From NCBI RefSeq assembly GCF_900129775.1, contig NZ_FQWV01000005.1, forward strand, positions 186,001 to 250,000: DNA of 64,000 nucleotides, in the 5' to 3' direction. Both the position numbers and the translations under genes were made by a program. The notes beneath the pieces are model-generated. The model was not told the DNA's origin and did no database searches. It worked only from the letters and a program-made list of their open reading frames with translations. Position 1 is the first letter of the stretch. The number at the start of each line of letters is the position of its first letter. This document shows, piece by piece, positions 1 through 64,000 of this stretch. The DNA comes from Halobaculum gomorrense. GTDB lineage: Archaea > Halobacteriota > Halobacteria > Halobacteriales > Haloferacaceae.

Positions 1-719
1 ATGAACTCCCCGGCGAGCGCGAGCGGACTGTACGGCAGTCCCTCGGCCTCGACGCGGGTGGGCACCGGCTCCATGATGCTCGTCCCGTCGATCTCGCCGT
101 TCGCGAGCCCCTGGAACACCGCTGAGGCGCCGCCCAGACCCAGCACCTCGGCGGCCGTCCCCGGCTCCAGTCCGTGTTCGTCGATCAGCCAGTAGCGCAG
201 GAGGATGTCGGGGACGGACCCCTCGGGGAAGGTGCCGAAGGAGAACGTCGAGCCGGTGTCCGCCCTCCACTGCTCGAAGGCGGCCTTCGGGTCGTTCTGC
301 TCCCACAGCGGGTGGAAGTCCTCGTGGGCCATGATCGCCATCGGCTCGACGACGTTGGCGGCGACGACCTCGGCGGGGATCCCCCGGTCGATGACGATCA
401 TCGCGGGGACGATACCGAACATCGCCACGTCGATGTCACCGGAGGCGAACGCCTTCACGATCGCCGGGCCGCTCGGGAACTGCTTGCCCTCGACCTCGCG
501 GTCGATCTCGTCGAAGTAGCCCTCCTCCTGCATCACGAAGTACTGCATGTCCGGGTAGATCGGCATGTAGGCGACCGTTACGGGGCCACCCTCGCCGCCG
601 CCGCCGAGGCAGCCGGCGGCGCCCGTCAGCCCCGCGGCGCCCGCTGTGCCCAGCCCCTTCAGATACGACCGTCTGCTCGGACCGGTCGCGGGTCCGTCCG
701 CGCGTGCGTGGTTCGTCAT
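1..719 (-). CDS. ABC transporter solute-binding lipoprotein (NitT/TauT type), C-terminus cut by window edge
   Basis: The reading frame starts with ATG at 719 and runs off the left edge without a stop, giving 239 residues. The N-terminus carries a twin-arginine signal (SRRSYLKG, residues 15-22) followed by a lipobox ending in Cys37, so the protein is predicted to be Tat-exported and lipid-anchored outside the membrane. The mature part (VTVAYMPIYPDMQYFVMQEE, then an AIVKAFASGDIDVAMFG segment) fits the SsuA/TauA/NrtA-type periplasmic-binding family that delivers sulfonates, nitrate, taurine or thiamine precursors to an ABC importer. The rest of the importer is presumably left of the window. The substrate cannot be told from the sequence. 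Confidence 0.85.
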   Translation of the reverse strand, partial: MTNHARADGPATGPSRRSYLKGLGTAGAAGLTGAAGCLGGGGEGGPVTVAYMPIYPDMQYFVMQEEGYFDEIDREVEGKQFPSGPAIVKAFASGDIDVAMFGIVPAMIVIDRGIPAEVVAANVVEPMAIMAHEDFHPLWEQNDPKAAFEQWRADTGSTFSFGTFPEGSVPDILLRYWLIDEHGLEPGTAAEVLGLGGASAVFQGLANGEIDGTSIMEPVPTRVEAEGLPYSPLALAGEF

Positions 720-1077
720 ACCTGTTCGAACGGCCCTGCCCCGCTTGCCCCCCGCGCCCCCGGTAACTTCCGTTCCTGTCGAAGTCGATTCTGATCGGCG
801 CGATACGCCTTGAGACGCGGTCGGTGGACCGCTACGGCGGCAACCGCACGGGGACAGCGTGTCACAGAAAAAAGTAATATTTGCTTGTATTGTCGAAGCG
901 CCGGCGAGGGTCGACCGTGCAGGCGCGAGAGCGCGGTCGATGACGCCGATACCCGTCGCGTGGACTCGCTGCGGGGCGCGTGCGTGTCCCTATCGGCAGA
1001 ACGCGAGGCGGGCGGTCCCGTCGACGACGCGGACGCGTGGGGAAACGACTAACACCGCCGCAGCCGCGCGTTCCCAC
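720..1077. other. intergenic region between divergent genes
   Basis: About 360 bases separate the divergent binding-protein gene and the aminotransferase gene. No coding frame with haloarchaeal character was found. A short AT-rich run at roughly 866-890 (AAAAAAGTAATATTTG core) stands out from GC-rich surroundings and is the best candidate for a promoter element, but it lies ~150-190 bases from either start codon, so it would imply long leaders. Confidence 0.4.
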
Positions 1078-2196
1078 ATGACGACGTTCTCCGATCGCGT
1101 GGAGCGGATCTCCATCAGCGGCATCCGCGAGGTGTTCGAGGCCGCCGGCGACGACGCCATCAATCTCGGGCTCGGGCAGCCGGACTTCCCGACGCCCGAA
1201 CACGCCGGACGGGCTGCGATCGACGCCATCGAGGCCGGCGACACCGACGGGTACACCGGCAACAAGGGGACCGAGGCGCTACGCGAGGCGATCGCCGAGA
1301 AGCACGCCCGCGACCAAGGCGTCGACGTGCCCCCCGGCGACGTGATCGCGACCGCGGGCGGCAGCGAGGCGCTGCACCTCGCGATGGAGGCGCACGTGGA
1401 CGCCGGCCAGGAGGTCCTGATCCCGGATCCGGGGTTCGTCGCCTACGACGCCCTGACGAAACTCGCGGGCGGCGAGCCCGTGCCGGTCCCGCTGCGCGAG
1501 GACCTGACGATCGACCCGGCGGCGATCGAAGAGCGCATCACCGACGACACCGCCGCCTTCGTCGTCAACTCCCCCGGCAACCCCACGGGGACCGTCTCCT
1601 CGGAGGCGGACGTACGGGAGTTCGCCCGCATCGCCCGCGAGCACGACGTGCTGTGCGTCTCCGACGAAGTGTACGAGCACTTCGTGTTCGACGGCGAACA
1701 CCGCTCGCCGATCGAATACGAGCGCGACAACGTCGTCGTCGTCAACGCCGCCTCGAAGACGTACTCGATGACCGGCTGGCGCCTCGGGTGGGTCACCGGC
1801 GCGAGCGACCGCATCGAGCGTATGCTGCGCGTCCACCAGTACGTGCAGGCCTGTGCGTCCGCGCCCGCCCAGTACGCCGCCGAGGCCGCGCTCTCGGGGC
1901 CCCAGGGCGTCGTTGACGAGATGCGCGCGGCCTACGAGCGCCGGCGCGATCTCGTGGTCGACGGCCTCGCGGACGCCGGGCTCGACTGCCCGACCCCGCA
2001 GGGCGCCTTCTACGCGATGCCGCGGGTGCCCGAGGGGCTCGTCGACGAGTGCATCGAGCGCGGCGTCGTCGTCGTCCCCGGCGAGGCGTTCGGCGAGCAC
2101 GGCGCCGGCCACGCGCGGATCTCCTACGCCACCGGGGAGGACGACCTCGAGGAGGCGCTCGAGATCATGGCCGAGGCGGCGGAAGCGGTGCGGTGA
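1078..2196 (+). CDS. class I/II pyridoxal-phosphate aminotransferase (aspartate/aromatic type)
   Basis: This 372-residue protein has the length and order of motifs of fold-type I aminotransferases of the AspC/aromatic aminotransferase group: an early INLGLGQPDFPTP segment, the NSPGNPTG motif in the middle, an SDEVYEHFVFDG cofactor-binding segment, and the PLP-binding lysine in NAASKTYSMTGWRLGW. It should transfer an amino group between an amino acid and a 2-oxoacid in the cytoplasm. The start was set at ATG 1078, where homology-like sequence (MTTFSDRVERIS) begins; the frame stays open further upstream but the upstream translation is Arg-rich and unlike a protein of this family. It is followed after two bases by a second PLP enzyme, so the two are probably co-transcribed. 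Confidence 0.9.
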   Translation: MTTFSDRVERISISGIREVFEAAGDDAINLGLGQPDFPTPEHAGRAAIDAIEAGDTDGYTGNKGTEALREAIAEKHARDQGVDVPPGDVIATAGGSEALHLAMEAHVDAGQEVLIPDPGFVAYDALTKLAGGEPVPVPLREDLTIDPAAIEERITDDTAAFVVNSPGNPTGTVSSEADVREFARIAREHDVLCVSDEVYEHFVFDGEHRSPIEYERDNVVVVNAASKTYSMTGWRLGWVTGASDRIERMLRVHQYVQACASAPAQYAAEAALSGPQGVVDEMRAAYERRRDLVVDGLADAGLDCPTPQGAFYAMPRVPEGLVDECIERGVVVVPGEAFGEHGAGHARISYATGEDDLEEALEIMAEAAEAVR

Positions 2197-2198
2197 CG

Positions 2199-3371
2199 AT
2201 GTCGGACCACGGGTTCACCCCGGATCTCGACGCCGACCACGGCGCCCGCCCCGACTCGCCCGACGCGCTGCGTGAGGCGATCCCCGCGTGCGACCGCATC
2301 GCCTACTTCAACACGGGCGCGACCGGCCCGTCGCCGGGGCGCGTGCTCGACGCGTCGGCCGCGTGGGAGGGGTACCACAAGGTGGACGTGCTCGCGGAGT
2401 CGGACCCCTACGAGGTCGCGTTCGCCGAGTACGAGCGCCTCCGCGATCGACTCGCCGCGTTCCTCGACGCGCCGAGCGAGACGGTCGGCCTCACCGAGAG
2501 CACCGCCGACGGCGTCAGCGCCGTCGCCGCCGCGCTCGACTGGGAGCCCGGCGACGTGGTCGTCCGTACCGACCTCGAACACCCCGCGGGCACCCTCCCC
2601 TTCGAGCGGCTCGCGCGCCGCCGCGGCGTCGAGGTCCGCGTCGTCGAGACGGAGGACGGGCGCATCGACACCGCCGAGTTCGCCGAAGCCGTCGCCGGCG
2701 CGGAGCTGGCGTGTTTCTCGTCGCTGTCGTGGAACTACGGCACCCGGCTTCCGGTCCGGGAGCTGTGCGAGATCGCCGACGACGCGGGCGCGTTCTCTCT
2801 CGTCGACGCGGTGCAGTCGCCGGGGCAGCGCCCGCTGTCTGTGCCCGAGTGGGGCGCCGACGCCGTCGCCTGCTCGGGGCACAAGTGGTGTCTCGGGCCG
2901 TGGGGCGCCGGACTGTTGTACGTCGACCCGGCCGCCGAGGGAGACCTGCATCCGGCGCAGATCAGCTACCGGAGCGTCGACGACCCCGGCGCCGACGCGT
3001 ACGAACTGAACCCCGGCGGCGCGCGCTTCGAGCGCGGAACCGCGTCGCTGGCGCCACACGTCGGCCTCCGGGAGGCGATAGAGACGATGGAGTCCGTCGG
3101 GCTCGACGCCGTCCACGAGCGCGTGCTCGATCTCGCGGATCGACTGACAGACCGGCTCGACAGCGACCGGCTGTTGTCGCCTGCCGACCCCGAATCCGGG
3201 CTCGTGGCGGTCGACGTGGCCGACCCCGAGGGGACCGTCGACCGACTTCACGACGACGGGATCGTGACCCGCGACCTTCCGGACCCCGAGGCGGTTCGGG
3301 CGTCCGTGCACGCGTTCAATACCAAGCAAGAGGTGGATCGGCTCGCCGAGGCGTTGAACGCCGAGCCGTAG
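2199..3371 (+). CDS. class V aminotransferase / cysteine-desulfurase-like PLP enzyme
   Basis: 390 residues, starting two bases after the stop of the preceding aminotransferase. The fold-type I class V signature is clear: YFNTGATGPSP near the N-terminus, FSLVDAVQSPGQ (cofactor Asp) and the Schiff-base lysine in ACSGHKWCLGPWGAGLLY. The family contains cysteine desulfurases, isopenicillin N epimerases and kynureninase-like enzymes. No conserved active-site Cys loop of SufS/IscS type was recognised near the C-terminus, so a sulfur-transfer role is not supported. The pairing with a class I aminotransferase suggests amino acid metabolism, but the substrate is unknown. Confidence 0.85.
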   Translation: MSDHGFTPDLDADHGARPDSPDALREAIPACDRIAYFNTGATGPSPGRVLDASAAWEGYHKVDVLAESDPYEVAFAEYERLRDRLAAFLDAPSETVGLTESTADGVSAVAAALDWEPGDVVVRTDLEHPAGTLPFERLARRRGVEVRVVETEDGRIDTAEFAEAVAGAELACFSSLSWNYGTRLPVRELCEIADDAGAFSLVDAVQSPGQRPLSVPEWGADAVACSGHKWCLGPWGAGLLYVDPAAEGDLHPAQISYRSVDDPGADAYELNPGGARFERGTASLAPHVGLREAIETMESVGLDAVHERVLDLADRLTDRLDSDRLLSPADPESGLVAVDVADPEGTVDRLHDDGIVTRDLPDPEAVRASVHAFNTKQEVDRLAEALNAEP

Positions 3372-3412
3372 TCGCACGACGCCAGCGGCCCCGACCTCGA
3401 TGTCGCCGACGG

Positions 3413-4594
3413 CTACGACGCCGTCGAGACGATCTTGATCACGTCGCCCTCCGCCAGCTCGGAGTCCTCGCCGATCCGGCGGTCAGCGCGCGCGTCGACC
3501 GCGTGGAGGTACCCGTCGCCGATGTCCGTGTGGACGGTGTACGCGAGGTCCTTGGGGCCGCTGCCGCTCGGGAGCAGGAACGCGTCCGGGAGGGCGTTCC
3601 CCTTCGCGTCGGTCCAGTGCGTCTCGTTCTGGACGGGGAAGGCCGTGATCAGGTCGAGGAGCCCGTACACCGCCTCGTTGAGTGCTCCTTGGACGCCGGT
3701 CCCGTCGAAGTCAGCCATCACCTCGCGGATCTGTTCGAGCCCCTGCTCCTGCTGGTCGGTCACGTCGCCGACAACCGCGAAGTCCTCGTCGCCGGGGTCG
3801 TACTCGATCACGCCCGCCTCGGCCGCGCGACGGAGCGCAAGTTCGCCGTCGGCGGTCGCGGGGACCACCGGCTTGTCCGTCTCGTGCAGGCGCTCGATGT
3901 TCTCCGCTGGTGCGATGTCGGCCTTGTTCGCCACGAGGACGATCGGCTTCGTCCGGGCGCGGATCGCCGTGGCCAGTTCCTCGCGGTCCTCGTCGGTCCA
4001 CTGGATCGGGTCGTCGGGGTACTCCAGCCCCCGTAACACGATCGTCACGTCGTGCTCGGTCGCGCCGAACCCCGTCAACAGGTCGGTGAGCGCCTCCTCG
4101 AGGTCGAAGTCGGGCGAGCGCGACTTGCGCTCGACTGACTCCCAGTTGCGGTCGAGGATCCCCGCGAGCCACGCGTCCATCTCCGCCTCGATGAAGTCGA
4201 CCTCCTCCACGGGGTCGTACTCGCCGACCTCGACGGGCTCGCCCTCCGCGTTCGTCGCGCCCGCGGCGTCGACGACCTGGAGGATCACGTCGGCGTCGGT
4301 GAGCGCGTCGAGGAACTGGTTGCCCAGGCCCTTCCCTTCGTGGGCCCCCGGGACCAGTCCCGCCACGTCGAGCAGTTCGACCGGGACGTACCGCTTGCCG
4401 TCGTGGCAGTGCTCGTCGCCGCAGCGCTCCTCCCGGTCGAGACACGGGCACTCGGTGCGGACGTGGGTGACGCCACGGTTCGGGTCGATGGTGGTGAACG
4501 GGTAGTTCCCTACGTCCACCTCGGCCATCGTCGCGGCCGTGTAGAAGGTGGACTTGCCCGCGTTGGGTTTGCCCGCGAGCGCGATGGATATCAT
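3413..4594 (-). CDS. ychF: YchF/OBG-family translation-associated GTPase/ATPase
   Basis: 393 residues with a P-loop at residues 8-16 (GKPNAGKST), a switch-II/G3 segment DVAGLVPGAHEGKGLGNQF and a VANKAD G4-type motif, followed by a C-terminal TGS-like domain ending LAEGDVIKIV. This layout is diagnostic of the OBG/YchF subfamily, which binds ribosomes and hydrolyses NTPs. A Cys-rich patch (CPCLDREERCGDEHCHDG) sits after the switch I region, as in archaeal members, and may bind a metal. The gene is convergent with the aminotransferase pair and divergent from the DUF5800 gene. Confidence 0.95.
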   Translation of the reverse strand: MISIALAGKPNAGKSTFYTAATMAEVDVGNYPFTTIDPNRGVTHVRTECPCLDREERCGDEHCHDGKRYVPVELLDVAGLVPGAHEGKGLGNQFLDALTDADVILQVVDAAGATNAEGEPVEVGEYDPVEEVDFIEAEMDAWLAGILDRNWESVERKSRSPDFDLEEALTDLLTGFGATEHDVTIVLRGLEYPDDPIQWTDEDREELATAIRARTKPIVLVANKADIAPAENIERLHETDKPVVPATADGELALRRAAEAGVIEYDPGDEDFAVVGDVTDQQEQGLEQIREVMADFDGTGVQGALNEAVYGLLDLITAFPVQNETHWTDAKGNALPDAFLLPSGSGPKDLAYTVHTDIGDGYLHAVDARADRRIGEDSELAEGDVIKIVSTAS

Positions 4595-4690
4595 GGAGGC
4601 GAGTCGTCGGGGACGCCGAAAGGCGCTTTCGGTCCCGGGAACCGCGGCGACGCCCTGCCTCGCCGCGACCGTCAGCGCCGTGCCGTTCGC

Positions 4691-4697
4691 TTAAATA
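4691..4697 (+). promoter_or_regulatory. TATA-like box for the DUF5800 gene
   Basis: TTAAATA is centred about 26 bases before ATG 4720, which predicts a leaderless transcript for the small downstream gene. Confidence 0.55.
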
Positions 4698-4719
4698 CGG
4701 CGACCGGCTATCGCGGAGT

Positions 4720-4914
4720 ATGACCACGCTCTCGTTCGACGAAACCGGCGTCGACGTCGTCTACCAGGGGACCGAGTTCCGCCTGGAGAAGGACCTGATC
4801 GAAGAGGCGACCCGCAAGTCGTACATGGACGTGACCGACCACGAGGTGCTGAAGATCGTCGAGAAGCGTCCCTCGCTGTCGGGTGAGCCGCGCCGCATCG
4901 GCGATATCGTCTGA
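4720..4914 (+). CDS. small conserved haloarchaeal protein (DUF5800-like)
   Basis: A 64-residue acidic protein (starts MTTLSFDETGVDVVYQGTEF, ends GEPRRIGDIV). I recognise this as resembling the DUF5800 family found in haloarchaea; its function is not known to me. No membrane segment or metal motif is visible. The start is supported by a TATA-like box about 26 bases upstream. It lies between the divergent ychF gene and an oppositely oriented exonuclease gene and is probably transcribed alone. Confidence 0.85.
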   Translation: MTTLSFDETGVDVVYQGTEFRLEKDLIEEATRKSYMDVTDHEVLKIVEKRPSLSGEPRRIGDIV

Positions 4915-4983
4915 GCCTGAGCCACCGTTGGCGACGCCGCCGCTCAATCTCGCCCGCGGACCGTCGATATCGCGGATGGAGAT

Positions 4984-5766
4984 TCACGCATCGCCGAGCG
5001 TCGTCCCGATCGGGTCGTCGTCGCCGGGCACGGTCTCCCGGTGGAGCCGTCTCGCGACCTCGTCGGCGAGCGCGCGGAGGTTCACGGTGTCGTCGCGGTT
5101 GTACGAGACGAGCCGCTCCAGCGCGCGCTCGTCGCCGTCCTCGTACTCGTACCACAGCCGGACCGCGTCGCGTCCGGTTATGTCCGGCCCGTCGCGGGCG
5201 ATACCCACCTCCCGCTCGATGGGCTTGAGTCCCCCCGTCAGCCCGAGCGTGCGACACGGGTACATGAGGTCGAGGTGGGGCGTGTCGATATCCAGACCGA
5301 AAGAGGTCTCAAGGAACGGCACGTCGAAGCTCGTTCCGTTGAACGTCACCAGAAGGTCGGCCTCGTGAAACTGCTCGCGCAGCGACTCCGCCGAGAGGTC
5401 CCGACCCTGGACGAGCGTCGTCGTCTCGCCGTCCCGGTGAAACGAGACCGTGGTGACGCGGTCGCGCTCGTGGGAGAGCCCGGTCGTCTCGATGTCGAAG
5501 AAGCACGCCCCGTCGCGGAAGTCCTCGTACAGGCGCCAGCGCTCGTTCGATGGGAACGTCCGGTCGAAGAACGGCGCGTCGCGGTCGTCGAGCCGCTCGG
5601 TTGCCTCGTCGATGAACGACTCGATGCGCGAGGCCGTCGTCGCCCCGACGCCCGGCGCGCGGTCCTGTCGGAACTCAGCCCACTCTCGGATGCCGTTCTC
5701 CCACATGCGGCGCTCGGTCGTCGCGCCGACCCCCTCGACCGGAATGAAGCTGTTTCTGATGCGCAT
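4984..5766 (-). CDS. RNase H-like 3'-5' exonuclease domain protein with N-terminal helix-hairpin-helix-like repeats
   Basis: 260 residues from ATG 5766. An N-terminal part has two GVGATT repeats (residues ~12-18 and ~39-45) that look like helix-hairpin-helix DNA-binding turns, as in Mre11/Rad-type helix pairs. The core is a DEDD exonuclease: FFDIETTGL (Asp91, Glu93), VTFNGTSFDVPFL (second Asp) and YNRDDTVNL near the C-terminus (last Asp). This corresponds to the YprB/RNase_H_2 exonuclease group. It probably trims nucleic acid in repair or RNA metabolism. The frame remains open upstream of 5766, but that translation is Arg-rich and not protein-like. It is divergent from an SRAP-domain gene, another DNA-damage-related family. 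Confidence 0.8.
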   Translation of the reverse strand: MRIRNSFIPVEGVGATTERRMWENGIREWAEFRQDRAPGVGATTASRIESFIDEATERLDDRDAPFFDRTFPSNERWRLYEDFRDGACFFDIETTGLSHERDRVTTVSFHRDGETTTLVQGRDLSAESLREQFHEADLLVTFNGTSFDVPFLETSFGLDIDTPHLDLMYPCRTLGLTGGLKPIEREVGIARDGPDITGRDAVRLWYEYEDGDERALERLVSYNRDDTVNLRALADEVARRLHRETVPGDDDPIGTTLGDA

Positions 5767-5947
5767 GGTGTGCACCGACCGCGAGCGCCGCCCGCGACGC
5801 CCCGGCCGTCGTGTCGGTCGATGTGGGGTCGCACCGACGCTAAAGGGTTCTGTTGCGCACCGCCAGACGTCACGCGATCGGTTCCGGCGCCCCGAATACG
5901 GTCCCGAACGCGGTACGGTTATTCGACCGGCGCCCCTCGGGAACCCC

Positions 5948-6661
5948 ATGTGCGGCCGCTATTCGCTGACGCTCTCTGCCGCCGACCTCGCGGAGCGGTT
6001 CGACGCCGCCGCCCCGGACGACTGGGAGCCGCGGTACAACTGCGCGCCGGGGCAGGAACTCCCCGTCGTCGCCGACGACGACCCTGGCTCGTTCCGACGG
6101 ATGCGGTGGGGGTACACCCCGCCGTGGGCCGACGAGTCGCGCGACCTCATCAACGCCAGGGCCGAAACCGTCGACGAGAAGCGGGCGTTCGCGGAGTCGT
6201 TCGAGTCTCGTCGCTGTCTCGTCCCCGCCGACGGCTTCTACGAGTGGAGCGATCACGGCGGGGAGAAGCGGCCCTACCGCGTCGCGTTCGGGGATGACCG
6301 CGCGTTCGCGATGGCCGGGATCCACGCGATGTGGGAGCCGCCGACGCCCGGTCGGCAGGCTGGCCTCGGCGAGTGGGGCGGCGGCGACGACGCGCTCGGA
6401 GACGACGCGGCCGACGAGCGCATCGAGGCGTTCGCCGTGTTGACCACCGAACCGAACGACCTGATCGCCGACCTCCACCACCGAATGGCGGTCGTCCTCC
6501 CGCGCGACCGCGAAGGCGACTGGCTCGCCGGCGACCTCGGCACGGCGGACCTGCTGACACCGTATCCTGGCGGGGACATGCGGTTCTACCCGGTCTCGAC
6601 GCGCATCAACTCCCCCGCGAACGACGACCCGTCGCTGATCGAAGCGCAATCCACCCGGTGA
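5948..6661 (+). CDS. SRAP (HMCES/YedK) domain protein, abasic-site DNA-protein crosslinking
   Basis: 237 residues. The start is fixed by the family hallmark: Met1 is followed directly by Cys2 (MCGRYSLT), the catalytic cysteine that forms a thiazolidine crosslink with abasic sites in single-stranded DNA after Met removal. Other SRAP motifs are present: RYNCAPGQ, INARAETV, RRCLVPADGFYEW with the catalytic Glu, and LHHRMAVVL with the active-site His. A low-complexity insertion (GLGEWGGGDDALGDDAADER, near residue 150) is unusual relative to compact bacterial YedK. Divergence from an exonuclease gene across ~180 bases suggests a small DNA-repair neighbourhood. Confidence 0.92.
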   Translation: MCGRYSLTLSAADLAERFDAAAPDDWEPRYNCAPGQELPVVADDDPGSFRRMRWGYTPPWADESRDLINARAETVDEKRAFAESFESRRCLVPADGFYEWSDHGGEKRPYRVAFGDDRAFAMAGIHAMWEPPTPGRQAGLGEWGGGDDALGDDAADERIEAFAVLTTEPNDLIADLHHRMAVVLPRDREGDWLAGDLGTADLLTPYPGGDMRFYPVSTRINSPANDDPSLIEAQSTR

Positions 6662-6865
6662 CGGCACGACGGGCGCCCGCTCGGTTCGGCACCGGCGAGG
6701 AAGATTTCCGGACTCGATCGGGACGCTCTGGATACTATCGGAGACGGCGACCAAATCGTCGACCAGTGCTGCCGCGCCGGTGATTCCCGTACTCTCCGTA
6801 GCAACCCCATCGACCCGCAGAACGCCCGCTTTGACCCCTCGATCCGCCGAAATCGGGCCGACCAC

Positions 6866-7082
6866 ACAGTTTCGGAGTTTGGGATCTGATGCGTGCCTTA
6901 TTTTCACTCTATCATCAGACGGATAGGCTTTCATCTGTCGATTAGGCTCCAGTCACGAAGTATATCGCTTAGAAACGTTTTCTGAGTGATAGAAATGTCG
7001 AACCACAAGACTGCTCCTGTTTCACAGATTTAACACATGAACAGAAGACACACATTAAAACTATCCTCCGAGGTTGTGGCGA
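6866..7082 (+). repeat. dispersed non-coding repeat, copy 1
   Basis: This ~217-base segment aligns by eye along its whole length with 20011-20230, at very roughly 80% identity with few gaps. Shared blocks include AGTTTCGGAGTTTGG, GATGCGTGCCTTATTTTCAC, TTTTCTGAGTGAT and ATCCTCCGAGGTTGTGG. An internal hairpin is at 6968-6986 (CTTAGAAAC-G-TTTTCTGAG). Both copies lie in AT-rich DNA 3' of a minus-strand gene, here 155 bases beyond the integrase stop. It may be a MITE-like element or a conserved non-coding RNA; no long open frame is preserved convincingly. Confidence 0.75.
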
Positions 7083-7095
7083 CCACTCTTCGACA

Positions 7096-7127
7096 ATTCA
7101 GTATAGCGATATACAATTTATTTGTAC
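7096..7127 (+). repeat. AT-rich near-palindromic motif, copy A
   Basis: The stretch ATTCAGTATAGCGATATAC followed by an AT tail ending TTTGTAC contains GTATA/TATAC arms. Similar sequence occurs at 9617-9636 (same strand) and 19965-19996 (opposite strand). Confidence 0.5.
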
Positions 7128-7237
7128 CTCTTCGGCCGCGATCAGACACAGTACACTCGTGTACCGTTTCAACGAACTCCTCGTGTACTTCGAGGATCCG
7201 CCGATTTTGACGGAGCCGCGGCGGCGCGTTCGCCCCG

Positions 7238-8338
7238 CTACGTTGACCCGACTCGCCTCGCACCCGCGTCTTCGTTGAACAGCGAGTAGATATGGCGCTC
7301 GTACGTCTCGCGAACGTTGTCGCCCCAGTTGTGGGTGTACGTGTCGATGATGTCGTCGCCCACGTCGCCGCGAAGATACTTCACGACGCCGCGGTCACCG
7401 GTCCGATCCCGTAGGTGCGTGGTGAAGAAGTGCCGGAAGTAGTGGGGCGTGACGTTCTCGGCTGCACCAGCGCCGGGCTCGTACCAGCCGGCCTCCTCGG
7501 CGTGGGATCGCACGACTCGGCCGACCTGCTCGGGCGTGAGCCGCTCACCCCAGCCGCTACCGGTTCCCACGAACAGGGGGTCGGCCGGCGAGGCGGCGTC
7601 GGGGCGGATCGCGAGCCATCGCAGCAGCGTCTCGGCGAGCTCGTCGTCGACGGGGACGACGGTACCGCGCTTGCGCTTGTTCGAGGCGGTCCGTTCCTCG
7701 CCGTTGTACGACTCGTCGACCGCCGGCTCGCTCGCGACGAACAGCGAGTCGGGACGCCCGTCCAATTGGGCGCGAGTATCGGTCGCAACCCCGCCGAGGT
7801 TTCGGGAGAGCGCCACGTCTCGGAGATCGAGGTTACACAGCTCACCGACGCGCATTCCCGTCTTCAGCAGCGCCACGATCAGCGCGCGCTCTAAGGGGTG
7901 CGCGATCTCGGCGACGAAGCTCCGCATCTGCGGCACGGAAATCTCTCTCCGGGTCGGGTCGGTGTCGATCCGTTCGTCGAGCTCCTCCATCACCAGCGCC
8001 ATCGGATTGGCGTCGAACGCTCCGACCTGCGTCATGTACGCGAAAAAGCGGTGCAGGTAGGCCGCGTACGTCGCCGTCGTCGAGTCGGCCAGGTCCGGAT
8101 CGCGACGGAGCGCGTGGACGAACGCCATGCAGTCACGATGCGAGGCCGCCGCCGGGGCGATCGATCCGCCGCCGGGACCGCGCGACGGATCTGCGAGAAA
8201 CGCTTCGAACCGCCGAAGCACGCGACCGTACTCAGCCCGCGTCCGTCGGCTCTTCCCGTGAAGCTCCATGTCCTCGATGAAGTAGCCGATCGGATCGTCG
8301 CCCGCGTCGCCCGCGTCGCTCCCGTCGGCTGCGCTCAT
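7238..8338 (-). CDS. tyrosine recombinase / phage-type integrase (XerC/D superfamily)
   Basis: 366 residues. An N-terminal SAM-like core-binding domain (residues ~15-115) precedes a catalytic domain with Arg163 (TGMRVGEL), a His299-x-x-Arg302 pair (PHYFRHFF) and the likely nucleophile Tyr334 (IIDTYTHN), the expected order for tyrosine recombinases that cut and rejoin DNA through a 3'-phosphotyrosine. It overlaps the upstream DUF5805 gene by four bases (ATGA), so the two are translationally coupled. The stop is followed by AT-rich repeat-bearing DNA, consistent with an integrated element or its remnant. No matching att pair was identified. Confidence 0.92.
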   Translation of the reverse strand: MSAADGSDAGDAGDDPIGYFIEDMELHGKSRRTRAEYGRVLRRFEAFLADPSRGPGGGSIAPAAASHRDCMAFVHALRRDPDLADSTTATYAAYLHRFFAYMTQVGAFDANPMALVMEELDERIDTDPTRREISVPQMRSFVAEIAHPLERALIVALLKTGMRVGELCNLDLRDVALSRNLGGVATDTRAQLDGRPDSLFVASEPAVDESYNGEERTASNKRKRGTVVPVDDELAETLLRWLAIRPDAASPADPLFVGTGSGWGERLTPEQVGRVVRSHAEEAGWYEPGAGAAENVTPHYFRHFFTTHLRDRTGDRGVVKYLRGDVGDDIIDTYTHNWGDNVRETYERHIYSLFNEDAGARRVGST

Positions 8339-8796
8339 TGCTCCACCAACACGTACCCGCCGTCGCGGCCGCTGTAGCGGACCCGCCCCCGCGATTGGAG
8401 TTCCCCCATCGTCTCGTCGACGCGCTCTTCGATGTCACCGGCGACCGCCTCGACGAGTTCGTCGAACGCCATGACTCCGCTGCCCGCGAGGGCATCGAGG
8501 AGGTCGTCTTCGAGGCCTTCACCCCAAGGGTCTGTGGACGGAGAATCCCCGTCCACACTACCAGACGAATTTGTCGGATCGTCGCGATCCGGAGGGGAGT
8601 GTGCGTCGACCCAGGCCGCCGGACCGAACTCGTCGGCGATTCCGAGGTCGCGGCGGCCGGCCTGCACCATCGTCCGGAGGAACTCCGACTGCGACATGTC
8701 CAGCCGGTCGGCGTCAGCAACCCACGCTTCCTTCTGATAGGCCGGCACCCGCGCGGTCACGGCGACCCGTTCGGTGTCGGCGTCCGCATCGCCCAT
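8335..8796 (-). CDS. DUF5805-type protein with ribbon-helix-helix-like N-terminus
   Basis: 153 residues from ATG 8796. The N-terminal half (VAVTARVPAYQKEAW, then DRLDMSQSEFLRTMVQAGRR) has a short strand followed by two helices as in ribbon-helix-helix DNA-binding proteins and matches my recollection of haloarchaeal DUF5805 proteins, which often sit beside integrases. The C-terminal half (residues ~95-153, ELVEAVAGDIEERVDETMGE) looks like a small winged-helix. A second in-frame ATG at 8835 would add 13 residues, but the family-like sequence begins at 8796. It is co-transcribed with the integrase and could act as excisionase-like factor or repressor; this role is inferred. Confidence 0.75.
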   Translation of the reverse strand: MGDADADTERVAVTARVPAYQKEAWVADADRLDMSQSEFLRTMVQAGRRDLGIADEFGPAAWVDAHSPPDRDDPTNSSGSVDGDSPSTDPWGEGLEDDLLDALAGSGVMAFDELVEAVAGDIEERVDETMGELQSRGRVRYSGRDGGYVLVEQ

Positions 8797-8829
8797 ACCG
8801 TCTCCATCGAGGGCGCATACATCAATCTG

Positions 8830-8853
8830 GTGCATTCTCGTGTCCTAATGCAC
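8830..8853. promoter_or_regulatory. inverted repeat, candidate operator of the DUF5805-integrase operon
   Basis: GTGCATT (8830-8836) and AATGCAC (8847-8853) are perfect 7-base inverted arms with a 10-base spacer. The site lies 34-57 bases upstream of ATG 8796, where promoter elements of a leaderless gene would be, so binding by the ribbon-helix-helix product could repress its own operon. Confidence 0.45.
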
Positions 8854-9616
8854 TAATTCTGTCTATTGCTTCACGATCGCAGAACGCACTGTGTTGCATA
8901 AATAGCCCCTGAAACACCAATATTCTATCGAATGAGTGGATCTGTTTGCCGAAGAAATTTGATGCGTGATCCTGTCTTAGTGTACCCGGTCCCCGTGCGC
9001 TCGGAGCTACCAGCGGCCTGAGGTCCGGGAGTGTGTCAGGTCGGGTCCAAACCATTAGTCGAACGTGGGGGCGGTCACGGAGATCCCCCGCGTGCGAACA
9101 GCGGCTCTCCGAACGGGCGTGCGAGTATCTTCTCGTCCCTGGCCCCTGTACCACCTTGGTTCCAACTCGTCGCCCCTCCAGTGAAGTCGCGTGAGCGGCT
9201 CCTGTCGCCGTCAGAAGCCGCCCGAGCGTGGCTTGTCGGTGATATCTTTGTGGAGCGTACGGATTTCACGGGCGTAGCGGCTCTTCGGCGTGTCACACCT
9301 CCGATCGCATCCGGTGTTGCGGTGGGCCGAGACCGTACGAAGCGCTCGCTCCGCTGTTCGGTGGGCGGACGCCGTGCCGTCGGTGTCGGACGAGACCGTC
9401 GCGGCAGACGGACTAGCGTTCGTCCCTTGCGGGGCGTCCCCTCGTCCCAGTCGTATCACCCCGTCACCATCGAGTCGCCGGGCGCGTTCCCATTACAATG
9501 GCACGCATCCTGGAATCGAGAGCCGCTTCGCTTCTCGACTGCCGATTCTCGGTGGTCGGTCGGGGATCGTGTCGCTCTACGAGGACAACGACTTGGTCTG
9601 CCTCCGACTCATAAAC

Positions 9617-9636
9617 TTCATATCGCGATACATAAT
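9617..9636 (+). repeat. AT-rich near-palindromic motif, copy B
   Basis: TTCATATCGCGATACATAAT contains the perfect palindrome TATCGCGATA (9621-9630) and resembles copy A at 7096-7127. It lies about 50 bases beyond the stop of dppF. Confidence 0.4.
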
Positions 9637-9688
9637 CGAGGTGCCCGCCGAACGGTTCGATCGCGGTGACGAGGGGTGGGCTGGAGAC

Positions 9689-11095
9689 TCAGTCGTCATC
9701 GCGGCCGTATCGGCGGTCGATCACGACCGTCGGCTCGTCGTACTCGTCGGTGTGGCGAACACACGCGCTCGTGCGTCCGTCGTCTCCGACAACGTGATCC
9801 TCGGGGCGCTCGCGGTTGCACACGGAGCCGAACGCCTCGCGGAGCACGGCTGTCGCCTCCGCGTCATCGCCCTGACGGGCGAACCGGACGGCGTCCTCGA
9901 CGGCCGTGCGCGCCGCATCGGTCAACAGTCCGTCGTCGCCTGGGCCGCCGCCGGCGCCGCCCCCGTCGCGTTCGAAGAGGTCGTCGACCACCTCCTCGAT
10001 GTCGCTGGCGTTCGCTGCGAGGCCGAGGCGACGCTTCAACTGCTCTCCGAGCCCGCTTTCGGCGTTCTGCCGCTCGCGCAACACCGTGTGCAAGGCGTCG
10101 ATCCGCTCCCACGCCGTCGCGGAGAGATCGTCGAACTCCGCCGGTCGAACCTTCGCCGGGCATCGGGTGGCGAACCGACATCCCTGTGGGGGGTCTCGCG
10201 GGGACGGCGGCGTCCCGCGGAGCGTGATCCGGCGGCGTTCGGTCTCCGTGTGGCTCCCGGGGATCGCAGACAGCAACGAGGCCGTGTACGGGTGAGCCGG
10301 ATCCGTGTACACAGCCTCGGTGTCGCCGAGTTCGACGATGTCGCCGAGGTACATCACGGCGACGCGGTCGGCGATGTGGCGGACGACGCTCAGATCGTGC
10401 GCGATGAACAGGTACGTGAGCCCCAACTCCGCTTGGAGGTCCTCGAGGAGGTTGATAACCCGGGCCTGCACGCTCACGTCCAGCGCTGAGACCGGCTCGT
10501 CGAGCACGATGAACTCCGGTTCGAGTGCGAGCGCGCGGGCGATCCCGACGCGCTGGCGCTGTCCCCCCGAGAACTGGTGGGGATAGCGGTAGTAGTGCTC
10601 CTCGTTGAGTCCCACGAGGTCGAGCAGTTCGAAGACGCGCTCCTTGCGCTCGGTTCGGCCCTTCCAGTCGTGGGCGTCGAGCGGTTCGCGGACGATTTCG
10701 CCCACCGTCATCCGGTCGTTGAGGCTCGCGTCCGGGTCCTGAAACACCATTTGAGCGTCGCGCTGCCACTCGCGCAGTTCGCGTCCGGAGAGGCTCGCGA
10801 CCTCGCGTCCGTTCGAGGTCACGTCGCCGCCGGTGGCGGACTCCAGTCCGAGGATGGTCCGCCCGAGCGTGGTCTTGCCGCAGCCCGACTCCCCGACGAG
10901 ACCGAGCGTCTCTCCCTTCCGGATGTCGAAGGAGACGCCGTCGACGGCTTTCACCGGCTTGCCTCCGAGGAAGCCGTCGTCCTCGTAGTACTTCTTCAGG
11001 TCGCGAACCTTGACCAGCGGCTCACCCACCTCGACCGTCGCGTCGGCGTCCGAGACGACCGACCCGGTGTCGTCGCCGGCGCCCGTACCGCTCAT
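9689..11095 (-). CDS. dppF: dipeptide/oligopeptide ABC transporter ATP-binding protein (DppF/OppF type)
   Basis: 468 residues, longer than the usual ~330. Walker A is GESGCGKTT, the ABC signature is FSGGQRQR, Walker B is [12 protein letters not shown] and the switch His lies in FIAHDLSVV. The C-terminal oligopeptide-transporter motif starts normally (GCRFATRCP) but its second Cys half ([10 protein letters not shown], then TSACVRH) appears ~100 residues later, so the motif is split by a charged, Gly-rich insertion. It is the last gene of the operon and overlaps dppD by four bases (ATGA). It should energise peptide import together with DppD. Confidence 0.93.
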
Positions 11096-12171
11096 CGCTG
11101 CCCACCTCCGTCGACCGCGGCGTCGCCCGCGGGGGTATCGTCGCCGGCGCCGGAGGCGCTCAGCTGACGGTCGTACCGGTCCTCATGCAGGAGGCACGCG
11201 GCGGTGTGGTCGGACCCGATCCGGACGTGGTCGGGGTGGACCTGTTCGCAGGCGTCGAACGCCTCCGGACAGCGGTCGGCGAACCGACAGTCGGTCGGCT
11301 CCGCCGTCGGCGTCGGAACCTCTCCCCCGATCGTCGGGAGCCGGTCGCTCTCTGCCGTCTGCCCGGGAATCGACGCGAGTAACCCTCGGGTGTACGGGTG
11401 AGCGGGCGAGTCGAACAACTGGTCGACGGGCGCCCGCTCGACGACCTCGCCGGCGTACATCACGTTCACGCGGTCGGCCGTGTCCTCGATGACGCCCATG
11501 TCGTGGGTGATGAACAAGATCGCGAGATCCTCCTCGCGCTGGAGTTCGTCGAGCAGTTCGAGGATCTGCGCCTGGATCGTCACGTCGAGGGCGGTCGTCG
11601 GCTCGTCACACACCAGGAGGTCCGGATCGCACGCCAACGCCATCGCGATGACCGCCCGCTGGCGCATCCCGCCGGAGAACTGGTGTGGGTACTCGCCGAC
11701 CCGGCGGCGTGCGTCCGGGATGCCGACTTCTTCGAGCAGTCGAATCGCCTCCTCGCGCGCGTCCTGTCCGCGCAGGCCTTGGTGGATGCGAAGCGCCTCC
11801 CGGATCTGGTTGCCGACGGTGTAGACGGGGTTCATCGAGTTGATCGGGTCCTGAAACACGATCGAGATGTCTCCCCGGTAGCGGTCCCAGTTGTCACCGG
11901 TCAGTTCGTCGCCGCGGAACCGGATCGACCCCGACTCGATGACGCCCGGCCGCTCCACCAGCCCGAGTATCGACCGGGCGGTGACGGACTTGCCCGAACC
12001 GGACTCGCCGACGACGCCGACCGTCTCGCCCTCGCGGACATCGAAGGAGACGCCGTCGACGGCGTGAATCGTTTCCTTGTCGGTGTTGAACACCGTCGTG
12101 AGGTTCTCGACGGCCAACAGCGGATCGTCGCTCCCGGCGGCGTTCGCCTGAGGGGTCTCGCGGGTGCCCAT
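11092..12171 (-). CDS. dppD: dipeptide/oligopeptide ABC transporter ATP-binding protein (DppD/OppD type)
   Basis: 359 residues from ATG 12171, which overlaps the dppC stop by one base (TGATG arrangement). It has Walker [10 protein letters not shown], signature [16 protein letters not shown], Walker [17 protein letters not shown] and [15 protein letters not shown], with the complete C-terminal Cys motif ([20 protein letters not shown], then AACLL) that in this family ends the peptide-transporter ATPases. The second nucleotide-binding subunit of the importer. The frame is open upstream but overlaps dppC deeply and is Arg-rich, so the internal ATG is preferred. Confidence 0.94.
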
Positions 12172-13646
12172 CAGGCACCACCCCCGCGACCGCCGGCCTC
12201 TCCCGCAGCGGAGTCGGACTCCGGATCGATCGCGTCGCGGACGCCGTCTCCGAGGGCGTTGAACCCGGTGACGACGAGCGTGATCAATACTCCCGGGATG
12301 AGCGAGATGTGCCACGAAACGGTGTCGACGTATGGCTGGCCGGCGTTCACGGCTCGGCCCCACTCTGGAGTCGGTGGGTTCACACCCAGTCCAAGATACG
12401 AGAGACCGGCGATCGCAATGATCGCGCCCCCGAGCGTCATCGACCCGTAAATGAGGACGTACCCGGTGATGTACGGAAGCATGTGTTTACGCATGATCGC
12501 GGTCGGACGCTGACCGAAGCTTCGAGCCGCGTCGACCCACTCCCGCTGTGCCACCTGCAGCGCCGGGCCGCGGAACGATCGCCACATGTACGGCCACCCC
12601 GTCCCGGCGAAGATGAGCGCGAGCACGAACGCGCCGTTGTAGAGATTTCCTATCCAGGTACCCGAGAGGACGACGGTGAGCATGATAAGCAACAGCAACT
12701 GCGGAAGAGCCATCACCGCATCTGATAACAGCACGAACGACAGATCGACTGCGCCCTTGTAGTACGCTGACAACAGCGCTAACGTCGATGCTATCGCGAT
12801 CGACAGGGACACCGACAGGAGGCCGATAACGAGCGATATTCGCGCCCCGGCCGCGATGAATGTGAACAGGTCTCTTCCGGTCGGGAGTGTCCCGAACGGG
12901 TGATATCGACCGAACTGATCGTAACTGAGCGGGGCGACGTTGTTCGTCCGCGTGCCGCGGGACTGTGAGGCCCGGTTGGCTTGCCCGACAGTCACCTGTG
13001 TGGGCTCGTTCTGTTCTGCGTCCCAGTGAGTGATCGTGTGGCCATACGGGTTCTGCATGTTCTTCTCGACGGTCGTCGGCCCGAGTGCGGGGGCGAACAC
13101 CGCCATGACGACGAACATGAACACGACGACGAGCCCGAAGATCCCCCAGTAGTGGTTCCTGAAGCGGTCGATCACGTCGTCGCGGGGGGACCAGTCGGCC
13201 GCGCGGTAGTACCGCCGATACCGGTCGAACCCGACCCAGATCCACGCGACGAACGCGAACGAGTAGACGTACACCAGGCCGACCCGCAGAAACCACGCTA
13301 GATGGGGTGGAAGTTGCAAGAACGTTCCGACGAACGACCGTCCGTTCCAGTAGCCCGCGTTCGGGATCGTCTCGCGTGACAGCAGCGTCGGGACCTGGGC
13401 CGTCGCCGACGCGAGACGTGAGAACGCAGCGGGGTCGTACGTCCCGGGAAGTGCCCTCACGAGGTCGACGAGCAGCGTTGCGACGAAGTGGGCGACCGCT
13501 CCAGCCTCCAGCGCGAACAGCGCGAGGGCGACGACAGTCCACACCGCCGCCGGTCGCGGGTACGCGAGCACGCGTTCGAGAAACGATTCCGTCCCGTCAA
13601 GTGCGGCGATCGCCGCCGGGTCTTCGGAGTCTGTTATCGTACTCAT
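12171..13646 (-). CDS. dppC: dipeptide/oligopeptide ABC transporter permease (DppC/OppC type) with extended N-terminus
   Basis: 491 residues from ATG 13646, one base after the dppB stop; an alternative ATG at 13679 would overlap dppB by 32 bases. The C-terminal ~200 residues are a standard BPD_transp_1 permease with the EAA-type loop (VAQREWVDAARSFGQ). Compared with the usual ~300 residues there is a long N-terminal part with two extra predicted membrane spans (AVWTVVALALFALEAGAVAH and LVYVYSFAFVAWIWVGF) before the normal first span (GIFGLVVVFMFVVMAVFAPA) and a long extracytoplasmic loop. The reason for the extension is unknown. Confidence 0.9.
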   Translation of the reverse strand: MSTITDSEDPAAIAALDGTESFLERVLAYPRPAAVWTVVALALFALEAGAVAHFVATLLVDLVRALPGTYDPAAFSRLASATAQVPTLLSRETIPNAGYWNGRSFVGTFLQLPPHLAWFLRVGLVYVYSFAFVAWIWVGFDRYRRYYRAADWSPRDDVIDRFRNHYWGIFGLVVVFMFVVMAVFAPALGPTTVEKNMQNPYGHTITHWDAEQNEPTQVTVGQANRASQSRGTRTNNVAPLSYDQFGRYHPFGTLPTGRDLFTFIAAGARISLVIGLLSVSLSIAIASTLALLSAYYKGAVDLSFVLLSDAVMALPQLLLLIMLTVVLSGTWIGNLYNGAFVLALIFAGTGWPYMWRSFRGPALQVAQREWVDAARSFGQRPTAIMRKHMLPYITGYVLIYGSMTLGGAIIAIAGLSYLGLGVNPPTPEWGRAVNAGQPYVDTVSWHISLIPGVLITLVVTGFNALGDGVRDAIDPESDSAAGEAGGRGGGA

Positions 13647-13647
13647 C

Positions 13648-14709
13648 TCACTCACGCTCGTAGCCGACTCGGGGGTCAATTAGCGTGTACAGCAGGTCCT
13701 GCACGATGTTGATACCGACGATGAGGATGATGAAAATGAACATCAGCGTCGCGACGAGCCAGAGATCACCTTGGATCGCCGCGTCAAAAAACAGCTTTCC
13801 CATCCCGTTGATCCCGAACACCGTCTCGACGAGCACCGATCCGCCGATGAGGAGGAACGCCTCGCTCGTCACGATCGGTACCAGCGGAATGAGCGCGTTG
13901 CGGAGGATGTGCTTCCAGACGAGCACTCGACCCGAAACGCCCTTGGCTTTCGCGGTGTCGATGTACTGCTCCGAACGCGTCTCCAGTACCGCCGTCCGGC
14001 CGATCCGCATCTCGTTGCCCATCGACGCCGATCCGAGCACGACCGCCGCGGGCAGGATCTTCTTGATCGCAGCGAGCGTCTCCCGCGGTTGTGTAACCAG
14101 CGCCAACGGGTTCCCCTGCATGTAGCTCAGCTGGGGGTTTCCCGTGATCGCGTTGATGTCGACGAGGAACGTGTCCCACGATATCGGAATGCCGAACAGG
14201 GCTTGCGTTATGGTTTCGCTTTTGACCAGCAGCGCGAGCAGCATGATCGCCAGCCAGAAGTTCGGCATCGCCCGCCAGACGATCCCCGTCAGGCTGGTCG
14301 CATAGTCCGAGACGGAGTTCGAGTTGAGACCGGCATAAAACCCCAGCGGCACGCCGACGAACACGGCGATGAGCACCGACCAGAAGCCGAGCCAGACCGT
14401 CCGCGGAGCGTAATCAAATATTAGCGACATGACGGGCGTCCCGGGGTACAACAGCCAGGTCTGTCCCAGATCGAGGGTCACCATGTTGATCATGAACTCG
14501 GTGTAGTGTTCCAATGGCGGTTCCCCCAGCCCGAACCGTTCGCGCGCCGCCTTGACCGCCGCCTGATTTTGTGGATTTGTCTGCCCGAGGACGTACGTCG
14601 CGGGATTGATCGGACCGAGGAAGATGATCGCCCAGGTCATCGATGTCCCGAGCCACAACACCGGGATCGCCATCAGAAATCGCTTCGCGAGGTATCTCCA
14701 CCGACTCAT
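13648..14709 (-). CDS. dppB: dipeptide/oligopeptide ABC transporter permease (DppB/OppB type)
   Basis: 353 residues. The N-terminus (MSRWRYLAKRFLMAIPVLWL) with an N-terminal membrane span followed by an extracytoplasmic region, and a C-terminal block of about five spans containing the EAA loop (YIDTAKAKGVSGRVLVWKH), are typical of OppB/DppB permeases. It forms the membrane channel with DppC. It is separated from the upstream binding-protein gene by 125 bases that hold a hairpin, and is one base apart from dppC. Confidence 0.93.
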   Translation of the reverse strand: MSRWRYLAKRFLMAIPVLWLGTSMTWAIIFLGPINPATYVLGQTNPQNQAAVKAARERFGLGEPPLEHYTEFMINMVTLDLGQTWLLYPGTPVMSLIFDYAPRTVWLGFWSVLIAVFVGVPLGFYAGLNSNSVSDYATSLTGIVWRAMPNFWLAIMLLALLVKSETITQALFGIPISWDTFLVDINAITGNPQLSYMQGNPLALVTQPRETLAAIKKILPAAVVLGSASMGNEMRIGRTAVLETRSEQYIDTAKAKGVSGRVLVWKHILRNALIPLVPIVTSEAFLLIGGSVLVETVFGINGMGKLFFDAAIQGDLWLVATLMFIFIILIVGINIVQDLLYTLIDPRVGYERE

Positions 14710-14764
14710 GTGTCAAGCATTGTCTCGTTCGATGTGTCGTCGTTCGTGTTCACGGGCGGCTTCG

Positions 14765-14791
14765 CAAAAACGTGGTGAAACCGCGTTTTTG
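14765..14791 (-). terminator. hairpin between dppA and dppB, possible attenuator/processing site
   Basis: CAAAAACG (14765-14772) and CGTTTTTG (14784-14791) form a perfect 8-bp stem with an 11-base loop. On the transcribed minus strand it lies 44 bases after the dppA stop. It could partly terminate or protect the transcript so that the binding protein is made in excess of the permeases, as in other ABC operons. Function is inferred. Confidence 0.5.
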
Positions 14792-14834
14792 ACCCGTACC
14801 GGCTCTCGTCCGCGTCGCTCCGTCACGGGTCCGC

Positions 14835-16811
14835 TCAGGGACGGTCTAACTGGAGGTGATTGAACTTCTGGTCTTCCATCGTACTGACCATCTCCTCGTT
14901 CACGTCGTCGTACCAGAAGCGCTCGAAGACGCCGAACACGGTCGGCAGTTCCTGGACGGACGCCCAGTTCATCTGCTCGACCGTGATGTACGCCTCGTTT
15001 CGCATCTTCTGGTTCTGGTCGCCCGGGCCACGGTTGGGCTTGTACTTGTTCTGCCAGGCGCTGTCGGCGGTTTTCATGAAGTCGTTCCACTTCGACTTGT
15101 CCGTCGACCCCCATCGGGTGAACGCAGTTCCGGGGTTGCCGGCGTGGAGGAACCGAAGGAAGTTGTCCGACTCGGGCCACTCCATGCCGTCGCCGAGCGA
15201 GAACATGTCCATCGTCCCGTCGATGGCCTTCCCGATGATGGTGCCGAAGGACGCCTTCTCGATGGTCACGTCGATGTGTGCGGCCTGCGCCTTGGCCTGG
15301 ATCCGCTTCGCCAGCTGGTCCCAGACGTCGGACCCCTTGAAGATGGTAAACGTGACCTTGTACGGGTTGTCGGCGCTGTGGCCAGCCGCTTCCATCACAC
15401 TGGCGGCCTCGTCGAGCCGAGCCTCGTCGAACCCGTACGGGTAGCCGTTCTCGCCGACGTTCCCCGGCACGTCGTTGGACCCCTCACCGTTCTTCACAAA
15501 CGCCTTGTATGCGGCGACCTGGTCCTTGCCGCCGAGGCGCGGGAACGCCGGCTTCGGCGTGATCGTGTACGCCGGCGAGCCGATCCCCTTGTAGATCGTC
15601 TCGGCGATGTCGTGCTGGTTGATCATGTACGCGAACGCCCGGCGTGCCGGCCGTTTCACGTTGTCGCAGTTGAATAAGATGTAGTCCGTCTCGAGAGACG
15701 TTACCTGCCCGTAGTTGACGACCGTGCCCTCGTTGAGCCGGTACCGACCGACCTTGACCGCGCCGTTCTCCTCGTCGATGACGAGGTCGTCGGGATCGTA
15801 TTTCGAGTTCGGAATCCCGTTGACCATGTCGAGGTTTCCGTTGACGAACCGCTGATAGCGCGTGTTCGACGACCCGATGACGGTGTAGGTGATCGTCTGG
15901 ATCTTCGGGCCTTCACCGTGATAATCCGAGAACGCCGTCAGCCGGATCTGGTCGCCTTTGCTCCATGAATCGACCTTGAACGGCCCCGTCGACGCGAAGT
16001 ACGGACCGTCACCCGCCGTCGAGAAGTACTCCTGGTACTTGTATTCACCCTCGTACAGCGGCGAGTTGCCGTCGTACGTCGGCTGCTTGCTCCCGTCCAT
16101 CTGGCTCGGACGGGGGTACTGCACGGCGCCCTCGGGGATGACGCCGAACGCGCCGCCGGCGATCTGGGAGGGGATGGCGTGGAACGGCGCCGCCATGTCG
16201 AACTCGAAGGTGTTCTTGTCGGGTGCACGGACGGCCAGCGAGCCGATTTCGTAGTTATTGAGGTTTTCGCTGGTGGCTCCCTCGTGTTGGATGGTGAAGG
16301 TGCCTCCGATGATGTCGTCTGCGTTGCGTGACTTCGCCGAACCGGCGAGTCGCCGCCACGAGTACACGAAATCGGACGCGGTCAGTTCCTGGCCGTCGTG
16401 GTGCGTGACGCCTTCTTTGAGCGTGAAGGTGTACGTCTTCCCGTCGTCGGAGACGGTGTAGTCCGACGCGAGTTCCCCGACCGGCGGAAGCGCCCCTTCG
16501 GGGAAGTACATCAGCGATTCCTGGTACTGGTTGTACCCGGCTCCCGAGCCTTTGGCGTTGACCGGGTCAAGCGTCTGTATCGGCCCCGTCGCCGCGAGCC
16601 GGAGCGTCCCGGACGGCCCCCCTGCCTTGTCGGGCTGCCCGATCCCCGACTCTGTGTTCGACGAACCGGTCGCCGATCCCTCGGTCGCTGTTGCATCGGC
16701 TGATTCAGTCGTCTGTTGTCCCGGTGTGTTCGACGAGCATCCCGCGAGCGCCGCCGCTACGCCCGAGCCTGTCGCCGTGAGGAAGCGTCGCCGAGTGGTG
16801 TCCTCGGACAT
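14835..16811 (-). CDS. dppA: dipeptide/oligopeptide ABC transporter substrate-binding lipoprotein (SBP_bac_5)
   Basis: 658 residues from ATG 16811. It begins with a twin-arginine signal (TTRRRFLTATG) and a lipobox with Cys25 (ALAGCSS), then an acidic Thr/Ser linker and an extracellular solute-binding domain of family 5 (PSGTLRLAATGPIQTLDPVN, and the TFTLKEGVTHHDGQELTASD block). This family captures peptides or other organic solutes. It is the first gene of a five-gene operon dppA-B-C-D-F on the minus strand. An alternative upstream ATG at 16838 is disfavoured because a TATA-like box overlaps that site. True substrate could also be a non-peptide solute. Confidence 0.92.
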   Translation of the reverse strand: MSEDTTRRRFLTATGSGVAAALAGCSSNTPGQQTTESADATATEGSATGSSNTESGIGQPDKAGGPSGTLRLAATGPIQTLDPVNAKGSGAGYNQYQESLMYFPEGALPPVGELASDYTVSDDGKTYTFTLKEGVTHHDGQELTASDFVYSWRRLAGSAKSRNADDIIGGTFTIQHEGATSENLNNYEIGSLAVRAPDKNTFEFDMAAPFHAIPSQIAGGAFGVIPEGAVQYPRPSQMDGSKQPTYDGNSPLYEGEYKYQEYFSTAGDGPYFASTGPFKVDSWSKGDQIRLTAFSDYHGEGPKIQTITYTVIGSSNTRYQRFVNGNLDMVNGIPNSKYDPDDLVIDEENGAVKVGRYRLNEGTVVNYGQVTSLETDYILFNCDNVKRPARRAFAYMINQHDIAETIYKGIGSPAYTITPKPAFPRLGGKDQVAAYKAFVKNGEGSNDVPGNVGENGYPYGFDEARLDEAASVMEAAGHSADNPYKVTFTIFKGSDVWDQLAKRIQAKAQAAHIDVTIEKASFGTIIGKAIDGTMDMFSLGDGMEWPESDNFLRFLHAGNPGTAFTRWGSTDKSKWNDFMKTADSAWQNKYKPNRGPGDQNQKMRNEAYITVEQMNWASVQELPTVFGVFERFWYDDVNEEMVSTMEDQKFNHLQLDRP

Positions 16812-16836
16812 CGGGTGTACACGACCATTGACAGAC

Positions 16837-16844
16837 AAAATAAC
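16837..16844 (-). promoter_or_regulatory. TATA-like box for the dppABCDF operon
   Basis: On the minus strand the sequence reads GTTATTTT, centred about 29 bases before ATG 16811, fitting a leaderless transcript and supporting that start. Confidence 0.5.
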
Positions 16845-16897
16845 TTGCCATCTGCATCCATATGGATATATCTCGCGGTATGGATCGCTATGTAGTG

Positions 16898-16909
16898 CAC
16901 AGTACTGTG
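16898..16909. promoter_or_regulatory. 12-bp perfect palindrome in the dppA / phosphoesterase divergent region
   Basis: CACAGTACTGTG is a perfect palindrome located between the two divergent genes, ~87 bases from the dppA start and ~86 bases from the phosphoesterase start. It may be a binding site for a dimeric regulator of one or both genes. Confidence 0.4.
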
Positions 16910-16994
16910 TCTCGTGTTATCATCCGTTATGTACCTTCACTACCCCTTCGCCCGCGACCGGGAGCGTTTTGGGACGCCTCTCCGAGGCATCGCT

Positions 16995-17960
16995 ATGGTC
17001 TCACCGCTGGACCGGTCCGGGCCGCCCGCGGGCACGCTCATGGCCCGCCTTGACCGACCCCGTACCGCAGACTCGACGCGCGTCGCCGTCATCGCCGACC
17101 CCCACCTCTCGACGGGCGAGGCGGGTACCTCGAAGCTGTTCGATCGGACCGAAGAGCACGTCGCCGCCGCCGTCACGGACATCGCCGAGCGCGATGTCGA
17201 CGCGACGCTGTGCGTCGGCGACATCACGAAAGACGGCGAGCAGTGGAACTTCGACCGCTTCGACGAGATCGCCGCGGACCTCGACGCGCCGTTCTACTCG
17301 ATTCCCGGGAACCACGACGTGCCGAAGGAGGGATACGACCACGAGAACCTCCCGATGGCGGAGTTCGAAGCCCGGTACACTCCCGACGGCCAAGGATTTC
17401 CGTTTCACGTCGCCGTCGGCGGGATCGACGTGATCGGCGTCAACACCGCCGGAACCGACCAGTTGCTGTACGACTCGCACGCCGGGACGGTTCCCGAAGC
17501 GCAACTCGGCGAGCTCGACGACCTCCTCGCGGACGCCGATACCCCCCTCGTGCTGGCACACCACAACCTTCCGGCGATGTCCGAGCAGGTCCACGAGCAC
17601 AAGCAACTGGCCGAGCCGGACATGTTCGTCCCCCCGGAGATGGACGATCCCGAGCCGTTCGTCGAGACGCTCGAACGCAACGACGTGCCGCTGTTGCTCA
17701 CGGGCCACCTGCACATGCCGTCGGCCGCGACCCAGGGGTCGGTCCGCGAGCTGATGATGCCGACGACGTGCTCGTTCCCGCAGGGGTACTGCCTCGTGGA
17801 TGTCGGCCCGGAGGGGATCGAGGTCCGGTTCGTGCCGGTCACGGACTTCGCCGGCATGGTCGCTGGCCACCGCGAGCGGTCGTCGGACTCGGTGACGGCG
17901 CGTGGGCTCACCGGAATGGCGGCCGTCCGACTCGCACAGTTCCCGCTGATCGAGGAGTGA
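16995..17960 (+). CDS. calcineurin-like metallophosphoesterase
   Basis: 321 residues from ATG 16995; an in-frame ATG at 17040 is also possible. All metallophosphoesterase motifs are visible: VAVIADPHLS (motif I Asp and His), LCVGDITKDG (motif II Asp), YSIPGNHD (motif III), VLAHHNLP and TGHLHMPS (motifs IV-V). The arrangement resembles CpdA/Icc-type cyclic-nucleotide phosphodiesterases and related phosphatases, which use two metal ions. The substrate is not evident. It ends one base before the start of a PfkB kinase gene, so the two are likely one transcription unit. Confidence 0.88.
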   Translation: MVSPLDRSGPPAGTLMARLDRPRTADSTRVAVIADPHLSTGEAGTSKLFDRTEEHVAAAVTDIAERDVDATLCVGDITKDGEQWNFDRFDEIAADLDAPFYSIPGNHDVPKEGYDHENLPMAEFEARYTPDGQGFPFHVAVGGIDVIGVNTAGTDQLLYDSHAGTVPEAQLGELDDLLADADTPLVLAHHNLPAMSEQVHEHKQLAEPDMFVPPEMDDPEPFVETLERNDVPLLLTGHLHMPSAATQGSVRELMMPTTCSFPQGYCLVDVGPEGIEVRFVPVTDFAGMVAGHRERSSDSVTARGLTGMAAVRLAQFPLIEE

Positions 17961-17961
17961 G

Positions 17962-19038
17962 ATGACCCGGCGCGACGCCGCGAGCACAACCGAGACGGAT
18001 CGCTCCGACGACGCCGGCGTCACCGACGCAGACACCGCCGTCCCCGCCACCGACACCGATGTCGACACCGCAGACAACACCGTCGACACGGCCGACACGG
18101 CCGACACCGCCGCCCCCGAGGTCGTCACCGTCGGCGCCGCGACGGTCGACCGGACGTACCACGTCTCGAACATCCCCGAACCCGACGGCGGCGCCTACGC
18201 CGGCACCGTCGCCGAGGCGTTCGGCGGCGTCGGCGCGAACGTCGCGCTCGCGAGCGCGCGCCTGGGCCGCGCTACCGGCCTGATCGCCCGCCTCGGCGAC
18301 GACGACGTGGGCGCCCGGGTCGCCGCCGACATCGACGCGACTCCGATCGACGACGCCCGCGTTCGGCGGAAGTTGGGGACCAGCACGCACTGCGTCATCC
18401 TCCGTGACGACGACGGGAAACGGAGCATCGTCACGGCAGGCGACTCGGCGAAACGACTCCGCTTGACCACCGCAGATCGAGCGTACCTCGCGGATGCCGA
18501 CGCCGCCTTCCTCACCGCGTACAACCCCGACGAGGTCCACCGCGACGCGATCGCGATCGCCGAGCGCGCCGACGCGCCCCCGTTCGTCTTCGATCTCTCG
18601 GGGCCGCTCGCGGAGTTAGCCGGACGAGGCGCGCGTAGGGAGACGATCGATCGATGGGTCCGGGCGGCGGACCTGTTCGTCCTCGGCGAGGTGGCCGCCG
18701 AGTCGTATCTCGGCTGCTCGGGCCGCGAAGCCGCCGAAGCGCTCCTGTCGCAGGGCGCGAACCGGGTCGCCGTGACCGCCGGCCCCGCCGGCGCGGTCCT
18801 CGCCACCGACACCGGTCTGCATGAGCTATCGGCGTTCGAGGTCCCCGTCGCCGACGAGACGGGTGCCGGCGACGCCTACGTCGCGGCGCTGATCGATCGG
18901 TGGGTACTCGGCGATGACACCCCTCGGGAAGCGGGGCGGTTCGCGGCGGCCGCCGCGGCGCTGAACGTGACCGAGGCCGGCGCTCGCGGCGGACTGGCGA
19001 CCCGGCGAGCCGTCGAGGCGTTCCTCGCCGACCGATAG
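17962..19038 (+). CDS. PfkB-family carbohydrate/nucleoside kinase
   Basis: 358 residues. After a ~50-residue low-complexity Asp/Thr/Ala leader (DTADNTVDTADTADTA), the ribokinase fold begins (VVTVGAATVDRTYHV, then the GGVGANVALASARLG signature) and ends with the catalytic PfkB signature DETGAGDAYVAALI, where the Asp is the general base. Such kinases phosphorylate sugars or nucleosides. It is coupled to a phosphoesterase gene and convergent with a BtpA-family gene 28 bases away. The acidic repeat leader is atypical for the family; translation might start further in, but no internal ATG precedes the core. Confidence 0.88.
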   Translation: MTRRDAASTTETDRSDDAGVTDADTAVPATDTDVDTADNTVDTADTADTAAPEVVTVGAATVDRTYHVSNIPEPDGGAYAGTVAEAFGGVGANVALASARLGRATGLIARLGDDDVGARVAADIDATPIDDARVRRKLGTSTHCVILRDDDGKRSIVTAGDSAKRLRLTTADRAYLADADAAFLTAYNPDEVHRDAIAIAERADAPPFVFDLSGPLAELAGRGARRETIDRWVRAADLFVLGEVAAESYLGCSGREAAEALLSQGANRVAVTAGPAGAVLATDTGLHELSAFEVPVADETGAGDAYVAALIDRWVLGDDTPREAGRFAAAAAALNVTEAGARGGLATRRAVEAFLADR

Positions 19039-19066
19039 CTCCGATCGGCCGCAACGTCGTGGGGTC

Positions 19067-19876
19067 TTATGACCGCGCGGCTTCGACGAGTTCCCGCACG
19101 CGTGCCTCCGAGACGGGCCTTCCAACGTCGCCGTCCTGCTTCAGCGCGGTGCCGACGATGACCCCGTCCGCGAGGTCGAGGATCGCCCCGACCCGCTCGG
19201 CGGTGACGCCGCTGCCGACGAGGATCGGCGTGTCGAGGTCGTTCGTGTCCCGCCGTTCGACGGCGTGTTCGAGGTCGGAACGGTCCGTCTCGCGACCGGT
19301 TCCGGTGCCGCTGACGACGACCGCATCGGCGAGCCCCCGCTCGACGCCGTCGGCGACGGACTCGGCGGTGAACCCCCTCGCCGCGATCGGCGCGGAGTGC
19401 TTCACGTCGTGATCGGCGAGGAGGGCGACGTCCGCGTCGATGCGCTCGCGCAGGCGCATCGTCTCGTGAGCGTTCCCGTCGATGACCCCCTGGTCGGTCA
19501 CGCGCGCACCCGTGTGAACGTTCACGCGGACGAAGTCGCCGCCGGCTGCCGCGGCGACCGACAGCGCGGCGTCGGCGTCGTTGCGGAGGACGTTCACGCC
19601 GACCGGTACGTCGACCGTGTCGACGACTGCCCTGGTCGCGCGCGTCATGCTCGCGACGACGTGTTTGGGTACGTCGTCAGGGTAAAACGGCGCGTCTCCG
19701 AAGTTCTCCACCATGATCGCGTCGACGCCGCCCGCGGCGAGCCGGCGGGCGTCGCGCGTCGCGGCGTCGAAGATATCCGCGCGGTCGCCGTCGTACTTCG
19801 GCGCTCCGGGGAGCGCGGGGAGGTGCACCATCCCGATCACCGGCTTCGCGCCGTCCGCGAACAGCGAGTCGAACAT
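19067..19876 (-). CDS. btpA: BtpA/SgcQ-family TIM-barrel protein
   Basis: 269 residues beginning MFDSLFADGAKPVIGMVHLP, the conserved opening of the BtpA family, followed by GGVDAIMVENFGDAPF and FVRVNVHTGARVTDQG. BtpA was named for photosystem I biogenesis in cyanobacteria, but haloarchaea lack that system, and SgcQ relatives are encoded with sugar-metabolism genes. The fold is a predicted phosphate-binding TIM barrel (VVVSGTGTG near the C-terminal side). Its proximity to a PfkB kinase suggests pentose or nucleoside metabolism; this is only contextual. Confidence 0.88.
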   Translation of the reverse strand: MFDSLFADGAKPVIGMVHLPALPGAPKYDGDRADIFDAATRDARRLAAGGVDAIMVENFGDAPFYPDDVPKHVVASMTRATRAVVDTVDVPVGVNVLRNDADAALSVAAAAGGDFVRVNVHTGARVTDQGVIDGNAHETMRLRERIDADVALLADHDVKHSAPIAARGFTAESVADGVERGLADAVVVSGTGTGRETDRSDLEHAVERRDTNDLDTPILVGSGVTAERVGAILDLADGVIVGTALKQDGDVGRPVSEARVRELVEAARS

Positions 19877-19964
19877 GTCGCCGCGTTTCGGGGGTTCTGG
19901 TGTCAGTCTGGCGGTTCGATCGGGATTCGTGTCGGAACGACGGCAGTTTCGGCGGGCGGATGTC

Positions 19965-19996
19965 GAACAAATGTATCATATATTGCTATATCGAAT
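19965..19996 (-). repeat. AT-rich near-palindromic motif, copy C
   Basis: On the minus strand it reads ATTCGATATAGCAATATATG then an AT tail ending TTTGTTC, closely matching copy A at 7096-7127. It lies on the opposite side of the dispersed repeat compared with copy A. Confidence 0.5.
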
Positions 19997-20010
19997 TCGA
20001 TTCGTCGTCA

Positions 20011-20230
20011 CGCAGAGTTTCGGAGTTTGGATTTTGATGCGTGCCTTATTTTCACGTGGTCTGTGGATGGATAGTCTTTCGTCCGGCGATTAGGCTGCAG
20101 TCGCGGAGTATGTCGCTCAGAAAAGTTTTCTGAGTGATAAAATTACGGAACCGCAAGACAGCTCCTGTTTCACAGGTCCTTCATATGAACAGAAGGCACA
20201 CATCAAAGCCATCCTCCGAGGTTGTGGTCA
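20011..20230 (+). repeat. dispersed non-coding repeat, copy 2
   Basis: Aligns along its ~220 bases with 6866-7082. The internal hairpin is perfect here: CTCAGAAAA-G-TTTTCTGAG at 20116-20134, and the equivalent in copy 1 keeps pairing with one wobble and one mismatch next to the centre. The right end is followed by a second copy of its last 16 bases (20236-20251), a 25-base tandem period. As in copy 1, the element lies 3' of a minus-strand gene (the histidine kinase, ~150 bases away). Confidence 0.75.
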
Positions 20231-20382
20231 CGTCGATCCTCCGAGGTTGTGTCACGCGGCGTCCGCGGAGCCGGTTCGACTCCGCCACGTTGCGTATCGC
20301 GGCCGGCGGGCCGCAGCCGGGACTCGAACACGACGAGCGGTGAAGGGACGAACACGAACGCCTTGCGACGAGAATGGGTCGG

Positions 20383-22005
20383 CTACGACACGAACGAATC
20401 GAGCGTTTCTTCGCGGATATCGAACCGAGCGCCGCCCTCGGCGGATTCGTCAATCTCGACCGTCCAGCCGTGCGCGTCGGCGATCCCCGCGACGACCCCG
20501 AGCCCGAGCCCAGTCCCTCCGTCCGACGAGTACCCGAACTCGAGCACGCGTTCGCGCTCGGTCTCGGAGATTCCCGCTCCGTCGTCGCTCACGGAGAAGC
20601 CGCGGCCGTCGTCGAGGTCGTCGACGGTCACCGTGATCTGCGCCTCGGCTCCCGCGCAGGATCGCGGATCCGTGTCGCCCGCCGTCGCATCGGCGACCGC
20701 GAGGCGGCCTCCGGATCCGGGGGTCGCCTCGCGATTGGGTATCCCGTGTTCGATGCTGTTCTTGAGCAGGTTCTCCAAGAGCGTGCGGATCCGAGCGGGG
20801 TCGCCGAGAACGACCGGGTCCCCGCGAACGCACAGGCGCCCCGCGGGCGCGGCGAGCGCCTCCCACGCGTCGCGCGCCGCCTCGTCGACGGACACCGGAA
20901 CGGGGTCGGCGACGGGATCGTTCACGCCTCGAAGTGACTCCAAGGAGGTGACGAGGTCGTCGAGTCGGTCGATCCCGACGCCGAGCGAGTCGAGATGCGA
21001 CCGCGACTCGTCCGCGCCCACGGGGAGCGACTCCTTCGCGAGGGTCGTCCGCCCGGTGATGAGCTGGATCGCGTTCCGCGCGTCGTGTGCGACGGCGCTC
21101 GCCAGCGACTCCAACCGGTCGCGCTCCTCGCGCAGCAGCCGCTCTCGCTCCACTTGTTCGGTCACGTCGCTCGCGATCCGGCCGGTCGTTCCCGACCCGA
21201 CGGCTGACTGCTCGGCAGGGAGGTGCACGATGTCCATGATCCGGGAGTCGCCGTCGACCTCCAGTTCGATACGATGCTCACGCGGCTCCCCGTGCTCGTC
21301 CGCCTGCTCAGCGTGACGGGTGAGTTCGGCCGCGATCGGCTCGGGAAAGAGCTCGTCGTCGGTCGCTCCGAGGATTTGCTCGCGTGGCCGACCGATCAGA
21401 TCGACGCACGCATCGTTGACCAACCGATACCGTCCGTCGTCTACCACCGCCATGGGATCGTCGCTCCGGTCGACCAACAGCCGACACCGGCTGAGGGTCC
21501 CGTCGGGCGTGCCGCGATCGGTCGACGGCACGCCGCCACCGGTCGGAACGCCCCCCGGTCGGTCGTCGCGGGTCCGATCACCGGGATGACCGCTCGCGGC
21601 GGCGGGTTCCGCACAGTCGCTGCGTTCGAGGACCGCTCGCACCCGCGACGCGAGCGTCTCGTACGGGTCGCTCTCTTCCGTTCCGACCGTCGCGGCGACG
21701 GCGACGCCCGTCGAGTCGCGGGCGGCCGCTTCGATCCCGCTATCGGCGAGCGTGACGGCTGGAACCGGTCCCCGCTCGGCTCCCAACTCCGCCAGCGGGG
21801 CGAGCGCCTCGGGGTCGGTCACCCCGGCGCCGAGCACGACGCAGTCGACCGCCCGCCCGTTCGGGCGATGCTCGACCGCCGTCGCCACGTCGGCCTCCGT
21901 CGAGACGGTCGCTGCGTCTAGCGTCGCGTGCAGTTCCCTCGTACTGCGGCCGCGTTCGGTTTCCCCGCGACCGATGTACAGCACGTGACGGCGCCGAACT
22001 GTCAT
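20383..22005 (-). CDS. orphan sensor histidine kinase with degenerate receiver-like and PAS domains
   Basis: 540 residues with no predicted membrane spans. Residues ~1-125 look like a receiver domain but the expected phospho-acceptor Asp is replaced (DCVVLGAGVTD). A PAS domain follows (~175-290: LLVDRSDDPMAVVDDGRYRL). The HisKA H-box is ASAVAHDARNAIQLI and the ATPase domain has N box LLENLLKNSIEHG, G1 VSDDGAGIS and G2 GGTGLGLGVV, so the kinase core looks intact. This matches the soluble multi-domain HTR-like kinases common in haloarchaea. No response regulator gene is adjacent, so its partner is unknown. Confidence 0.9.
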   Translation of the reverse strand: MTVRRRHVLYIGRGETERGRSTRELHATLDAATVSTEADVATAVEHRPNGRAVDCVVLGAGVTDPEALAPLAELGAERGPVPAVTLADSGIEAAARDSTGVAVAATVGTEESDPYETLASRVRAVLERSDCAEPAAASGHPGDRTRDDRPGGVPTGGGVPSTDRGTPDGTLSRCRLLVDRSDDPMAVVDDGRYRLVNDACVDLIGRPREQILGATDDELFPEPIAAELTRHAEQADEHGEPREHRIELEVDGDSRIMDIVHLPAEQSAVGSGTTGRIASDVTEQVERERLLREERDRLESLASAVAHDARNAIQLITGRTTLAKESLPVGADESRSHLDSLGVGIDRLDDLVTSLESLRGVNDPVADPVPVSVDEAARDAWEALAAPAGRLCVRGDPVVLGDPARIRTLLENLLKNSIEHGIPNREATPGSGGRLAVADATAGDTDPRSCAGAEAQITVTVDDLDDGRGFSVSDDGAGISETERERVLEFGYSSDGGTGLGLGVVAGIADAHGWTVEIDESAEGGARFDIREETLDSFVS

Positions 22006-22158
22006 CGAGGAACACGTGTTGTCGGACGTACATAATGGTGCCCATTGTGTCGGCGTCGACAGTCACACCGATGTCGCGCCGCCGGACGCCCACGCGTCCC
22101 GTGCGGGTGCACCGATCGTCTTCAGCCCTGCCTTGCCTGCGTGCACCCGGTCCCGCCG

Positions 22159-23058
22159 TCACTCAGGCGCGAGGGCGGTGTCGATGCCGCTGGCGAGCGC
22201 GATCTCGAGCGAGCGCGTCGCGCGCGTCGATTCAGCCTCATTCTCCATCAGGACGGTCTCGCTGGGGAAGAGATCCTCGCCGAGGACGAGCCCGTGGTCG
22301 CGGGCGGTTCCGCCCGTAACCGTGAGGTACACGCCGAGTCCAGTCTCGGCGATCGCCGCCTCCTCTTCTTGTCCGGGGTCGGGGTAGACGAACTCGACGC
22401 CCAAGAGCGCGTCGGTGCCGAGCACCGCCTCGACGAGCCGCTCGTAGCGCGGGGAGATGCACAGCGATCCCTCGTAGTCGGCGACGAACGACCGGTCCAG
22501 TTCGGCGCCGGCGGAGATCGTCTCGGGCGTCGCCATCAGCGTGTGCCGGACGGTATCGCCGAGGCCGGTCACCACCCGAACGTCGGTGTCGCGCGGGTCG
22601 ATTCGCGCGTTCACGTCCGAGAGGTCGGAGACACCCTCCGGCTCCAGCCCGACGACTTCCTCCAGCACGAGGTCGGCGGAGTCGAATCCCAACGCCACGT
22701 CATGGGTGCGCAGCGCGCGGAACGGCTCCTCGCGACCGACCAGACGGACCTCGCGCCCGTCGACCGATAGCCGCGCCGAGTCGAAGACGATGCGCCGCGG
22801 GTGGCCCTCGCGGTCGTCGCGCACCAGCGTGTACTCGGGACCGCTACCGTCCGGATCGCTGTAGGCCGCCAAGCGGTCGTACACGCCGCGCTGGTCGCGA
22901 TCGCTTCCCTTCGTAATCGCCTTCTCGTACCGAAGCGTCGAGGACACGTCGTCGGCCAGCGTCGCCGCGTCGTCGCCGCCGGCCGCCGCGAGCCGTTCCA
23001 GCGCGGCCTCCAGCGGTCGCCCCTTCCGAGGGACGGCGACGGAGACGGGTCTGCTCAT
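22159..23058 (-). CDS. HisG-like (ATP phosphoribosyltransferase-like) protein of unknown role
   Basis: 299 residues from ATG 23058. The opening MSRPVSVAVPRKGRPLEAAL matches the start of HisG enzymes, and the later blocks (RALRTHDVALGFDSADLVLE, VRVVTGLGDTVRHTLMATPE, FVADYEGSLCISPRYERLV) follow the two-lobed HisG/periplasmic-binding fold order. However, a ~60-residue segment around the first lobe is unlike HisG, and no histidine-pathway gene is nearby. I infer a divergent haloarchaeal HisG paralogue, possibly a ligand-binding or phosphoribosyl-transfer protein. The true hisG is expected elsewhere in the genome. Confidence 0.7.
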   Translation of the reverse strand: MSRPVSVAVPRKGRPLEAALERLAAAGGDDAATLADDVSSTLRYEKAITKGSDRDQRGVYDRLAAYSDPDGSGPEYTLVRDDREGHPRRIVFDSARLSVDGREVRLVGREEPFRALRTHDVALGFDSADLVLEEVVGLEPEGVSDLSDVNARIDPRDTDVRVVTGLGDTVRHTLMATPETISAGAELDRSFVADYEGSLCISPRYERLVEAVLGTDALLGVEFVYPDPGQEEEAAIAETGLGVYLTVTGGTARDHGLVLGEDLFPSETVLMENEAESTRATRSLEIALASGIDTALAPE

Positions 23059-23183
23059 TGACGGAACGTGGAGACCCCGGTGCAAAAGCGGCGCGTTTCC
23101 GGCACGGTCCGAACGGAACGCCCGCGGCGATGGAGCGAGGCTCATCCCGCCGGGGGCGCCGCGATACCCCTCGTGGGGTCGCG

Positions 23184-24914
23184 TTACTGCTCGTCGTCGC
23201 CGCTCTCTCCGGGACCGCCCGCGCCGGCAGCGCCGCCCGGTCCGAACACCGACGAGAGGCGCGTCCGGAACTCCTCGAACTCCTCGAGGTCGTCGTGGAC
23301 ATCCTCCAGCTCCGCGCGCATCTCTGAGAGTTCGTCGTCGACGAGCGCCGAGACCGACTCGACGTCGTCGCCGATCGACGCCAGCTCCTCGCGGACCTCC
23401 GCGACGGCCTCGTCCTCGTCGGCGACCTCCTCGGCGAGGTCGTCGAGATCCGCGCGGACCTCCGCGATCGAGGACTCGACCGACTCGGCGGTGTCGGCCA
23501 CCTCATCGCCAACGTCTCCAACCTCCTGGCCGAGGTCGTCTACCTCTCCGCCGAGGTCATCCAGTTCCCCGCGGAGGTCGTCGATCTCGTCGCGGACGGT
23601 CGCCGCCTCCTCGCTGGCGGACTGCGCGTCCTCGCGGACCGACCCGACCTCCTCGCGGAGGGAGTCGCGGTCGGCGGCCGCGTCGGCGACCTCCTCGCGC
23701 GTTTCGGCCACGTCGTCGCGCAGCTCGTCGAGGTCGGCCTGGAGCCCGTCCATCCACTCGCTGGCGAGGCCGTTCTCGTCGATGAACTCCTCCAGCGCGT
23801 TCGAGTAGGCGGCCATGTCCTCGACTTTCGACTGCAGTCGGGAGATGCGCGCGTCGACGCTCGTCGAGTGATCGAGTTCGAGTTCCTCCGTAAGTACCGC
23901 CTTGTCCTCCTCCGAGACGGTCCCCGTACGGAGCTCCTCGGCGAGTGCTGCGGCGACACCCCCCGCGGCGACGCCGCCGGCCGCACCCGCCGACGCGGTC
24001 GGGTCCTCACTGGTTGCTCCGCTTCCCGTTCGGTTCGAAGACTCGCTCAGTTCGTCTGCTCTCTCCTCGGTGCCGACCGCCTCGGGCTCCTCGAAGTCCT
24101 CGTCCGCCTCACTGGTGTCGGCGCCCTCGCCATCTGCGGCGTCCGGTTCCAGTTCCTCGGCAACGTCCGGTTCCAGTTCCTCGGCAACGTCCGGTTCCGG
24201 CTGGTCGTCGCCGACTGCGTCCCGTTCGCCCTCGATGTCGAGTGATTCGTCGGCCTCGGCGGCTTCCTCGTCGGAGAGGTCGTCGAGGAGCTCGGCGGGG
24301 GACTCGTCCGCCATCCGCGCCTCCTTCGGGGCGGAGTCGTCGTCGCTCGCGTCCGCCGCGAGGGGATCGGCCGCGTCCTCGGCGCCGAGATCCGCCTCTG
24401 CGCCCGCGAGATCGAGGCCGTCCGTGCTGTCGTCAGCCGTGCCGTCGTCGGCCGCATCGGGGGCGTCGCCGCCGGCGAGCACGTCGCGCACCGCCTGCGA
24501 GGAGTCGTCGCCGATCACGTCGGCAACATCGCCGACGGGGTCGTCGTCCTCGGCCACCTCGGCGACTGTCGGCTCCCCGAGGAATCGGTCGCCGTCGGCG
24601 GGATCGTCGGTTCGGATCCCGTACACCGTGACCACCTCCTCGCCGGCGTCGAGGCGACGCCGGTACTCGACGCGGTGGTCCTGGTACGCCGTCCAGTGCT
24701 CGGACTCGTACTCCGGGTGGAAGCCGATGCGGTCCATCGGAAACTCCTCCGGGATCTCGTCGACGAGGCGAAACTCGATCTCGCCCTCGCGGTCCGAGCG
24801 GAGGGTGAACTCGATCGCCGGGACGGGGAACTCGTCGGCGGTGAAGCGTTTCTCGACGGTGACGCCGTCTTCCTCGACGGTGACGGCGTCGGTGACATCG
24901 GGCCCCTGGCTCAT
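23184..24914 (-). CDS. large acidic coiled-coil protein with a conserved N-terminal globular domain
   Basis: 576 residues from ATG 24914. The N-terminal ~110 residues (TVEKRFTADEFPVPAIEFTL, then PMDRIGFHPEYESEHW) form a compact, probably beta-rich domain. Then comes a very acidic disordered linker (residues ~115-330) containing the tandem octapeptide EPDVAEEL, then a DTGSVS-like Gly/Ala patch and a long heptad-repeat coiled coil (~400-560, RDEIDDLRGELDDLGGEVDD style) ending in a Gly-rich tail. No transmembrane segment or catalytic motif is seen. Function unknown; the coiled coil suggests a scaffold or partition/segregation-like role. A strong TATA box supports the start. Confidence 0.85.
   Translation of the reverse strand: MSQGPDVTDAVTVEEDGVTVEKRFTADEFPVPAIEFTLRSDREGEIEFRLVDEIPEEFPMDRIGFHPEYESEHWTAYQDHRVEYRRRLDAGEEVVTVYGIRTDDPADGDRFLGEPTVAEVAEDDDPVGDVADVIGDDSSQAVRDVLAGGDAPDAADDGTADDSTDGLDLAGAEADLGAEDAADPLAADASDDDSAPKEARMADESPAELLDDLSDEEAAEADESLDIEGERDAVGDDQPEPDVAEELEPDVAEELEPDAADGEGADTSEADEDFEEPEAVGTEERADELSESSNRTGSGATSEDPTASAGAAGGVAAGGVAAALAEELRTGTVSEEDKAVLTEELELDHSTSVDARISRLQSKVEDMAAYSNALEEFIDENGLASEWMDGLQADLDELRDDVAETREEVADAAADRDSLREEVGSVREDAQSASEEAATVRDEIDDLRGELDDLGGEVDDLGQEVGDVGDEVADTAESVESSIAEVRADLDDLAEEVADEDEAVAEVREELASIGDDVESVSALVDDELSEMRAELEDVHDDLEEFEEFRTRLSSVFGPGGAAGAGGPGESGDDEQ
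24141..24198 (-). repeat. 24-bp in-frame tandem repeat (2.4 copies) inside the coiled-coil gene
   Basis: Units at 24141-24164 and 24165-24188 are identical, with a third started at 24189-24198. Each full unit encodes one copy of EPDVAEEL in the acidic linker. The perfect identity suggests recent expansion by slippage. Confidence 0.75.
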
Positions 24915-24936
24915 GGATACACCGAGCCGAGTACAG

Positions 24937-24944
24937 TATAAAAA
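24937..24944 (-). promoter_or_regulatory. TATA box for the coiled-coil gene
   Basis: TATAAAAA on the plus strand (TTTTTATA on the transcribed strand) is centred 27 bases before ATG 24914, a strong match to a haloarchaeal core promoter. Confidence 0.6.
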
Positions 24945-25006
24945 GTCACCGGGCCGATTATCGCTTCGACAGGCCGCGAGGCCGGCGCACAGCGGCCGTG
25001 GGGGGA

Positions 25007-25453
25007 CTACTCGGTGACGACGGTGACGGGCATCTCGGCGTCGAGGATGATGCGCTGGGTGTCGTCGCCGAACAGCGCCTTGCCGGTCGGCGAGCGTTTG
25101 CGTCCGGCGATGAAGACGTGATCGCAGCCGCGTCTGCGAGCCTCCGCCACCACCGTTTCGGCGCGGTCGCCGACGGTGCCGACCGTCTCGTAGTCGATGT
25201 CGACGTCCTCCAGCACCTCCCGGCCGATGTCGGAGGCGTACGCCCGCGCGCCCTCGACGGCCTGCCCGACGCTGTAGGTGGAGTCCCCCCGGGTGACCTG
25301 TGCGAGCTGTTCGCGCTGTTCGTCGTAATCGTCCTCGTCGGTGATGTGCAGCAGCGTGAGGTCGGCGCCGACGCCGGCCGCAAGTTCGCCCGCTTCGCGC
25401 GTCAACGTCTTTGCGGTCTCGGTCGGTCCGACGACTGCGAGTGCGTGGTCCAT
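25007..25453 (-). CDS. universal stress protein, UspA family
   Basis: 148 residues from ATG 25453. It opens with MDHALAVVGPTETAKTLTRE and has the UspA layout: an N-terminal beta strand and helix, VAEARRRGCDHVFIAGRKRS in the middle, and a C-terminal nucleotide-loop-like segment ending LDAEMPVTVVTE. The ATP-binding G-2x-G-9x-G(S/T) motif is degenerate (GRKRSPTGKALFGDDTQRII), so nucleotide binding is uncertain. UspA proteins help cells survive stress. A TATA-like box lies ~27 bases upstream. Its divergent neighbour is not close, so it is probably monocistronic. Confidence 0.88.
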   Translation of the reverse strand: MDHALAVVGPTETAKTLTREAGELAAGVGADLTLLHITDEDDYDEQREQLAQVTRGDSTYSVGQAVEGARAYASDIGREVLEDVDIDYETVGTVGDRAETVVAEARRRGCDHVFIAGRKRSPTGKALFGDDTQRIILDAEMPVTVVTE

Positions 25454-25474
25454 AGCGACCGAAAATCGGGAGGA

Positions 25475-25484
25475 GATAAAAAAT
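25475..25484 (-). promoter_or_regulatory. TATA-like box for the UspA gene
   Basis: The minus strand reads ATTTTTTATC, centred about 27 bases before ATG 25453. Confidence 0.5.
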
Positions 25485-25595
25485 CCCGATGGTTCGAGCG
25501 CATGTTGACACGCGCCACGGACGGCGGCCGCGATGGGCGTCGGCACGGCCGGAGATCGGCGACTCCCCGCGGAGATCGGCGTCCCCTTCGACCGG

Positions 25596-26447
25596 TCAGA
25601 GGTCGAGCCGGTCGCCGATCTCGACGATGTCGAGGCGTCCGGGATACTCGAAGCTGCGGACGTGTTCGTGCAGCGCCGTCGGGTCGGCGGTCAGCCCCTT
25701 CCACATGTCCCAGTGGCTCGGGAGCATGCGGTCGGCCCGGAGCGCTTCGGCGACTTCGACGGCTTGGTTCTCGTCGCAGTACCAGCGGGTGCGCTGGGGC
25801 GCTCGCGTCTCCTTGTCGGGGACGCGGCCGACGGAGCCGAACGCGACGACCGCCAGGTCGATGTCGTACTCCGCGCCGAGGTCGGCGAAGCCGTCGTGCG
25901 GCTTTGTGTCGCCGCCGTGGAAGACGGTCGCGTCGCCGTACCGGATCACGTAGCCGACCGGGTGCGTCGCGTCGGCGTCGCTGACGGTCACCACGTCGAT
26001 GTCGAAGCCGTCGACGGACAGGGAGTCGCCCTCCTCGACCTCGTGCAACTGGTCTGCTGTAACGTCCCAGTCGTCCGTCCATCTCTCCTCGTCAGTGACC
26101 GCGAGCGAGTCGTCCGCGGCGTAGAACTCGGCGCCAGAGTTCGCGAGGATCGGCGCCTGTGAGGGGCCGTGCGTGTGGTCTGTGTGCTCGTGCGTCGCCA
26201 GCACTGCGTCGGCGTCGTACACGTCGTGCGGATCGAACGGTACCGGGATCATCCGGACCGTCCGCGGCGGGTCGCCGAGCCCGACGTACGGGTCGATCCA
26301 CAGGCTCGTCCCGTCTGCACCCTTCAGGACGAAGCCGTTGCAGCCGAGGTACCAGACGGCCAGACCGTCGGGTTCGGCGGCCTCGATCGTTCGCGGGAGC
26401 CAGTCGCCCCAGTCGGACGTGATCGCGGGGTCGCTCGCGTCGCTCAT
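25596..26447 (-). CDS. metallo-beta-lactamase-fold hydrolase (UlaG-like)
   Basis: 283 residues. The metal-binding HxHxDH motif is present as ATHEHTDHTHG, with further ligands in HPVGYVIRYGDATVFHGGDT (Asp) and MLPSHWDMWKG (His). The opening LAVWYLGCNGFVLKGADGTS and the overall length resemble UlaG-type lactonases (L-ascorbate 6-phosphate lactonase family) that act in the cytoplasm. No sugar-phosphate genes flank it, so the actual substrate is unknown. Confidence 0.85.
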   Translation of the reverse strand: MSDASDPAITSDWGDWLPRTIEAAEPDGLAVWYLGCNGFVLKGADGTSLWIDPYVGLGDPPRTVRMIPVPFDPHDVYDADAVLATHEHTDHTHGPSQAPILANSGAEFYAADDSLAVTDEERWTDDWDVTADQLHEVEEGDSLSVDGFDIDVVTVSDADATHPVGYVIRYGDATVFHGGDTKPHDGFADLGAEYDIDLAVVAFGSVGRVPDKETRAPQRTRWYCDENQAVEVAEALRADRMLPSHWDMWKGLTADPTALHEHVRSFEYPGRLDIVEIGDRLDL

Positions 26448-27049
26448 GTGAGTCGCTTCCGAGTAGGAGGGGTAAGGCTTGTCGGCTCGGCGCTCGGTAG
26501 GCGATCCCTCACGGCGGTTGGGACGGACTACTGCGACGCGGAAATGGGCGTGTAACTATCTGACATGGTATCGTCCCCCAAAAGCATATCATGGAGAGCA
26601 CGAACAGACGAGACATGCGCGCGAGAGTCGCACGAACGCTGGGCTTCGCCGCGATGCGCGAGAACATCGCCGAATGTGTCGACCGAGTCGACGCACAGAC
26701 GTTCGGCCCGGCCGACCGACGACCGTTCGGTCCGCCGAGCTGAGGCGGTCGGGCCGCTCCGTTCGGTCCCGGACTGGCGCGGTCCACCACGTTCGGGGCC
26801 GATTCGGTTCGTCACTCCGTCCAGCTCACGTAGCGGTCGTGGCCGACAATCCCGATGCACGGGAGGCCGACGACTCAGTTGATCGGCCCGCCGAGGACCG
26901 GGATCGCCGCGGGCACTGCCAACACCAGCGCTCCGACGGCTCTCCCCGCAGTGCGTGTGGAGGGAATCGGCGGCGAAGGGAACGCTCGCGGTGTATCGTT
27001 TGCGGTGGGCCGGCGCTCGCGGTGGGCCGGCGAGCGGGGCGATCAGCTA
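26448..27049. other. ~600-bp intergenic region
   Basis: Lies between the divergent hydrolase gene and the dph2 stop. One small plus-strand frame (26591-26743) might be a gene. A minus-strand frame near 26880-27000 reads like a membrane segment (VGALVLAVPAAIPVLGG) but has no start codon before the dph2 stop region, so it is not called. The rest shows no recognisable feature. Confidence 0.45.
26591..26743 (+). CDS. possible small protein (50 aa), unrecognised
   Basis: Starts MESTNRRDMRARVARTLGFA, then AMRENIAECVDRVDAQTFGP and ends GPPS. The first half could form an amphipathic, Arg-rich helix, and the region just upstream is AT-rich (CCCCCAAAAGCATATC), which might hold a promoter. It is shorter than its neighbours and not clearly acidic, so it may be spurious. 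Confidence 0.3.
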   Translation: MESTNRRDMRARVARTLGFAAMRENIAECVDRVDAQTFGPADRRPFGPPS

Positions 27050-28087
27050 CTACCAGGTGCCGTGGAACGTGTCGAACTCGAGGTCTTCGAGCGGCTCGTT
27101 GCCGACGGCGATCTCGTACTCTCCGGGGGTGAGCATCGGCTTGTGGAACCGCGGGCCGTCGTCGGTCGTGATCCGCGGGCAGCCGGTGTTGACGAACGCG
27201 TCGAAGTCGAAGTTGCGCAGGCGGTCGGGCGTCACCTCGTCCATCGTGATGAGGTGGGCGTTGTCGTTCTCCTCGACGATCTCCTCGGCCTGGTCCCAGC
27301 GGCCCTGTCCGATCTTCGTGCAGAAGATGACGCCGAAGGTGTCTGCGTCCATCGCGCGGTGGACGGCGCCGTAGCGCTGTTTCAGGAACTTCTCGGTGTC
27401 GGCGATCGTCACCACGTTGTTGACGGGGTCGCCGATGACGACGGTCTTGTCGGGGTGTTCCATCGCGAGGCCGAGCGGGTGGAACTTCCCGCCGCCGACG
27501 TACAGCACCTGGTCGGCGTCGATGTCGGCGCTCGCGTAGTTGCAGCCGAGCACCTGCCCCTCGTGGGTGAGGCGGTCGTCGCCGCGACGGGTGTGGACCT
27601 CGTAGCCGCGCTCCTCCAGCCAGTCGACCATGTCGCCGAAGAGGTTCATGTGCTGGGCGGTCGTGACGAGTCCCACGTCGGGGTCCTCCTCCGGGTCCGA
27701 CAGCTCCGCCAGCGACTCCTGCATGATCGGGAAGGGGTCCACGTTGGAGAACAGCGGGACGTAGATGATCTTGTCCGACTCCTTCATCGGCGAGTGGCCG
27801 AAGTGGACGAACACGTCACACCGGCGCATCAGGTAGGTGTCGAGGTCGCAGGCGCCGTAACACGGCTGCCCCGAGATGAGGTAGGTCACGTCCTCCGTCA
27901 GCTCCCGGAGGTCGTCGGCGACCGCGGGCGCGCGGCGTTTCAGCCCCTCGGGGAACTGGAGGCCGACCTTGTCGGCGTCGCGCTCCTCGACCGCCTCGAC
28001 GATGCGATCGAGCTCGTAGTCCCACTCGCGGTCGTGTTTGAGCGACATCCCCGTGTTGGTGAGGTCGCCCTCGCTCCGCTGACTCAT
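27050..28087 (-). CDS. dph2: diphthamide biosynthesis enzyme Dph2 (2-(3-amino-3-carboxypropyl)histidine synthase)
   Basis: 345 residues. Archaeal Dph2 is a non-canonical radical-SAM enzyme that transfers an aminocarboxypropyl group from S-adenosylmethionine to a histidine of elongation factor aEF2, the first step to diphthamide. The three cysteines that hold its [4Fe-4S] cluster are visible in SGQPCYGACDLD, VLGCNYASADID and FVNTGCPRITTDDG. The N-terminus (YELDRIVEAVEERDADKVGLQFPEGLKRR) is typical. A TATA-like box lies ~29 bases upstream. Dph2 is essential for the modification in all Archaea examined. Confidence 0.95.
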   Translation of the reverse strand: MSQRSEGDLTNTGMSLKHDREWDYELDRIVEAVEERDADKVGLQFPEGLKRRAPAVADDLRELTEDVTYLISGQPCYGACDLDTYLMRRCDVFVHFGHSPMKESDKIIYVPLFSNVDPFPIMQESLAELSDPEEDPDVGLVTTAQHMNLFGDMVDWLEERGYEVHTRRGDDRLTHEGQVLGCNYASADIDADQVLYVGGGKFHPLGLAMEHPDKTVVIGDPVNNVVTIADTEKFLKQRYGAVHRAMDADTFGVIFCTKIGQGRWDQAEEIVEENDNAHLITMDEVTPDRLRNFDFDAFVNTGCPRITTDDGPRFHKPMLTPGEYEIAVGNEPLEDLEFDTFHGTW

Positions 28088-28112
28088 TGCACACCGCTAC
28101 CGACCGGACGCG

Positions 28113-28119
28113 GTTAAAC
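28113..28119 (-). promoter_or_regulatory. TATA-like box for dph2
   Basis: GTTAAAC (GTTTAAC on the minus strand) is centred 29 bases before ATG 28087. Confidence 0.5.
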
Positions 28120-28198
28120 GGCGCGCTCCGGCGACTCGCGCGCGAACGCCTCTCACGCCCCCGATACGACCTTCCCGCTCGCGTGCGATCTCTCGGCC

Positions 28199-29185
28199 AT
28201 GACCGACGCGACGGGCCACCGCTTTCACACGGTGGACGTGTTCGCCCGCGGCGACGAGCGATTCACCGGCAACCAACTGGCGGTGTTCCACGACGCCGGC
28301 GACATCGACGCCGCCGACGCGCTCGCGCTCACCCGCGAGACGAACTTCTCGGAGTGCACGTTCGTCGCCGGGATGACGGACGGCGGGTACGACGTCTGCA
28401 TCTTCGACCCCGCCGAGGAGATCCCGTTCGCCGGCCACCCGACCCTCGGCACCGCTGCGGTCCTGCGGGAGCTGGTCGGCGGCGATTCCGGCGTCGCCGA
28501 CGGCGACGCGGACGCTGCCGGCGACGGTCCTGCGACGGCCCGCGACGCCGACCGCGTGGACGAACTGACGCTGAACCTCGGCGTCGGTCCGATCGACGTG
28601 TGGGTCGAGCGCACCGACGAGGGGGCCGCCGGCGACAGCGACGACGGACGCGGAGAGTACTGGATGCGGCAGATTCCGCCCGATTTCGGGGAGACGGTCC
28701 CGGCGAGGGTCGCCGCGGCCGTGCTCGGGCTCGACGGCGACGACGTTGACGGCGAACACCCGGTGCAGGCCGTCTCGACCGGGCTGCCGACGCTCGTCGT
28801 CCCCCTCTCCTCGATCGGCGCCGTGGAGCGCGCCGCGACGACGGAGCCGGCTTACGGCGAGTTCATCGACGAGTACGGCGGGCACAACGTCCTCGCGTTC
28901 GCTCGCGGCGGCGTCGACGGCGGCGACCTCCACGCGCGGGTATTCGCGGACTGGGCCGGCGTGCCGGAGGACCCGGCGACCGGGTCGGCGGCCGGCTGTC
29001 TCGCCGGCTGGATGCTCGAACGCGACTACCTCGGAGGCGGCCCCATCGCGGCTACCGTCGAACAGGGGTACGAGATAGGGCGGCCCTCACGGCTCCGCCT
29101 GCGTGCCGAGCGCGACGCGGACGACGACCCGCGCGTCGAGGTCGGCGGCTCGGTCGTTCCGGTCGCCGAGGGTCGGGTCCTGTAG
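28199..29185 (+). CDS. PhzF-family isomerase/epimerase-like protein
   Basis: 328 residues. The PhzF fold is clear: HRFHTVDVFARGDERFTGNQLAVF at the start, LTRETNFSECTFV with the catalytic-type Glu, FDPAEEIPFAGHPTLGTA and the C-terminal ARVFADWAGVPEDPATGSAAG. The family includes the phenazine-pathway isomerase and many uncharacterised epimerases. Phenazine genes are absent here, so the pathway is unknown. An acidic insertion (residues ~95-120, VADGDADAAGD) interrupts the middle. It is divergent from dph2 and convergent with an ion exchanger. Confidence 0.88.
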   Translation: MTDATGHRFHTVDVFARGDERFTGNQLAVFHDAGDIDAADALALTRETNFSECTFVAGMTDGGYDVCIFDPAEEIPFAGHPTLGTAAVLRELVGGDSGVADGDADAAGDGPATARDADRVDELTLNLGVGPIDVWVERTDEGAAGDSDDGRGEYWMRQIPPDFGETVPARVAAAVLGLDGDDVDGEHPVQAVSTGLPTLVVPLSSIGAVERAATTEPAYGEFIDEYGGHNVLAFARGGVDGGDLHARVFADWAGVPEDPATGSAAGCLAGWMLERDYLGGGPIAATVEQGYEIGRPSRLRLRAERDADDDPRVEVGGSVVPVAEGRVL

Positions 29186-29187
29186 GG

Positions 29188-30207
29188 TCACACGCCCGGA
29201 ACGAGCGCCGTCACCCCCAGCGTCTCCAGCACCATCCACGCGATGAAGACGCCATACAGTCCGAGCAGCGACACCGCCTCGGGACGGTCGAGTTCGAGGT
29301 TCGTGCGCGTGACGACGAGGAACCCGAGCGTCGCGACGGTGAGAAAGCCCATCATCGGAACCGCGGTCCCGAAGTCGACCTCGACGGCGCCGTCGGGGAC
29401 CAAGAGCACGCCCACGGGGATGGCAACGAGCAGGTCGAAGGTGTTGCTCCCGAGGACGTTCGCGAGGCTCGTGGGCCCGCGACCGGCCTCCGCCGCGCGT
29501 ACCGACACGACCGTGTCCGGCAGGCTCGTCCCCGCGGCGACGACGGTGAGCCCCCAAACGGTCGACGGGACACCGAGGGCGGTCTCCAGCGAGAGCGCCG
29601 CCTGCACAAGCGCCTCGACGCCGACGAGGATCGCGACGAGCGAGCCCACGAGCAGCAGCCACTGACGGGCGGGGGTCACATCGTCGACGACGGGGGCCTC
29701 GAAGTCGGAGACATCCTGCGACTGGATGAAGAGGTACACCGCATACAGCGCGAGCGGGATCAGCGCCAGCGGTCGCGTGAGCGTCGACGTGAGCCCGTTG
29801 GTGACGGGCTGTGGCGCGTAGATCACCCCCAGCGAGAACGTGAGCAGCAGTACGGCGACCGCGAGCATGTAGAACTGCGTCTCCTTGTACACCACGTCGC
29901 GGTCTGCCCGGAGCCCGCGCCCCCGCAGCGCGCTCCAGCCGGGGATCACGAGGATGTTGAACACCGCCGATCCGACGATCGCGCCGACGCCCAGGTCGAA
30001 GTTCCCGTGCAGCAACACCGCCAACACGACGCTCGTCAGCTCCGGGAACGACGAGCCGACGGCGGCGATGACGGCCCCCTGCACGACCGCGGGGAGTCCG
30101 TAGTGGGCGCCGAGGCGTTCGCTCGCGGATTCGAGGCGACCGCCGCCGACCCAGACGACGGCGGTGCCGACGACGGCGAGCGCGACCGCAGAAAGCAGCG
30201 AGACCAT
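29188..30207 (-). CDS. sodium/calcium exchanger family (CaCA) membrane transporter
   Basis: 339 residues, about ten predicted membrane spans in two homologous halves. The alpha-repeat signatures are visible: AAVGSSFPELTSVVLAVLL with GAIVGSAVFNILVIPG in the N-half and VAAGTSLPDTVVSVRAAEAG with LGSNTFDLLVAIPVG in the C-half. These carry the acidic ion-binding residues of YrbG/NCX-type Na+/Ca2+ or H+/cation antiporters. A Ca2+ or Na+ export role is expected from the family. TATA-like box (ATTTTTCAC on the minus strand) ~27 bases upstream. Confidence 0.92.
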   Translation of the reverse strand: MVSLLSAVALAVVGTAVVWVGGGRLESASERLGAHYGLPAVVQGAVIAAVGSSFPELTSVVLAVLLHGNFDLGVGAIVGSAVFNILVIPGWSALRGRGLRADRDVVYKETQFYMLAVAVLLLTFSLGVIYAPQPVTNGLTSTLTRPLALIPLALYAVYLFIQSQDVSDFEAPVVDDVTPARQWLLLVGSLVAILVGVEALVQAALSLETALGVPSTVWGLTVVAAGTSLPDTVVSVRAAEAGRGPTSLANVLGSNTFDLLVAIPVGVLLVPDGAVEVDFGTAVPMMGFLTVATLGFLVVTRTNLELDRPEAVSLLGLYGVFIAWMVLETLGVTALVPGV

Positions 30208-30229
30208 ATCTCAGACCGGACCCCCGACG

Positions 30230-30237
30230 TGAAAAAT
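30230..30237 (-). promoter_or_regulatory. TATA-like box for the CaCA exchanger
   Basis: The AT run TGAAAAAT (ATTTTTCA on the minus strand) is centred about 27 bases before ATG 30207. Confidence 0.4.
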
Positions 30238-30289
30238 CGAACCGGTACGAGACGATCATCGTCGGTCGGCCGTCAGCCGAACGCGAGGC

Positions 30290-30916
30290 CTACGCGATGT
30301 CGCGGGAGGTGTCGATGGCCACCTGCTCTTCCAGCTTCAGTTTCACCGTCTCGTCGAGCGCGCGACCGCCGCGGAACTTCGGGACGGCGAGCTTGTTGAC
30401 CACGTCGCTGCCCCGCACCTGCGTGTCGAGATCCCACACGACATCGGCGACGTGTTCGGTCATCGCGCGATTGCGCGGCTCGTCGTCGCGCTTCATCGCG
30501 TGAAGGAAGGCGACGCTCTCCGTGTTGACCATCGCCGTCTGGAGTTCGGTGAGGAAGCGCCGGTATCGCGAGCGGTCCGTCCGCTCGAGCGGGTCGACCA
30601 CGTCGACGATGAGGTTCGCGTTCTCGGGGAGCGCGCTGACGAGGCGGTTGGCCGCGTCCAGCGGTGCGTCGCCGCCGATGTCCCGGACCGTGGGCGTTCC
30701 CACCCGCGATTTCGTCCGGTCGATCGCGTCCGTGACCGCCTGGTCGGAACGCAGGGTCGTGAGGTACAGCGTCCCTCGCGCGGCCGTGAGCTCGTACAAC
30801 AACAGCTCCGACTGGCTCGCCGGCTCCGCCGAGAACAAGACGATGCTCCCGGCCGGGATCCCGCCGTCGAACCGGCGGTCGAGCACGTCGATCCCGGTCG
30901 GGAGGCGATCCTGCAT
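30290..30916 (-). CDS. RecA/KaiC-fold protein with degenerate P-loop (pseudo-ATPase), paralogue 1
   Basis: 208 residues from ATG 30916. It opens like RadA/KaiC-type ATPases (PTGIDVLDRRFDGGIPAGSIVLF), but where the Walker A GxxGxGKT should be there is SAEPASQSEL (residues ~29-38) with no Lys, so ATP hydrolysis is unlikely. Walker B region ANLIVDVVDPLE is partly kept. It begins 37 bases after a ParA/MinD-type ATPase gene on the same strand, suggesting a shared unit. A second paralogue lies at 56469-57125. Such proteins are often listed as HTR-like or RecA-superfamily hypothetical proteins; function unknown. Confidence 0.8.
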   Translation of the reverse strand: MQDRLPTGIDVLDRRFDGGIPAGSIVLFSAEPASQSELLLYELTAARGTLYLTTLRSDQAVTDAIDRTKSRVGTPTVRDIGGDAPLDAANRLVSALPENANLIVDVVDPLERTDRSRYRRFLTELQTAMVNTESVAFLHAMKRDDEPRNRAMTEHVADVVWDLDTQVRGSDVVNKLAVPKFRGGRALDETVKLKLEEQVAIDTSRDIA

Positions 30917-30953
30917 GCGTCCGAACAACAACCCGTTGGATGATAATCGTTTC

Positions 30954-31640
30954 TCACGGGCCGGGTGAGGAGTTGTCCGCCGACTCCGACACCCACAGCG
31001 TCTCCGCCGCGCGTTCGTACGCCGCGGCGACTCGCTCGCTCGCAAGTGGACCGCCAGTCACGGCGTCTTCGCGCGTCTCGCGCGCGATGCGAGCCACGAC
31101 CGGGCAACCGAGGAGGTCGGTGAGGCCCGGTGGGACGGCCGCCGCCCTCGTCACGACTGCACCGACGACGGGCGTCCCCAGACGGCGTGCGACGGCGGCG
31201 GTCTTGGCGGCGTCGCGGAGCGCGGCCACGCACGGTTCGGTCACAAGCAGCGCGCCGTCCGCGACGCGAAGCGGCGCGACCGCGTCCGGGGCGGCTCCCG
31301 CGGGACAGTCGACCAGTACGCTCGCCCCCCGCGGCGCGTCGGCGGCGATCGCTCGAAGCGTCCCACGGAGGTCGTGCTCGCGGGAGTCGGTCGGCGCCGG
31401 GAGGACCCGGACCCCCCTGGCTTCGCCGTCGGGAACCGTCGCTGCAAGCGGCGATCGTCCCTCCGATCGATCGGGGTACGCGACCCGCCGCTCCCCGCCG
31501 GCCAGGGCGCCCAAATCCGGCAGGTCCCAGTCGGCGTCGACCGCGATCGCCGCCGTTCCGGCCGCTCCGAGCGCGCGAGCCACTCCGAGCGTCGTCGTCG
31601 TCTTTCCCGTGCCGCCCTTCCCGCCGGTGACCGCGAGCAT
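30954..31640 (-). CDS. ParA/MinD-family P-loop ATPase
   Basis: 228 residues. The deviant Walker A motif GGKGGTGKTTT (residues 6-16) with its signature first Lys, the switch Asp in AVDADWDLPDL and the Walker B-like SVLVDCPAGAA identify the SIMIBI MinD/ParA class, whose dimers move on membranes or DNA. No ParB-type partner is adjacent; instead the next gene encodes a P-loop-less RecA-like protein. Short Ala-rich C-terminus without an obvious membrane-targeting helix. Role in positioning or segregation is inferred from the family only. Confidence 0.87.
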   Translation of the reverse strand: MLAVTGGKGGTGKTTTTLGVARALGAAGTAAIAVDADWDLPDLGALAGGERRVAYPDRSEGRSPLAATVPDGEARGVRVLPAPTDSREHDLRGTLRAIAADAPRGASVLVDCPAGAAPDAVAPLRVADGALLVTEPCVAALRDAAKTAAVARRLGTPVVGAVVTRAAAVPPGLTDLLGCPVVARIARETREDAVTGGPLASERVAAAYERAAETLWVSESADNSSPGP

Positions 31641-31754
31641 GGACCGGCTGGGTCGCGATCGGATTTCAACCCTCGCGGCGCCGAAGCGAGCGGCTGTCGA
31701 CTCGCTCGGTCACCGTCGAAAACTGGGTCGGCAGCGCGCGAGCGACGCCGCGGT

Positions 31755-32156
31755 TCAGTCGTGGCAGCAGCCGCCGGCCTCGCCGCCGAAGTCGACGATC
31801 AGCTCGTCTGAGATTGCCTCGTTCAGCGTTTCGAGTCGACGCTGGAGTTCGTCCTGCGCCTCGACGTACTCCTGCATTACCGGCAGCGAGTGCAGATCCT
31901 GCTGGGCGGACTGCACCTTCTCCATCGTCTCTTGGTCGGCCTTCCCGGCCTGGCGGGCCATCGCGAACTCCTGACGGAGCTGCTCGAACTCGGCGATCCG
32001 CGCTTGTGCCTCGTCGTCGTCTTGCACGGCCGCCTTCGCCTCCTCGAACCGGCGATACTCGGCGGTATCGGCGATAGCCGCACCCAGCTCCGTCGCGAGG
32101 GCTTCGACGGAGTCGTCGGTCGCGGCCGCCTCGGGCGCGTCGGTCTCGATGCTCAT
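31755..32156 (-). CDS. YlbF-family protein with C-terminal Cys-Cys-His motif
   Basis: 133 residues, largely alpha-helical (ALATELGAAIADTAEYRRFE, AQARIAEFEQLRQEFAMARQ, LPVMQEYVEAQDELQRRLET), matching the YlbF/YmcA fold. In Bacillus these proteins form the RicAFT complex controlling RNA processing and bind Fe-S clusters. The archaeal protein ends with GGEAGGCCHD, a possible metal-binding tail. No RicT partner is adjacent. The TATA-like box 27 bases upstream supports the start. Confidence 0.87.
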   Translation of the reverse strand: MSIETDAPEAAATDDSVEALATELGAAIADTAEYRRFEEAKAAVQDDDEAQARIAEFEQLRQEFAMARQAGKADQETMEKVQSAQQDLHSLPVMQEYVEAQDELQRRLETLNEAISDELIVDFGGEAGGCCHD

Positions 32157-32179
32157 GAGTCGCCTTGGAATCGGTCGCT

Positions 32180-32186
32180 GTTAAGC
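32180..32186 (-). promoter_or_regulatory. TATA-like box for the YlbF gene
   Basis: GTTAAGC (GCTTAAC on the minus strand) is centred about 27 bases before ATG 32156. Confidence 0.5.
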
Positions 32187-32240
32187 CCCGCGGCTGGGGA
32201 ACCGTGGGGAACTGCGGCGGTGTGCGCGCGCCGGCGAGAG

Positions 32241-32501
32241 CTACGTCGCGACCGCGTAGCCGGCGGCCGCGACCGTGACGACGACGACGAACGCCGTCCA
32301 GTTGCGGGGGGTGTCGAACGAGCCGTACGGTCCCCCCTTTCGGGTGAACAGGTACGCGAAGTAGACGGCCAGCGGGGCGACCCTCACGGGTGTCGACACC
32401 GGGACGCCCGCCAGCAGGTCCAGCACGACCGTCAGCCCGACCGCCCCCAACGCCGCCGCCGCGGCGACGAGGAGGTCCTCGCGCGCGTCGCTGAGATCCA
32501 T
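32241..32501 (-). CDS. small membrane protein, unrecognised
   Basis: 86 residues with three likely membrane spans: LLVAAAAALGAVGLTVVLDL, APLAVYFAYLFTR and WTAFVVVVTVAAAGYAVAT, separated by a short basic loop (RKGGPYGSFDTPRN). The acidic N-terminus (MDLSDARED) is probably cytoplasmic. No family was recognised with confidence. It lies between the YlbF and FKBP genes on the same strand but each neighbour has its own promoter-like element. Confidence 0.75.
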   Translation of the reverse strand: MDLSDAREDLLVAAAAALGAVGLTVVLDLLAGVPVSTPVRVAPLAVYFAYLFTRKGGPYGSFDTPRNWTAFVVVVTVAAAGYAVAT

Positions 32502-32590
32502 CTACCGAGTGATGTGTGAACCGAAAGTAATCGATGTCGGTTCGGTCCGAACGCGGCGAGCGTCTCCCGCGCGGTCGCGTCGGTCGAGCG

Positions 32591-33604
32591 TTACTCCTCG
32601 GCGCCCTCGAGCTCCTCGACGAGCTCGTCGGCGTCGACATCGACATCGTCCATGTCCACGTCGTCGAGGGCGTCCTCGACGTCGCCGCCGCCCATACCGC
32701 CCATGCCGCCCATCATGCCGCCCATGCCGCCCATCATGCCGCCGGAGCCGTCGATGACCTCCTCGACGACGACGCGGTCGAGGTCGAGGCGCCCCATGAT
32801 ATCCTGTGCGATCTGCTGCTTCGAGAACATCCACTGCTGGTTCATCTGCATCATCGGCGTGGCCTCGATGTACAGCGAGCGCTTGTCGACCTCCTGCAGC
32901 TCGGTCTCTTTCTCGACCTCGCCGGTCTCCTCGTCTTCGTGGGCCTCGACGGTGATCTCCTCTTCGACGGTCTCCGATTCGATGCGGACCTCGGGGGTCT
33001 CCTGGAGGTACATGCCGATGAGGCCGGCTGCCTTCTCCTCGTCGTCCTCGACGAGTTCGAGGATCTCGTAGTCGTACTCGAGGTCGTCGCCGGCCAGCGG
33101 GTGGTTGAAGTCGACGCGCGAGCGCCCGCCGATGACCGTCTCGACGTAGCCCTGTTCGCCGTCGATGGTGACCTGCGCGCCGGGGTAGCGGTCGTCCTCC
33201 GGGATCTTCTCGGCGCTCACGGTGCGCACGTCGTCGGGGTCGAACTCGCCGAACGCCTCCTCGGAGGGGACGGTGACGACGTTCGTGTCGCCGACGTGCT
33301 TGCCGACGAGGTCCTCGTCGACGGTGCCGAACACGTGGCCCTCGCCGACGACGATGATGCGCGGGGAGAAGTCGTACTCGTCGTCGTCAATGCCCGCCTC
33401 TTCGGCGACCTCCTTGCGGGTCGTGTCGACGACGCGGCCCTCGTCCTCGTCCTCGCCGGACACGGTGCGGACGGTGTAGTCCAGGCGGACGAAGTCCCCG
33501 TTCTGGATCCCGTCGTCGGACTCCTCGGATTCGACCGCGTCCTCGCTCGCCTCATCGCCGGCGTCGGCGGCGTCTGCCGCCTCGGCCTGCTCTTCTTCGC
33601 TCAT
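32591..33604 (-). CDS. FKBP-type peptidyl-prolyl isomerase/chaperone (SlyD-like) with chaperonin-like GGM tail
   Basis: 337 residues from ATG 33604. After an acidic leader, the FKBP domain begins (NGDFVRLDYTVRTVSGEDED) with an inserted-in-flap domain, and contains VGDTNVVTVPSEEAFGEFDP and DFNHPLAGDDLEYDYEILEL, the SlyD-type core. A C-terminal extension follows, with a Gly/Met-rich stretch at residues ~286-307 (pattern GGMMGGMGGMM) reminiscent of the GGM tail of GroEL and thermosomes, then an acidic end. It should isomerise Xaa-Pro bonds and act as a chaperone in the cytoplasm. Confidence 0.92.
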   Translation of the reverse strand: MSEEEQAEAADAADAGDEASEDAVESEESDDGIQNGDFVRLDYTVRTVSGEDEDEGRVVDTTRKEVAEEAGIDDDEYDFSPRIIVVGEGHVFGTVDEDLVGKHVGDTNVVTVPSEEAFGEFDPDDVRTVSAEKIPEDDRYPGAQVTIDGEQGYVETVIGGRSRVDFNHPLAGDDLEYDYEILELVEDDEEKAAGLIGMYLQETPEVRIESETVEEEITVEAHEDEETGEVEKETELQEVDKRSLYIEATPMMQMNQQWMFSKQQIAQDIMGRLDLDRVVVEEVIDGSGGMMGGMGGMMGGMGGMGGGDVEDALDDVDMDDVDVDADELVEELEGAEE

Positions 33605-33627
33605 ATGCGCATCGTCGCTCGTGCGCT

Positions 33628-33634
33628 TCTTAAC
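33628..33634 (-). promoter_or_regulatory. TATA-like box for the FKBP gene
   Basis: TCTTAAC (GTTAAGA on the minus strand) is centred about 27 bases before ATG 33604 and supports that start over longer alternatives. Confidence 0.5.
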
Positions 33635-33798
33635 AGTCACGTTTCGGTCGAGCGGCCCAACTCCCCGACGACGATGGGATCCGCCGACGATCCGCCAGAG
33701 GGCGGACACCCGGCCGCGACACGCCCAGCCCCGACACGCTCGGCTTCGAGACACTCGGACGCGCCACCCTTTTGCTCGGTCACCCCGACCGCCGTCGC

Positions 33799-34440
33799 AT
33801 GTACGAAGTGGAGGTGAAGGTCCGCGCCGACCACGACGCCGTCCGAGATCGGCTCGCAGACAGTGCCGCGACGCTCGCGCGGCGAGTGCGGCAGGTGGAC
33901 ACGTACTACGACGCGCCCCACCGCGACTTCGCCGAGACGGACGAAGCGCTCCGGATCCGCCATGAAACGGTCGGCGGCGGGGGCGACGGGCGCGGCGGGA
34001 GTCGCGCCATCGACGCCGGTACCGGTACGGGCACCGACGCCGGCACCGGTACCGGCGACACCGAGACGAAGATCACCTACAAGGGACCGCTCGTCGAGGC
34101 CGAGTCGAAGACGCGCGAGGAGTTCGAGACGGCAGTCGCCGACGCCGACGCCGTAGCGGGGATCCTGGACGGGCTCGGCTTCTCGCCCGCGGCGACCGTC
34201 GAGAAGTACCGGGAGTTCTTCGAACTCGACGGCTACACCGTCACGCTCGACGACGTGGCCGGCGTCGGCGAGTTCGTCGAGGTCGAGCGCGAGGCCGTCG
34301 AGGCGGAGATAGAATCCGCCCGCGACGGCGCGTACGCGGTCGTCCGCGAGTTGGGTCTCGATCCGGACGACCAGATCCGCACGTCGTACCTCGGGCTGCT
34401 GCTCCAATCGCAAGATCTGCCAAACGATACCTCAGAGTAA
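33799..34440 (+). CDS. CYTH-domain protein (class IV adenylate cyclase / triphosphatase-like, CyaB)
   Basis: 213 residues. The hallmark ExExK motif is at the N-terminus (YEVEVKV), followed by VDTYYDAPHRDFAETDEALRIRH, the ITYKGPL strand, FEVVA-type EEFET and EKYREFFELDGYTVTLDDV, FVEVERE near the end, all facing the triphosphate tunnel of CYTH enzymes. Archaeal members are called CyaB-like or class IV adenylate cyclases, but many are triphosphatases. A Gly-Thr repeat insertion (residues ~75-93, GTGTGTDAGTGTGD) lies between the RIRH and ITYKGP strands. It is followed by the methionine adenosyltransferase gene, which has its own promoter. Confidence 0.9.
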   Translation: MYEVEVKVRADHDAVRDRLADSAATLARRVRQVDTYYDAPHRDFAETDEALRIRHETVGGGGDGRGGSRAIDAGTGTGTDAGTGTGDTETKITYKGPLVEAESKTREEFETAVADADAVAGILDGLGFSPAATVEKYREFFELDGYTVTLDDVAGVGEFVEVEREAVEAEIESARDGAYAVVRELGLDPDDQIRTSYLGLLLQSQDLPNDTSE

Positions 34441-34468
34441 TTCGGCGCGAGAAAACTCTTTCCGCAAG

Positions 34469-34474
34469 TTATAC
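34469..34474 (+). promoter_or_regulatory. TATA-like box for methionine adenosyltransferase
   Basis: TTATAC is centred about 29 bases before ATG 34501, preceded by an A-rich element (GAGAAAACTC) that could serve as BRE. A leaderless transcript is predicted. Confidence 0.55.
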
Positions 34475-34500
34475 TGCGACCCGATTCCTCCCACCGTCTA

Positions 34501-35715
34501 ATGAGGAACATTCAGGTCTCTGAACTCGACCGGAAGGCGGTTGAAGACCAAGCGGTAGAGATCGTCGAGCGAAAGGGGATCGGCCACCCAGACACCATCT
34601 GCGACGGGATCGCCGAGGCGGTCTCGCGCGGCCTCTCGCAGTTGTATCTCGACCGCGTCGGCAAGGTGCTCCACTACAACACCGACGAGACGCAGTTGGT
34701 CGCCGGCACTGCCGCGCCCGCCTACGGCGGCGGCGAGGTGGTCGACCCGATCTACGTGCTCATCGTCGGCCGTGCGACGAAGCAGTACGAGACCGAAGAC
34801 GGGCGGGAGTTGACGCTGCCCGTCGGCCGCGTCGCGCTCGAATCCGCCCGCGAGTACCTCCGCGAGACCATCCCCGAACTGGCGGTCGGCACCGACATCA
34901 TCGTCGACGTGAAACTCGGCGAGGGGTCGGGCGACCTCCAAGATGTCTTCGGCGAGGACGGCGCGCAGGTGCCGATGGCGAACGACACCTCCTTCGGCGT
35001 CGGCCACGCACCGCTGACCGAGACCGAGCGGATCGTCCGGGAGGCCGAGCGCGCGCTCAACGGGCCGTACCACGACGACCACCCCGAGCTCGGCCCCGAC
35101 GTGAAGATCATGGGCAAGCGCGAGGGCGACCAGATCGACATCACGGTCGCGGCGGCGATGGTCGACGCGTACGTCGACGACATCGACGAGTACCGCGAGG
35201 CGACCAAGCGCGTCGAGGCGTACGTCGCCGACCTCGCCGAAGGGTACACCGACCGCGAGGTGAACGTCGCCGTCAACACCGCCGACGACCTGGAGGCGGG
35301 GTCGATCTACCTGACGACGACCGGCACCTCCGCCGAGCAGGGCGACGACGGCTCCGTCGGCCGCGGCAACCGCGCGAACGGGCTGATCACGCCGAACCGG
35401 CCGATGAGCATGGAGGCGACCTCCGGCAAGAACCCCGTCAACCACATCGGAAAGATCTACAACCTCCTCTCGACGGACATCGCGGAGGCCGTCGTCACGG
35501 AGATGGACGGCATCCGCGATCTACAGGTTCGCCTGCTCTCGCAGATCGGCCGCCCCATCGACGAGCCTCACGTCGCCGACGCGCAGGTCATCACCGAGGA
35601 CGGCGTCGCCGTCGCCGACATCGAGGAGGAGGCGACCGCGATCATCGACGAGCGGCTCGCCAACGTCACCGACGTGACCCGGCGCGTCATCGAGGGCGAA
35701 CTCTCGACGTTCTGA
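34501..35715 (+). CDS. mat: archaeal-type S-adenosylmethionine synthetase (methionine adenosyltransferase)
   Basis: 404 residues, full length for the archaeal MAT family (distinct from bacterial MetK in primary sequence). Key blocks: [20 protein letters not shown] (metal/substrate His and Asp), [54 protein letters not shown], and [20 protein letters not shown], the tripolyphosphate-binding loop region. It makes S-adenosylmethionine from methionine and ATP, feeding the methyltransferases and Dph2. Transcribed alone from a good TATA box. Confidence 0.97.
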
Positions 35716-35890
35716 GGGGCGGCGTCGCTCGCGCTGCGTCTGCAGTAGCTGACACCCACCGACCGCCGTCGCGCGCGGCGGTGTCGCCGGGAATTTCGCT
35801 CCCCGCCGCGCGGTCATCGTCAGACCACGCGGTTGCTGGTGCCGTCTTCCGATACAAAGGTTCGCGAAGGGGACCTCGAACGTCGCGACC

Positions 35891-36262
35891 TCAGCCGTCG
35901 GCGAGTTCGCGCGAGAGGTACGTCGCGATGTCTGTGTCCGCCGACTCGACGAACCGGGCGACTTCGTCGCCTTCGGCGTCGAAGACGATCACTGTCGGGA
36001 TGTACTCGACGCCGTACTCGTCCATGCCCGGCCCCCGCTTTTCGCCGTCGACCTTCTCCACCGGGAACTGTTCGATCCGGTCGCCGGGGACGCCCGCGGC
36101 GTCGAGCGCGGCGGCGAACCCCGGGAGCTGCTGGGTGCAGTCCGGACACCAGTCGCCGCCCCACACCTTGTACCGCAGGCCGTCGGCGCCGAGCGCCGCG
36201 GCCGCGTCCGGGTCGATGTCGGCGGCTGCGTCCGGGTTCATCGTCGAAAGCGTCGTGCTCAT
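35891..36262 (-). CDS. thioredoxin-fold protein with CPDC active site
   Basis: 123 residues from ATG 36262. The active site is WGGDWCPDCTQQLPGF, a Cys-Pro-Asp-Cys redox pair, with cis-Pro-like YGVEYIPTVIVFD and FVESADTDIATYLSRELAD. This is a small cytoplasmic thioredoxin-like protein; the CPDC motif resembles that of thioredoxin-related proteins acting on specific targets. The start is supported by a CTTAAG TATA-like box 28 bases upstream. Divergent from a cysteine synthase, hinting at thiol chemistry. Confidence 0.88.
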   Translation of the reverse strand: MSTTLSTMNPDAAADIDPDAAAALGADGLRYKVWGGDWCPDCTQQLPGFAAALDAAGVPGDRIEQFPVEKVDGEKRGPGMDEYGVEYIPTVIVFDAEGDEVARFVESADTDIATYLSRELADG

Positions 36263-36286
36263 GGTCGAAGGTGGGTCGCACGGCCG

Positions 36287-36292
36287 CTTAAG
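36287..36292 (-). promoter_or_regulatory. TATA-like box for the thioredoxin gene
   Basis: CTTAAG is centred about 28 bases before ATG 36262. Confidence 0.45.
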
Positions 36293-36414
36293 CGCGACGC
36301 CGCCGGCAGATCCGGCGTGCGGCCGACACATCGGCGCTGCGTTCGTGCGCGGCGACCGCCCGATGGCTTGCCGCTGACTCGGGAGCATTTAGGCGTCACG
36401 CGAGTAGCGTGGGC

Positions 36415-37386
36415 ATGGACGATTCGGTACTCGACACCGTCGGCTCGCCGCTGGTCAGGGTCGATTCGCCGCCCGGCGCGACCGTCGCCGCGAAGCTGGA
36501 GTCGCGCAACCCCGGCGGCTCCGCGAAGGACCGCCCCGCGCTGCGGATGATCGAGCGCGCGGAGGCCGACGGAACGCTGGAGCCGGACGACACGATCGTG
36601 GAGCCGACCTCGGGCAACACCGGCATCGGCATCGCGATGGTCGGCGCCGCAAAGGGGTACGACGTGACCGTCGTGATGCCCGCCTCCAAGAGCGAGGAGC
36701 GGCGACAGATCATGGCCGCCTACGGCGCCAACCTGGAGCTCGTCGACGGCGGTATCGACGCCGCGAAGGACCGCGCCGACGAATTGGAGGCCGAGGGAAT
36801 GGTCCAGCTCCGGCAGTTCGAGAACGGCGCCAACCCCGAGGCGCACTACGAGACCACCGGCGTCGAAATCGTGGAGCAACTCGACGGGCGCGAGCCGGAC
36901 GCGCTCGTCGCCGGCGTCGGCACCGGCGGGACGGTCTCGGGCATCGGCCGCCGCCTCCGGGAGGAGTTCCCCGGGATGGACATGGTCGCCGTCGAGCCCG
37001 AGGACTCGGCGGTGCTGTCGGGCCGAGAGCCCGAGAGCGACTCCTTCCAGGGGATGGGTCCGGGGTTCGTCAGCCCGAACCTGGACACCGACCTGCTCGA
37101 CGGCGTGCTCACCGTCGGACTCGACGAGGCGGAGACGGAGTGCCGACGGCTCGCCCGCGAGGAGGGAATCCTCGTCGGGCAGTCTTCCGGCGGCTCGAAC
37201 GCCCGAGCCCGGGATGTGGCCGCGTCGTTCGCCGCCAGCGAGGACCCCGGGTACCACGACGTGGCGGTCGACGGGTGGGAGCCGCCGACGGACGACCGCG
37301 TCGGCGTCGCGGGCGACGACCCGCTGGTACTCACCGTGTTCTGGGACTCCGGCGAGCGCTACATGTCGACCGGGCTGTTCGACTGA
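36415..37386 (+). CDS. cysteine synthase / serine sulfhydrylase family PLP enzyme
   Basis: 323 residues from ATG 36415. The fold-type II features are: PLP lysine in NPGGSAKDRPALRM, the substrate loop EPTSGNTGIGIAMVGAAKG, and the phosphate-binding GTGGTVSGIGRRL. The ending LREEGILVGQSSGGSNARA is typical of O-acetylserine or cystathionine-type sulfhydrylases. It likely makes cysteine from an activated serine and sulfide. A GTG six bases earlier is an alternative start but adds only two residues. Confidence 0.9.
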   Translation: MDDSVLDTVGSPLVRVDSPPGATVAAKLESRNPGGSAKDRPALRMIERAEADGTLEPDDTIVEPTSGNTGIGIAMVGAAKGYDVTVVMPASKSEERRQIMAAYGANLELVDGGIDAAKDRADELEAEGMVQLRQFENGANPEAHYETTGVEIVEQLDGREPDALVAGVGTGGTVSGIGRRLREEFPGMDMVAVEPEDSAVLSGREPESDSFQGMGPGFVSPNLDTDLLDGVLTVGLDEAETECRRLAREEGILVGQSSGGSNARARDVAASFAASEDPGYHDVAVDGWEPPTDDRVGVAGDDPLVLTVFWDSGERYMSTGLFD

Positions 37387-37402
37387 GGTGGGCGGTGGCA
37401 GG

Positions 37403-37440
37403 GAGAGCCGCTCGCGATCAATGAGAGCCGCTCGCGATCA
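37403..37440. repeat. 20-bp-period direct repeat between cysteine synthase and DUF5804 genes
   Basis: GAGAGCCGCTCGCGATCA occurs at 37403-37420 and 37423-37440. The second copy includes the stop codon of the DUF5804 gene, so the 3' end of that gene region appears to have been tandemly duplicated. Confidence 0.7.
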
Positions 37441-37893
37441 GCCCTCGAACTCCTCGCGCGTGACGCGCACGCCGACCGTCTCGTCCACGTCGCGCAGGTC
37501 GTACGCGGGCAACTCGGCGTCGTCACTGCGCGCGAGGTACATCGGCTCGACGAGTCGGCCCTCCTCGAGACCGTACAGCTTCAGGAACCGGTCGGTCTCC
37601 TCGCGCCGGACGGCGTCGTTACGGACGGCGGTCGCGAGGTCCCGCGAGAGCCACTCCTCGCGGGTGATCGACGGCTCCTCGATCAGCACCTCGTCGACGA
37701 AGCGGACGAGGTACCAGTTGAGATCGTTGCACAGCGACACCGCGGCACCGAGGCTGACGGTGTCGAGCGCAAGCGAATTCTCGAAGGGAGACCGGAGGTC
37801 GTACGTCGCGAGCGCCTCCCGCGCCGTCTCCCGCGAGAGCAGCTCGTAGCGGAGGTCGGCCTCGGGGTCGCCGATGAGACAGACCATGGTCAT
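37438..37893 (-). CDS. conserved haloarchaeal protein (DUF5804-like)
   Basis: 151 residues from ATG 37893; an internal ATG at 37887 is equally possible. It starts MTMVCLIGDPEADLRYELLS and contains SLGAAVSLCNDLNWYLVRFVDE. I recognise it as resembling DUF5804, a family restricted to haloarchaea with no known function. There are no membrane spans. It is convergent with the cysteine synthase gene and lies 31 bases downstream of the YyaL-like gene on the same strand. Confidence 0.82.
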   Translation of the reverse strand: MTMVCLIGDPEADLRYELLSRETAREALATYDLRSPFENSLALDTVSLGAAVSLCNDLNWYLVRFVDEVLIEEPSITREEWLSRDLATAVRNDAVRREETDRFLKLYGLEEGRLVEPMYLARSDDAELPAYDLRDVDETVGVRVTREEFEG

Positions 37894-37924
37894 ACGCCCG
37901 GGTCGCCGCCGCCGGGCAAAGCGG

Positions 37925-40150
37925 TTACGCTCCGGGCGCGTCGTCGCCCGCGGCCCACTCCAGCGCCGCGCGGAGGTCGTGGTTCGGCGGCGAGCAGGTG
38001 AAGTCCCGGCACGCGTATGCGGTGGGCGCGCTGTCGCGGGCGTCGCGGTCGCGCCAGATCGGCGGCACTTCCACGAGCCCAAGGTCGTCGATCCACGCCG
38101 AAACGCCCTCCGCGGTCGGTGGACGCGGAGCGAGCACGACGCCCGGGAGATAGCGGCTCGCGAGCGTGTCGCGCCACTCTTGGGGGGGCTCGTCACAGGC
38201 GAGGGTGAGCTCGAAGGGGCCGCTCTGCTCCCGCGCGGCTGCCAGCGCCAGCGTGACGTGCTCCAGCGGGGAGGCCGTCACGTCGCCGGCGTGGGTCGCG
38301 AGCGCGTCGCGCGCGACGTCCGCAAACCCCTCAGCGGGAGCGAACAGGTCGAGGTCGAGCAGGAGCCGCGTCGCCACCCCGAGGCTGGAGGGCGTCGAGG
38401 CGTCGGTCGGCTCCTGGGGACGAACGACGAGGTCCTCGGCGTCGTTCGGGGTCGAGTAGATAGTGCCGTCGTCTGCGTCGTAGAACGCGTCGGCGACCGT
38501 CCGACCGAGATCCAACGCGAACCCGAGGTGGTCCGGGTCACCCGTGACGCCGTACAGGTCGAGGGCGGCCCGTCCGAGGTACGCGTAGTCCTCGAGGTAG
38601 CCGTTGCCCTTCACCTCGCCCTCGCCGACGGCGTCGCCGTCGCGCTCGATGTAGCGCCGACTGAGCCGGTCGCCGTCCCAGAGGTGCTCGCGCACGAACG
38701 CCAGCGCCTCGGCGCCCCGCTCGGCGAGGCCGGCGTCGAGCGTGCGCGCGCCGGCCGCGAACGCCGAGATCGCGAGCCCGTTCCACCCCGCGAGCACCTT
38801 CTCGTCTCGGGGCGGGCGCTCCCGGGTCGACTCGCGGTAGTCGAACAGCGCTGTCCGCGCGCGCAGCACCCGCTCGTGTGCCGACTCGACCGAGAGGCCG
38901 TACGCGTCCGCGAGGTCGTCGACGGAGGCGGCGCGGGTGAGCACGGTCGTCCCGCGCTCGAAGTTGCCGCCCGACTCGACCCCGAAGCGGTCGCACACCA
39001 ACTCCACGTCGTCGGCCTCGAACTCGTGGTCAGCGGCCTCGAGGGCCTCCGCGACCGAGTCGGGCGTCCACACGTAGAACTCGCCTTCCCCCTCGCCCGA
39101 GTCGGCGTCGAGCGTGCCGTAGAAGCCGCCATGCGGGTGGCCGAGCTCGCGGTCGAGGAACGCGAGCGTCTCCCGGGCGACGGTCGCGTACTTCGGGCGG
39201 CCGAGCAGGCGGTGGGCATCGAGGTAGACGCGCGCCAACTCGGCGTTGTCGTACAGCATCTTCTCGAAGTGCGGCACCACCCACTCGCGGTCGGTACAGT
39301 AGCGGTGGAAGCCGCCGCCGACCTGGTCGTAGAGTCCGCCCTCGGCCATCGCGTCGAGCGTCTCGACGGCGACGTTCAGCGGCTCCTCGCGGCCGCTTCG
39401 CGCGTACGCTTGCATGAGGAGGTCGATTCGCCCGACCTGCGGGAACTTCGGTCCCTGTCGGCCGAAGCCGCCGTGCTCGCGGTCGGCGCTGCGAAGCGCC
39501 GCGGTGACGGCGTCCGAGAGCACGTCCGCCTCGGGCGGGCCGGCGTCGGCTGCGGCGCCGTCGTCGGCGACACCGCCGGCCGCCCCGTCGTCGCCGGGCG
39601 CGCCCGCGTCGTCCCCGCCGGTCGACTCCAACTCGTCGCGGGCGGCGGCCGTCCACTGCTCGGCGCGCGCCTCCATGTCGGAGCGTTGCTCCGGGTCGTT
39701 CCACGAGTCCGCGATGTTGCGACACACCTCCAGGAAGCCGGGCATCCCCTGGCGGCCGTCGCGCGGGAAGTACGTCCCGACGTAGAACGGCTTGCCCTCG
39801 GGAGTGAGCCACGCGGAGAGCGGCCAGCCGCCGCGACCGTTGACGAGCTGGTTCACGGTCTGGTACACCCGGTCGATGTCGGGGCGCTCCTCGCGGTCGA
39901 CCTTCACCGGAACGAACGCGTCGTTGAGCACGTCCGCGACAGCCTCGTCCTCGAACGACTCCTCTTCCATGACGTGACACCAGTGGCACGCGGCGTAGCC
40001 CACCGACAAGAAGACGGGTACGTCGCGCTCGCGGGCCGCAGCGAGCGCGTCGTCGTCCCACGGCTGCCAGTTGACCGGATTGTCCGCGTGTTGGCGCAGG
40101 TACGGGCTGGCCTCCTCCACCAGCCGGTTTCGCGCCGTCGGATCGCTCAT
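37925..40150 (-). CDS. thioredoxin-domain protein of the YyaL/SPATA20 (DUF255) family
   Basis: 741 residues from ATG 40150. The opening NRLVEEASPYLRQHADNPVN WQPW and the FLSVGYAACHWCHVMEEESF segment with a Cys-His-Trp-Cys pair are diagnostic of the DUF255/YyaL family, a thioredoxin-like domain fused to an (alpha/alpha)6-barrel resembling N-acylglucosamine epimerases or glycosidases. The barrel holds FFGRDGRQGMPGFLEVCRNI and later GVTGDPDHLGFALDLGRTVA segments. A Gly/Ala/Asp-rich insertion interrupts the protein around residues 175-215. The biochemical role is unknown. An ATG further upstream is not supported by family homology. Confidence 0.9.
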   Translation of the reverse strand: MSDPTARNRLVEEASPYLRQHADNPVNWQPWDDDALAAARERDVPVFLSVGYAACHWCHVMEEESFEDEAVADVLNDAFVPVKVDREERPDIDRVYQTVNQLVNGRGGWPLSAWLTPEGKPFYVGTYFPRDGRQGMPGFLEVCRNIADSWNDPEQRSDMEARAEQWTAAARDELESTGGDDAGAPGDDGAAGGVADDGAAADAGPPEADVLSDAVTAALRSADREHGGFGRQGPKFPQVGRIDLLMQAYARSGREEPLNVAVETLDAMAEGGLYDQVGGGFHRYCTDREWVVPHFEKMLYDNAELARVYLDAHRLLGRPKYATVARETLAFLDRELGHPHGGFYGTLDADSGEGEGEFYVWTPDSVAEALEAADHEFEADDVELVCDRFGVESGGNFERGTTVLTRAASVDDLADAYGLSVESAHERVLRARTALFDYRESTRERPPRDEKVLAGWNGLAISAFAAGARTLDAGLAERGAEALAFVREHLWDGDRLSRRYIERDGDAVGEGEVKGNGYLEDYAYLGRAALDLYGVTGDPDHLGFALDLGRTVADAFYDADDGTIYSTPNDAEDLVVRPQEPTDASTPSSLGVATRLLLDLDLFAPAEGFADVARDALATHAGDVTASPLEHVTLALAAAREQSGPFELTLACDEPPQEWRDTLASRYLPGVVLAPRPPTAEGVSAWIDDLGLVEVPPIWRDRDARDSAPTAYACRDFTCSPPNHDLRAALEWAAGDDAPGA

Positions 40151-40274
40151 TGCCGGTCGGTCGGCGGCGGGAGGGAAAAGCGGGGCGGCCGCGGGTCGTC
40201 GCGGACCGCGGGCGGGTCCGTGCCGCGGCGGCTGAACCATGAACGTGCACAACAATCGGCTCTCAGAGGGTAAG

Positions 40275-40280
40275 GTTTAC
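40275..40280 (+). promoter_or_regulatory. TATA-like box for purD
   Basis: GTTTAC is centred about 28 bases before ATG 40306; leaderless initiation is predicted. Confidence 0.45.
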
Positions 40281-40305
40281 ACGCCCGTGCAGTATCGAAT
40301 CGACT

Positions 40306-41592
40306 ATGACCGAGACAGTGCTTCTCGTCGGCGGCGGCGGGCGCGAGCACGCCATCGCCCGCGCGGTCGCCGCGGACGCCTCGCTGTACGCCTGCGCGAG
40401 CAATTGCAACCCCGGAATCGCGTCGCTGTCTGACGGCTTCGAGCAGGTGGGCGAGCGCGACGCCGACGCGATCGTCGACTACGCCGAGCGGGTCGACGCC
40501 GACCTCGCGGTCATCGGCCCGGAGTCGGCGCTGGAGGCGGGCGTGGCGGACGCCCTCGACGACGCCGGCGTGTACACGTTCGGTCCCCGCGCCGAGGAGG
40601 CGCGCATCGAGACCGACAAGGCGTTCCAGCGGCGGTTCATGGCCGACCACGACATCCCCGGCAACCCCGACTTCGAGACGTTCGACTCCGCGGCGGCGGC
40701 CGCCGAATACGTCGAGGCGTACGACGGCGACGTGGCCGTGAAGCCGGTCGGCCTCACCGGCGGCAAGGGCGTCCGGGTCACTGGCGATCAGTTGACGACC
40801 GAGGCGGCGGTCGACTACATCCTCGACGCCGAGTGGAACGAGTGGGTGATCGAGGAGCGGCTCGTCGGCGAGGAGTTCACCGTCCAAGCGTTCGTCGCGG
40901 ACGGCGAGGTCCGCACCACGCCCGCGATCCAGGACCACAAGCGCGCCTACGAGGGCGACGAGGGCCCCAACACCGGCGGCATGGGGAGCTACTCCGACAC
41001 CGATGTGACACTCCCGTTCATGACCGACGCCGACTACGAGGCCGCCGTCGGGGTCATTGAGGCGGTCGTCGACGCCCTCCCCGACTACAAGGGCGTCCTG
41101 TACGGCCAGTTCATGCTCGGCGCCGACGGCCCGAAGGTGGTGGAGTTCAACGCCCGCTTCGGTGACCCCGAGGCGATGAACACGCTGCCGGCGCTGGAGA
41201 CGCCGTTCCTCGACGTGCTCACCGCCGCCCGCGACGGCGGCTCTCTCCCCGAACTGCAGTTCTCCGGCGAGGCGACCGTCTGCAAGTACGCCGTGCCAGC
41301 GGGCTACCCGGTCGAGCCGGACGCGGGCGCGCGGATCGAGGTGGACGAGTCGAGCGTCGGCGAGGCGCTGCTGTTCTACGCGAGCGTCGATCAGCGCGAT
41401 GACGGCCTGTTCACGACCACGTCGCGCTCGTTCGCGGTCGTCGGGCGTGGCGATTCCATCGCCGACGCGGAGGCGGACGCGGAGTCAGCGCTGTCGGCGG
41501 TCGACGAGGGCTTCCACGTGCGCCACGACATCGGCACCACCGAGTTGGTGCAGTCGCGAATCGACCACATGACGCGGTTGCGCGGCGAGTAG
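40306..41592 (+). CDS. purD: phosphoribosylamine-glycine ligase (GAR synthetase)
   Basis: 428 residues, full length. It has the ATP-grasp layout of PurD: N-domain LLVGGGGREHAIARAVAADA, VIGPESALEAGVADALDDAG, ATP-binding VAVKPVGLTGGKGVRVTGDQ, the GGMGSYSDTDV segment and EFNARFGDPEAMNTLPALET for metal binding. It joins glycine to phosphoribosylamine in purine synthesis, using ATP. No other pur gene is adjacent, so the gene is probably transcribed alone. Confidence 0.97.
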   Translation: MTETVLLVGGGGREHAIARAVAADASLYACASNCNPGIASLSDGFEQVGERDADAIVDYAERVDADLAVIGPESALEAGVADALDDAGVYTFGPRAEEARIETDKAFQRRFMADHDIPGNPDFETFDSAAAAAEYVEAYDGDVAVKPVGLTGGKGVRVTGDQLTTEAAVDYILDAEWNEWVIEERLVGEEFTVQAFVADGEVRTTPAIQDHKRAYEGDEGPNTGGMGSYSDTDVTLPFMTDADYEAAVGVIEAVVDALPDYKGVLYGQFMLGADGPKVVEFNARFGDPEAMNTLPALETPFLDVLTAARDGGSLPELQFSGEATVCKYAVPAGYPVEPDAGARIEVDESSVGEALLFYASVDQRDDGLFTTTSRSFAVVGRGDSIADAEADAESALSAVDEGFHVRHDIGTTELVQSRIDHMTRLRGE

Positions 41593-41623
41593 CCCGGCTA
41601 TCCGTGCGCCGCCAACCCGGTGG

Positions 41624-41641
41624 GCGCGTCTGCAGACGCGC
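41624..41641. terminator. 18-bp perfect palindrome after purD
   Basis: GCGCGTCTGCAGACGCGC is a perfect palindrome 31 bases past the purD stop, and GCGCGTC recurs at 41650-41656. It can form a GC-rich hairpin in the 3' untranslated RNA. There is no T-run after it, so a role in RNA stability or as a protein-binding site is as likely as termination. Confidence 0.4.
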
Positions 41642-41844
41642 TCCGGAGGCGCGTCGCTGACGGATGAGGATAGCGAACACGTGACGCGATCGCGGTCGGA
41701 TCGGACCCCCGCGTCACGGTTTCGCGACGGGGTCCGAGGCGTGAGTCACCGCACGGCGGTCGTGGTCCCGTCATCGGTGAAGAACGCTCGCCAGGCGGTG
41801 GTCCCGTTCACACACCGCCGAGGGTTCGGTTGGAACGCACGAGA

Positions 41845-41852
41845 TTGATAAT
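41845..41852 (+). promoter_or_regulatory. TATA-like box for the acetyltransferase gene
   Basis: TTGATAAT is centred about 26 bases before GTG 41875. This spacing favours the GTG over the upstream TTG at 41830 as start codon. Confidence 0.5.
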
Positions 41853-41874
41853 CGGTGGCCCCGAGGCTCACCCT

Positions 41875-42513
41875 GTGACCACAGACGACGAGGGTGGGGG
41901 CGGGGAGGCCGACGCCGGCCGCGATGGCAGCGGGCCCGACGGCCATCCCGCTCGGTACGACCGCGTTGAGCGTCACCCGACGCCGGATAGACGTAACTCT
42001 CTGCGCTACTGGACGGACGCGAAGTCCCCACTGACGGTCGCGCTCAACTACCTCGCCGTCTGGCTGATCCGGGTCTCGCCGAGCCTCCGGCTGAAGAGTT
42101 GGCTCCTCCGTCGGCTCGGCACGACCGTCGGCTCGGGCGTCTCCTGGGGGTTGGAGGCGACACCGGACGTGTTCTGGCCCGAGCGGATCGCCCTCGGCGA
42201 CGACGTGATCGTCGGCTACGATTCGGTACTGCTGTGTCACGAGTTCCTGCAGGACGAGTATCGCCTCGGCGACGTGGTGGTCGGCGACCGGGCGATGCTC
42301 GGCGCGAAGGTGACGGTGCTCCCGGGCGTCCACATCGGCGCGGACGCGCAGGTGGCCGCGAACTCCCTCGTCGCCGACGACGTGCCGCCGGGGACGACGG
42401 TCGCGGGCGTCCCGGCGGAGCCGATCGAGCGCGACGGCGAGGGAGGCGAAGATGAGGACGAAAATGAAGATGGAAACGAAGACGAAGGCGATGACGACGG
42501 CGGCGTGAACTGA
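41875..42513 (+). CDS. left-handed beta-helix acyl/acetyltransferase (maltose O-acetyltransferase-like)
   Basis: 212 residues from GTG 41875. After an acidic, Gly-rich leader and a hydrophobic helix (LTVALNYLAVWLIRVSPSLR), hexapeptide repeats form a beta-helix: GTTVGSGVSWGLEATPD, IALGDDVIVGYDSVLLCHEF, VVVGDRAMLGAKVTVLPGVH, IGADAQVAANSLVADDVPPG, TTVAGVPAEPI. These match LbH acetyltransferases that modify sugars or exopolysaccharides. It ends with a repetitive acidic tail (EDEDENEDGNEDEGDDDGG). The substrate is unknown. It is convergent with the mscS gene. Confidence 0.85.
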   Translation: MTTDDEGGGGEADAGRDGSGPDGHPARYDRVERHPTPDRRNSLRYWTDAKSPLTVALNYLAVWLIRVSPSLRLKSWLLRRLGTTVGSGVSWGLEATPDVFWPERIALGDDVIVGYDSVLLCHEFLQDEYRLGDVVVGDRAMLGAKVTVLPGVHIGADAQVAANSLVADDVPPGTTVAGVPAEPIERDGEGGEDEDENEDGNEDEGDDDGGVN

Positions 42514-42531
42514 CGTGCCGACCGGGCGGTG

Positions 42532-43407
42532 CTACTCGCGGATCCGCACGACGCCCTCGGTGAACGCCCGCCGGTTCGGCACGACGTACTCGGCGCCGTC
42601 GCTCTCGACGTGCGTGACGAATACGTTCACCTCCTGCACGACGCCGTCGGTGTCGCCGATGCGGACGCGGTCGCCGATGCTGTACGGCTGCTCGAGCAGG
42701 AGGTAGAAGCCGGCGGCGCCCGACGCGAGCAGGTCGCGGAAGGCGAGCCCGCCGAACAGCACGAGCGCAAAGCCGTACGTGCCCAGGAAGACGACTAAGG
42801 CGGCAGTGTCGACGCCGATCTGCCCGAGCGCGACGAGGACGGCGATGAACACCACCGACCACTTCGCGATCGACGGGACGACCCCGGTCTGCGGGAGCTT
42901 CACGCCGCGCAGGCGGTCGTCGATCAGGAGCTCGACCTTGTCGCCGACGACGAGGCCGACGATGAGCACGAGGATGGCGAGAAACAGCGAGGGGAGGAAG
43001 CCAGCGGTTCGGTTCCAGAAGGTGGAGATGTATTCCACCCGGGCGATCGTCAGCGCGACGATGACGCTGAGGATGAAGATGAAATAGCCCGAGAGGTTCG
43101 CGATGAGCGATATCGTCGAGGTGCCGAACTCGCGGGCGGTCCGCTCGAATGCCGTCCCCTCGATCGTCTCGGGAACGCCCGCGCCCACCAGGATCCGGCG
43201 GTTCACCCGCACGACGAGGTAGCCGAGCAACGCACCGAGCACGAGCACGCCCAGCGCCAGCCACAGGCGCGCCGGGAGATTGGTCAGCGCCGCTCGGAGC
43301 GTGTCGTCGACCCACTGCAGCGGCGGGTGGGGCGTCAGCGTCGAGGCGACGGCCAGAGCGGTCGACGGCGCGCGCTCGGCGGTCGGCGTGAGACTGGGGT
43401 CGATCAT
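42532..43407 (-). CDS. mscS: small-conductance mechanosensitive channel, MscS family
   Basis: 291 residues. Predicted spans: LWLALGVLVLGALLGYLVVR, LSGYFIFILSVIVALTI, FLPSLFLAILVLIVGLVVG and the pore-lining helix VVFLGTYGFALVLFGGLAFR, followed by the MscS beta domain (LEQPYSIGDRVRIGDTDGVV, VPNRRAFTEGVVRI). MscS opens on osmotic downshift to release solutes. It starts three bases after the dacZ stop, so the channel and the c-di-AMP synthase form one operon, which fits the known link between c-di-AMP and osmotic balance. Confidence 0.93.
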   Translation of the reverse strand: MIDPSLTPTAERAPSTALAVASTLTPHPPLQWVDDTLRAALTNLPARLWLALGVLVLGALLGYLVVRVNRRILVGAGVPETIEGTAFERTAREFGTSTISLIANLSGYFIFILSVIVALTIARVEYISTFWNRTAGFLPSLFLAILVLIVGLVVGDKVELLIDDRLRGVKLPQTGVVPSIAKWSVVFIAVLVALGQIGVDTAALVVFLGTYGFALVLFGGLAFRDLLASGAAGFYLLLEQPYSIGDRVRIGDTDGVVQEVNVFVTHVESDGAEYVVPNRRAFTEGVVRIRE

Positions 43408-43410
43408 GCG

Positions 43411-44223
43411 TCAGTACTCCTCCGGGTCGAGTTCGAGGACGAGCCGTCCGCCCTTGAACGCACGGACGAGCCCGTCCGACTCCGAGAGCACGATCGCGAT
43501 GGCGTTCGTGTCCCGCGTAATCGCGCCGCCGGCCATGTGGCGCGCGCCCAGGCCCTTCGGGATGTCGACGCCTTCCGCGCCCGGTTCGAGGTAGCGGTAC
43601 GCCGAGACGATCTTCCCGGAGTCGCTGATGACGAACGCGCCGTCGAGCCGGGAGAACTCCTTGAGCATCACGTTCACGATGGGGTCGCCGACGTGGACGT
43701 GGCTCTTCTCGAAGGGGTTGTAGCTCAGCGGTCGGGACTTGTTCATCACCTTGCCGGCGTCGCCGACGACGAACAGCGCGCCGACGGGCTTGCCCTTCTG
43801 CCCTTTCTTCCCGAGTTCGATCGCCACGTCGAACACGTCGCGGACGACGTTGGGGTCCGCGCGGGAGTTGGCGAACAGGTCGTAGATCCCCGAGTGCATC
43901 GACTCGGTGACCGGAGCTCGAACCACCCCGTCGATGGGGTCGTCGAACACGCCGACCGCGCACGCGACCACGTCGCCCTCGGCGCAGTAGCCGTGGTCCA
44001 TCGCCCCCTCGATGCCGAAGCGGATCCGGTCGCGGACGTTGTCGAACTCCAGGGGGAGTTCGACGTACCGCTCGGCGTCGTGGTCGTTCTCGGGCGCGAC
44101 GACGACGACGGGATCGTCGTCGATCTCGCGGTAGTCGTCGTACGTCGACCCGGTCGGCGAGAAGAGGAACACCCCGTCGACATCCGCGACGAGGTCGGAA
44201 AGGAGGTCGGCCGAGGCAGTCAT
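43411..44223 (-). CDS. dacZ: diadenylate cyclase DacZ (c-di-AMP synthase)
   Basis: 270 residues from ATG 44223. The C-terminal DisA_N domain carries the catalytic DGA motif (residues 194-196, SRLDGAFVISDSG) and the RHM variant of the RHR motif (228-230, GLGARHMAGGAI), diagnostic for diadenylate cyclases making c-di-AMP from two ATP. The N-terminal ~130 residues form the alpha/beta domain typical of archaeal DacZ. In H. volcanii, DacZ is required for growth and osmotic control. The operon partner is mscS. The frame extends upstream of 44223, but a TATA-like box at 44248-44254 and family comparison support this start. Confidence 0.95.
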   Translation of the reverse strand: MTASADLLSDLVADVDGVFLFSPTGSTYDDYREIDDDPVVVVAPENDHDAERYVELPLEFDNVRDRIRFGIEGAMDHGYCAEGDVVACAVGVFDDPIDGVVRAPVTESMHSGIYDLFANSRADPNVVRDVFDVAIELGKKGQKGKPVGALFVVGDAGKVMNKSRPLSYNPFEKSHVHVGDPIVNVMLKEFSRLDGAFVISDSGKIVSAYRYLEPGAEGVDIPKGLGARHMAGGAITRDTNAIAIVLSESDGLVRAFKGGRLVLELDPEEY

Positions 44224-44247
44224 AGTGTAAACGTTTCGGGGCGCGTT

Positions 44248-44254
44248 CATATCG
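44248..44254 (-). promoter_or_regulatory. TATA-like box for the dacZ-mscS operon
   Basis: TCATATC (GATATGA on the minus strand) is centred about 28 bases before ATG 44223. Confidence 0.4.
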
Positions 44255-44339
44255 GTTTCGGCGCCGTCATGCGGTCGTCTTGCGTTCGGGTCGGTGCCGC
44301 GGTAAACGCGATATCGGCTGCTTCCCGCTGGCACTATGT

Positions 44340-45567
44340 CTACGCGATGTCCTGCCCGGTAAGCTGGACGCTCCAGTTCTCGGGAACGGTGAGGTCAACG
44401 GTTCCCAGCCGCCAGCGCTCGCTCCCGCCCGGGTCGACCCGATCCCCGGTATCGGACTGCACGTCGGCGTTCTCCTCGCTGTCGACGACTGTCGGCCGAA
44501 CGACCAACCGGGTCGGCGTCGAGACCATCGACAGCGGGAACTCGTCGTCCGACCTGAAGTCGTATCGCCGCAGCATCGACCGCGGGAGCGACGCGCCTGC
44601 GCACTTCAGCACGTCCGCGTCGTCGGCGTCCGCGACGACGGCCGACAACAGCGCCTCGTAGCTCGCCGTCGGCGCCGATCCGTCGGCCGGAACCACATCG
44701 AGCACCGAGACCTTCCGCGGCCCGGTGGTATCGGACTCGCCACGGCCGCCGTGGGCGACCGCGACGAGCGCGGCGACCGGTGTACCGTGCTCGTCGTTGA
44801 CGACGTAGGTCGTCGGGTCCCACCGTGGATTCGCGAGCCGCCAGCGGTACCAGCGGGGGTCGCGACGGACGTGGGTCGTCTCCGGAACGCCGGACCGGTA
44901 TAGATCGACGAGTGTCTCCGTCGGTGTCGTCCTGTGCTGATCGACGGTCTACTCTCCGGGTGGGTCGGTGACCCCGCCGCTCAACGATGTGAGGCCGCGG
45001 ACCACCGGTGCGGCGAGGTGTCCGAGTTCGGCCGCCGCCTTCCACCGTGGCTTCTCTGTCGACCGTGCAGCCGCGAGCCGAGAGAGGTCCTGCACCCGGT
45101 AGTGCGTCGAAAGGGTACCCACCTCGTGCCAGTCGAACGACTGGAGTCCGGGCAGGATCGCCGCCGAGGGGAAGTTGTAGTAGCAGTCCAGCGGCCCGTC
45201 TTCGTACTGGTCGAGCAGCCGTTCGGTCATCTCGGTGAACAGCCCGCGACGGCGGTGGTCGGCCAGTCGGCCGGCTGGAATGCCAGTGCCGACGCGTCGC
45301 CGGCGCGGAGGGGGACGGCAAGGCACGGCTCCGCACCCACGAGTTCCCCGTTGGCCTCGGCGACGACCATTGAGATCTCCTCGACGTACGGGTTCGCGGC
45401 GAATCGCCAGGCGAACCACTCCTCGCTCTTACCGGTTCCCCACACCACCTCGTAGAGGTCGAGGAAGGCCCCCCAATCCTCGGGACGGAACGGTCGAACC
45501 GTCCCCCGTCGCTGTGTGCATTGGTTGGACTCGTTCGGTGCTCCCGCGTCGTGCCAATTCGTTATGA
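44340..45567 (-). pseudogene. GNAT-family acetyltransferase, broken by a frameshift and an in-frame stop
   Basis: The recognisable protein starts near 45515 with RGTVRPFRPEDWGAFLDLYE and continues to SALAFQPADW at ~45265. The continuation (DHRRRGLFTEMTERLLDQYE) is in another frame, so a small deletion or frameshift lies at ~45255-45266, in the acetyl-CoA-binding loop. A TAG at 44949-44951 then interrupts this second frame, after which the same frame continues (TTPTETLVDLYRSGVPETTH) to a normal stop at 44340. Together the pieces make a ~390-residue GNAT protein of a type seen in haloarchaea. No convincing start codon is left. It is therefore a pseudogene unless the sequence has errors. Confidence 0.8.
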
Positions 45568-45902
45568 ACGCGCTTATGTGGGTCGATGCCCGCGCTCGCC
45601 TCGACCGATTCGTCGGTCCGACTTCGCACGTGGCGCTGTCAGTCCCAGCGTGAGTCAACCGTCCCGGTGGGTGTGAGCGAGCGGTGATGCCCCTTCTCGT
45701 TCGTCCTTCGAGGCGTGAACAACGCGAGCGCCTCGCCCTTCGCTCACGGGTCGCTCCGCTCCCCGTTCACCGACGGTGACGCTCACTTCGGGGGACCGGA
45801 TTCGAACCCCGGTCGTTCCACTCACTCCGTTCGCTCCACTCCCTGCCTCGAATCCCCTCCGTGTCGATTCTCACGGCTCTCCCGTTCGGTCAAGCCGGAG
45901 AA
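45568..45902. other. region between the acetyltransferase pseudogene and tRNA-Leu
   Basis: About 335 bases without a gene. It contains a copy of a tRNA 3' end and a matching inverted arm (see 45788-45860) and GC-rich CTCACTCCGTTCGCTCCACT-type sequence. Nothing else is recognisable. Confidence 0.55.
45788..45860 (-). repeat. tRNA 3'-end fragment with inverted partner downstream of tRNA-Leu
   Basis: On the minus strand 45788-45814 reads GACCGGGGTTCGAATCCGGT then CCCCCGA, a tRNA T-arm plus 3' acceptor strand; it shares GGTTCGAATCCGGTCCC with the real tRNA-Leu. GGATTCGA (45798-45805) pairs perfectly with TCGAATCC (45848-45855) across 42 bases. It could be an old attachment-site remnant or a structured element beyond the tRNA. 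Confidence 0.6.
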
Positions 45903-45987
45903 TGCGCGGGACCGGATTCGAACCGGCGGACCTCTACAGGACAGCGTCCTAAGCGCTGCGCCGTTGGCCTGGCTTGGCTACCCGCGC
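45903..45987 (-). tRNA. tRNA-Leu (anticodon UAG)
   Basis: The 85-base minus-strand sequence has acceptor arms GCGCGGG/CCCGCGC with discriminator A, a D-arm (AGCCAAGCCAGGCCAACGGC), anticodon arm CAGCG-CTTAGGA-CGCTG with anticodon TAG at positions 34-36, a long variable arm (TCCTGTAGAGGTC) as expected for class II leucine tRNA, and T-arm CCGG-TTCGAAT-CCGG. No intron is present and CCA is not encoded. It reads CUA codons (and CUN by wobble). Confidence 0.93.
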
Positions 45988-46042
45988 TCGCCACACAGTA
46001 TCCCGAATCGCCGTAAGTAGCTGTCGGACCGAGGCGACACGA

Positions 46043-46047
46043 TTTAT
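46043..46047 (+). promoter_or_regulatory. TATA-like box for the TFIIB-like gene
   Basis: TTTAT within GATTTATCAC is centred about 28 bases before ATG 46074. Confidence 0.45.
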
Positions 46048-46073
46048 CACCGCCGGCCCCGAACACTACATCG

Positions 46074-46382
46074 ATGTACCGCGCCAGCGACGAGGTGGAG
46101 AACGAGGAGTGGCTCTCGCGGCTCCAGCGAGCCGCCGAGTCGCTGGAACTGTCCGCGGAGGCCCGGTCGAACGCGACCGACATGTTCCTCTCGGGCGTTC
46201 CCGAGGACGACCGATCGAAGCCTGCGATGGCCGCGGCCGCGCTGTACGCCGGCGCGCTCATCGCGGGCGACGAGCGGCCCCAGACCGCCGTCGCGGAGGC
46301 GATGGACGTGACCCGCCTCTCGGTCCAACAACACTGGAAGGACGTCCTCGAGGACGCCGGGTTCCGGCCGCCGTCTTGGTGA
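46074..46382 (+). CDS. small TFIIB-related cyclin-fold protein
   Basis: 102 residues. Helical sequence LSRLQRAAESLELSAEARSN, then KPAMAAAALYAGALIAGDER and TAVAEAMDVTRLSVQQHWKD resembles one cyclin-like repeat of transcription factor B, including the C-terminal helix-turn-helix. There is no Zn ribbon or B-reader, so it is not a complete initiation factor. Haloarchaea encode such short TFIIB-like proteins, whose role (regulator or decoy) is unknown to me. It starts 86 bases upstream of, and divergent from, tRNA-Leu. Confidence 0.85.
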   Translation: MYRASDEVENEEWLSRLQRAAESLELSAEARSNATDMFLSGVPEDDRSKPAMAAAALYAGALIAGDERPQTAVAEAMDVTRLSVQQHWKDVLEDAGFRPPSW

Positions 46383-46439
46383 CGCGACGACCCCTATCCG
46401 GCCGCCGATCGCGCGGTCCGCCCTCGACTGTCCGGGAGG

Positions 46440-46667
46440 TTACTCTGTGAGCAGCCGATATGCGAGCAGGGTCAGCCCGGTGAACCCGACCAGTTGACCG
46501 AAAATAAACAGCGCGCCGCCGACGTACGCGAGTTCGCTGTCCGGGTCGCGGCCGGCGAGGCGGATCGCCTGATACCCGACCAGCAGCGCCCCGCCGCCGC
46601 CGAGAATCAGTTGGGTAGCCCGCGAGCGCCTCGCCAGCCAGTCGACCGAGGCGTCGCCGGCGGCCAT
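46440..46667 (-). CDS. small two-span membrane protein, unrecognised
   Basis: 75 residues from ATG 46667. Two membrane spans are predicted (TQLILGGGGALLVGYQAIRL and VGGALFIFGQLVGFTGLTLL), with an Arg-rich N-terminal segment (DWLARRSRA). It starts seven bases after the coaD stop, so it probably belongs to that transcription unit. No family was recognised. Confidence 0.7.
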   Translation of the reverse strand: MAAGDASVDWLARRSRATQLILGGGGALLVGYQAIRLAGRDPDSELAYVGGALFIFGQLVGFTGLTLLAYRLLTE

Positions 46668-46674
46668 CCCGGGC

Positions 46675-47175
46675 TCACTCCGCGTCCGGAGGGGCGGTTC
46701 CGCGACCCTCCCGCTCGGGCGTGCGGTTGCCGTGCCGGTCAATCTCGCCGCGGACGATCCGCGTCGAGGAGATGCGGTCGCCGTCCTCGGCCGGCACGTG
46801 GTCGACGACCTCGATCCGGAGGCTCGGCAGCCCCTTCTGCTCGCGGATCTCGTTGACGCGTTCGCCCCCCGACTGCGTCTCTGGAGAGACGATCAGCGCG
46901 TCGAAGCTGGGCTCGACGGCGATCCCCGTCGGCTCCGTGAGCTCGCGGATCTCGTACTCGCGGTCGTGTTCGTCCGCGAGCGGTGCCAGTTCTGCCTCGA
47001 GGTCGCGCTTGCGCTCGGCGAACGGGCGGACGTACCGGTCCGTGTGGCGTGTCTCCGGGGCCAGCTCGTCGGCGGTGAGCCCGACGGTGAGGTCCCCGAG
47101 TTCGAACGCGCGCTCGAACAGCGCGCGGTGGCCGTCGTGGACCGGATCGAATGTCCCGCCCAGCGCGACGTTCAT
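46675..47175 (-). CDS. coaD: archaeal phosphopantetheine adenylyltransferase
   Basis: 166 residues from ATG 47175. The nucleotidylyltransferase signature (T/H)xGH is GTFDPVHDGHRALFERAFE, with the second motif ISSTRIVRGEI. Archaeal PPAT is related to eukaryotic rather than bacterial CoaD and makes dephospho-CoA from phosphopantetheine and ATP. The C-terminal tail (RTPEREGRGTAPPDAE) is low complexity. A TATA-like box is 27 bases upstream of this start; an upstream in-frame ATG (47199) would overlap that box and is less likely. Confidence 0.92.
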   Translation of the reverse strand: MNVALGGTFDPVHDGHRALFERAFELGDLTVGLTADELAPETRHTDRYVRPFAERKRDLEAELAPLADEHDREYEIRELTEPTGIAVEPSFDALIVSPETQSGGERVNEIREQKGLPSLRIEVVDHVPAEDGDRISSTRIVRGEIDRHGNRTPEREGRGTAPPDAE

Positions 47176-47198
47176 GCTCGCTGGTAGACGCCCCGACA

Positions 47199-47206
47199 CC
47201 TAAAAG
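47199..47206 (-). promoter_or_regulatory. TATA-like box for coaD
   Basis: CCTAAAAG (CTTTTAGG on the minus strand) is centred about 27 bases before ATG 47175. Confidence 0.5.
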
Positions 47207-47211
47207 CGACG

Positions 47212-47739
47212 TTACTCCATATCGCGTTCGGTCTCGACGGAGATGCGAACCGGCTCGGCGGCCGCGTCCGCCGACGCTGCGTCCCCCGCCAGCCGCGAAT
47301 CGAGCGTGAACACCGCGTTCAGTTGGTCTTGCACCTGGCCGACGACGCCCTCCACGAGCGCCGCGGGCTCGATAGCCTCGTACTCGTAGGGGTTGTTGCC
47401 AGCGCCGGAGGACTCGCGTTTCGTCCGGGTGACCGTCTCTTCGTCGTGGAGTTCCGCGAGCGCCTCGCGCACGGTGCTTGGGTACAGACCGGTCTCGTCG
47501 GCGACCTCCTCGCTCGTCGACCCGGGGTGTTCGCGAAGGAACACGTAGATCCGTGCGCGCGTTTCGGTGTCAAGTAGCCACGACAGCAGGTCCACGATGC
47601 GTTCGTCGAACTCCTCGGTGGCGCCCGCGGCGCCCGACTCCAGCCGCTGTGCGGCCGCTCGAAGTTCTTCTCTGGGGGCGTCCGACTCCGCGGCCTCGTC
47701 TGCCTCGCCGTCGTCTTCGGGGGCCTCGTCAGTCGCCAT
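47212..47739 (-). CDS. winged-helix transcriptional regulator (TrmB/MarR-like)
   Basis: 175 residues. After an acidic leader of ~45 residues, a winged helix is evident: FDERIVDLLSWLLDTETRAR, IYVFLREHPGSTSEEVADET, GLYPSTVREALAELHDEETV, TRTKRESSGAGNNPYEYEAI with Arg/Lys in the wing. The C-terminal half (PAALVEGVVGQVQDQLNAVF) likely mediates dimerisation. It could act as a repressor or activator; the target is unknown. Its neighbour on one side is gshA on the same strand, 87 bases upstream. Confidence 0.85.
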   Translation of the reverse strand: MATDEAPEDDGEADEAAESDAPREELRAAAQRLESGAAGATEEFDERIVDLLSWLLDTETRARIYVFLREHPGSTSEEVADETGLYPSTVREALAELHDEETVTRTKRESSGAGNNPYEYEAIEPAALVEGVVGQVQDQLNAVFTLDSRLAGDAASADAAAEPVRISVETERDME

Positions 47740-47826
47740 GTGTTCTCTTCTGCCGGTCAGAACTCCGCAGGGAAAACCCCGTCGCCGCGCGGGTTCTCGG
47801 GGTGAGTGGGCTCACATTCGCCCCGC

Positions 47827-48933
47827 CTACGCGTCGATCTCGTCGATCAGCAGATCGCGGCACAGCGCGTCGACCCCGTCACGCTCGCGGACGCGCCGCT
47901 GTCGCGACGCCCCCGACTCGCGGTCGAGAAGGTACCGCAGTCCCTCGACCTCGAGCCGGTCGCACTCGCGGTCGACGACGGTCGGCAGGTCGACCTGCGA
48001 GTCCCCGTCGCGGTCGATGAACGACGCGTCGCGGCCGTGTCTGATCGCGCGCCACTTGTTCTCGTCGAGGAGTTCCCGCCGAAGGCCGCCGCCCGGACCG
48101 GTCGTCGGCGCCGCCTCGTCCTCGTACCGTTCGGCGAGGTCGACGACGAGCGCGTGGACGAACTCCACGAACGCGCAGACGACATCCGGGTTCGACTGCG
48201 CGTCCGGCGTCCTGACCTCGACGGTGCCGTGGCCCGTGTGCGGCCGCACATCGAACCAGAGTTCGCCGCGGTCCTCGATGGAGCCGTGTTCCACCATCCG
48301 CTGCTCGTACGCGTCGAAGGCGGCGAAGTCCGCGAATCGGCTCGGCATCCCGGTGTTCGGCAGATTTTCGAACACCGTCGCCCGCGCGGAGGCCAGTCCG
48401 GTGTCGTAGCCGTTCCAGAACGGCGAGTTCGCCGACAGCGCGAGCAGCGGCGGGAGGTACCAGCGGACCTCGTTGGCGACCCACGTCGCCTTGTCCGCGT
48501 CGTCGACGCCGACGTGGACGTGCAGCCCCGCGGTCGTGTTCCGGTGTTGAGGGTACTGGATCCGGTCCAACTGCGAGCGATAGCGTGGCTTCTCGGCGTG
48601 GTCGAGTTCGCGCCAGACGGCGGCCGGGTGGAGTCCGGCACCGGCGATCTGCAGGTCGTACGACTCGGCGTGCTCGACGAGCGCCTCCCGGACCGCGAGG
48701 ACGTGGTCGCGAACGGATCCGGGATTCTCGATGAGCGGTGTCTGTGTCTCGACGACGAACTTGAACAGCTCGTGGTCGATGCGTTCTGCGAGCGGCTCGG
48801 GCGGTTCCCGGTCGCCGTAGACGAGTTGGTCGCTGCCCGCGGTCGGTCGGCCGTCGCCGTCGACGACGTAGAACTCCTCCTCGACTCCAAGCGTGCCCAT
48901 TCGCTCGAACGCCGCCGCCGAACCCGTGTCCAT
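47827..48933 (-). CDS. gshA: haloarchaeal glutamate-cysteine ligase (gamma-glutamylcysteine synthetase)
   Basis: 368 residues. The N-terminus [20 protein letters not shown] (from residue 12) is the GCS2-family substrate/ATP site, followed by [40 protein letters not shown] and [20 protein letters not shown]. GshA makes gamma-glutamylcysteine, the main low-molecular-weight thiol of halophilic archaea, which lack glutathione. The cysteine synthase earlier in the window could feed it. Start ATG 48933 is preferred; a longer form is not needed. Confidence 0.95.
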
Positions 48934-49134
48934 CGGCGACGGCTTCGGCGTGCGGGGGTATATATCTCGGGAAACCGGGTACGGGGGCGGCGCCCGTGCG
49001 AGCCTTCAAGTCGGATGCCGAGACCACGACCTACCGGACGCGCCAGCGTCCGGCCGACGGGCGGGCCGGACGCACAGTCCGAGTAGCCGCGCCACTGCGC
49101 GGCCGAGCGACGAGCGCCGGCGAGCGATCCCGCG

Positions 49135-49779
49135 CTATCGGGGCGTCGCGACGACGCCGAGGTGGTCCTCGTGGAACCGCCCCAGTCGACGGGTCTCCAG
49201 CACCTCGTAGGTCGGCTCCAAGTCCGCCACCGTCTCCTCGAACACCGCCTCGGGAGCGGCGGCTACGTCCTCCGATCGCGTCTTCACCGCCAGCAAGAGC
49301 CGCCCGTCGTCGGCGAGGAACCGCCGGTTCCGAACGGCCACGTCGGCCTGCCCGCGGGTCGCGACGTCCTGTACGAGCACGTCGCAGTCGGCCTCGACGA
49401 CGTGCGCGTACGTCTCGGGGCGACGGGCGTCCTTGAGCAGCGGGAAGAGGTTCGGCCGCGGCTCGCAGGCGTCGAGCAGGTCGCGGACGGGGCGCGGGGA
49501 GAACTCGACAGCGTAGGTCGCCCCGGCGAAGTCGGCGACGTGGCTGACGGTGGTGCCGTTCGCGGCGCCGAGGTACAGCACCGTCTCGCCGCCCGAGAGC
49601 CCGGTTTCCATCCCGAGTTCGAGCATCCCGCCGAGCTTCGATCGGCCGGCGTCCCACGCGCGCCACTCGCCGTCGGTGGGCTCGCCGTACACCGGCTCCC
49701 CGCGGGTCGCGAGCCGGTCTCGGCCGTCGAACTCCCGCCGGACCACGCCTGCCGGGAGCGACGCGTCGGTCCCCGTCAT
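49135..49779 (-). CDS. flpA: fibrillarin-like rRNA/tRNA 2'-O-methyltransferase FlpA
   Basis: 214 residues. Rossmann-type methyltransferase with GGETVLYLGAANGTTVSHVA (S-adenosylmethionine binding), YAVEFSPRPVRDLLDACEPR and VLVQDVATRGQADVAVRN, typical of archaeal fibrillarin. With Nop5 and L7Ae it forms the C/D box ribonucleoprotein that methylates rRNA and tRNA riboses at sites picked by guide RNAs. Its ATG overlaps the nop5 stop by four bases (ATGA), so the two subunits are translationally coupled. Confidence 0.96.
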   Translation of the reverse strand: MTGTDASLPAGVVRREFDGRDRLATRGEPVYGEPTDGEWRAWDAGRSKLGGMLELGMETGLSGGETVLYLGAANGTTVSHVADFAGATYAVEFSPRPVRDLLDACEPRPNLFPLLKDARRPETYAHVVEADCDVLVQDVATRGQADVAVRNRRFLADDGRLLLAVKTRSEDVAAAPEAVFEETVADLEPTYEVLETRRLGRFHEDHLGVVATPR

Positions 49780-50669
49780 TCCGAACCACCGCCGTCTCCT
49801 CCGGCTGCGGTGTCGCCGGCGCGAGCGCGGATCGTCCGCATCCGCTCGTCCAACTCCGCCTCCAGCTCGGGCCGGTAGTCGCCCGAGTAGTGGTCGATGC
49901 GGGCCGCGATGGTCAGCTTCCCGGCGAGCGCGCGCGAGGCGGAGCCGCGGTCCTCCGGGCGGGTGCCGCGGACGTACTCGTGGGTGTAGATGACGCCGTG
50001 CTTGGGCGAGGAGCCGTGACCGCGCAGGTGCGCGAACAGGGCGTCCTCGGCACCGAGCACCTGCAGCGTCCCGGACGGTTTCTTCGCGAGCGCCTCCAGC
50101 CCGCCGGCCAACGAGATGAGTCGCGCGGCCAGCACCGGTCCCGCGAGCGCGGCGAGGTTCGGCGCGGCGACCGGCGCGCGAGACTCGATGAACGCCTCCA
50201 AGTCGTCGGACTCCCGGTCGAGGTCGGCCACTCGGCTCGCCAGCGAGACGACGCGCTCCTCGGCCGGGCCGTCCGGGTCACGCTCGGCGATGTCGCGGCA
50301 GCCCTCGACGCCCGTTCCGGCGTCGGGGAACAGCGTGCCCGCCCACTCGGCGACGCGCTCGGCAAGTTCGTTGGCGACGCGCTCGGCGTCGTCCATCGCT
50401 CGGACGGCGTGGAGCAGTTGTCGGTCATCCGCGCGCTCGCGCTCGTCGACCGCGGCGCGGGCCGCCTCGACCGTCGCCTCGCGGAGCTTCCCGTAGTACT
50501 CTGCCTCGTCGACGGCGAACCCGGACTCCACGGCGAGCGTCGGCCAGTCCGCGGGGGCGTCCGCTGACCCCGATCGGATCCGGTCCCCCGTCGACTCCGT
50601 GTCGCCTGCGGCGAACCACGCCGAAGAGTGGGCGGTGGCGTCGGCGTCCGCGGCGTCGTCTGTGGTCAT
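49776..50669 (-). CDS. nop5: Nop5/Nop56-58 family C/D box RNP scaffold protein
   Basis: 297 residues. The coiled-coil and Nop domains are visible: QLLHAVRAMDDAERVANELA, LAGPVLAARLISLAGGLEAL and KKPSGTLQVLGAEDALFAHL, with the RNA/L7Ae-contacting GSSPKHGVIYTHEYVRGTRP near the C-terminus. Shorter than some archaeal Nop5 because the N-terminal fibrillarin-binding domain is reduced and starts with an acidic, Ala-rich segment. It couples to FlpA in the guide-RNA methylation complex, encoded directly downstream. Confidence 0.95.
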   Translation of the reverse strand: MTTDDAADADATAHSSAWFAAGDTESTGDRIRSGSADAPADWPTLAVESGFAVDEAEYYGKLREATVEAARAAVDERERADDRQLLHAVRAMDDAERVANELAERVAEWAGTLFPDAGTGVEGCRDIAERDPDGPAEERVVSLASRVADLDRESDDLEAFIESRAPVAAPNLAALAGPVLAARLISLAGGLEALAKKPSGTLQVLGAEDALFAHLRGHGSSPKHGVIYTHEYVRGTRPEDRGSASRALAGKLTIAARIDHYSGDYRPELEAELDERMRTIRARAGDTAAGGDGGGSE

Positions 50670-50815
50670 ACAGGGGGTTTCCGGCGACCGTTCCTAAGCG
50701 TTGTCTCCGCGACCGGGGAGCAGTCGACGGCCCGACGAGACACCGGTCGCCCCCGCACCGACCGCGGGGGATGCGAACCGAGTGACCTTTGACTGCGCCG
50801 CCGGATCTCACGACC

Positions 50816-52018
50816 ATGCACCAACCGGAATTCGGGGACCGACAAGCGCCCGAAGTCGGCGAACTCACCCCGCCGACGCGGACCCTCATGGGCCCCGGCC
50901 CGAGCGACGTGCACCCGCGCGTCCTCCGCGCGATGAGCACGCCGCTGGTCGGTCACCTCGACCCGTCGTTCATCGAGATCATGGACGAGACGCAGGAACT
51001 GCTCCGATACACGTTCCGAACCGATAACCAGTGGACGATCCCCGTGTCGGGGACCGGGTCGGCGTCGATGGAGGCCGCCATCGGCAACCTTGTCGAGCCC
51101 GGCGACACAATGCTCGTCCCGACGAACGGCTACTTCGGCGGCCGGATGGCCGAGATGGCCCGCCGCGCCGGCGGCGACGTGGTCGAGGTGGACGCGCCGT
51201 GGGGGGAGCCGCTCGACCCCGTCGCCGTGCAGGCGGCCTTCGACGAGCACCAGCCGGACGTGTTCGGCTTTGTCCACGCCGAGACCTCGACGGGCGTCCG
51301 CCAGCCCGACGTGCCGGAACTCACGAGCATCGCCCACGAGCACGACGCGTACGTGATCGCCGACTGCGTCACGTCGCTGGGGGGCGTGCCGCTGAAGGTC
51401 GACGAATGGGACATCGACGCCGCGTACTCCGGTCCCCAGAAGTGCCTCTCGTGCCCGCCGGGCGCGTCGCCGCTCACCCTGAACGACCGCGCGATGGACA
51501 AGGTCCTCTCGCGGGAGGAGCCGGCCCGCTCGTGGTACCTCGACCTCTCGCTGCTGGAGGGGTACTGGGGCGAGGAGCGCGCCTACCACCACACCGCGCC
51601 GATCACGAACGTCTACGCGCTGCGTGAGGCACTGCGTCTGGTCGCCGAGAAGGGCATCGAGTCGCGTTGGGCGCGTCACCGCGAGACCGCGGGCGCGCTG
51701 AAGGCCGGTGTCGAGGCGATGGAACTGGAGATGAACGCTGACGACGAGTACTGGCTGCCGAGCCTCAACGCGGTTCGCGTCCCGGAGGGGGTCGACGACG
51801 GCGCGGTCATCTCGGATCTGCTGGAGGGGTACGACCTGGAGATCGCCTCCGGGCTCGGCGCTCTGGAGGGAGAGATCTTCCGCATCGGCTGTATGGGCCA
51901 CTCGGCGCGCCCCGAGAACGTCTCGCTGCTGGTGTCGGCGCTGGGACAGACTCTCGCAGAGTACGGCGCGGACGTGGCCGTCGGAGCGGGCGTCGAGGCG
52001 GCCGCGGAGCGGCTGTAA
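50816..52018 (+). CDS. class V aminotransferase (serine-pyruvate / alanine-glyoxylate type)
   Basis: 400 residues from ATG 50816. It has RTLMGPGPSDVHPRVLRAMS at the N-terminus, VSGTGSASMEAAIGNLVEPG for cofactor phosphate binding, YVIADCVTSLGGVPLKVDEW (PLP Asp) and the Schiff-base lysine in YSGPQKCLSCPPG. This matches AGXT-like enzymes that interconvert alanine, serine, glyoxylate and pyruvate, or phosphoserine-type relatives. It is divergent from nop5 across a 146-base gap and is transcribed alone. Confidence 0.9.
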   Translation: MHQPEFGDRQAPEVGELTPPTRTLMGPGPSDVHPRVLRAMSTPLVGHLDPSFIEIMDETQELLRYTFRTDNQWTIPVSGTGSASMEAAIGNLVEPGDTMLVPTNGYFGGRMAEMARRAGGDVVEVDAPWGEPLDPVAVQAAFDEHQPDVFGFVHAETSTGVRQPDVPELTSIAHEHDAYVIADCVTSLGGVPLKVDEWDIDAAYSGPQKCLSCPPGASPLTLNDRAMDKVLSREEPARSWYLDLSLLEGYWGEERAYHHTAPITNVYALREALRLVAEKGIESRWARHRETAGALKAGVEAMELEMNADDEYWLPSLNAVRVPEGVDDGAVISDLLEGYDLEIASGLGALEGEIFRIGCMGHSARPENVSLLVSALGQTLAEYGADVAVGAGVEAAAERL

Positions 52019-52090
52019 CAGCGGTTCGTCGAGTTGGGGCGACGGCGCGGCCACCAATTCCAAGGGTCGGCACGGACGATCGGGACCCGC

Positions 52091-52318
52091 ATGGACGAGG
52101 TACTTGAGGCCGCGGAGGTGGTAGCGGACTCGGAACTGGAGGGGGCCGTCGTCTGGCTGTTTCGCGTGATCGGGATCCTGCTCGCGCTCGCGGGCCTCGG
52201 CCTGTGGCTGTTCACGCAGGCCGGGTTCCTGTGGCTGCCCGCGGTCCTGATCGGGATCGGGATTCTCCTCGCCGTGATTCCCGGCGTCCTGCTGGAACTG
52301 CTCGAGCTGTTCGCGTAG
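52091..52318 (+). CDS. small two-span membrane protein, unrecognised
   Basis: 75 residues. An acidic N-terminal helix (MDEVLEAAEVVADSELEGAV) is followed by two spans (VIGILLALAGLGLWLFTQAG and WLPAVLIGIGILLAVIPGVL). The ending LLELLELFA is amphipathic. It lies 72 bases after the aminotransferase and 78 bases before a UspA gene on the same strand. Family not recognised. Confidence 0.7.
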   Translation: MDEVLEAAEVVADSELEGAVVWLFRVIGILLALAGLGLWLFTQAGFLWLPAVLIGIGILLAVIPGVLLELLELFA

Positions 52319-52396
52319 GAGGCGGGATCCGGTCGGTCTCGGCGACGGGGAACCGCCGTCCGCTTTTTCTCCCTGGTGCACTAATTGTAAGGCGTC

Positions 52397-52903
52397 ATGT
52401 ACGAGGACATCCTGCTGGCGACGAACGGCGGCGTCGCGTCGATCAGCGCGACCGAGCACGCGGTGGACCTTGCGGCCGACCGCGCGAGACTGCTCGACGA
52501 CCTCGACATCGCGGTCGACCGCGAGGCGACGCTGCACGCGCTGTTCGTCGTCGACGAGGACGCCATCACCACTTACTCCGGCGACGAGTACGTCGACGGC
52601 CACGAGGGGCCCGAGTACGGGTTCGAGGATCTCGGCGAAGAGACGCTCGCGGACGTTCGCGAGCGGGGGGAGGCCGCCGGCGTCTCCGTCGACACGTATC
52701 TCCGACACGGAACGCCCGAGGACACGATCCTCCAAGTCGCCGACGAGGTCGACGCCGACCTCGTCGTCGCCGGGAGCCAGCGGCGCCCCGACGAGTACCG
52801 CATGCTCGTCGGCAGCGTCACCGAACGGGTCGTGCGCGCGAGCGACCGCCCGGTCCTCGTGGTGAAGACGCCGGTCGACGAGACGGGCGAGCCGATCGCG
52901 TAG
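52397..52903 (+). CDS. universal stress protein, UspA family
   Basis: 168 residues. It opens MYEDILLATNGGVASISATE and ends with the ATP-binding loop VVAGSQRRPDEYRMLVGSVT ERVVRASDRPVLVV, matching the G-2x-G-9x-G(S/T) type motif better than the other UspA protein in this window. The core has YSGDEYVDGHEGPEYGFEDL. UspA proteins respond to starvation and other stress. It is probably monocistronic; an AT-rich run (CTTTTTCTCC) ~30 bases upstream may hold the promoter. Confidence 0.88.
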   Translation: MYEDILLATNGGVASISATEHAVDLAADRARLLDDLDIAVDREATLHALFVVDEDAITTYSGDEYVDGHEGPEYGFEDLGEETLADVRERGEAAGVSVDTYLRHGTPEDTILQVADEVDADLVVAGSQRRPDEYRMLVGSVTERVVRASDRPVLVVKTPVDETGEPIA

Positions 52904-52942
52904 GCGGTCTCGAAATCGACCCGCGTCGTCGCACGGGCGTTG

Positions 52943-54199
52943 TCACCACTCAGTGAGTGCGCTCGCCCCGTGATAGCGCCTGAGGACGCCGAGGAACGTG
53001 AGCGCTCCGAACACGGCGAACCCGCCGCCGACGAAGAACACCCAGTCCATCCCGACGGTTCCCATGAGCCACCCGGCGGCGACCGGGCCGACGACCGATC
53101 CGGGGCGCCACACCAGCTCCCGGATCCCGAAGCTGGAGGCGACGCCGTCGCCGTCGCTCCCTTCGTCGGCGAACAGCGCCATGCTCGCGGGCTCGCGGAA
53201 ACTGTCGGCGACCCCGAGCCCGGCGTTCAACAACAACAGCGGGAGGAAGGCGGCGGAGACGGCTCCGAGGAGCGGAAGCGTCGACGGCAGGCCGAGCGCA
53301 CCCCCGACGGCGGGCGTGAACGGCACCAACACCGCGACGAGGCCGTAGGCACCCCCGCCGGCGAAGACGAACAGCGCGCGCCCGCTGGCGTCCGAGAGCC
53401 GCCCGGTGTACGGCTGCAGCAGCATGTTCGTGAACTTCTCGGAGACCGTGATCACCGAGACGGCGAAGGCTGGCATCGCCAGCCCGCCGCTGGCGGCCGC
53501 GTAGCCGGCGAACACGGGGATCCAGTTACGGACAAGCGTGACCGCGACCGAGTACTGCGCCCGAAAGGAGGTCAGCGTGAGGATCCGGCGGTTGAGCGCG
53601 AGATCGGTGAACGGGAACCCCTCGACGCGGGTCTCGTCGACAGAGAGCAACAGCGCTGTGGTGAGGAAGGTGAGCACGTACAGCCCGGTGATCAGCAAGA
53701 ACAGCTCCCGCGACCCCCCGAAGTAGTCGTACAGCGCGCCCGCGGAGAGCCCGCCGACGATCGACGCCGCGAACGAGGCGGCGTTGGCGCGGCCGATCCG
53801 ATTCGCTCGGGTCCCGCTGGTGGCCAGTTGGCCAACCAGTCCCAGCGTCATCAGACCCATGCCGGTGAAGACGACGCCCTGCATCGCCCGCACGGCGAGC
53901 AGGCCGGTCCCGTCAGTGACCGCGCTGAACGCCGCGTACGTCGCGATCCCGATGGCGAGCGTCCCGAGGAGGACGATGCGCTTGTCGTATCGGTCGCCGG
54001 CCCACGCGAGCGGGACGACGGCGACGGTTTGCGCGAGCGTGTAGGCGGTGTACAGCAGCCCGAACGCGACGCCGTCGATCCCGAGGTCGGTGGCGATCTT
54101 CGGGAGGACGATGATGAGCGCGATGCTCCCGAAGCCGCCGGCGAACCGCGAGAGATACAACGTCCAAAACTGGAGGCGAGAGGCGGAGGAGTCGGTCAC
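52943..54199 (-). CDS. major facilitator superfamily transporter
   Basis: 418 residues from GTG 54199. Twelve predicted spans, for example LSRFAGGFGSIALIIVLPKI, LLYTAYTLAQTVAVVPLAWA and FVGGGFAVFGALTFLGVLRR. The MFS motif A-like loop after span 2 is AGDRYDKRIVLLGTLAIGIA. MFS carriers move sugars, drugs or organic ions with H+ or Na+; the substrate is unknown. The longer frame upstream of 54199 overlaps Arg-rich non-coding sequence near the tRNA-Lys fragment, so the GTG start was chosen. Confidence 0.87.
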   Translation of the reverse strand: MTDSSASRLQFWTLYLSRFAGGFGSIALIIVLPKIATDLGIDGVAFGLLYTAYTLAQTVAVVPLAWAGDRYDKRIVLLGTLAIGIATYAAFSAVTDGTGLLAVRAMQGVVFTGMGLMTLGLVGQLATSGTRANRIGRANAASFAASIVGGLSAGALYDYFGGSRELFLLITGLYVLTFLTTALLLSVDETRVEGFPFTDLALNRRILTLTSFRAQYSVAVTLVRNWIPVFAGYAAASGGLAMPAFAVSVITVSEKFTNMLLQPYTGRLSDASGRALFVFAGGGAYGLVAVLVPFTPAVGGALGLPSTLPLLGAVSAAFLPLLLLNAGLGVADSFREPASMALFADEGSDGDGVASSFGIRELVWRPGSVVGPVAAGWLMGTVGMDWVFFVGGGFAVFGALTFLGVLRRYHGASALTEW

Positions 54200-54496
54200 G
54201 TCCTCGGCTTCGCGTCGGCGCCAAAATGACCGTCGAACGACCGTCGCCGCCACACGTATTTCGGCGATGTCGAACGAGACCTCAGTGACCCGGCGCCGAC
54301 CGACGCGCCGCTCACCGTCGTTGTGCCGCGAAAAGTACGGGCTGGGAGGGAGTTGAACCACGGTCGGACGTGCTCGCTCACTCTGTTCGCTGCGCGCGAC
54401 CTCCCTGCTTCAACTCTCTCGGATGCCGCTCCGCGACGCGGCTCCTCGCGCCGTTCGCTTCGCTCGCGACGTTCGTCGCAGCGCGTCGCGGTAAAA
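54200..54496. other. region between the MFS gene and tRNA-Lys
   Basis: About 300 bases without a gene. It contains a copy of the tRNA-Lys 3' half with an inverted partner (54341-54420), followed by GC-rich sequence with several GCTTCGCTCGCGACG-like short inverted repeats. Nothing else is recognised. Confidence 0.5.
54341..54420 (-). repeat. tRNA-Lys 3'-end fragment with inverted partner downstream of tRNA-Lys
   Basis: Plus-strand GGGCTGGGAGGGAGTTGAAC at 54340-54359 nearly copies the real tRNA 3' end (GGGCTTGGAGGGAGTTGAAC at 54498-54517). GGGAGGGAGTTGAA (54344-54357) faces TTCAACTCTCTC (54409-54420), with 11 of 14 positions able to pair. The arrangement is the same as downstream of tRNA-Leu. 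Confidence 0.65.
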
Positions 54497-54570
54497 CGGG
54501 CTTGGAGGGAGTTGAACCCCCGACCGACGGATTAAGAGTCCGTCGCTCTCCCTGACTGAGCTACAAGCCC
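54497..54570 (-). tRNA. tRNA-Lys (anticodon CUU)
   Basis: 74 bases on the minus strand: acceptor GGGCTTG/CAAGCCC with discriminator G, D-arm GCTCAGTCAGGGAGAGC, anticodon arm ACGGA-CTCTTAA-TCCGT with anticodon CTT, and T-arm GGGGG-TTCAACT-CCCTC. No intron and no encoded CCA. It reads AAG codons. Confidence 0.94.
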
Positions 54571-54646
54571 TTGCGTCTCAAAGATGCGAGGGTACGCTAA
54601 AAGGCCTTCCGTTTCGCCGACGGCGCGGCGGAGGCGAACATCACTG

Positions 54647-54652
54647 CTTAAG
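54647..54652 (+). promoter_or_regulatory. TATA-like box for the RCK-DHH gene
   Basis: CTTAAG is centred about 29 bases before ATG 54679 and supports that start. Confidence 0.45.
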
Positions 54653-54678
54653 TGTCGTCCGTCCAGATTTCGCTCCAC

Positions 54679-56157
54679 ATGAGCACCGGGGTCACCGTCT
54701 CGTCGATGTCGACCTACGCGATTCTCGGCTGCGGCAGCGTCGGCCACGCGGTCGCCGACGCCCTGACCGCAGAGGAGAAGGACGTGCTGATCCTCGACAA
54801 GGACGAGTCCCGCGTGGAGGCCCTCCGCGATCAGGACCTGAACGCCCAACAGCAGGACATCTCCGAGGACGACGTCGTCGAGGCGGTCGCCGATCGCGAC
54901 GTGATCCTCATCCTCTCCTCGGACGTGGACGCGAACAAGGAGGCCGTCCGCGCGATCAGGGACCGCGGCGACGACCAGTACGTCGTCGTCCGCGCCTCCG
55001 ACCCCGTCAGTGAGGACGAACTCGCGGATCTCGGTGCCGACGTGGTGATTAACCCTTCGACCGTCATCGCCGACTCCGCGCTCCGATCGCTCGAATCCGG
55101 GGAGCTGGAGTACAAGGCCCGCCAGCTCGCGGACATCCTCCGCGGGGCGAGCGGGAAACTCGCGGTGTTGGCCCACGACAACCCCGACCCGGACTCCATC
55201 GCCGCCGCCGTCGCGCTCGCGGCGATCGCCACCGAGTACGGGGTCGAGGCCGACATCCTCTACGACGGCGAGATCGGTCACCAGGAGAATCGGGCGTTCG
55301 TCAACACGCTCGGGATCGACCTCCACGCCCGCGAAGACGCCCAGCCGCTCTCCGAGTACGGCGCGCTCGCGCTGGTGGACTACGCCGAGACCGGCGACAA
55401 CGAGATCGGTGCCGAAGTCGACATCTACATCGACCACGACGAGCCGGAGGAACCGATCGAGGCGGCGTTCACCGACATCCGAAAGAACGTCTCCTCCACG
55501 TCGACCATCCTCACGAAGTACCTCCAGGAGTTCGACCTCTCGCCCGACGAAACGGTCGCGACCGCCCTGCTGTACGGCATCCGCGCGGAGACGGTCGACT
55601 TCAAGCGCGACACCACGCCGGCGGACCTGACGGCGGCGGCGTACCTCCACCCGTTCGCGAACCACGACACCCTCGAAGACGTGGAGTCGCCCAGTATGAG
55701 CCCCGAGACGCTGGACGTGCTCGCGGAGGCGATCCAGAACCGCGAGGTTCACGGGAGCCACCTCGTCTCGAACGCGGGGTTCGTCCGCGACCGCGAGGCG
55801 CTCGCGCAGGCGGCCCAACAGCTCCTGAACCTCGAAGGGATCACGACTTCGGCCGTCTTCGGGATCGTCGACGACACCATCACGCTCGCCGCGCGCTCGA
55901 AGGACATCCGCATCAACATCGGGAACGTCCTCCGCGACGGCTTCTCAGACGTGGGGGAGGCCGTCGGCCACTCGAAACAGGGCACCGCCGAGATCCCGCT
56001 GGGGCTGTTCACGGGGATCGAGACGACCGAATCCAACCGCGACACGCTCCTCTCGCTCTCGGAGGAGGCCGTGCGCAAGAAGCTGTTCGACGCGATGGGC
56101 GTCGAGAGTTCCACCGGGTCGGGCTCCGGGTCGAGCGAATCGACCAACGGAACGTAG
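54679..56157 (+). CDS. RCK/TrkA-N domain fused to DHH-DHHA1 phosphoesterase
   Basis: 492 residues from ATG 54679 (ATG 54706 possible). Residues ~10-140 form a nucleotide-binding RCK/TrkA-N domain with the GCGSVG loop (18-23) and a Rossmann Asp (VLILDKDESRVEA). A DHH phosphoesterase domain follows with metal-binding motifs HDNPDPDS (166-173), LVDYAET (Asp234) and YIDHDEP (251-254), then a DHHA1-type C-terminal domain containing GSHLVSNAGFVRD. DHH-DHHA1 proteins hydrolyse small linear or cyclic nucleotides such as c-di-AMP or pApA, or short RNAs. RCK domains bind NAD+ or c-di-AMP-type ligands in K+ control. The substrate is not known. Confidence 0.9.
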   Translation: MSTGVTVSSMSTYAILGCGSVGHAVADALTAEEKDVLILDKDESRVEALRDQDLNAQQQDISEDDVVEAVADRDVILILSSDVDANKEAVRAIRDRGDDQYVVVRASDPVSEDELADLGADVVINPSTVIADSALRSLESGELEYKARQLADILRGASGKLAVLAHDNPDPDSIAAAVALAAIATEYGVEADILYDGEIGHQENRAFVNTLGIDLHAREDAQPLSEYGALALVDYAETGDNEIGAEVDIYIDHDEPEEPIEAAFTDIRKNVSSTSTILTKYLQEFDLSPDETVATALLYGIRAETVDFKRDTTPADLTAAAYLHPFANHDTLEDVESPSMSPETLDVLAEAIQNREVHGSHLVSNAGFVRDREALAQAAQQLLNLEGITTSAVFGIVDDTITLAARSKDIRINIGNVLRDGFSDVGEAVGHSKQGTAEIPLGLFTGIETTESNRDTLLSLSEEAVRKKLFDAMGVESSTGSGSGSSESTNGT

Positions 56158-56468
56158 CGACACACTCGGCCGCCGACACGCAGGCTCACTGGCGCTCGTG
56201 GGGTCGTTCATACCGATCGACTGTCCGACAGCGATCGATCTCCGAGGCCACCAGTGTCGCGGCAGAAAGAGAGGTATATGTTGTGTTAGTTAGTACCACA
56301 CGAGAGGTGGTCGGCATCGAACGAGGACACACGAACCGCTCGGACGTGGCAGAGACCGCCGACCGACACCCGAACCCGAGAGTCCGACCCCACACACAGC
56401 GCATCCGGCGTGACCGATAGCTGGGTCGAACCACAGTACAGGCGCTCGACCACCGCACGAGCGACCCA
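56158..56468. other. intergenic region between convergent genes
   Basis: About 310 bases. A short AT-rich stretch (GAGAGGTATATGTTGTGTTA, 56266-56285) resembles a promoter, but no gene follows it. No coding frame with haloarchaeal character was found, although short frames exist. Confidence 0.4.
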
Positions 56469-57125
56469 TCAGTATCGTCCGTCGGACCGCCGCGGCAGCG
56501 TGCCGCGGTCCCACGTTTTGGGCAGCCCATACCGATAGCGGCGCCGACCGAACGCGACGCGGTCGGTGAGCTTCAGCTTCAGGGGCGAGTCGAGTGCGGC
56601 ACCCCCGCGGACTCTCGTGACGTAGAGCCAGTTCTCGATAGTCAGCGTCCCCATGCGCACATCCAACAGCCAGACGCTGTCGACCCGAGCGAGCGCTCGA
56701 ATCCGGCCGGCTGCGTCAGTCGCCGGCTCCGGACAGTGGAGGTAGCCCGCCCCGTCGGCCTCGTCGACGGCGCGTGCGGCCGCCTCGAGCACCCGTCGGA
56801 GATCTGTCGGGGCGAGCTGCTCCACCCCGAGCGTTGGTGTCACGACGAGCGTCCTTCCCTCCGGAAGCGCGGCGAACGTCTCCGCGGGCGCGGCCGCCAA
56901 CGTCGCCGGGTCGCGTTCGACGACCGCCGTCCCGTCCGAGTATCGGTCGGCAACCGCCGGAGCAGGGCGGTTCAGCGAGACGACGAGTGCGTCGCTCGGT
57001 TCGGCGGCGGCCTCGAGAAGGAGTTCGGCGCTCGATCCGACCGGCGCGACAAGTGCCGTCAACGAGCCGACGGGAACCCCGCCGCCGAGGCGTCGGTCGA
57101 TCGGGTCGATCCCGGTCGCATGCAC
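56469..57125 (-). CDS. RecA/KaiC-fold protein with degenerate P-loop (pseudo-ATPase), paralogue 2
   Basis: 218 residues from GTG 57125, which directly follows the PRC-barrel stop. It opens GIDPIDRRLGGGVPVGSLTA and keeps the RadA/KaiC-like start, but the Walker A position reads VAPVGSSAELLL with no GKT, and Walker B (TLVVTPTLGVE) lacks the Asp. It resembles the protein at 30290-30916 in layout (opening, GGxPxGS, C-terminal LKLKLTDRV versus VKLKLEEQV). A nucleotide-independent structural or regulatory role is inferred. It is in one operon with a probable cell-division PRC-barrel protein. Confidence 0.8.
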   Translation of the reverse strand: MHATGIDPIDRRLGGGVPVGSLTALVAPVGSSAELLLEAAAEPSDALVVSLNRPAPAVADRYSDGTAVVERDPATLAAAPAETFAALPEGRTLVVTPTLGVEQLAPTDLRRVLEAAARAVDEADGAGYLHCPEPATDAAGRIRALARVDSVWLLDVRMGTLTIENWLYVTRVRGGAALDSPLKLKLTDRVAFGRRRYRYGLPKTWDRGTLPRRSDGRY

Positions 57126-57419
57126 CTACGCGACCGCCTCTTCGTTGGTCTCGTCCTTGAGGCGCTCTATCGTGTCGTTGATGAGGACCACGTCGCCGAC
57201 GGCGCGCACCCAGCGGTACGGGATCATCACGCCTTTTCCGGGCTCGATTCGGCTGGCGAACAGCTCGTCGCTGAGCTGCGAGAGCGCGAGCCCGGTGACG
57301 GCCTGCGAGTCTACGTCGAGACGGATGTCTTCGACTTCGCCCACGAACACGCCGTTGTTGGAGTAGACCTCCCTCCCCACGAGAGTCGTGATCTCTTGTG
57401 GCGCCGCGTCTGCGTTCAT
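57126..57419 (-). CDS. cdpB1: PRC-barrel domain protein (CdpB-type cell-division candidate)
   Basis: 97 residues from ATG 57419. The PRC-barrel core is ITTLVGREVYSNNGVFVGEV, then DIRLDVDSQAVTGLALSQLS and KGVMIPYRWVRAVGDVVLIN, ending in an acidic-helical tail. Small PRC-barrel proteins CdpB1/CdpB2 act with SepF and FtsZ in haloarchaeal division; I recall that H. volcanii CdpB1 is encoded beside LUD-domain genes as here, which is the basis for the symbol. Assignment as CdpB1 rather than another PRC-barrel is not proven. A TTTTAAG box 28 bases upstream supports the start. Confidence 0.7.
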   Translation of the reverse strand: MNADAAPQEITTLVGREVYSNNGVFVGEVEDIRLDVDSQAVTGLALSQLSDELFASRIEPGKGVMIPYRWVRAVGDVVLINDTIERLKDETNEEAVA

Positions 57420-57443
57420 GTCGCGCAGATCGGCGGGACGGGT

Positions 57444-57450
57444 CTTAAAA
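57444..57450 (-). promoter_or_regulatory. TATA-like box for the PRC-barrel operon
   Basis: CTTAAAA (TTTTAAG on the minus strand) is centred about 28 bases before ATG 57419. Confidence 0.55.
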
Positions 57451-57533
57451 TCGTTCCTCGCGGACTCACGCGCGTCAGACGCGGGGCGGACGCGCACGCC
57501 GGATCGTCTCTGACTCCGGGGAGACGGCTACCG

Positions 57534-59813
57534 TCAGAGGGGCGCGATCGCCTTGATCGGGTGCTCGGGCGACGAGTCCAGCAGGGCGTCCAACTGCTCG
57601 CCGCAGGAGGTGCCCGAGGCGAGCACGCGGTCGGCGTCGCCGAACTGCTCGACCAGCGGCTCGCCCACGTCCATCGACAGCTCGTAGTACGCCGACTTGT
57701 AGCCGAAGCTCCCGGCCATCCCGCAACACTCCGTCTCGGAGGTCGTCACGTCGTAGCCGAGTCGCTCCAGCACCGCGACCGTGTACGGCTCCAGCTCGAG
57801 CGTCCGCTGCTGGCAGTGGGCGTGGTACGCGACCGCGTCGCCGTCACCGCCGGTCAGACCGCCGGGGTCGGCGCCGTTCTCCAGCAGGCCGTACACGTAC
57901 TCCAGCACCTCGTAGCACCCGTCGGCGAGCCGGTCGGCGTCTGTCTCGGGGATCAGCTTCCCGTACTCTCGGTCGAACGCCGCGAGGTCGCTCGGCTCGA
58001 TCACCACCACGTCGCGCCCGGCGTCGATCTCGGGGAGCAGCGCGTCCAGACACCGCTCCGCTTTCCCTCTGGCCGTCTCGATCATCCCCTGCGACAGCGG
58101 CGCGCGCCCGCTCGCGACCGCGGCCGACCCGGGGACGTGCACGCGAACGCCGAGCGCTTCGAGCGTTCTGACCACGGCTTTCCCGCGGTCGACATCGGCG
58201 TAGTTCGTGTACACGTCGGGATAGACGACGGCCTCCCGTCGAGCCAGCCGCTCGCTCACGCGCGGGCCGCCGCGCGCGGCGAACCAGTCGACGAGCGTCT
58301 CGCGCTCGAACGCGGGCAGGTCGCGCTCGGGGGCGACGCCCAGCCAGCGGTCCATCGCCGCGCGGACCGGCCCGAGGTTCGACCCCCAGTTCGACAGCGG
58401 CGCGGTCGCGCTGCCCAGCCGCGCGAGCGTCTCGAAGTTGCCGAACAGTCGCTTCGACGGGGCGAGCCCCGCCGGCTCATCGTCGGGCGTGAGCCCCTCG
58501 ACGAGCGGGTCGAAGGCCCCCGGGTCGGCGCCGCGGTTGATCCGGTCGCGCACGACCGTGTTGATCCAGGGGATGTCGATCTGCACGGGGCACGCCGGCA
58601 CGCAGCGCGAACAGCCGGTGCACAGGTCGTTGAACTCGGCTGCAGTGTCGAGCCCCTCGACGCCGGCCTCCCAGCCGGTGGCGATGCCGCCGGAGTACGT
58701 CTCGCCGCCGAAGGCGTGGCCGCCGACCGACTGGAAGTTCCCGCAAGAGTTCGAGCAGGCGCCACAGCGGATGCAGTACAGCGTCTCCCGGAGGTCGTCG
58801 TCCTCGCGCATGTCGAGCCGGCCGTTGTCGACGAGCACGAGGTGGAACTCCCGGTCGGGGTGCGCCTCGGTCGCGCCGTCGCCGGCGGCGGTCCCGGGGT
58901 CGGCCATCGGAGCGTCCGGCTTCGCAGACGCCGTCCGCTCCGCCGAGGCGCGTCGCGCCTCGCCGAACTCTACCGGCGGCGACGGCACCGGCGGCGTGAA
59001 CAGCGACACGTAGGAGGTGATGTCCTGGCCCGTCCCGGAGCGGCCGATTAGCTCGACGAACGGCGCGAGGTTCTCGACGCTCGGGATCACCTTCTCGACG
59101 CCCGCGACGGCGACGTGGGTGTCCGGCACGACCACGGTCTTGCGGGCGTTCCCCTCGCTTGTCACCAGCGCCATCGTCCCCGAGTCCGCCGTCAGGAAGT
59201 TCGCGCCGGTGACGCCCACGTCGGCCTCGCGGATGTCGGCGAGGAGCTTCTCGCGGGCGAACCGCGTCAGCTCCTCGGCCGTCTCCGGTCGGTCGTCGCC
59301 GTCCAGGTCGAACGTCTCCGCGAACAGGTCGGCGATCCCCTCGCGGGACTTGTGGATCGCGGGGCCGACGATGTGGCTCGGCGCCTCGTCGGCGAGCTGG
59401 AGCACCCACTCGCCCAGGTCGGTCTCGGTGACGCGGGCGTCGTCGGCCGCCAGCGCCTCGTTCAGATCCAGCTCCTCGGTCGTCATCGACTTGCTCTTGA
59501 CGACGTTGTCGCCGTCGACCACCTCCCGGACGTACGCGTTGGCGTCGGCTGCGTCGTCGGCGACGTACAGGTGCCCGCCGCGCGCCTCTACCGCCTCGCG
59601 GAGGTCGTCGATCAGCTCCGGCAGGCGCTCGATGGCGTCCTCCTTGATCGCCCGCGCCTCGTCTTTCAGCGCCTCGTAGTCCGCGAGCTCCCCGGTCGAC
59701 TCGTAGCGTCCGCGGTTGAAGCCGCGGGTGTTCTCCGCGACCGCGTCGCCCTCGGTGTCGAGGAGGTGGCGAATCCGTGCGGCCGTCTCCGCGCGCGAGT
59801 CGGGCTTACTCAT
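57534..59813 (-). CDS. lutB: LUD-domain / iron-sulfur / CCG-domain fusion (LutB-LutA-like), L-lactate oxidation
   Basis: 759 residues from ATG 59813. Three parts are visible: an N-terminal LUD domain (KSKSMTTEELDLNEALAADD, VTGANFLTADSGTMALVTSE, up to ~290), a linker, then two ferredoxin-type clusters (Cys347, 350, 353, 357 and Cys398, 401, 404, 408), and a C-terminal CCG domain (AYHAHCQQRTLELEPY and ECCGMAGSFGY at ~695-704). In bacteria LutB and LutA are separate; here they are fused in one chain. The complex oxidises L-lactate. The start overlaps the upstream LUD gene by eight bases. Confidence 0.92.
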   Translation of the reverse strand: MSKPDSRAETAARIRHLLDTEGDAVAENTRGFNRGRYESTGELADYEALKDEARAIKEDAIERLPELIDDLREAVEARGGHLYVADDAADANAYVREVVDGDNVVKSKSMTTEELDLNEALAADDARVTETDLGEWVLQLADEAPSHIVGPAIHKSREGIADLFAETFDLDGDDRPETAEELTRFAREKLLADIREADVGVTGANFLTADSGTMALVTSEGNARKTVVVPDTHVAVAGVEKVIPSVENLAPFVELIGRSGTGQDITSYVSLFTPPVPSPPVEFGEARRASAERTASAKPDAPMADPGTAAGDGATEAHPDREFHLVLVDNGRLDMREDDDLRETLYCIRCGACSNSCGNFQSVGGHAFGGETYSGGIATGWEAGVEGLDTAAEFNDLCTGCSRCVPACPVQIDIPWINTVVRDRINRGADPGAFDPLVEGLTPDDEPAGLAPSKRLFGNFETLARLGSATAPLSNWGSNLGPVRAAMDRWLGVAPERDLPAFERETLVDWFAARGGPRVSERLARREAVVYPDVYTNYADVDRGKAVVRTLEALGVRVHVPGSAAVASGRAPLSQGMIETARGKAERCLDALLPEIDAGRDVVVIEPSDLAAFDREYGKLIPETDADRLADGCYEVLEYVYGLLENGADPGGLTGGDGDAVAYHAHCQQRTLELEPYTVAVLERLGYDVTTSETECCGMAGSFGYKSAYYELSMDVGEPLVEQFGDADRVLASGTSCGEQLDALLDSSPEHPIKAIAPL

Positions 59814-60381
59814 CGGCGCTCCCCCCGTCGACGGCGACATCCTCGTCGCCGGCGTCCGCGGGCATCCGCTCGCCGCCTCCGCTGTCCGACTCCACGAGGA
59901 CGACCTCGACCTCGCGTGGGCCGTGCGCGCCGATCACCAGGTCGCCCATGTCGGCGGTCGCTGAGGGGCCGGTGGCGAGCACCGCGCTCGCCCCGTCGCG
60001 GAGGCGGTCGCCGAGGGCCGACATCGCCTCGCGCATGCCGGTGACCACGTCGCCCGTGCGCAGGATCACGACGTGGCGCTCGGGGAACAGCGAGACCGCC
60101 TCGCTGCCGGCGGCGTCCGCCTCCAGCACGACGGTCCCGTAGTCGGCGACCGCGAGGCTCGCCGCGGTGACACCAGTGTTCGCGGCGTCCAGTTCTCCCG
60201 GCGTCGGGTCGGTCGCGACCGCGTCCGGCAGCTCCGGGCCGTCCGGGAGCCGGACGCCGACCGCCGGCGGGTCAATCAGGTCGTCGACGGTGCCCGCGAC
60301 CGCGTCCGGGGGGACCCGGTGGACGGTCGCGTGGTGCTCCTCGGCGGTAGCGACGAACGCCGAGATGGTGTCTGCACTCAT
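59806..60381 (-). CDS. lutC: LUD-domain protein (LutC-like)
   Basis: 191 residues. It has the single LUD domain of LutC: AANTGVTAASLAVADYGTVV LEADAAGSEAVSLFPERHVV, ILRTGDVVTGMREAMSALGD and SATADMGDLVIGAHGPREVE. The C-terminal tail is acidic and low complexity. It overlaps lutB by eight bases in the same direction, so the two make one unit. LutC completes the lactate utilisation complex with the LutB-LutA fusion. Divergent from the FAD-linked oxidoreductase gene. Confidence 0.9.
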   Translation of the reverse strand: MSADTISAFVATAEEHHATVHRVPPDAVAGTVDDLIDPPAVGVRLPDGPELPDAVATDPTPGELDAANTGVTAASLAVADYGTVVLEADAAGSEAVSLFPERHVVILRTGDVVTGMREAMSALGDRLRDGASAVLATGPSATADMGDLVIGAHGPREVEVVLVESDSGGGERMPADAGDEDVAVDGGSADE

Positions 60382-60446
60382 GTGATCGTGTACCGCACCG
60401 GGGTCCCTTGGCTGTTGTGTCGGGGCGGCCGCCGGATCCCAGCGGC

Positions 60447-60455
60447 CTTATGTGA
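60447..60455 (+). promoter_or_regulatory. TATA-like box for the FAD-linked oxidoreductase gene
   Basis: CTTATGTGA is centred about 31 bases before ATG 60482, in the divergent space shared with lutC. Confidence 0.4.
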
Positions 60456-60481
60456 TATCCACACACACTCTAGAGCACTCG

Positions 60482-63400
60482 ATGTCTTCCGACACTCCGC
60501 CCCCGCCCGACGGCGGGCCGGACCTGCGCGACGGCGACTACGACTACGTCTCTGAAGCCGTTTCCCGCCCGGGGCTCGTCGCCGATCTGGAGGAGCTCGT
60601 CGAGGGGGATGTCCGCTTCGATACGTACTCCAGACAACTGTACGCGACCGACGCCTCCGCCTACCAGCAGACGCCCATCGGCGTCGTCCTCCCGCGCGAT
60701 ACTGAGGACGTGGCCGCGGCGCTGGCGTACTGCGCCGACCGGGAGATCCCGGTGCTCCCCCGCGGCGGCGGCACGTCGCTGGCCGGGCAGACGGTGAACG
60801 AGGCCGTCGTCCTCGACTTCACGCGCTATATGGACGAGATCCGCGACCTCGACCCGCAGGCGCGCGAGGCGACCGTCGACGCCGGCTGCATCGTCGAGGA
60901 GCTCAACGAGGCGGCCGCCCCGCACGGGCTGAAGTTCGCGCCCGACCCGGCGTGGCGCGACAAGTCTGCGATCGGCGGCGCGATCGGCAACAACTCCACG
61001 GGGTCGCACTCGCTGAAGTACGGCAAGACCGACGCGTACGTCGAGTCGTGCGAGGTCGTCCTCGCGGACGGCTCTGTCGAGACGTTCGGAGAGGTCGAGG
61101 TGGAGACGCTGCGCGAGGCTGCCGACCCCGACGGAGAGCTGGTGGAGCGGATCTACGCCGAGGTCGTCCGGGTGATCGACGAGGAGAGCGACGAAGTCAC
61201 CGCCCGCTACCCCGAGATGAAGCGCAACGTCTCCGGGTACAACCTCGATGTGCTCGTCGAGGAAGCGCGCGGTGAGTGGGCCGGTGACGCGCCCGAGACC
61301 GGCGGCGGAACCGGCGAGCCGGGGACGGTGAACCTCGCGCGGCTCATGTGCGGCAGCGAGGGGACGCTCGGGGTCGTCACGGAGGCGACCGTCTCGCTGG
61401 TCGAGGTGCCGGAGACGAAGGCCGTCGCACTGCTCACGTACGACTCGCTGCTCGACGCGATGGCGGACGTGGCCCGGATCCTCGAACACGACCCCGCCGC
61501 CGTCGAGGTGATGGACGACACGTTCCTCGATCTCGCGCGGGAGACGGCCGAGTTCGGCGACGTGGTCGGGCTGCTCCCCGAGGGCACCGACTCGACGCTG
61601 CTCGTGGAGTTCTACGCCGACAGCGACGAGGAGGGCCGACGGAAGGTCGCCGACCTGGTCGCCGACCGCTGCCCCGGCGTCGAGACGGAGGCCGGGGCGA
61701 GCGAGGACCGCGTCGACGCCGGCGAGGAGGTGTACGCCACGCACGCGCTGGAGGCGCACGACCCCGAGCGGCGCGCGACGTTCTGGAAGATGCGCAAGGC
61801 CGGGATGCCGATCCTGCTCAGCCGGACCTCGGACGCGAAGCACATCTCGTTCATCGAGGACTGCGCGGTCCCCCCGGAGCACCTCGCCGACTACGCCGCG
61901 GACTTCCAGGCGCTGCTCGAGGAGGTCGGGACGTTCGCGTCCTTCTACGCCCACGCGGGCCCCGGCGTGCTCCACATCCGGCCGCTGGTCGACACGAAGA
62001 CCGTCGACGGGCTCGACCAGTTCGAGCGCATCGCCGACGGCGCCAGCGACCTGGTCGTCAAGTACGGCGGCAGCGTCTCCGGCGAGCACGGCGATGGCCG
62101 CGCCCGAACCCAGTGGAACCGCAAGCTGTACGGCGACGACCTGTGGCGCACGTTCCGCGAGCTCAAGACCGCCTTCGACCCCGACTGGTTGTTGAACCCG
62201 GGGAACGTCTGCGGCGACCACAGCCTCACCGAGCACCTCCGGTTCGACCCCGAGTACGCCTTCGACGCCGGCTTTGAGCCGGAGCTCAACTGGGACAACG
62301 AGAACGGCTTTCAGGGAATGGCGGAGCTGTGTCACGGCTGTGGCGGCTGTCGCGGCGGCCAGTCGACGACCGGCGGCGTGATGTGTCCCACCTTCCGCGC
62401 GGCCGACGAGGAGATCCAGAGCACCCGCGGCCGCGCGAACCTCCTCCGCGGGGCGATGTCGGGCGATCTGCCCGCGGACCCCTTCTCCGAGGAGTTCGCG
62501 AGCGAGGTCATGGACCTGTGTATCGGCTGCAAGGGCTGCAAGCGGAACTGCCCGAGCGGCGTCGACATGGCGAAGCTGAAGGCGGAGGTGGCCCACGAGC
62601 GCCACGAGCGCGAGGGGCCGAGCCTGCGCGACCGCCTGTTTGCGAACATCAACCTCGTCTCGCGTGTCGGCTCGGCGCTGGCGCCGGTGTCGAACTGGGC
62701 GACGAGGCTCCCCGGCTCGGGGATGCTCGGAGAGAAACTGCTCGGCGTCGCCGCCGAGCGCGACCTCCCGTCGTTCCGCCGGACGACGCTGCGCGACTGG
62801 TTCGACGCCCGCGGCGGCCCGGCCGTCGCCGAGGCAGACGCCGAGCGCGTCGCCGTGCTCGTCCCGGACACCTACACCAACTACAACCACCCCGACGCCG
62901 GCAAGGCCGCGGTGCGGGTGCTGGAGGCGGCGGGCGTGCGCGTCGAGCTCGCGGACGTGGAGGACACCGGCCGCCCGGCACACAGCATGGGCTTTCTCGA
63001 CGCCGCCCGCGAGCGCACCGCCGCCGCCGTCGCGGACCTGGCCCCCTGCGTCGACGCCGGCCGCGACGTGGTCGTCGTCGAGCCAAGCGAGGCCGTGATG
63101 CTCCAGTCGGACCTGCTCGATTTCCACGACTCGGCGGCCGCTGAGACGGTCGCCGGCAACAGCTACGGCGTGCTGGAGTACGTCGACGCCTTCCGGCTGG
63201 ACGAGCGAATGGACCTGGCGGGATCGGGGTCGTTCACGTACCACGGGCACTGTCATCAGAAGGCCACGAAGAAAGACCACCACGCCGTCGGGGTGCTCCG
63301 GCGCGCGGGCTACGCGGTCGACCCGCTCGACTCCACCTGCTGTGGGATGGCCGGGAGCTTCGGATACGAGGCCGAGCACTACTCGATGAGCAGGGCCATC

Positions 63401-63550
63401 GGGTCGATCCTCTTCGACCAGGTCGAGGCGAGTTCCGGCGAGACGGTCACCGCGCCCGGCGCCTCCTGTCGGTCGCAGTTGGGCGACCGCGAGGACACCG
63501 ACGCCGACCCGCCGCACCCGGTCGAACTCCTGGCCGACGCGCTACGGTAG
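60482..63550 (+). CDS. FAD-linked 2-hydroxyacid (D-lactate/glycolate) dehydrogenase fused to Fe-S and CCG domains
   Basis: 1022 residues from ATG 60482. The N-terminal half is a FAD_binding_4 oxidase (PIGVVLPRDTEDVAAALAYC, LPRGGGTSLAGQTVNEAVVL, IGGAIGNNSTGSHSLKYGKT) with the FAD-oxidase C domain (PGVLHIRPLVDTKTVDGLDQ and VSGEHGDGRARTQWNRKL). It is followed by ferredoxin clusters (from Cys617, CHGCGGC, and Cys680, CIGCKGCKRNCP) and a CCG domain (TCCGMAGSFGY at ~952). This is the Dld-type fused dehydrogenase passing electrons to the membrane. D-lactate, glycolate or glycerol-3-phosphate are possible substrates; the neighbouring lut genes favour lactate. No transmembrane span is seen. Confidence 0.92.
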   Translation: MSSDTPPPPDGGPDLRDGDYDYVSEAVSRPGLVADLEELVEGDVRFDTYSRQLYATDASAYQQTPIGVVLPRDTEDVAAALAYCADREIPVLPRGGGTSLAGQTVNEAVVLDFTRYMDEIRDLDPQAREATVDAGCIVEELNEAAAPHGLKFAPDPAWRDKSAIGGAIGNNSTGSHSLKYGKTDAYVESCEVVLADGSVETFGEVEVETLREAADPDGELVERIYAEVVRVIDEESDEVTARYPEMKRNVSGYNLDVLVEEARGEWAGDAPETGGGTGEPGTVNLARLMCGSEGTLGVVTEATVSLVEVPETKAVALLTYDSLLDAMADVARILEHDPAAVEVMDDTFLDLARETAEFGDVVGLLPEGTDSTLLVEFYADSDEEGRRKVADLVADRCPGVETEAGASEDRVDAGEEVYATHALEAHDPERRATFWKMRKAGMPILLSRTSDAKHISFIEDCAVPPEHLADYAADFQALLEEVGTFASFYAHAGPGVLHIRPLVDTKTVDGLDQFERIADGASDLVVKYGGSVSGEHGDGRARTQWNRKLYGDDLWRTFRELKTAFDPDWLLNPGNVCGDHSLTEHLRFDPEYAFDAGFEPELNWDNENGFQGMAELCHGCGGCRGGQSTTGGVMCPTFRAADEEIQSTRGRANLLRGAMSGDLPADPFSEEFASEVMDLCIGCKGCKRNCPSGVDMAKLKAEVAHERHEREGPSLRDRLFANINLVSRVGSALAPVSNWATRLPGSGMLGEKLLGVAAERDLPSFRRTTLRDWFDARGGPAVAEADAERVAVLVPDTYTNYNHPDAGKAAVRVLEAAGVRVELADVEDTGRPAHSMGFLDAARERTAAAVADLAPCVDAGRDVVVVEPSEAVMLQSDLLDFHDSAAAETVAGNSYGVLEYVDAFRLDERMDLAGSGSFTYHGHCHQKATKKDHHAVGVLRRAGYAVDPLDSTCCGMAGSFGYEAEHYSMSRAIGSILFDQVEASSGETVTAPGASCRSQLGDREDTDADPPHPVELLADALR

Positions 63551-63632
63551 GGCCGGCAGCCCTCGCCACACCCGCCGGCGAACCGATCTCCTCGCACGAC
63601 ACTGTTAACACGGGGCGCGCCCTGCCGTCGGT

Positions 63633-63824
63633 ATGAATCGGCTCACCGCCCTCCCGCTGTTCGGATTTTTCACCGTCTTCGGCGTCCTGTACGTCGCGGG
63701 GGCGTTCGACGGCGTGCCCTTCGCCGACCGGGCGGGCGGGTTCGTCCTCGGTATTCTCGCGGTGATCGCGCTGATCGCGGGGTTCTCGTTCGCCCGCGGC
63801 TACCGCGGCGACGACTCGGCGTAA
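63633..63824 (+). CDS. small two-span membrane protein, unrecognised
   Basis: 63 residues, with two membrane spans (LPLFGFFTVFGVLYVAGAF and VLGILAVIALIAGFSFARGY) and a short charged end. It lies 82 bases after the FAD-linked oxidoreductase gene on the same strand. It could be an accessory of the lactate system, but it may simply be a neighbour. Family not recognised. Confidence 0.7.
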   Translation: MNRLTALPLFGFFTVFGVLYVAGAFDGVPFADRAGGFVLGILAVIALIAGFSFARGYRGDDSA

Positions 63825-63876
63825 GCGATCCGGCGCGGTGCGCGTCGGCGATTGAAAAACGAGCAGGCCGATCGGG

Positions 63877-64000
63877 TCAGAATCGGTTCGGGAACGCCCG
63901 TCCGTCGACGACGACGGTCCCCTCGCCTCTGACGGTCACGTCGTGGTCGTCGAGCGGGAACCGAAGCCGCCAGTCGGTCGCGTCGTGGGCGAGCAGCGCC
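63877..64000 (-). CDS. C-terminal end of a gene truncated by the window edge
   Basis: The minus strand encodes 40 residues ending at TGA 63879-63877: ALLAHDATDWRLRFPLDDHD followed by a VTVRGEG segment and DGRAFPNRF. The composition is typical of a haloarchaeal protein. The remainder lies beyond the window and the family was not recognised. Confidence 0.6.
   Translation of the reverse strand, partial: ALLAHDATDWRLRFPLDDHDVTVRGEGTVVVDGRAFPNRF

Follow-up and report, generated by a model that had tools for sequence, protein, structure and literature searches.

Gene-less hairpin units holding copies of tRNA 3' ends stand behind tRNA genes of Halobacteria and may be recombining cassettes

Integron attC sites have the core consensus GTTRRRY/RYYYAAC, and the cassettes of integrons carry genes. 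The stretch from the T-loop to the 3' end of a tRNA is a usual att core of tyrosine-integrase elements. The attC features used below for comparison are those of PMC2727003; archaeal tyrosine integrases and their attB, attL and attR sites at tRNA genes are reviewed in PMC8371274; and the PATEs of Haloquadratum are palindromic mini-elements derived from IS200/IS605 (PMC3119063).

We report here units of about 100 letters that carry no genes and form tandem arrays behind tRNA genes. Outward from the tRNA, the order is the G53-N73 end, a T-rich stretch, hairpin 1, an inverted partner, an internal loop, an inner stem, a tip, an internal loop and the next G53-N73 copy, the partner and this copy being the arms of hairpin 2. 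Tested for the features of integron attC, the units show an imperfect hairpin, two paired stems, an unpaired spacer and a variable tip. They resemble integron arrays in that structure is kept and sequence is not, in the heterogeneous tandem units of one orientation, in the common anchor site and in the turnover of whole units. Unlike integron cassettes, they are gene-less, with a copy-to-copy spacing of 65-226 nt; no IntI is linked to them and no integrase gene was seen beside the anchor in the arrays inspected; the unit junction is GTTCRAN and not the attC core; and their outer stem reproduces the local tRNA, with anchors at many tRNAs per genome.

Like the tRNA attL and attR of tyrosine-integrase elements, the units hold a copy of the tRNA 3' end; however, at the above spacing the copies are stacked without an integrase inside, and where a conventional element occupies the same tRNA, its core is different. 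With REP/BIME sequences and PATEs they share the short, palindromic, gene-less form and, in many units, GTAG at the hairpin foot, but they stand behind tRNA genes, have a tRNA-specific 21-nt copy and need no Y1 transposase. As in CRISPR arrays and casposons, a fixed-length repeat is duplicated and, in the cases seen, inserts seem to go in at one end, although here a segment of a tRNA gene serves as the repeat and the inserts are structured hairpins. No description of such units was found in open-access full text (subscription papers and preprints lay outside the search), and within that literature the repeat seems to be undescribed so far.

The whole stretch of DNA analysed (64,000 nt, below called the window) has two tRNA genes, and both carry a unit (Table 1). 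The first-pass annotation had reported near-copies of the tRNA 3' end with inverted partners behind both genes, and these are real. Chance origin is ruled out for both copies: they match the last 21 nt of their own tRNA at 19/21 and 20/21 positions, and the best match to either 21-mer in 1,870 random 400-nt segments of the same sequence is 16/21. The view that one architecture at two loci is not accidental was right and even understated, the pattern being class-wide in Halobacteria; the term "hairpins" was also correct, as both the inner and the outer stem covary. The CTCACTC(C/T)GTTCGCT sequence named as common to the two loci does occur without mismatch in the window only there, but the GAGCGNAGCGAG-type motif is a common hairpin tip and is not tRNA-specific. 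A covariance-model search of the window against Rfam matched the two tRNAs and gave no family match for the units. The GAGCGNAGCGAG and GAACGNAGTGAG motifs at 45821-45835 and 54377-54391 exhibit a compensatory G-C to A-T change; such motifs form a GNA triloop with flanking tandem G.A and are found in many units, in hairpin 1 as well as in hairpin 2.

Table 1. tRNA genes of the window and the parts of their units (positions are those of the window)
Feature	Position	Strand	Basis
tRNA-Leu (anticodon TAG)	45903..45987	-	ARAGORN, Rfam RF00005
tRNA-Leu last 21 nt, G53-N73 (duplicated segment)	45903-45923	-	ARAGORN, Rfam RF00005
Leu unit, hairpin 1 (CGGCT..AGCCG), after short T-rich TTCT 3' of the tRNA	45874..45897	-	read from sequence
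Leu unit, inverted partner of T-loop/T-stem, AGGGGATTCGAG (left arm of hairpin 2)	45847..45858	-	
Leu unit, hairpin 2 core, type A (GCAGGGA..GACCGGG), GAGCGAACGGAGTGAG tip	45808..45846	-	
Direct copy of tRNA-Leu 3' end, GTTCGAATCCGGTCCCCCGAA, 19/21 (right arm of hairpin 2)	45787..45807	-	
tRNA-Lys (CTT); last 21 nt 54497-54517	54497..54570	-	ARAGORN, Rfam RF00005
Lys unit, hairpin 1 (CCGCGACGCG..CGCGTCGCGG)	54431..54491	-	read from sequence; orthologous spacer hairpins in related species
Lys unit, inverted partner GAGAGAGTTGAA, 11/12 to the reverse complement of TTCAACTCCCTC	54409..54420	-	
Lys unit, hairpin 2 core, type A (GCAGGGAGGTCGCGCGCAGCG..GAGCACGTCCGACCGTG)	54359..54408	-	
Direct copy of tRNA-Lys 3' end, 20/21	54338..54358	-	

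The duplicated segment is exactly G53 to N73 and does not include CCA. Compared with their own tRNA, 142 copies have an identity of 0.09-0.44 up to offset -2 and of 0.93-1.00 at offsets 0 to 20 (the copies were chosen at a match of at least 17/21 to the tRNA end); it is 0.54 at offset +21 and then goes down to about 0.33. The copy is perfect in 108/174 units, and its acceptor half is almost as well kept as the T-loop, though the outer hairpin hardly needs this half. A T-rich stretch (about 3 T per 6 nt vs 1.06 expected) follows every copy, and many cores have GTAG or GCAG at the hairpin foot. The same loop types turn up behind different tRNAs and in different genera. Type A is GCAGGGA/GACCGTGG, type B is GYAGA/GCGTGG, type C is CACG/AGGAG and type D is CCCTG/CTCCGG; there are other types as well. 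All 92 cores recognised as type A or B lie in one orientation, with 0 inverted. The largest count in one array is five tRNA-end copies, including the tRNA itself. Neighbouring units are mostly dissimilar (51/61 pairs below 0.7 identity) and therefore do not reflect simple tandem duplication, which is ruled out for most arrays; identical tandem copies exist in genomes G134 and G172.

A second, short palindromic insert type was observed within tRNA 3'-end copies in five tRNA 3' flanks (L062, L067, L331, L350 and L323), between the T-loop and the T-stem of the copy, e.g., CGACCCTCGCGAA..TTCGCTCAGTCCC and GTAGTTCGCAAACAAACCGCGTTTGCTCA. Neither a gene-bearing unit nor a free unit circle was found, with the sole exception of an insertion inside a copy behind tRNA-Arg of Halorhabdus amylolytica (L209). 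It is about 2.4 kb long, has a 337-aa membrane-protein-like ORF and interrupts the copy of the tRNA 3' end behind TTCAAATC, which is almost the same position.

The first-pass annotation had proposed to test the pairing of the copies for covariation. An inverted partner matching at 9/12 or better accompanies 121/142 copies vs 7/142 in the reversed control, and its T-stem part fits the cognate tRNA at 0.66 vs 0.39 for other tRNAs. The outer stem changes with the local tRNA: T-loops with TTCGAA, TTCAAC and TTCAATT each have a matching partner, and at L019 an altered copy, GTGCAAATC, is accompanied by a correspondingly altered partner, GATTTGCAC. In the inner stem, 403/468 pairs are Watson-Crick vs a mean of 210 and a maximum of 248 in 1000 shuffles; an independent count gave 36 double-change cells vs 12.6 shuffled. 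The stems of hairpin 1 are above the shuffled level as well (166 units). Apical GNA triloops, which are very stable DNA mini-hairpins, occur in 90/126 cores vs 25 shuffled, and GNRA has no excess. On the sense strand of unique outer stems we count 20 G.T vs 9 A.C, the G.U level being about that of tRNA stems. A G.T excess at this level is also compatible with RNA, and G.U vs A.C does not decide between RNA and DNA.

A survey of tRNA loci had likewise been suggested. In the genome of the window (G000; 3.2 Mb, 42 tRNA genes, all flanks read), 19/42 tRNA genes have at least one copy, 28 copies in total at a lenient threshold, and further units are present in decayed form. The sister species G293 has copies at 14/50 tRNA genes (complete set), and G033, which belongs to another family and is one closed contig, at 25/44 (39 copies). 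Units recur behind all kinds of tRNA. The specific pattern with two internal loops was found in 149/391 Halobacteria genomes and 62/86 genera (1 match in the control); 29/30 fetched loci have a tRNA upstream on the same strand, no more than about 430 nt away. A generic palindromic hairpin pattern was found in 45/48 Halobacteria genomes and 14/14 genera, with 0 matches of the reversed pattern. Across 84,980 prokaryote species, a scan found 48 loci, which belong to Halobacteria records except for two MAG contigs labelled just Euryarchaeota.

Orthologous tRNA-Leu and tRNA-Lys loci in 11 congeners hold 0 to 2 units of differing types. Clean empty sites are seen between G000 and G293 (L032/L356, L008/L301, L041/L365 and, in the reverse direction, L011/L303), and an extra tRNA-proximal unit is present in G293 and G296 relative to G000 and G145. 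The tRNA-Leu(CAA) locus is empty in 9/11 congeners, where the common flank begins directly at the tRNA end; G000 has one unit there, and G138 has a similar one inside a larger, more complex duplication. Considering that the closest sister G293 is empty and G138 is occupied, the gain of this unit requires two events or one loss. The unit of G000 is similar to that behind another of its own tRNA-Leu genes with the same 21-nt end (core 0.96, hairpin 1 0.88). Homologous recombination could account for gain between tRNA genes that end alike, and plain recombination between the 21-nt repeats could account for loss. Different tRNAs can have similar cores (0.86-0.92) together with dissimilar hairpin 1, and the two parts reassort both ways (hairpin 1 1.00 and core 0.64 at L337; 0.57 and 0.91 at L371). 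By eye, one unit of G145 seems to combine hairpin 1 of G296 unit 1 with the core of unit 2 from the same genome, as though the two had been joined by recombination at the partner. In two Halorhabdus species the order of units is not the same.

Two side observations concern tRNA loci. The larger duplication at tRNA-Leu(CAA) (L421/L428, in G000 and G138) includes a piece of tRNA from the anticodon arm; behind this piece comes a hairpin that is inserted near the variable arm (GAGGTC^..GTCCAAGG). At L355 (G293:C14:36346-39975) about six tRNA or tRNA-like genes are clustered, possibly on a mobile element, and some of them are low-scoring.

The first-pass annotation had considered that the copies might be relic att sites left by elements integrating into tRNA genes, and in the plain form this idea is not upheld. 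In G296 (C1, L289 145-6170), a 6.1-kb tyrosine-integrase element occupies the tRNA-Leu orthologous to that of the window; the att copy of this element starts within the anticodon arm, and an intact unit array lies downstream of the element. As the att core is different and the array is left behind the element, the units are not ordinary attachment-site relics; their short gene-less form, recurring at all kinds of tRNA, is also against it. At L198 a tyrosine recombinase gene adjoins a degenerate tRNA-end copy and a unit. Judging by these two cases, elements and cassettes share the target region, and in the fully readable case, G296, the duplicated segment differs. The search for integrases near copies, also suggested there, did find them near units (L198, L216 and G296), but they belong to separate elements. 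No integrase gene was seen beside the anchor tRNA at the two window loci or in the intact arrays inspected. Tyrosine recombinases are present in 8/8 genomes tested, and none is linked to arrays. A scan of viral contigs gave 109 matches, 0 of which keep the T-loop hairpin, and virus-borne cassettes are thereby ruled out.

A family of tyrosine recombinases of about 340 aa, with about 35-88% identity (L410, G000:C12 ~114,300-114,800; L198; L411-L416; L419), has members in several Halobacteria genomes of the test set; one of them stands beside a unit and an element-like junction. The evidence for or against its being the single vertical enzyme of the units is not decisive.

Exact boundaries, covariation, one orientation and whole-unit differences between related species are observed directly, and we believe that the units are probably mobile or recombining cassettes of some kind. 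More specifically, with a probability of about 0.5, they would be gene-less mini-cassettes, anchored at tRNA genes and recombining at the T-loop via a folded single-strand site, by analogy with attC. A unit would be gained by site-specific recombination at the T-loop, within GTTC: one copy of the 3' end would make the tRNA complete again, and the second would come to lie on the far side of the hairpin. Recombination would act on hairpin 2 after the tRNA-sense strand, in single-stranded form, has folded as an integron attC does. The T-loop and its inverted copy, paired in the outer stem, would reconstitute in double-stranded form the T-loop site found in the tRNA gene, GYAGA/GCGTGG and its variants in the internal loop would be the unpaired spacer, the inner stem the second binding box and the GNA-tipped loop the variable terminal structure. 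The tRNA T-loop would be the counterpart of attI, and a tyrosine recombinase is the likeliest putative enzyme. It is tempting, if tentative, to propose a new recombination system, in which gene-less cassettes that fold as single strands and store the tRNA 3' end are shuffled at many tRNA T-loops throughout Halobacteria by a putative recombinase.

The hairpins can also be considered as RNA elements, transcribed after the tRNA and selected as trailer structures, backup terminators or processing signals, with the tRNA-end copy and the T-rich tract produced by local duplication. The covariation with some G.U and the T-rich stretch after every copy agree with this, as does the fact that hairpins and T-stretches serve as terminators in Haloferax volcanii (PMC7237163). 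We regard it as rather unlikely, considering that more than half of the tRNA genes in the same genome have no units, that presence and type vary between sister species, that the acceptor half of the copy is nearly as conserved as the T-loop without much use for the outer hairpin, and that the tips are GNA triloops and not GNRA. Our preference is for a role of the hairpin in DNA recombination over one in RNA processing or termination.

The fixed 21-nt duplication of locus-specific sequence, the tRNA-proximal extra units in two sister pairs and the many perfect copies would also be expected from target-site duplication, in which an integrase of the Cas1/casposase type or another inserts DNA between the T-loop and the discriminator with a stagger of 20-21 bp; the tRNA end would then be like a CRISPR repeat, with hairpins as inserts added next to the tRNA. 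We consider this proposal improbable; by itself it does not account for the inverted T-loop copy already within the insert. Slightly less credible are non-autonomous single-strand transposons of the IS200/IS605 or REP/RAYT kind, moved by a Y1 HUH transposase with GYAG at the hairpin foot as the guide and the T-loop as the cleavage site: hairpins near both ends, GTAG or GCAG at the foot of many cores and the single orientation suit them, but Y1_Tnp (PF01797) is absent from the unit-rich closed genome G033, from G127 and G016 and from the congeners G293, G340 and G108, which weakens a Y1/HUH origin, and G014 has 10 Y1 matches and 0 matches of the generic hairpin pattern. Attachment-site scars, i.e., provirus or plasmid remnants after internal deletion, seem the least probable, even though real elements use the same tRNA genes (the G296 tRNA-Leu, and the recombinase gene beside the unit at L198): a covarying two-hairpin structure recurs at tRNAs of every kind, in G296 the att copy has its start in the anticodon arm and precedes an intact array, and the viral matches lack the T-loop hairpin.

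The recombination and RNA readings make opposite predictions in simple tests, for which Haloferax volcanii or a relative can be used. In any event, the units are a widespread repeat that rewrites the 3' flanks of tRNA genes across an archaeal class, with strong covariation and fast turnover. If they act as RNA, they would be a new class of tRNA trailer structure. If it is true that the cassettes recombine as folded single strands, this would be an integron-like mechanism outside integrons, with tRNA genes as its platforms.
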